Part shown: in pieces, positions 1 to 5,718 of the stretch | Position numbering within the stretch: the stretch's first letter is position 1 | Layout of the letters: each line of letters starts with the position of its first letter | Source: Granulicella sp. | Lineage (GTDB): Bacteria > Acidobacteriota > Terriglobia > Terriglobales > Acidobacteriaceae | Assembly: GCA_003133205.1 (NCBI GenBank) | Contig: PKWK01000389.1 | Span: 1 to 5,718 of the forward strand | Direction of reading: 5' to 3' | DNA length: 5,718 bases | Notes under the pieces: model-generated | Databases searched by the model: none | Told to the model about the DNA's origin: nothing | What the model saw: the letters and a program-made list of their open reading frames with translations, nothing else | Program-made: the position numbers and the translations under genes

Positions 1-116
1 TTTATGCAACCAGTTCTAGGTCACACAGCCTCGGGAACCATGCAGACTTTGCGCGGCACCCGAAGCCGTGCCGGCACTCAGAGAGCTATTGAGGCGATGG
101 GGTACGATGTCAGGTT

Positions 117-329
117 ATGGCAAATGCGAGACGGATGGAGTACCGGTTGTTCTGCCCGATCTGCAATGATTACTTCACGCAGTTGGTCGTGCTTCACAAG
201 CTTCCCAAGAACTTCAAAATGGACCCCTATATGGCTGGGATAGTGGAAAGGCACGACCATAAAGCGTTCCAGGATGCCAAGGCGCAGAAGGACAATGCCC
301 AAATCGATCAGCAGGAGAAGGCGGAGTAG
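117..329 (+). CDS. Small CxxC hypothetical protein (70 aa)
   Basis: I do not recognise this protein. It has a CPIC pair (Cys13 and Cys16), then His27 and an HDH triplet (His46, His48), so a small zinc-binding fold is possible but inferred. The last 20 residues are highly charged and rich in Lys, Gln and Glu, like a helical tail. The frame opens after a TGA at about 91-93, so the protein cannot extend far upstream. The start is uncertain: ATG at 117 has only AGG two bases upstream, and ATG at 135 (Met7, giving MEYRLFCPIC) is equally possible with a weak purine-rich leader. The composition looks protein-like, with aromatic residues around the cysteine pair. The longer opposite-strand frame is mostly the hydrophobic mirror of this charged tail. 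A second plus-strand small gene follows 134 bases downstream. Confidence 0.5.
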   Translation: MANARRMEYRLFCPICNDYFTQLVVLHKLPKNFKMDPYMAGIVERHDHKAFQDAKAQKDNAQIDQQEKAE

Positions 330-330
330 C

Positions 331-347
331 CCGGCCGCAAGGCTTCG
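331..347 (+). terminator. Small GC-rich hairpin after the CxxC gene
   Basis: Just after the stop of the 117-329 gene, GCC and GGC pair around a GCAA tetraloop. CCG and CGG pair outside them, with a two-base bulge. There is no T-run behind it, so it is at best a weak or factor-dependent terminator, and it could be chance in GC-rich DNA. Confidence 0.2.
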
Positions 348-463
348 GTCATGTAGTGGATAACTTCGCACACTGCGCCGTCTGAACAGGAGCCCGCTGG
401 TTCTGATTTCACCAAGGCAGACACGTTTTTCTTGCACTAAGCAGGTTCGACAGAGAGGATTTT

Positions 464-721
464 GTGACGGAACAGGAGCGCCAAGACAAACTGGAGCGAT
501 TAGATCGATGCATCAAACTGGGCGAGGATTCCTACGACCAACTGTACGAGCCACGGACGCACACCAATCCTGCCGGGCACTACAGCGACGCGAAAGACTT
601 CTTTAGCGAGGCCATCGGATTGGCGGGCGAACTTGGCCTCAACGACCAGGCTCAAGCATTGTCGGAACGCCTCGCTCACATAAAGGCCGTCTACCGCAGC
701 CAGTTCTCCGGATTCGATTAA
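464..721 (+). CDS. Acidic helical hypothetical protein (85 aa)
   Basis: This is a small soluble protein that I cannot assign to a named family. The GTG start at 464 is chosen because a clear Shine-Dalgarno (GAGAGG, 453-458) lies five bases upstream; this is the best ribosome site in the left half of the window. The N-terminus (TEQERQDKLERLDRCIKLGE) is charged and should be helical. A central segment rich in Tyr, His and Pro follows at residues 24-41. The C-terminal half (about residues 42-80) reads as two amphipathic helices with regularly spaced Ala and Leu, rather like a single TPR-type hairpin. There is no signal peptide or membrane segment, and only one cysteine. The resemblance to a TPR hairpin is inference from the pattern, not a domain match. 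The gene is followed by the 1.57-kb stretch that lacks a convincing gene. Confidence 0.65.
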   Translation: MTEQERQDKLERLDRCIKLGEDSYDQLYEPRTHTNPAGHYSDAKDFFSEAIGLAGELGLNDQAQALSERLAHIKAVYRSQFSGFD

Positions 722-928
722 TCCTAGGGGAGCGATGCGGTGTCGATGTCCTGCTCCGCCCGCTGACCAAGCCGCGTCTGATCAGATAGCTAGGGATGTC
801 CTTGAATCGTCCGGCTAGCGGCCTCACATAGGAAATTTCTGTACGAATACGGTCATGCGGAGTTGGGCGGCCACTCGTACGCCTCGCACAAGCCGGGCTC
901 ATTGTTACGGTCGTTACCTACGCGCGGG

Positions 929-1219
929 TCAACCGGGTGCGCCAACATCTCCTCGGTGGCGTAACTCCGTAGTAGGTCCACGGGTAGGCGAACCGCCCAC
1001 AGGCTTTATCGTGCACCCGTCTTTATCTCTGGGTACATACACGATCGAAGGCCAATGCCGCTCTGGAATCCATTGCGCTCCGGCTTCCTGAACGCCAACC
1101 GTCCGTCCGCAAACCTCACAACGGTAGGTACTCCATCGCGCACGGCTTCTTTTCTTGCAGAGTAGCTGCTGCGTTTCTTGGCTGAGGTCTCCGTTACATG
1201 GCTTGGAAGGTATAGGCAT
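929..1219 (-). CDS. Possible small CxxC (zinc-ribbon-like) protein, intact or frameshifted
   Basis: This 96-codon frame contains the most protein-like segment of the left intergenic region. A CEVCG pair (Cys34, Cys37) follows a basic stretch and is followed by GAQWIPERHWPS (residues 47-58), in which Trp, Pro and His look conserved rather than random. A metal-binding knuckle is inferred. The first 30 residues are less convincing, and the ATG at 1219 has no good Shine-Dalgarno. A second ATG at 1136, in another frame, begins MEYLPL and stops; removing one base just after it would join it directly to the TYRCEVCG frame. So the real start may lie there, with the gene broken by a frameshift. The C-terminal 30 residues, rich in Gly, Pro and Arg, look degenerate. 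It is not a family I can name. Confidence 0.35.
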   Translation of the reverse strand: MPIPSKPCNGDLSQETQQLLCKKRSRARWSTYRCEVCGRTVGVQEAGAQWIPERHWPSIVYVPRDKDGCTIKPVGGSPTRGPTTELRHRGDVGAPG

Positions 1220-1373
1220 ACTGTCTTAAGGCTGCTATCGGTCTTCAACGGACCGTCGTGCAACGTTGTAATTCGCGGGCGGGGGTACGAAGCCCTCCGG
1301 CAGCTTGCCGAGGTGGAAGGCTTCTGAAGATGCGTTGCTTACCGGATTGGCGGAAGTAGCAGCAACACATAGC

Positions 1374-1661
1374 CTATTGCTCAACAAATCCCGCGTTGAC
1401 CAGATGTTTTCGAGTACAGCGGCCGTCAACGAGGACCCACCGACCGGCATTAAGCGCAACCTCGATCTGTCTTACATTCTCGACGGACTTGCCAAGAAGA
1501 TGTTCCAGTTGATAGGCCACGCGCTCAAAAAGGACTGGGCTATTAGGCGCGGTGGACCAGGAGCCATCATAGTTCTCGACGTTGACGGTGACATGTAGCC
1601 CTGCGGCGGTGTCTTGCCATGGTTCAAGTTGAAGCTTATTGGATTCAATTCTGTCTTGCAT
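1374..1661 (-). CDS. Possible hypothetical protein (95 aa), doubtful
   Basis: This frame has a balanced, protein-like composition, with acidic and aromatic residues such as NVENYDGSWS near residues 27-36. Its middle part (LFERVAYQLEHLLGK) should form an amphipathic helix. No motif, signal peptide or membrane segment is visible. The ATG at 1661 has only a distant GGAG, about 15 bases upstream. The plus strand is also open across much of this stretch (1305-1598), so the case rests on composition alone. The frame at 1235-1450, which overlaps its 3' end in another frame and ends with a plausible-looking tail (residues AFHLGKLPEGFVPPPANYN), may be the continuation of the same decayed gene. It could equally be non-coding. 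Confidence 0.25.
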   Translation of the reverse strand: MQDRIESNKLQLEPWQDTAAGLHVTVNVENYDGSWSTAPNSPVLFERVAYQLEHLLGKSVENVRQIEVALNAGRWVLVDGRCTRKHLVNAGFVEQ

Positions 1662-2018
1662 GGTTAGAGCCTACTACTCCGCAGTCTTCGTTTACGTGTG
1701 CTACCTCACATACATCCGCGCGCACTGCCACGCTCGCCCATTTGTTGCCGCTGGACAAGAGTTTGTCGTCAAAGACTCCGTAGGTTTTCTGAATAAGCTT
1801 TCGCAGCAAGGCGTGCAGTGCGCTGTACCCGTCCTGGGGTGGACTGCAGCCTCCATCCGCCGTCTGTCTAGTCCGGCTTGATGGTGGTGACTTTGAAGGT
1901 GAGTGGTTTCGCGGCGGCAGGTGTCGGGACGGAGTTTGCCTGGGAGAACGCGGCTGGCCCAGCGATGGCTACCCCATGCATCCCAGGGTCATCGCGAGTC
2001 AGAGAGGATATGGCATTG

Positions 2019-2073
2019 CCAACACCGCGTGCTGGCGCAATTTATTCAAATAATTCATTCATCGCGGTGTTGG
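2019..2073. repeat. 11-bp perfect inverted repeat around an AT-rich 33-base loop
   Basis: CCAACACCGCG at 2019-2029 is exactly reversed and complemented as CGCGGTGTTGG at 2063-2073. The loop includes a markedly AT-rich run (about 2040-2060) with a small internal TTAT/ATAA pairing. The arms lie about 220 bases upstream of the Crp/Fnr gene. Possible roles are a structured RNA element, a dyad for a DNA-binding protein, or the scar of a small mobile element. The sequence does not choose between them. Confidence 0.6.
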
Positions 2074-2110
2074 ATGGATTACATTAGTCTTACCCTCGGT
2101 CACGGGAGTC

Positions 2111-2139
2111 CCGGTTTTTAGGGCATCCGGTTTTCAGGG
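2111..2139. repeat. Two-copy tandem repeat, 16-bp spacing
   Basis: CCGGTTTTTAGGG at 2111-2123 recurs as CCGGTTTTCAGGG at 2127-2139, with one mismatch in 13. It lies upstream of the Crp/Fnr gene and immediately before a second repeat pair. Confidence 0.6.
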
Positions 2140-2144
2140 TAATG

Positions 2145-2171
2145 GGCCATTTGGACACATAGGCCATTCGG
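2145..2171. repeat. Two-copy tandem repeat, 17-bp spacing
   Basis: GGCCATTTGG at 2145-2154 recurs as GGCCATTCGG at 2162-2171, with one mismatch in 10. It directly follows the 2111-2139 pair at nearly the same spacing, so the two pairs together form about 61 bases of repeat-rich DNA ahead of the regulator gene. Confidence 0.55.
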
Positions 2172-2294
2172 CTATCCCCGCGCGGCCAAAGTACCGGGAC
2201 TCATCGCACCATCCGGTGCTGATTCCGAACTGCACGCGGCGACCGACGTTAGAACATCGTCCCGCGCAGTCGAATCCGCACCAAGGCCATCGCA

Positions 2295-3077
2295 ATGACC
2301 GCGTCTGAAAATTCAAAGTTCGACCCCGTAGCCTTCCTGGCCAACTCGGGACTGGGACGAAAGCTCGTCAGCCTGAAGGCCAAAGAGGCTTTCTTCTCGC
2401 AGGGAAACCCGGCCGATTGCGTCTTCTACCTGCAGACCGGTCGCGCCAAGCTCACCGTCGTCTCCGAACGCGGCAAGGAGGCCACCATCACCCTGCTCGT
2501 CCCCGGCGACTTTATCGGCGAAGAGTCGATCGCCAGCGTCCCCGGCCTGCGCCTGGCCACCGCCACCGCCGTGACTGCGTGCACCGCGCTCAGGATTGGG
2601 CGCGACGAGATGATCCGCGTGATGCACGAGGAGCATGGCTTCTCTGATATTTTTCTCAAGTTCCTGCTCGCACGCGGAATGCGGACTCAAGCCGATCTCG
2701 TCGATCAGCTCTTCAACTCCAGCGAGAAGCGCCTTGCCCGCATCCTCCTGCTGATGGCGGAGTTCGGTAAGCCCGGTGAACCGGAGACGCTGATTCCGGA
2801 CATTACTCAGGAAACCCTGGCGGAAATGATTGGGACCACCCGGTCTCGCGTCAGTTTCTTTATGAATCGCTTTCGTGAGCACGGCTTTATCGAGTACAAT
2901 GGCCGCATCCGAGTCCACAAGTCGCTGCTCAATGTGATTCTTCACGATCGGTCCTTTGAGCAGAATTCAGTGAGTGCTCCCCTCGTGGAAACCGGACCGG
3001 GGCAACCAGAACCGACCCTGAGAAGAGCCGCTGCCATTGGCGTCAAGGTCAGACACCACGATGGGCTAAAGGACTGA
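2295..3077 (+). CDS. Crp/Fnr-family transcriptional regulator
   Basis: This is a cytoplasmic, presumably dimeric DNA-binding regulator of 260 residues. Residues about 15-125 form the cyclic-nucleotide-binding-type beta-roll, with the typical YLQTGRAKL (45-53) and PGDFIGEESI (70-79) turns. Residues about 127-153 are the dimerisation helix, and about 168-205 are the winged helix-turn-helix (QETLAEMIGTTRSRVSFFMNRF). Aligned by eye to CRP, the phosphate-binding Arg82 position is Arg86 but the next Ser is Leu87, so cAMP binding is doubtful. There is no FNR-type cysteine cluster, only Cys42 and Cys96. Residues 219-260 are an extra polar tail beyond the usual end of the family. The ATG at 2295 is well fixed: a TAG at 2250-2252 lies in frame with no start between, and AAGG (2283-2286) sits eight bases upstream. 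It converges on the trehalose gene. Its effector and targets cannot be read from the sequence. Confidence 0.93.
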   Translation: MTASENSKFDPVAFLANSGLGRKLVSLKAKEAFFSQGNPADCVFYLQTGRAKLTVVSERGKEATITLLVPGDFIGEESIASVPGLRLATATAVTACTALRIGRDEMIRVMHEEHGFSDIFLKFLLARGMRTQADLVDQLFNSSEKRLARILLLMAEFGKPGEPETLIPDITQETLAEMIGTTRSRVSFFMNRFREHGFIEYNGRIRVHKSLLNVILHDRSFEQNSVSAPLVETGPGQPEPTLRRAAAIGVKVRHHDGLKD

Positions 3078-3285
3078 GCAAAGATACACGTAGGAGAGGT
3101 CGTTTCGGGCGCAGGGCGCGATAGCGGCCTTCAGCGTGGTATGCCGGGCTGATGATCGCCACCTGTGTTCAGGCCTCCCTCTGATCTTGATCCGTCCAAT
3201 GATCGCGCTGGGACTTAGGCGGTGTCCGTGAGGGACTGACTCCGTTTTTCTAGCGCATCAGTTCTCAATTCATGAAATGCCATTT

Positions 3286-3317
3286 TCTCGACGGGAAGCA
3301 ACGCTCTCCCGTCGAGA
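3286..3317. terminator. Strong hairpin between convergent genes
   Basis: TCTCGACGGGA at 3286-3296 pairs perfectly with TCCCGTCGAGA at 3307-3317 around a 10-base loop. It begins 19 bases past the stop of the trehalose-6-phosphate synthase gene and lies about 210 bases past the stop of the regulator gene, so it could end transcription from either side. Neither side carries a proper T-run. In the synthase transcript the hairpin would be followed by AAAATG, so classical intrinsic termination is not assured. Confidence 0.5.
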
Positions 3318-3335
3318 TTGTGACGTGTGTCTCCA

Positions 3336-5630
3336 CTACTTCGCTACTAGAACGTGTTCGGGCGCCGTGGACTTTGCGTCACTTTTGTGGTCGAGGCGAA
3401 GGTCGCAGAGGGTGCCGATGAGGCTGGCGGCCCACCAGTAGATATTGTGTTCCTTGACCGATCGGCGCATGCGATGCATGCGTTCGACCATTTGGTTGGT
3501 ATCCATCTTGAGTGCCTGGGCGATTGATTCGCCGGTGGCGCTGATGTCGTAGGGATTGACGATAATGGCATCCTGTAACTCACGCGCAGCTCCGGTGAAG
3601 CGGCTAAGGATCAGTACACCTCGCTCATCCTGCCTCGCAGCGATGTATTCTTTGGCCACCAGATTCATTCCATCGTGCAGGGATGTGACCATGCAGAGGT
3701 GGGCAGCGCGGTAGTAGTGCTCCAACTCATGCCGGTCGTGCTGGCGATTGAGAAATACGATCGGTCTCCACCTGCCGTGTTTGAAGCGGGCATTAATGCG
3801 GTTGGCCTCAGCTTCGACCTCCAATTGAAAGTCGGCGTATCGCTTGATGCGGGTGCGGCTGGGAGCGCCTATCTGGATGAAGGTGAACTTACCTTGGTAG
3901 CTGGGGTATCTCTCAAGAAAGCATTCGACGGCCTGGAATCGCTCGAGGATGCCCTTGGTGTAATCGACGCGATCAACGCCGATGCCGAGGAACGTTGCCT
4001 CGATTCCCAGCTCAGCGAACAGCGCGCTGCGTTCCTCTTGAGCGGACAAGTTGCTGCGAGCCTCAGGAATGTCGCTGGGCAATTCGACGCTGATCGGGAA
4101 CGGCTGGACGGAGGTGAGGTGATCATTGCGCTTGACGGAGAAGTGCTCCCAATCGACGCGCGACTCGAGGATGCGGTCTACGGTATTGAGGAAATTGTTG
4201 CAGTGACCGCGCACATGGAAGCCGATGAGATCCGCACCAAGGAGTCCATCGAGCAATTCGCGTTGCCACGGGCAGATTTCAAACGCCTCCGGTGTGGGCC
4301 AGGGGATGTGCCAGAAGATTGCGACGCGTGCCTTGGGGAGGCGATCTTTCAACATCCGCGGCAGCAGGGCAAAATGATAGTCCTGAATAAGGATCACGGG
4401 ATTCTCTTCGCCGGCGATTTCCTCGATGAGAGCGTCGGCAAACTTTTGGTTGACTGCGTAGTAGTGTTCCCAATCCGAAGCGCGAAAGATGGGGCGGGTG
4501 TGGGCGATGTGGCAGAGCGGCCAGAGACCTTCATTGGCAAACCCGTAATAGTAGCCTCCTTCCTGCTCGCGGCTTAGCCAGACGCGACGCAGGGTGTAGC
4601 GCGGTTCCTCCGGCGGAACCTTGAGGCGATCATGGGCGTCGACCATTTCAGCATCTGCGTCGCCGCTGCCGAGGGCAATCCAGGTCCCATTGCAGGCGCA
4701 AAGGATTGGTTCGATGGCGGTGACGAGGCCGCTGGCGGGAACGGTGACGGTAACGGTGTTATCGCGGCGGGAGTGAACATAGGGCTCGCGATTCGAAACT
4801 ACGAAGAGGCTGCTTTTGCCCAGCCGGTTGCGGACATAATCAGCCAACCGCTCAGCCGTCCACTGCGATTCGTTGGCATTGCGCAATCCTGCTTCGGTCA
4901 CTGCTGCAGCGCGGGCACGCTGCATGCTTTCCGCCAAAGGCCCCACCTCGCCGGCGAGCGAGAAGAGAACATCGAGATCAGTCGCGGCAGGCCGAACCGC
5001 GTCCTGGCCCGTCCGCAGGGCTCTTATCCACACAGCGACACGCGCGATGGGTCCGGTAAGGCTCCAGCGAATAATCAGCAGAGTGATGGCCACGATCACA
5101 AGCACCTGAATGGCCATGCGAACGAAGACGCGGCCCCAGATGCGGAAAATCTCGGTGCCAATATAGCCGCTGTCGTGAACTACGAGGATTCCGCCAATCA
5201 CCGTTTTATCGGTCGCATGCAGTGGGGCAGCAAGCACGTGGACACGCCTGAATCGCAGATCGGTGAAGGCGCTTATGTTGCGATTGTCCTGCATGGCATT
5301 CTGCAACAACTGAGTGAGAACGGGGAGCGAAGCATTCAGGCCGGGCGTTACGACCGGCGCAGAGTCATCGCGTCCATAGATTCCGACTCCCACCAGGTGT
5401 TCGCTGTTGCCGGAGGGCTCGACCAACTTCTCAAGGCCAACGCGGTCCCCGGTCGCGAGATATAACTCAGCGGTTCCGGCAAGGCTTTCGCCTACAGTTT
5501 CAGCTTTGGAGCCGAGGTCGCGACGGAGGGCATCCCTCTGTGCCCGTATCTCATACCACGACGAGGCGAGCGATACGAGCGAGAGTCCTATGGTAAGTGC
5601 GACAATCAATCGCCAACTTAGGATCCGCAT
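3336..5630 (-). CDS. otsA: Membrane-anchored, HAMP-linked trehalose-6-phosphate synthase (GT20)
   Basis: The GT20 domain (about residues 273-745) transfers glucose from UDP-glucose or a related donor to glucose 6-phosphate, making trehalose 6-phosphate. Counterparts of the E. coli OtsA residues are present: VVSNRE (Arg281), Trp317, the [12 protein letters not shown] segment (Trp370), QDYH (Asp417), WHIPWPTPE (His441), DRVDYTKG (Arg554, Lys559) and [10 protein letters not shown] (Asp653, Glu661). The N-terminus is a fusion: a transmembrane anchor (about 7-26), an extracytoplasmic region of some 140 residues, a second transmembrane helix (about 170-188) and a HAMP-like linker (about 188-243). 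The protein is 764 residues, against about 470 for plain OtsA. I chose ATG 5630 over the in-frame TTG at 5660 because it puts the anchor at the very N-terminus and has an AGG seven bases upstream. The first glycine of the usual GG donor loop is Ser300. No otsB is adjacent. The gene symbol covers the catalytic domain only. Confidence 0.93.
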
Positions 5631-5664
5631 AGTGTGGCCTGCCCCTGTTTCGGGAGACAATGAA

Positions 5665-5670
5665 ATTGTA
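5665..5670 (-). promoter_or_regulatory. Candidate -10 element for the synthase gene
   Basis: On the minus strand this reads TACAAT, preceded directly by CTG, a good match to a sigma-70 -10 box. It lies 34 bases before the ATG at 5630, which would give a leader of roughly 28 bases and would exclude the TTG at 5660 as the start. No convincing -35 box is seen at 16-18 bases; TTCTGC at a spacing of 19 is the best I find. Confidence 0.3.
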
Positions 5671-5705
5671 CAGTCGTTACGGTTTGGAGGCAGAAAGCTC
5701 TAGTA

Positions 5706-5717
5706 CTACAGTTGTAG
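5706..5717. promoter_or_regulatory. CopY/BlaI/MecI-type operator-like dyad (CTACAgtTGTAG)
   Basis: Perfect five-base arms, CTACA and TGTAG, flank two bases. The core matches TACAnnTGTA, the known cop box recognised by CopY and close to the BlaI/MecI half-site. It sits about 76 bases before the ATG of the synthase gene and about 35 bases upstream of the candidate -10. The repressor assignment is inferred, and the site is at the window edge, so it could also serve a divergent gene outside. Confidence 0.45.
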
Positions 5718-5718
5718 A

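Follow-up and report, generated by a model that had tools for sequence, protein, structure and literature searches.

The gene at positions 3336 to 5630 of the window (the whole stretch of 5,718 nucleotides of Granulicella sp. DNA that was analyzed) encodes a genuine fusion of a transmembrane sensor, a HAMP-like segment, and a glycosyltransferase family 20 (GT20) domain of the trehalose-6-phosphate synthase (TPS) type. The best reading of the protein is a histidine-kinase-type input module in which a TPS has taken the place of the kinase output; the input module is known and the enzyme is known, and their pairing is uncharacterized. The anatomy given in the original prediction, a TPS joined to a transmembrane sensor and a HAMP-like linker, was supported by the Pfam match to GT20, hydropathy, AF2 modeling, and homology to histidine kinases (Table 1).

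The open reading frame (ORF) contains no in-frame stop and its active site is intact, which rules out a pseudogene; an in-frame TTG lies upstream of the annotated ATG, at position 5660. An artifact or chance fusion was ruled out by the presence of the full-length architecture in relatives from three phyla at 47 to 93% identity and by dN/dS ratios well below 1 in all regions.

Table 1. Positions in the window of the fusion gene, its predicted parts, and the convergent neighboring gene
Feature	Position	Strand	Evidence
Whole gene: Cache/PAS sensor, HAMP-like, GT20 (OtsA-like) fusion, 764 aa	3336..5630	-	ORF with ATG start; full-length relatives at 47 to 93% identity
TM1, residues about 5 to 27, running on into a long periplasmic helix	5550..5618	-	Hydropathy in 39/40 rows; AF2 helix 2 to 60
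Extracytoplasmic Cache/PAS-fold sensor domain, residues 30 to 155	5166..5543	-	
TM2, residues 156 to 188	5067..5165	-	Hydropathy peak 2.65 (window protein); AF2 helix 155 to 188
Divergent HAMP-like segment, residues 189 to 240	4911..5066	-	Sub-threshold Pfam match, kinase alignment, hhalign, P194/E228, AF2 helices
Linker/cap, residues 241 to 272, with W257, T258, R261, and L262	4815..4910	-	9/32 columns invariant (alignment A1)
GT20 trehalose-6-phosphate-synthase-type catalytic domain, residues 273 to 745	3396..4814	-	
Convergent neighbor outside the fusion: Crp/Fnr-family regulator	2295..3077	+	cNMP_binding, E 1.9e-18; HTH_Crp_2, E 7.7e-13

Input module

The two-helix topology that had been predicted was borne out. 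Hydropathy placed two main hydrophobic segments ahead of the enzyme in 39 of 40 aligned members, centered near residues 10 to 19 and 170 to 187 (with a shift of 8 in P0132), and AF2 modeled both as transmembrane (TM) helices. In the one exception (L019), the aligned stretch starts past most of TM1; a weaker hydropathy peak near residues 301 to 304 in most rows falls inside the GT20 domain. The AF2 model of the full-length window protein (40 sequences; mean pLDDT, 78) comprised, in order, a helix at residues 2 to 60, an alpha/beta domain at 63 to 153, TM2 at 155 to 188, two HAMP-like helices, and the GT20 fold. The alpha/beta domain between the two TM segments was PAS-like in both full-length and N-terminal-only models. 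Because a fold search with the full-length model reached the GT20 part only, the N-terminal 275 residues were folded separately; they gave the same picture (pLDDT, 74.6), and the best fold matches of this predicted structure were the sensors WalK, CitA, and DcuS, placing a Cache/PAS fold between two TM helices. At E values up to 1, no Pfam sCache or dCache domain was found in the window protein, and sCache_3_2 matched 8 of the 40 members (best E, 0.0024).

The N-terminal module aligned with two Acidobacteriota histidine kinases (L032 and L033) over 260 residues with a single gap, and the HAMP of both kinases passes the Pfam cut-off. Judged from these alignments, the input module is homologous to the sensor-HAMP modules of histidine kinases. 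Sensor histidine kinases of the WalK/CitA/DcuS type have the same TM-Cache/PAS-TM-HAMP order, whereas the window protein has a biosynthetic glycosyltransferase as its output and falls outside the sensor histidine kinases, with neither HisKA nor HATPase_c found in it at E up to 1 (Pfam).

An alternative identity of this region as SMP_2 (“haemolysin virulence factor”), a label echoed in some source names of relatives, was dropped because the match was weak (13 of the 40 members; best E, 0.013) and a WalK/CitA fold gives a better account of the region. No separate sensor protein was pointed to among the 44 proteins matched by the N-terminal alignment alone, in a search whose length limit excluded proteins the size of the 503-aa kinases later found by a genome search. 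One matched protein (P0157; 208 aa, on a contig of 13,225 bases) matches residues 1 to 208 of the window protein exactly and stops within the HAMP region; it is probably the product of a contig edge or a truncated copy.

The HAMP assignment stood in part. The Pfam HAMP profile (PF00672) matched residues 187 to 240 with 13.0 bits, below the cut-off of 25 (E 0.14), and matched 7 of the 40 members at E up to 1 (best E, 0.054); profile comparison and the kinase alignment supported a HAMP-like segment. Directly after TM2, the segment carries a proline and a glutamate (P194 and E228) that are invariant in 40/40 rows, and it is collinear, without gaps, with the accepted HAMPs of kinases L032 and L033 (13/54 residues identical in each). 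The HAMP columns of alignment A2 scored 31.8 against seven histidine-kinase HAMPs (hhalign; 200 column shuffles, mean 9.1, SD 2.0, maximum 17.2) and 21.1 without the two kinases that A2 already matched across the HAMP (shuffles, mean 9.1, SD 2.3, maximum 17.9), exceeding all 200 shuffles both times; the hhalign probability fell from 91% to 34% once those two kinases were dropped and five kinase HAMPs were left. In the AF2 monomer model, the HAMP-like helices span residues 192 to 207 and 223 to 251, with pLDDT values of 52 to 64 over residues 181 to 260. Since the Pfam score is below the cut-off, the segment is called HAMP-like, wording made apt by the profile support and the invariant P194 and E228. 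A second, more divergent group of sensor-fused proteins (L034, L042, L044, and L045) lacks the HAMP proline in all four members and has a shortened HAMP region in L034, L042, and L044; the WT linker motif is kept in that group.

Ahead of the GT20 domain, this WT motif is found in L051 and in the unfused L065 as well. A 605-aa relative encoded on an Aminobacter plasmid, too short to hold the sensor module, is 52% identical over residues 257 to 745, its alignment starting at query residue 257, and is an example of shorter kin elsewhere. Because the unfused L065 has a counterpart, the conserved WT..RL stretch probably belongs to the enzyme itself and not to a dedicated signaling element, and the linker provides no evidence of signal transmission. 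A role as a dedicated transmission helix, initially preferred, was dropped in view of the WT motif in L065 and the Aminobacter relative.

Catalytic domain

The claim that the output is a complete biosynthetic glycosyltransferase held: GT20 (PF00982) matched residues 275 to 741 across profile positions 3 to 471 of 473 (E 3.6e-121; 405.6 bits versus a cut-off of 32.5), and the catalytic residues are present. Using what we take to be the active-site residues and numbering of Escherichia coli OtsA, 14 of 15 positions are identical in the window protein (R9, G22, Y76, W85, D130, H154, R262, K267, R300, D361, M363, N364, L365, and E369), the sole difference being F339, which corresponds to H631. The Pfam scan also returned MFS_1_like and other glycosyltransferase models, all below threshold. 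The closest enzymes are the OtsA/GT20 trehalose-6-phosphate synthases (E. coli OtsA and Mycobacterium thermoresistibile TPS), and databases already label proteins of this kind trehalose-6-phosphate synthase; unlike the window protein, E. coli OtsA is without the sensor and HAMP-like part.

Relatives and phylogeny

The whole architecture is kept in four relatives at 85 to 93% identity (L001, L002, L010, and L014) and in others down to 47%, from Acidobacteriaceae, Sulfotelmatobacter, Elusimicrobia, and one Bacteroidetes genome. The architecture, similar examples of which the original prediction placed in environmental bacteria, is thus shared by relatives in Acidobacteriaceae, Elusimicrobiota, and Bacteroidota. 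In all, 31 loci were found; L031 is the only one whose match is limited to the GT20 part, and L028 is truncated by the end of its contig. Ratios of dN/dS against L010, L014, and L001 were 0.14 to 0.28 for the sensor and 0.07 to 0.14 for the HAMP, linker, and glycosyltransferase regions; by these ratios, the architecture is under purifying selection.

Exactly one GT20, the fusion, was found in 12 of 13 relatives' genomes, which were picked for holding the fusion and whose completeness is not stated; the culturable relative Edaphobacter modestus (L026) has a single GT20. The Bacteroidetes genome among them has two, both with a sensor match, and all 14 GT20 domains lie in open frames of 750 to 804 aa. 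Matches across the Bacteroidota numbered 24 in 18/296 genomes, of which only 6, from 4 genomes, cover the module within an open frame 750 to 769 aa long (an adjoining GT20 was checked for G011 only). GT20 was above the cut-off in 106/297 Acidobacteriota genomes as sampled. Plasmid records with a match numbered 358 of 72,556, none of the 72,556 having a match that covered 80% of the query.

In a tree of 46 GT20 domains, the window protein fell within a clade of 29 rows (support, 100/99), comprising 17 with two membrane segments and a sensor-like part, 8 with 10 to 12 hydrophobic segments upstream, and 4 unfused; these proportions are not frequencies, because the rows were a selected sample (long frames, A2 matches, and varied ones). 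Outside the clade, 15 of 17 rows were scanned and had no in-frame upstream membrane segment; the sequences in the two remaining rows, E. coli OtsA and L031, start with the GT20 domain. Na_H_Exchanger (PF00999) was found in 7 of the 8 multisegment rows (L035, L037, L038, L039, L040, L041, and L043). The upstream region of the eighth (L036) had no Pfam match, and this row is likely an exchanger-GT20 fusion too. Such Acidobacteriota proteins carry GT20 behind an exchanger membrane domain, joining an ion exchanger and a TPS in one chain; no paper on such a fusion was among the literature matches listed.

Putative function

From its anatomy and kinship, the window protein most likely works as a transmembrane receptor-enzyme in which the Cache/PAS domain senses outside, the HAMP-like segment relays, and the OtsA-type GT20 output is gated, a reading that we hold to be somewhat more probable than its negation. 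The WalK/CitA-like domain would bind a cue or partner outside the membrane, and TM2 and the divergent HAMP-like segment would pass the change inward within a dimer. The state of the HAMP would then set the activity or assembly of the enzyme, with the dimer or oligomer state or the active-site loops of the GT20 output responding. Trehalose 6-phosphate (T6P) would be produced as needed, with neither a phosphorelay nor new transcription, and a separate phosphatase would turn it into trehalose. We infer each step past the anatomy, namely, dimerization, signal binding, and coupling to activity; an extracytoplasmic signal (perhaps osmotic, desiccation, or envelope stress, as in the original prediction) may reasonably be expected to govern how fast T6P is synthesized. 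Counting against the receptor-enzyme reading are the sub-threshold HAMP match, its low pLDDT, the 34% probability against five kinase HAMPs, and the missing proline of the second sensor-fused group, from which a canonical HAMP appears dispensable across the wider group.

The chief alternative, which we consider unlikely, is that the N-terminal module only anchors and dimerizes the enzyme, keeping the TPS membrane-bound (for example, close to the sugar-nucleotide supply, the envelope, or exporters) with its activity ungated. Divergence of the HAMP to a sub-threshold score fits this arrangement, as does Na_H_Exchanger as an alternative membrane part in the same clade, since membrane tethering may then be the shared need. 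However, a plain anchor would have no need of an extracytoplasmic Cache/PAS fold maintained by purifying selection, and homology of the module to kinase sensors likewise argues against a plain anchor, although neither shows gating.

It is improbable that the GT20 domain makes another product, such as glucosylglycerol phosphate, in which case the wiring would control a different solute. No NCBIfam cut-off was reached, whether for the OtsA equivalog (430.1 bits versus 564.85), bifunctional PRK14501 (484 versus 634), glucosylglycerol-phosphate synthase (291 versus 569), or the trehalose-phosphate-synthase model PRK10117 (270 versus 759), and the replacement of F339 by H631 points the same way. 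Against another product, the OtsA model scored well above the glucosylglycerol-phosphate synthase model, the positions presumed to form the G6P site (R9, Y76, W85, and R300 in E. coli OtsA) are identical, and an OtsB-like gene adjoins the synthase gene in 21/30 loci (each also matches E. coli OtsB; the two checked with Pfam are Trehalose_PPase). Because it falls below the OtsA equivalog cut-off, the enzyme is filed as OtsA-like GT20, with T6P as its putative product and presumed specificity for NDP-glucose and G6P.

Signaling outward or sideways, with the catalytic domain sensing UDP-glucose, G6P, or T6P and the membrane module reporting to a partner, is very improbable; HAMP modules can in principle pass conformational change in both directions, but this is not direct support, and the recurrent adjoining genes are phosphatases only, with TreT farther off in some loci and no obvious partner.

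HAMP receptor-enzymes with cyclase, diguanylate cyclase, or phosphatase outputs also hold sensor, HAMP, and enzyme in one chain, and HAMP-bearing receptors are usually read as signal makers. Their outputs make or remove signals, whereas that of the window protein would make a bulk protectant. If the receptor-enzyme reading is correct, a single protein would connect an outside cue to osmoprotectant synthesis, through a synthase without a second copy in most genomes searched, and such a “receptor-synthase” would replace the route of a two-component system plus transcription. In a soil bacterium, production of a stress-protecting sugar may be switched directly by an outside signal. The sensor-HAMP and exchanger fusions hint that a single enzyme family has received different membrane input modules by swapping, which would make it a natural experiment in how proteins are wired. 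More broadly, and tentatively, at a little less than an even chance, TPS in this soil-bacterial GT20 subfamily may serve membrane input modules (sensor-HAMP or exchanger) as a plug-in output, gated posttranslationally by extracytoplasmic signals or ion flux.

In agreement with the original prediction, no characterized mechanism was found among the literature matches listed, which, with subscription papers mostly outside coverage, contained no description of a TPS fused to a sensor, HAMP, or transmembrane part. The nearest described protein, compared by description, is Geobacter sulfurreducens GSU2337, reported as “containing a domain” with 37% identity to the TPS of Mycobacterium tuberculosis and named beside the phosphatase GSU2336 (PMC2700814); the passages describing it mention neither a sensor nor a HAMP.

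Genomic context

Besides the OtsB-like neighbors, a HAD Hydrolase_3 gene lies upstream of the synthase gene in 4/30 loci, those of the window's own clade, and neither gene was found in 5/30 loci (with flanks of differing length and L028 incomplete). Pfam identified TreT in L012 and L016, and the same sequence cluster is present in L018, L020, L021, L025, and L030. The window contains no otsB. The HAD gene ends 28 bp upstream of the synthase gene in L002 and L010, and no such end was found in the 88 bp between the window's synthase gene and the window's edge. These absences count against the receptor-enzyme reading; the gene may lie farther upstream, past the end of the window.

DNA similarity to L010 (window positions 3336 to 5633 versus 5998 to 8295; 92.5%) is confined to the gene, and similarity to L001, L002, and L014 likewise ends near the edges of the synthase gene. 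The differing flanks suggest that the synthase gene has been reshuffled as a unit. A conserved, unnamed ORF of 95 aa without a Pfam match lies at window positions 1374 to 1661 on the minus strand. Its stretch (1343 to 1661) is 80.9% identical in DNA to positions 4880 to 5194 of L014, where it lies upstream of the HAD-synthase pair.
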